From assembly GCA_022712845.1 (NCBI GenBank), contig JAFLJV010000025.1:1-8829 (forward strand): a DNA stretch of 8,829 nucleotides. The letters run 5' to 3'. The notes beneath the pieces are model-generated. The model searched no databases, was not told the origin of the DNA, and was given only the letters and a program-made list of their open reading frames with translations. Source of the stretch: Sulfurimonas sp. GTDB taxonomy: Bacteria > Campylobacterota > Campylobacteria > Campylobacterales > Sulfurimonadaceae. Numbering within the stretch: position 1 is the first letter of the stretch; the number at the start of each line of letters is the position of its first letter. Positions 1-8,829 of the stretch are shown here, piece after piece. A program made the position numbers and the translations under genes.

Positions 1-519
1 GTCACCTTTTACATTTCCAAAAAGACGGAAAGAAAGAGAAACTAAACGAGAAAAGTGAGAAACTATCTCAATTGGAAACATTAACCAGTATAACCACCAA
101 ACTGGACCTAAAAAGTGTTTTAAATATTTTACAATACCTTGACGACGAATACCTTCAAAGTTATAATATACAAATACACATAGTGCAAGAGTAAAAGCAA
201 ACTCTAAAAATGCAGTTGGAGATTCAAAACCTGGAACAATTCCAATCAAGTTAGCAAAACAAACAAAAAGACCAATAGTTGCAACTAGTGGAAGATAACG
301 ACGAGCTGGTTCAGCACCCATAACATCTGTTCCCATTTGAAGAACACCTGATACATATGCTTCCATAAGATTTTGAGTCCCTTTTGGAACTAGTTGTAAG
401 TTTGACATAGCTACTTTTACTAATACTAAAGCTATTCCTGCTGCTAAAAGCATGTGCGTCATGTAGATAAAAACTTTATCATGAGATATTAAACCGAAAA
501 ATGTGAATAATTCACCCAT
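1..519 (-). CDS. atpB: F0F1 ATP synthase subunit a (partial, C-terminus outside window)
   Basis: Reading the minus strand from ATG at 519 gives 173 residues with no stop before the window edge, so the C-terminal part is missing. The protein starts MGELFTFFGLISHDKVF and contains several hydrophobic membrane segments. It ends in the subunit a signature SLSFRLFGNVKGD, where Arg165 matches the essential stator arginine (R210 in E. coli) facing the c-ring proton-carrying carboxylate. The family role is the membrane proton half-channel of F0 in the inner membrane. A GGGAG ribosome site (527-531) lies 7 nt before the ATG, which supports this start. It follows truD on the same strand with an 89-nt gap that holds its own -10 element. 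Identification is from recognised family motifs; I am very sure of it. Confidence 0.95.
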   Translation of the reverse strand, partial: MGELFTFFGLISHDKVFIYMTHMLLAAGIALVLVKVAMSNLQLVPKGTQNLMEAYVSGVLQMGTDVMGAEPARRYLPLVATIGLFVCFANLIGIVPGFESPTAFLEFAFTLALCVFVYYNFEGIRRQGIVKYLKHFLGPVWWLYWLMFPIEIVSHFSRLVSLSFRLFGNVKGD

Positions 520-590
520 AGGTGTACTCCCTGTCTTAAATAATTGGGGTATTATAGTCAAAATATGATTAAAATTTTATAATACCAATT
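520..590 (-). promoter_or_regulatory. Probable atpB promoter and leader
   Basis: The minus strand carries a perfect TATAAT at 551-556, about 31 nt before the atpB ATG, followed by a short leader with GGGAG. No good -35 hexamer stands 17 bp upstream, but Campylobacterota sigma70 promoters commonly lack a conserved -35 and rely on AT-rich upstream DNA, which is present here. The -10 lies within the left arm of the inverted repeat at 542-590. Readthrough from truD is also possible. Confidence 0.5.
542..590. repeat. Imperfect inverted repeat between truD and atpB
   Basis: The arm AATTGGGGTATTATA (542-556) pairs with TATAATACCAATT (578-590); the left arm has two extra G as a bulge, and the loop is 21 nt. 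It lies downstream of the truD stop and spans the atpB -10. It could be an attenuator or weak terminator for transcription arriving from truD, or an operator. No clear U tract follows on the minus strand, so terminator function is doubtful. Confidence 0.45.
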
Positions 591-608
591 AATTTTTTTA
601 CTATTTTT

Positions 609-1640
609 CTATCTTTGTTTAGTTTTGGGCTTAGTATCTTTAGCTGTATAGTTTTTATTTGCTATACTTTCTAAAAATACTGTTGCGTATGAACCTTTTG
701 GAAGTGTAAAAGAGATATTTAACTTTGTTTCTTTTCTTATATATTTGCAAACTATATCTTGTGGATATATTAGTGCCTCTCTTCTATAACCTTTTTCTTG
801 TAAAAACTCATCATCAAACTCTTTTTCAATCTCTCTAGCTTCATCTCTCGCACGAAACACATCTCTACCGCATAAAAGACCTGTTGGAGTTAGTTTATAA
901 GATTCAAACTCTCTTTTTGGCATAATTTTTGGAGTTGAGAGTTTTTTATCCTTTGATATATATACATCACCATCAAGAAGTAAAAATTTACCATTATTTT
1001 TTTCATAACTAAGCTCTACTCTTTCTCTAAGCCAATCATTAAAAAATGTACTTTGATAGATAGAGATTAAAAAGTTTTTTATTTTTGTATCTTCTATAAA
1101 TATATCACCTTTTATCATATCTTTTGCTTGTTGTATAGAATCATTATCACGACCAAATCTTTGATAACCAAAATAGTTTGGAAGTCCATTTTTAGCTATT
1201 TTTCTTGCACATTTTTCTATTTTTCCTGAGTCAATATTATCAACAAAATGCAAATTTATACTAAATCTATTTCCACTTAAATTACCCATTCTTATAGAGT
1301 GAGAGTGCCTAGTAGTCTTTAATATTTTAATCTGCTTATGATGAAATTTTTTAAGCATTTTCTCATAACTTGCATCAACTGAAATATACTGCGTAGTAGT
1401 TGCATGTTTATCTTTTAAGCCTGCATAACCTATCTTTTGTGCAGGTATACTCAAGTACTCTGCAAGTATTGCAACCATATCCCAAGTTGTAAGCTCAACT
1501 TTTTTTATATGAAGTATAAGGTAGTTTCCCTTACCTTTAAACTCACTAAGTGGAATTTCATCAACGATAAAATCATCTTTTGTTTGGTAAAATTTAAAAC
1601 CTATATCACTTGTAGTATCTAAATATTCTCTTTTTCTCAT
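609..1640 (-). CDS. truD: tRNA pseudouridine synthase D (U13)
   Basis: This 343-residue protein isomerises uridine 13 of tRNA to pseudouridine in the cytoplasm. The TruD family hallmark is visible at residues 71-84 (GYAGLKDKHATTTQ), with Asp77 as the expected catalytic aspartate. A second conserved block, GLPNYFGYQRFG, lies at 152-163, and the usual C-terminal block around PKGSYATVFLESI is near residue 316. Length is close to E. coli TruD (about 349). The tail is Lys-rich (KDTKPKTKQR). The ATG at 1638-1640 overlaps the ribF stop as ATGA, so translation is probably coupled to ribF, and the two genes are surely co-transcribed. The stop codon is TAG. No broken motif was seen. Confidence 0.95.
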   Translation of the reverse strand: MRKREYLDTTSDIGFKFYQTKDDFIVDEIPLSEFKGKGNYLILHIKKVELTTWDMVAILAEYLSIPAQKIGYAGLKDKHATTTQYISVDASYEKMLKKFHHKQIKILKTTRHSHSIRMGNLSGNRFSINLHFVDNIDSGKIEKCARKIAKNGLPNYFGYQRFGRDNDSIQQAKDMIKGDIFIEDTKIKNFLISIYQSTFFNDWLRERVELSYEKNNGKFLLLDGDVYISKDKKLSTPKIMPKREFESYKLTPTGLLCGRDVFRARDEAREIEKEFDDEFLQEKGYRREALIYPQDIVCKYIRKETKLNISFTLPKGSYATVFLESIANKNYTAKDTKPKTKQR

Positions 1641-2467
1641 AATGCTAAAAACTTTAATTTTTTTGAAGCGATATTTATATCTTTTTTTATCGCTTTTTTT
1701 AACTCTTCTAGTGAGTCAAATTTTTTATTCTCTCTTATAAAAGAGACAAAACTAATACTAATTGTTTTACTACAACTAACTTCCCCATCAAGAATATGGC
1801 TTTCAATAGCAAAACTCCCATCTGTACTCACTCTATGACCCATAAATGAAACAGATGGATGATAATGTTCTTCATCATCTATGCGTGTTAAAGTTACATA
1901 AACACCCTCTTTTGGTAACAAGAACTCTTTTGCTTCTATATTGATAGTTGCTACTAACTCTTTTTTACCGATACCTTGACCTTTTACAATCTTACCCCTA
2001 ATTGTATAATTATGTCCTAAAAAAGCATTTGCTCCTTTAATATCACCAATTTGAAGTTTTGCCCTTATTTTATGTGAGTGAACAGAGTCATTATGAAGTT
2101 TAACTTCATCTATTACTTGTACCTCTCCGCTAAAAAGAGTATTTAAATCTTCAAAAGAGTATTTTCTATTTTTTCCAAAATGAAAATCATATCCAACCAC
2201 TATTTTTTTAAGTTTTGGAAATTTTTCTTGTAAAAATAGTATAAACTCTTCTCCACTTAAATGACGAATATTATCTAGTTTAAGATAAAGAATCGGATAC
2301 TTAGAAAAGTTTTCTCTCTCATTCTTAGGAGTAAGATTTGCATAACCTGTCTCAATTACAACTATAGTACCATATTTATCTAGAGCATTAAAAAGATGTT
2401 GATGCCCAATATGCATCCCATCAAAACCACCTATAGCTATGGCTGTGCTATTTTTCATATTATTCAT
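1637..2467 (-). CDS. ribF: Bifunctional riboflavin kinase / FAD synthetase
   Basis: This 276-residue protein converts riboflavin to FMN and then FAD in the cytosol. The N-terminal nucleotidyltransferase (FAD synthetase) half shows GGFDGMHIGH at 13-22 and VGYDFHFGKNR at 91-101. The C-terminal flavokinase half shows GKIVKGQGIGKKELVATIN at 158-176, where Thr174 and Asn176 take the place of the usual PTAN Thr and Asn. Then come EGVYV (187-191) and IESHILD (221-227), where Glu222 is the expected kinase catalytic residue. It is shorter than the common length of roughly 300 residues, as in Campylobacter and Helicobacter. The ATG at 2467 directly follows the brnA stop, with AAGAG 7 nt upstream; an ATG three codons in is a possible alternative. 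Transcription may come from the brnTA promoter as well as from ligA-tlyA. Confidence 0.93.
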   Translation of the reverse strand: MNNMKNSTAIAIGGFDGMHIGHQHLFNALDKYGTIVVIETGYANLTPKNERENFSKYPILYLKLDNIRHLSGEEFILFLQEKFPKLKKIVVGYDFHFGKNRKYSFEDLNTLFSGEVQVIDEVKLHNDSVHSHKIRAKLQIGDIKGANAFLGHNYTIRGKIVKGQGIGKKELVATINIEAKEFLLPKEGVYVTLTRIDDEEHYHPSVSFMGHRVSTDGSFAIESHILDGEVSCSKTISISFVSFIRENKKFDSLEELKKAIKKDINIASKKLKFLAL

Positions 2468-2731
2468 TTATGCACTCTTAAGAGCCTTTGTTAAAAACAT
2501 TTTTATTAAAGACTGATATGGTACATCCATTGCATTTGCTTTAATTTTTAACTCTTCTATCATATCAACAGGTAAACGAAGAGATATACTTTTTGTTGTT
2601 TTTTTAAGATTAGCAAAACGTACTGATTTTACTTTATCCATATCAAAATACTCAGTTACATCATTAGTATTCCAAAAAATAGCTTCATCTTCTTCACTCT
2701 TAAATACTGGTGCTGTTTTAAGCTTTTTCAT
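2468..2731 (-). CDS. brnA: BrnA-type antitoxin (CopG/ribbon-helix-helix)
   Basis: This 87-residue protein is the presumed antitoxin of the adjacent BrnT. The N-terminal half has the PVFKSEEDEAIFW segment (8-20) typical of BrnA/CopG-type antitoxins. The C-terminal half is the ribbon-helix-helix DNA-binding region: SISLRLP beta strand (48-54), helix DMIEELKIKANAMD, then VPYQSLIKMFL (70-80). In this family the antitoxin binds the toxin and represses its own promoter. The gene overlaps the end of brnT by 14 nt, the normal toxin-first order for BrnTA. AAGGAG inside the brnT end lies 10 nt before its ATG. Its stop codon abuts the ribF ATG. The two palindromes upstream of brnT are the likely binding sites (inference). 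Confidence 0.88.
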   Translation of the reverse strand: MKKLKTAPVFKSEEDEAIFWNTNDVTEYFDMDKVKSVRFANLKKTTKSISLRLPVDMIEELKIKANAMDVPYQSLIKMFLTKALKSA

Positions 2732-3023
2732 AAATAATTTTCTCCTTTTTGCTCATACTTATAGCAGATATCACTCTAATATGTTTATCTCTCACCGTAA
2801 AAACTACTGTTATAAGTTCATCATAATCATTTTTACCAAGCCCAACACAACGACACTCATCATTTGAGTGTTTAAAATCTTTTACTACTAATAGTGGTTC
2901 ATTAAAAAAAACTTCCTCGATTGTACTCCATTTTAAACCATGCTTATTCTCATTTTTATGAATATTACCTTCATCCCATTCGAATCCTATGATTAAATCG
3001 ATATCTAAACAATCAAATTTCAT
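2718..3023 (-). CDS. brnT: BrnT-family toxin (RelE-fold ribonuclease, DUF497)
   Basis: This 101-residue protein matches the BrnT/DUF497 pattern: FEWD (14-17), NENKHGL (24-30), EVFFNEP (37-43), ECRCVGLG (56-63), VVFTVRDKHIRVISA (73-87) and a basic KKEK end. BrnT toxins are small RelE-like ribonucleases that cleave RNA and stop growth until BrnA neutralises them. A strong AAGGAG ribosome site (3028-3033) lies 4 nt before the ATG, and a consensus promoter is just upstream. One departure: the common family end is ISAR followed by a basic stretch, whereas here ISA is followed by Ile88, so the usual Arg is missing. Whether that arginine matters for activity here is unknown; other basic residues (Arg58, Arg78, Arg83) remain. 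Confidence 0.88.
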   Translation of the reverse strand: MKFDCLDIDLIIGFEWDEGNIHKNENKHGLKWSTIEEVFFNEPLLVVKDFKHSNDECRCVGLGKNDYDELITVVFTVRDKHIRVISAISMSKKEKIIYEKA

Positions 3024-3031
3024 TTTTCTCC

Positions 3032-3054
3032 TTGTATATCGCTATTATATACAA
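3032..3054. promoter_or_regulatory. 23-bp palindrome over the brnTA -10 (putative operator)
   Basis: A perfect inverted repeat with 8-bp arms, TTGTATAT and ATATACAA, is separated by 7 bp. It spans the -10 hexamer and the expected transcription start. Placement over the core promoter of a ribbon-helix-helix antitoxin operon suggests a BrnA operator (inference). It could also form a small hairpin in the mRNA leader. Confidence 0.6.
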
Positions 3055-3072
3055 ATTATAATATTTTGTCAA
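3044..3072 (-). promoter_or_regulatory. Consensus sigma70 promoter of brnTA
   Basis: On the minus strand TTGACA (3067-3072) and TATAAT (3044-3049) are separated by exactly 17 bp, so both hexamers and the spacing match consensus. The expected start near 3037 would leave a leader of about 14 nt before brnT. This is the only promoter in the window with a perfect -35. It should also feed ribF and truD. The palindromes at 3032-3054 and 3058-3080 cover its -10 and -35, as expected for an autorepressed toxin-antitoxin promoter. Confidence 0.85.
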
Positions 3073-3076
3073 AATA

Positions 3077-3080
<4 letters not shown>
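3058..3080. promoter_or_regulatory. 23-bp palindrome over the brnTA -35 (second putative operator or tlyA end hairpin)
   Basis: A perfect inverted repeat has 11-bp arms (ATAATATTTTG and its complement) around one central base. It contains the -35 hexamer of brnTA and the tlyA stop codon (3077-3079). Its arm sequence differs from the neighbouring palindrome at 3032-3054, although both total 23 bp. It may be a second repressor site, or it may fold at the end of the tlyA transcript. Confidence 0.55.
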
Positions 3081-5741
<2,661 letters not shown>

Positions 5742-5785
5742 TTATCTTAATCTTATTAAATTCAAATTTTATCCATAATATTTTT

Positions 5786-5817
5786 TTCACAATTAATTCA
5801 CATAAAATAGTTATAAT
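5786..5817 (+). promoter_or_regulatory. Promoter with direct-repeat activator box upstream of the 84-aa secreted protein
   Basis: Two copies of TTCACA (5786-5791 and 5797-5802) lie 11 bp apart, followed by 9 bp and a perfect TATAAT (5812-5817). No standard -35 exists; the direct repeat occupies that place. OmpR/PhoB-family regulators bind tandem half-sites of 10-11 bp in this position. The same layout recurs at 6261-6292. The ligA promoter must lie in the same 113-bp divergent gap on the other strand, but I see no convincing hexamer pair for it. Confidence 0.75.
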
Positions 5818-5845
5818 ATTTAAAATAAAAACAAAGGTTTAAAAT

Positions 5846-6100
5846 ATGAAAAAAATTTTACTAATCTCTACATTATTTGTTAGCGTATGTTTTGCAGATG
5901 ATAGCTTTGCAAAACATGAAGCAAAAATGAAACAGATACAAGAGCGTACAATGACTCAAGAGAATCAAGGCTCAGGTGAACAAAAAAGAAATAGATATAG
6001 ATATAAAAATGGTGGTAATCAATCAGAACATTCTGGTCCACAAGATGGAACGGGCAATCAATTCAAAGGTTCTAATGGCGGAGATAGAGGACGAAGATAG
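5846..6100 (+). CDS. Small exported low-complexity protein of unknown function
   Basis: I do not recognise this 84-residue protein. Residues 1-17 (MKKILLISTLFVSVCFA) form a typical Sec signal peptide with probable cleavage after Ala17 (CFA/DD). No cysteine follows the site, so it is not a lipoprotein. Residues 18-40 look helical and charged (KHEAKMKQIQERTMTQEN). The rest (41-84) is disordered-looking and rich in Gly, Asn, Gln and Arg, ending GGDRGRR. The mature protein has no cysteine and no membrane segment, so it should be periplasmic or secreted. AAAGG lies 8 nt before the ATG. It has its own promoter with a TTCACA direct repeat shared with the next gene, so both are probably controlled by the neighbouring response regulator (inference). 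Confidence 0.75.
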   Translation: MKKILLISTLFVSVCFADDSFAKHEAKMKQIQERTMTQENQGSGEQKRNRYRYKNGGNQSEHSGPQDGTGNQFKGSNGGDRGRR

Positions 6101-6115
6101 TTCTCTAAAATAAAC

Positions 6116-6134
6116 GTGTCTCTTTTAGGGACAC
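6116..6134 (+). terminator. Hairpin after the 84-aa gene (weak terminator candidate)
   Basis: GTGTCTC and GGGACAC form a 7-bp stem with one G-U pair around a TTTTA loop, 16 nt after the stop codon. The DNA after the stem is A-rich, not T-rich, so this is not a classic intrinsic terminator for the plus strand; it may instead stabilise the 3' end of the transcript. Confidence 0.35.
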
Positions 6135-6260
6135 AAAACAAACATCATATAATTCTAAATTACACAATTCACTTACATATTTTTATAAAAAAATTATTCA
6201 TATAATAATAGCTATTTTCTATTTTTAGTTACAAGCAAAAATCATTCCTTTCTTTATAAA

Positions 6261-6292
6261 TTCACAATTATTTCACAGTTTTATTTTATACT
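6261..6292 (+). promoter_or_regulatory. Promoter with direct-repeat activator box upstream of the CxxC/Met-rich protein
   Basis: TTCACA at 6261-6266 and 6272-6277 (11-bp period) is followed by 9 bp and TATACT (6287-6292). The 17-bp box differs from the one at 5786-5802 at a single base, and the spacing to the -10 is identical. The distance from the -10 to the ATG is also nearly equal (29 against 28 bp). This is probably the main promoter of the operon running from 6322 to the cytochrome gene. The rest of the 221-bp gap (6101-6260) shows only AT-rich DNA and the hairpin at 6116-6134. Confidence 0.75.
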
Positions 6293-6321
6293 TTCTTTAA
6301 CTTTAAATAAAAGGAGACAAA

Positions 6322-6636
6322 ATGGGTACGGGTTCATGTGGATCTTGCGGTTCATCGCAACAAATGCAAATGCAAAATATGTACGGTTCTGGCGGAGGTC
6401 AGGGTAAAGGCGGCATGAAAGATATCATGCAAAGTTTATCTACTGAAGATAGAGCAACGATGAAAGAGAGTCTTAGTTCTATGAGTCAAGAAGATAGAAT
6501 GGCAGCGGTCGCTCAAATGAAAGAAGTTGATGCAGCTGTTTTAAGTTCAGAAGAATATACTCAAGCACTTCTTGATATATTAGATGCATCTGTTACTAAC
6601 GAAGCGGAAACTGAAGGTTTTTCAGTATATGCATAG
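6322..6636 (+). CDS. Small CxxC- and Met-rich protein of unknown function
   Basis: I do not recognise this 104-residue protein. The N-terminus is Gly/Ser-rich with CGSCG (Cys6, Cys9), then a Met/Gln stretch MQMQNM (15-20) and a Gly-rich linker GSGGGQGKGG (22-31). Residues 32-90 look helical and hold a repeat: LSTEDR (39-44) and MSQEDR (54-59), 15 residues apart, each followed by an Ala/Met helix. There are ten Met in total. No signal peptide or membrane segment is seen, so it is probably cytoplasmic unless exported by another route. The CxxC with Met-rich stretch would suit metal binding or a redox switch, but that is a guess. AAGGAG is well placed upstream of the ATG. It leads the probable operon with the regulator, kinase and cytochrome, and its promoter carries the TTCACA direct repeat. 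Confidence 0.78.
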   Translation: MGTGSCGSCGSSQQMQMQNMYGSGGGQGKGGMKDIMQSLSTEDRATMKESLSSMSQEDRMAAVAQMKEVDAAVLSSEEYTQALLDILDASVTNEAETEGFSVYA

Positions 6637-6641
6637 TACTT

Positions 6642-6680
6642 TTTTAGGTATAATTTTTTATGAAAATTTTATACCTAGAA
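6642..6680 (+). promoter_or_regulatory. Stem-loop holding the response regulator start codon
   Basis: A near-palindrome is centred on the ATG at 6660-6662. AGGTATAA (6646-6653) pairs with TTATACCT (6669-6676), TTTT (6656-6659) pairs with AAAA (6663-6666), and two T-T mismatches lie between; outer bases 6642-6645 pair with 6677-6680 (one G-U). The only ribosome-site-like AGG (6646-6648), 11 nt before the ATG, is in the stem and the ATG is in the loop. It could lower or regulate translation of the regulator; the right arm is coding, so part of the match may be chance. Confidence 0.4.
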
Positions 6681-7316
6681 GATGATGCCAATTTATCAGA
6701 AACAGTAGAAGAATTCCTCAATGATGAGGGCTTTGACGTAGTTGCTGTTTATGATGGAGAAGAAGCATTAGAAACTATTTACAAATATAACTTTGATATG
6801 CTCTTACTTGATGTGAATGTTCCTCAAATAAATGGATTTGAGCTATTAAAAGAACTCAGAAGTGCTGGTATTTCAACACCTGCTATTTTTACAACCTCAC
6901 TCAACAGTATTGATGATTTATCAAATGGATATAATTCTGGTGCTGATGATTACATAAAAAAACCATTCGCTTTAAAAGAGTTGCTATTTCGTATAAAAGC
7001 CCTTTTTAAAAGAGAATTTAAAATACAGAGTGAATTAATTAGAATAACAAAAGAAATTGATTTTAATACATACACAAATGAATTAATATATGATAAAAAA
7101 ACAATTTTATTAAACCCAAAAGAAGTACTGCTTTTAAAACTACTTTTAAAATATAAAAATGAATGCGTTACTTTTGAAAACATATATCAAAGTGTTTGGT
7201 CATATGATGAAACACATAGTGAAATGAGCTTACGAACTTATATAAAAAACTTACGTAAACATATAGGAAAAGAGAATATCCTTAGCATAAAAAAGGTAGG
7301 ATATAAACTTGTATAA
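6660..7316 (+). CDS. OmpR/PhoB-family response regulator
   Basis: This 218-residue two-component regulator has a receiver domain (1-118) and a winged-helix DNA-binding domain (about 125-218). The receiver shows the acidic pocket Asp8/Asp9, phosphoacceptor Asp51 in LLLDVNVP, the switch Thr78/Thr79 and Lys101 in KKPF. The effector domain has LNPKEVLLLKLLL (151-163), the recognition-helix region SLRTYIKNLRKHIG (190-203) and the closing wing IKKVGYKLV. The family binds tandem direct repeats as dimers. The TTCACA repeats at 5786-5802 and 6261-6277 are the obvious candidate targets, which would make the operon self-regulated (inference). It follows the CxxC protein by 23 nt and overlaps the kinase start. 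Its start codon lies in a predicted stem-loop. The signal and specific subfamily are unknown. Confidence 0.93.
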   Translation: MKILYLEDDANLSETVEEFLNDEGFDVVAVYDGEEALETIYKYNFDMLLLDVNVPQINGFELLKELRSAGISTPAIFTTSLNSIDDLSNGYNSGADDYIKKPFALKELLFRIKALFKREFKIQSELIRITKEIDFNTYTNELIYDKKTILLNPKEVLLLKLLLKYKNECVTFENIYQSVWSYDETHSEMSLRTYIKNLRKHIGKENILSIKKVGYKLV

Positions 7317-8456
7317 AAGTGAAAAGCAAACAATTACTTATGTACTAACCCTTTATCTAAGCTCTACACTACTACTAATCGCCACACTTTTCACCAGTTA
7401 CTATTTTTACAAGCAAGAACAACTTATACATGATGAAAAAAAGGTTCTAAAAGAGTATAGCATGGATATTGAAGACTCACTCGCCTCATTACATGAAGAT
7501 AATAACGAAAGGTATGAATACCCCAGGCTTGATAACTTTAACAGTGCTATTTATGACATAGATAAAAATCTAATCTTTTCAACACTTGATATACAAATGG
7601 ACAATATTGACAAAGAGTTTTTGTTTAAAGGTTCTAATTCTTATTATGTATCTTCTATCAAACCTTACTATTTAGGTGCTGCCTATACTGTTATTGAAAA
7701 AAAAAAAAACCTGTTAATATTTTAAATGATTTAATTACTCTTGCAATTGTCGTCATCATAATTACAATTATAACTTCATTGTTTCTAGTCAAACTTGTTT
7801 TAAAACCCATAAGAGATAATTTACACCTTCTTGATAATTTTATAAAAGACACAACTCATGAATTAAATACTCCTATTACAACAATTCTTGCAAATATTGA
7901 GACACTTGACGCACAAAATTGTAATGAAAAAACTATGAGAAAACTACAAAGAATTAAAGTTGCTTCAGCGACTATTTCCAACTTATATAAAGATTTGGTT
8001 TATCTTCTTCTAAATCATAAAATTTCATCTCAAAATGAAGAGTTGAATTTAGCTGAAATATTAAATCAAAGAGTACAATATTTTATGCAAATGGCAAATA
8101 TAAAAAATGTAAAACTACATGTAGATATAAAAGATGATGCATACTTTAATGCTGATAAACAAAAAATAGAGCGTTTGATAGATAACATACTCTCAAATGC
8201 AATTAAATATACAAATAAAAAAACTATCATAAATATTATTTTGACATCATCCATTTTATCAATTACAGATGAAGGTAAAGGGATGAGTGAGGATGAGATT
8301 AGTAAGATTTTTCAGAGATACAAAAGGTTTGATAAAACACAAGGTGGTTTTGGAATTGGATACAGTATTATCAAGTCAATTATTGATGAATACAATATAA
8401 AAATAAAGATACAATCTCAAATAAACAAAGGAACAAAGGTTACATTAAAATGGTAA
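7309..8456 (+). CDS. Membrane sensor histidine kinase, frame interrupted at an A13 run
   Basis: This is the partner kinase of the preceding regulator, overlapping it by 8 nt. The start is TTG at 7309, with AGGA 7 nt upstream. The first frame (7309-7725, 138 codons) encodes TM1 (about residues 9-32) and a periplasmic sensor of about 100 residues, then stops at TAA 7723. The second frame resumes from 7710: PVNILND, TM2 (LITLAIVVIIITIITSLFLV), a short linker, the H-box TTHELNTPITTI with the phosphoacceptor His at 7857-7859, the N-box IDNILSNAIKY, the G1 box DEGKGM, the F-box IFQRYKRFD and the G2 box GGFGIGYSII. Joined, it would be about 382 residues, a normal kinase length. No full HAMP domain fits between TM2 and the H-box. 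A sequencing indel, phase variation, a true mutation or slippage are all possible. Without a shift, only a membrane-anchored sensor stub is made. Confidence 0.88.
7697..7709 (+). repeat. Run of 13 A at the kinase frame break
   Basis: Thirteen consecutive A lie where the two kinase frames meet. Restoring one frame needs 14 or 11 A. The upstream frame reads this end as AAA-AAC, so the last seven bases (7704-7710) form A-AAA-AAC, a known -1 slippery heptamer in the correct phase. The lower frame has a stop at 7695-7697 and the upper frame at 7723-7725, so any shift must occur in this short window. Confidence 0.85.
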
Positions 8457-8776
8457 AAACAACGCTGTTAATACTTATTTTATCAAGCTTTTTAAATGCT
8501 TCTTCATTTGAAAAAGAGTGTTTGTATTGTCATACTGATGATTTTAAATTTAATATGATGATGAAAAAATACACTACTAAATATAGCAGTGAAAGAAAAA
8601 TAAAAAAAGCGATATTTGAGTATCTTAAAAACCCTACACAAGACAAATCTGTTATGCCATTAGGATATATAAATAGATTTGGTATAAAAGAAAAAATAGA
8701 ATTAGATGATAAAACTTTAAAAGAGATGATAGGTATATATTATAAACAGTTTAATCTAAAATCTAAAATATATTAA
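8450..8776 (+). CDS. Small exported monoheme c-type cytochrome
   Basis: This 108-residue protein starts with a Sec signal peptide (MVKTTLLILILSSFLNA, cleavage near residue 17-18). The mature part opens with the heme c site CLYCH (Cys24, Cys27, His28), so heme would be attached in the periplasm. Met69 in SVMPLG is the best candidate for the second axial ligand; an unusual MMM lies at 36-38. It is small and has no second heme motif. The ATG overlaps the kinase stop (ATGGTAA), so translation is probably coupled and the protein likely belongs to the same pathway as the two-component system. It could be an electron carrier, or a redox partner for the sensor; the exact role is not known. Confidence 0.85.
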   Translation: MVKTTLLILILSSFLNASSFEKECLYCHTDDFKFNMMMKKYTTKYSSERKIKKAIFEYLKNPTQDKSVMPLGYINRFGIKEKIELDDKTLKEMIGIYYKQFNLKSKIY

Positions 8777-8793
8777 ATTTTACTATAAAATTT
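8775..8793 (+). terminator. AT-only hairpin after the cytochrome gene (possible terminator)
   Basis: AAATTTTA and TAAAATTT form an 8-bp perfect stem with a CTA loop, beginning in the stop codon of the cytochrome gene. There is no G-C pair in the stem and only a short T tract, so it is a weak terminator candidate, possibly acting in both directions. The remaining bases to 8829 show nothing I can support. Confidence 0.35.
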
Positions 8794-8829
8794 TATCTAT
8801 TCAAAAGATTAGTAGGTTTTCCAAAATAA

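Follow-up and report, generated by a model that had tools for sequence, protein, structure and literature searches.

The window (the whole stretch of 8,829 nucleotides of Sulfurimonas DNA analysed here) contains two unrecognised small genes, each preceded by nearly the same direct repeat. A response regulator is encoded right behind the second of them. This raises the question whether that regulator binds the repeats, and whether it thereby controls the small genes and itself. The features that matter for the answer are these:

5786..5802, plus strand: box 1, TTCACA-N5-TTCACA, found by scan and kept before sp84 homologues
5812..5817, plus strand: -10 hexamer TATAAT, 9 bp past box 1, a spacing (N9) that is conserved
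5846..6100, plus strand: sp84, a protein of 84 aa whose start looks, by eye, like a signal peptide and whose Gly-rich C-terminus is conserved
6233..6248, minus strand: sigma54-type promoter element matching 7/7 consensus positions, back to back with box 2, with 12 bp between them
6261..6277, plus strand: box 2, TTCACA-N5-TTCACA, found by scan
6287..6292, plus strand: -10 hexamer TATACT, 9 bp past box 2
6322..6636, plus strand: sp104, a protein of 104 aa; no signal peptide is apparent by eye, and its gene opens the regulator operon
6660..7316, plus strand: OmpR/PhoB-family response regulator, 218 aa
7309..7725, plus strand: N-terminal piece of a sensor kinase, one hydrophobic stretch (by eye) followed by the sensor part
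7697..7709, plus strand: run of 13 A, where the kinase reading frame is lost
7779..8456, plus strand: C-terminal piece of the sensor kinase, HisKA and HATPase_c, in another frame
8450..8776, plus strand: protein of 108 aa with one CxxCH (CLYCH) haem-type motif, the conserved next gene of the operon

The first-pass annotation had placed a PhoB/OmpR-type regulator downstream of the boxes, and the Response_reg and Trans_reg_C domains found there bear this out. Its ATG follows the sp104 stop after 23 bp. The closest regulator homologues that carry an organism name come from Sulfurimonas MAGs, at 75, 73 and 65% identity, and the regulator of genome G234 is 96% identical. Searches of PDB and plasmids returned general OmpR-family matches only.

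The small genes say little about themselves. For sp84, Pfam gives only a sub-threshold glycine-rich match. sp104 has 107 homologues, and the few that are named at their source are nearly all called ‘hypothetical protein’. Neither sp104 nor the CxxCH protein has a Pfam or NCBIfam match above cutoff. The predicted fold of sp104 is helical at low confidence (mean pLDDT 66), and a structural search with the model finds nothing at an E value of 0.001 or lower.

The run of 13 A that splits the kinase is the longest homopolymer run listed for the window. None of the 24 kinase orthologues has a stop in the matched part, and in 21 of them the frame is open over 385 to 404 residues; the other three are short (115, 230 and 236 residues), with matches near contig ends. 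Of these orthologues the nearest, at 91% DNA identity, is intact. The run could stem from an assembly error, or it may be a slippery, length-variable and switchable tract. Elsewhere in the window, at 2468-3023 on the minus strand, two overlapping small genes have the look (by eye) of a BrnT/BrnA-like toxin-antitoxin pair.

Box 1 reads TTCACAATTAATTCACA and box 2 reads TTCACAATTATTTCACA; they are alike at 16 of 17 bases, and exactly 9 bases separate each from its -10. From the start of the box to the ATG it is 60 bp for sp84 and 61 bp for sp104. The promoters had been described as sharing a 17-bp direct-repeat box with a one-base difference, an 11-bp period, 9 bp to the -10 and a near-equal distance to the ATG, and all of this is exact. 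That the flanks are otherwise unlike is broadly right: according to a repeat finder, the similarity around the two boxes extends to 20 nt only. The same program picks up a third, weaker resemblance at 6160-6179 (80%), where the motif scan gives no box.

Within the window, the strength of this pattern depends on how much of it is demanded. The degenerate hexamer pair alone, at up to 2 mismatches, is found 2 times where 1.78 are expected, which is not rare in so AT-rich a window. The 17-mer at up to 3 mismatches is also found 2 times, against 0.37 expected, and 9 of 200 shuffles reach that number. For a box with 1 mismatch and a -10 with 2 mismatches at N9 spacing, 0.017 sites are expected on both strands together, and none of 300 shuffles reaches 2. 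The decisive evidence, though, is conservation and not the count in the window.

Relatives were picked by the sensor part of the kinase, which has orthologues of at least 47% identity in 24 of 228 family genomes. In the remaining genomes this identity is at most 39%, save for the second piece of the G136 gene. Loci from the 24 genomes were scanned together with locus L004, which makes 25 loci and 244,966 bases in all. A box was called with up to one mismatch in the box, up to two in the -10, and N9 between them.

The first-pass annotation had staked its regulon on the box being present at orthologous promoters that keep the regulator, and on the motif not occurring at random. At least one box is found in 19 of the 25 loci with an orthologous regulator/kinase pair. 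In total, box and -10 occur at 26 sites on the operon strand and at 0 on the other, compared with 0.15 per strand on average in 20 shuffles. With the window included, exact hexamer pairs number 23 at gap 5, 0 at any other gap from 0 to 14, and 1 at gap 15. Counting from the gap-5 pairs, a -10-like hexamer lies at distance 9 in 23 sites; the next highest count is 8, at distance 18.

Aligning 28 sites, including the two of the window, leaves both hexamers and, in the -10, positions 2 and 6 (nearly) invariant, with a variable N9 spacer and upstream flank. The site selection itself favours the hexamers, which gives the strand and spacing results more weight. In a direct comparison with G138, 15 of 17 box bases are kept at both small-gene promoters, against 4/9 or 3/9 in the N9 spacer and 21/60 or 29/60 in the 60 bp upstream.

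The box recurs at two positions. One is before the small genes, that is, homologues of sp84 and sp104 and their look-alikes. The other lies before an operon for a drug-type efflux pump, made up of TolC, MFP, MacB permease and MacB ATPase genes (Pfam names taken from L001 and L002), at 4.3 to 5.3 kb upstream of the regulator. Where all four genes lie upstream, which is the case in 13 loci, the box stands before TolC in 13/13. Eleven of these come from the main scan, three of them with one mismatch; the other two are G138 (one mismatch) and G223, from the genome-wide scan, with TolC downstream of the box. Anywhere in the genome, a boxed TolC gene is found in 17 of the 24 orthologue genomes, which adds G132, G226, G078 and G120; the genome-wide scan with a mismatch allowed covered only 13 of the 24.

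In the window, ligA stands where relatives have the efflux operon; so it does in L199 and partly in L262. G132, the genome to which L199 belongs, carries a boxed TolC gene on another contig, and by this analogy the genome of the window likely keeps its boxed TolC/MFP/MacB operon elsewhere too. Further boxed genes in orthologue genomes encode small EF-hand and DUF1104 proteins (scored with Pfam) and cytochrome-like and thioredoxin-like proteins (assigned by eye). The first-pass annotation had spoken of a local two-component regulon. The regulon holds up, but ‘local’ is too narrow, given the boxes before the efflux operon and before other small exported proteins.

Six of the 25 loci lack a box at one mismatch. 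L196 and L004 have versions with two mismatches. L196 is the nearest relative (regulator 96% identical) and its second half-site is degraded; a one-mismatch scan of its genome, covering 1.4 Mb, found no place. L257, which is without a box among the 25, starts inside sp104, as does L195, which is the same contig and was left out of the counts. L267 and L258 break off within the MacB or MFP gene and thus do not include the TolC promoter, but the small-gene promoters of L258 are without a box. L256 has no box in 10,877 bases; a boxed TolC gene is on another contig of the same genome.

The box also follows the regulator. The sp104 gene occurs in 42 of 228 family genomes; 30 loci were fetched, of which 29 are testable. 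Genomes with the regulator have the box there in 12 of 15 cases, compared to 0 of 14 for the others (Fisher 1.1e-5, on rows that include close relatives and are thus not independent). These figures enter G167 (locus L191; regulator 61% and kinase 39% identical) as regulator-bearing; reassigned as regulator-less, it changes the split to 12/14 versus 0/15. For sp84, all copies considered, the box is at 8 of 14 loci in regulator genomes and at 0 of 4 elsewhere, G071 being without a usable match.

Very probably, then, the regulator encoded at 6660-7316 binds at the two boxes; it is a DccR/CreB-type member of the OmpR family and would activate sp84 and its own operon. This was the regulon proposed by the first-pass annotation, and both the 19 of 25 loci and the sp104 comparison speak for it.

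The exact motif was also scanned for in 151 family genomes (the sp104, sp84 and kinase surveys used the 228). Exact box and -10 were found at 74 places in 53 of the 151 genomes, compared to 8 for the reversed pattern. Such sites are present in 13 of 16 genomes with an orthologous kinase, versus 40 of 135 without. With one mismatch allowed, 13 orthologue genomes yield 35 places and the reversed control 10, a weaker signal.

Who reads the sites in genomes without the orthologous kinase? Presumably related regulators. Those of L005, L008, L025 and L026 have one-mismatch boxes before their own genes and share an SLR-x-[YH]-[IV]-[KR] stretch of the presumed recognition helix. Each of five Sulfurimonas-family genomes has 5 to 11 DccR-like regulators, the orthologue included. 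Several regulators thus seem to share the operator architecture, which makes attribution by motif alone unsafe; the motif by itself does not pinpoint the neighbouring regulator.

This makes it conceivable that the sites are real activator sites mainly bound by one or more paralogous OmpR-family regulators, the neighbour being one of a cross-talking set. The 40 genomes just mentioned, the self-boxed regulators with their common helix stretch and the number of DccR-like regulators per genome all fit this, as do the genes that follow the sites: exported cytochromes, glycine-zipper proteins, TolC and copper genes (partly by eye). At these very promoters, however, the boxes co-occur tightly with the neighbouring regulator, which makes such an arrangement rather unlikely here, and the neighbour is kept as the probable binder.

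Three related observations can be placed here. L041, L044, L045 and L062 have TACACA-like direct repeats before related regulators, with the same gap of 5 and N9 to the -10, an apparent specificity shift on a fixed architecture. In L125-L129, L131, L132 and L140, a box with TATACT precedes an exported cytochrome-like family, with no CxxCH in the part shown (by eye); L125, the sole member tested, has no Pfam match. Lastly, L289, L294, L295 and L299 share a box that lies within the 3’ end of another kinase gene, with an ExbB-like gene some 220 bp further on (by eye). It was dropped as regulon evidence, since it may be conserved there as coding sequence.

Similar systems are known. Like the window, the DccRS system of Campylobacter has an adjoining OmpR-family regulator and sensor kinase, the kinase of the window being split. 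The DccR motif, attributed to Wosten in 2010, is reportedly WTTCAC-N6-TTCACW at the -35 position. We take the regulators of L029 and L038 to be Campylobacter DccR from the nearby GroEL/GroES-type motifs and the gene order of Campylobacter. The best matches of the window regulator in G157 and G158 (in the search of C. bilis and C. aviculae) are genes near such motifs, judged by contig position. In the reverse search with DccR of L029, the window-type regulator is the best match in 4 of 5 genomes, with a tie in G138. The window regulator is thus a near-reciprocal best match of DccR; the two are only 47-51% identical. In a gene tree the window clade (6 rows, 100/97) stands apart from the Campylobacter clade (7 rows, 99/92), and the backbone between them is weak (82/51).

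In six Campylobacter genomes, TTCAC-N6-TTCAC-N10-TANNNT occurs at 22 places, versus 0 in the control. Many of these are before small exported proteins (by eye), and the one with a Pfam match is PepSY_like. The DccR genes of L029 and L038 have no box within 700 bp, and C. bilis and C. aviculae have no boxed macA at one mismatch (16 places versus 3 in the control), both of which speak against a close parallel. According to PMC9449129, activated DccR enhances transcription in C. jejuni; that paper and PMC11365321 tie the C. jejuni DccRS (Cj1223c-Cj1222c) regulon to a small set of periplasmic and membrane proteins and link Cj0200c and the MacABC pump Cj0606-Cj0608 to it.

MacABC would thus be a target in both systems, if the 13/13 relatives with all four genes are the guide; none of it is visible in the window itself. 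There are differences too. The DccRS locus is near the GroEL/GroES-type motifs, whereas the window-type pair is beside sp104 and often beside MacABC. DccRS has PepSY targets, and sp84 and sp104 look unlike PepSY proteins; no Cj0200c-type PepSY protein was noticed among the genes listed downstream of boxes. The window also adds the CxxCH gene, and its lineage is free-living.

CreBC of E. coli and BlrAB of Aeromonas use the cre/blr-tag TTCAC-N6-TTCAC (PMC4689548 and PMC3660660), which is the conserved core of the window box. CreB is an OmpR-family regulator too, yet only 29% identical to that of the window, which scores 113.5 bits against a CreB equivalog cutoff of 273 (NCBIfam). By eye, no creD was noticed beside the pair, whether in the window or among the ORFs listed for L001-L003. 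PhoB likewise binds direct repeats of 11-bp period at -35, with another motif and other targets than the window box. It shares the OmpR-family fold with the window regulator, at 27% identity and with a score below the PhoB equivalog cutoffs. Membership of CreB or PhoB is ruled out by these cutoffs and identities. The motif is already known from CreB/BlrA (and, reportedly, from DccR), so the regulon is new as an instance and known as a type. Among the best-ranked matches in the open-licence PMC literature, no account of it in Sulfurimonas was found.

As for the mechanism, the placement, strand and conservation of the boxes, their link to the regulator and the identity of the genes are shown; binding, and activation over repression, are inferred. 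The phosphorylated regulator would dock as a dimer, head to tail over the two TTCACA half-sites, which the 11-bp period places on the same face of the helix. There it would occupy the place of the -35 and recruit RNA polymerase to the -10 nine bp downstream. According to PMC3847290, C. jejuni sigma70 promoters have no -35 sequence, which makes an activator box at that place natural. Box 1 would drive sp84. Box 2 stands before the regulator’s own operon, so autoregulation is the natural reading: it would drive sp104, the regulator, the kinase and the CxxCH protein, giving positive feedback. As first gene of that operon, sp104 is likely induced together with the regulator. Since the box in relatives also precedes the TolC/MFP/MacB operon, an envelope or efflux response is the probable role of the regulon.

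The position of the boxes by itself would also fit a regulator that represses, its site covering the -35 region. Against this, direct repeats in place of the -35 at a fixed distance to the -10 are the activator layout of PhoB, CreB and DccR. The enhanced transcription by activated DccR in C. jejuni (PMC9449129) points the same way. Repression is thus quite improbable, and activation by the regulator is retained.

A different protein altogether, DnaA, was considered because of a published TTCAC core: PMC5043019 and PMC6052347 give this as the core of the Epsilonproteobacterial DnaA box, with HHATTCACA in Sulfurimonas denitrificans, and they also have DnaA boxes scattered outside oriC. The half-sites would then be DnaA boxes, bound by DnaA instead of a response regulator. 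DnaA is, however, to be expected in every genome, yet there are 0 boxes in 14 at the sp104 family without the regulator. The fixed gap of 5, the -10 at distance 9 and the single strand would be unexpected for DnaA boxes. The hexamer is mostly preceded by a T or C (22/28 for the first half-site, 25/28 for the second) and not by the A of S. denitrificans. On co-occurrence and geometry, DnaA boxes were rejected as the main reading and seem very unlikely.

Chance repeats in AT-rich intergenic DNA, with which the expected frequency of the degenerate hexamer pair in the window would agree, are rejected as next to impossible by the strand bias of 26 to 0 and the conservation over 25 loci.

The promoter of sp104 holds one more element. 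The sigma54 consensus is GGaa-N6-tTGCTt, as given in PMC3847290. In the window, G234, G216 and G154 an element of this type stands reversed, 12-13 bp before box 2; G138 and G132 have a one-base variant of it. By comparison, 7 of the 15 sp104 loci flagged regulator-less have a forward element at -37 to -55. The opposite arrangement of orientation and regulator was seen in none of the sp104 loci compared. As background, 754,578 bases of loci hold, on the two strands together, 28 sites with a score of at least 6. The element was noted for L172, L173, L185 and L187-L190.

It is possible, though doubtful, that the sp104 family swapped master switches, from a forward sigma54 promoter to a DccR-type box, with the sigma54 element turned round behind it. 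Sigma54 polymerase and the response regulator, back to back, could compete for the same stretch or share it divergently. If true, this would be promoter rewiring caught in the act, possibly by inversion of a short palindrome-flanked element. The orientation of the element, into sp104 without the regulator and away from it with the regulator, makes the locus a natural experiment on changing a master regulator.

In L173, L185 and L187-L190 inverted repeats flank the forward element, and from one genome to the next their arms vary together (by eye). At 6116-6134 on the minus strand of the window there is a hairpin with a T-rich stretch, which could end a leftward transcript begun at the sigma54 element, some 100 nt in length. 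That the reversed element yields a small RNA was considered and set aside: the sequence is not conserved in the aligned relatives, and Rfam gives nothing credible.

For the family, the DccR-type reading of the boxes would mean that the DccRS/CreB-type regulon, which is little understood, extends from Campylobacter to free-living sulfur bacteria. Its conserved operator is searchable, and together with the recurring TolC/MFP/MacB pump as a target this suggests a purpose for the system. The small target families sp84 and sp104 would gain their first regulatory context.
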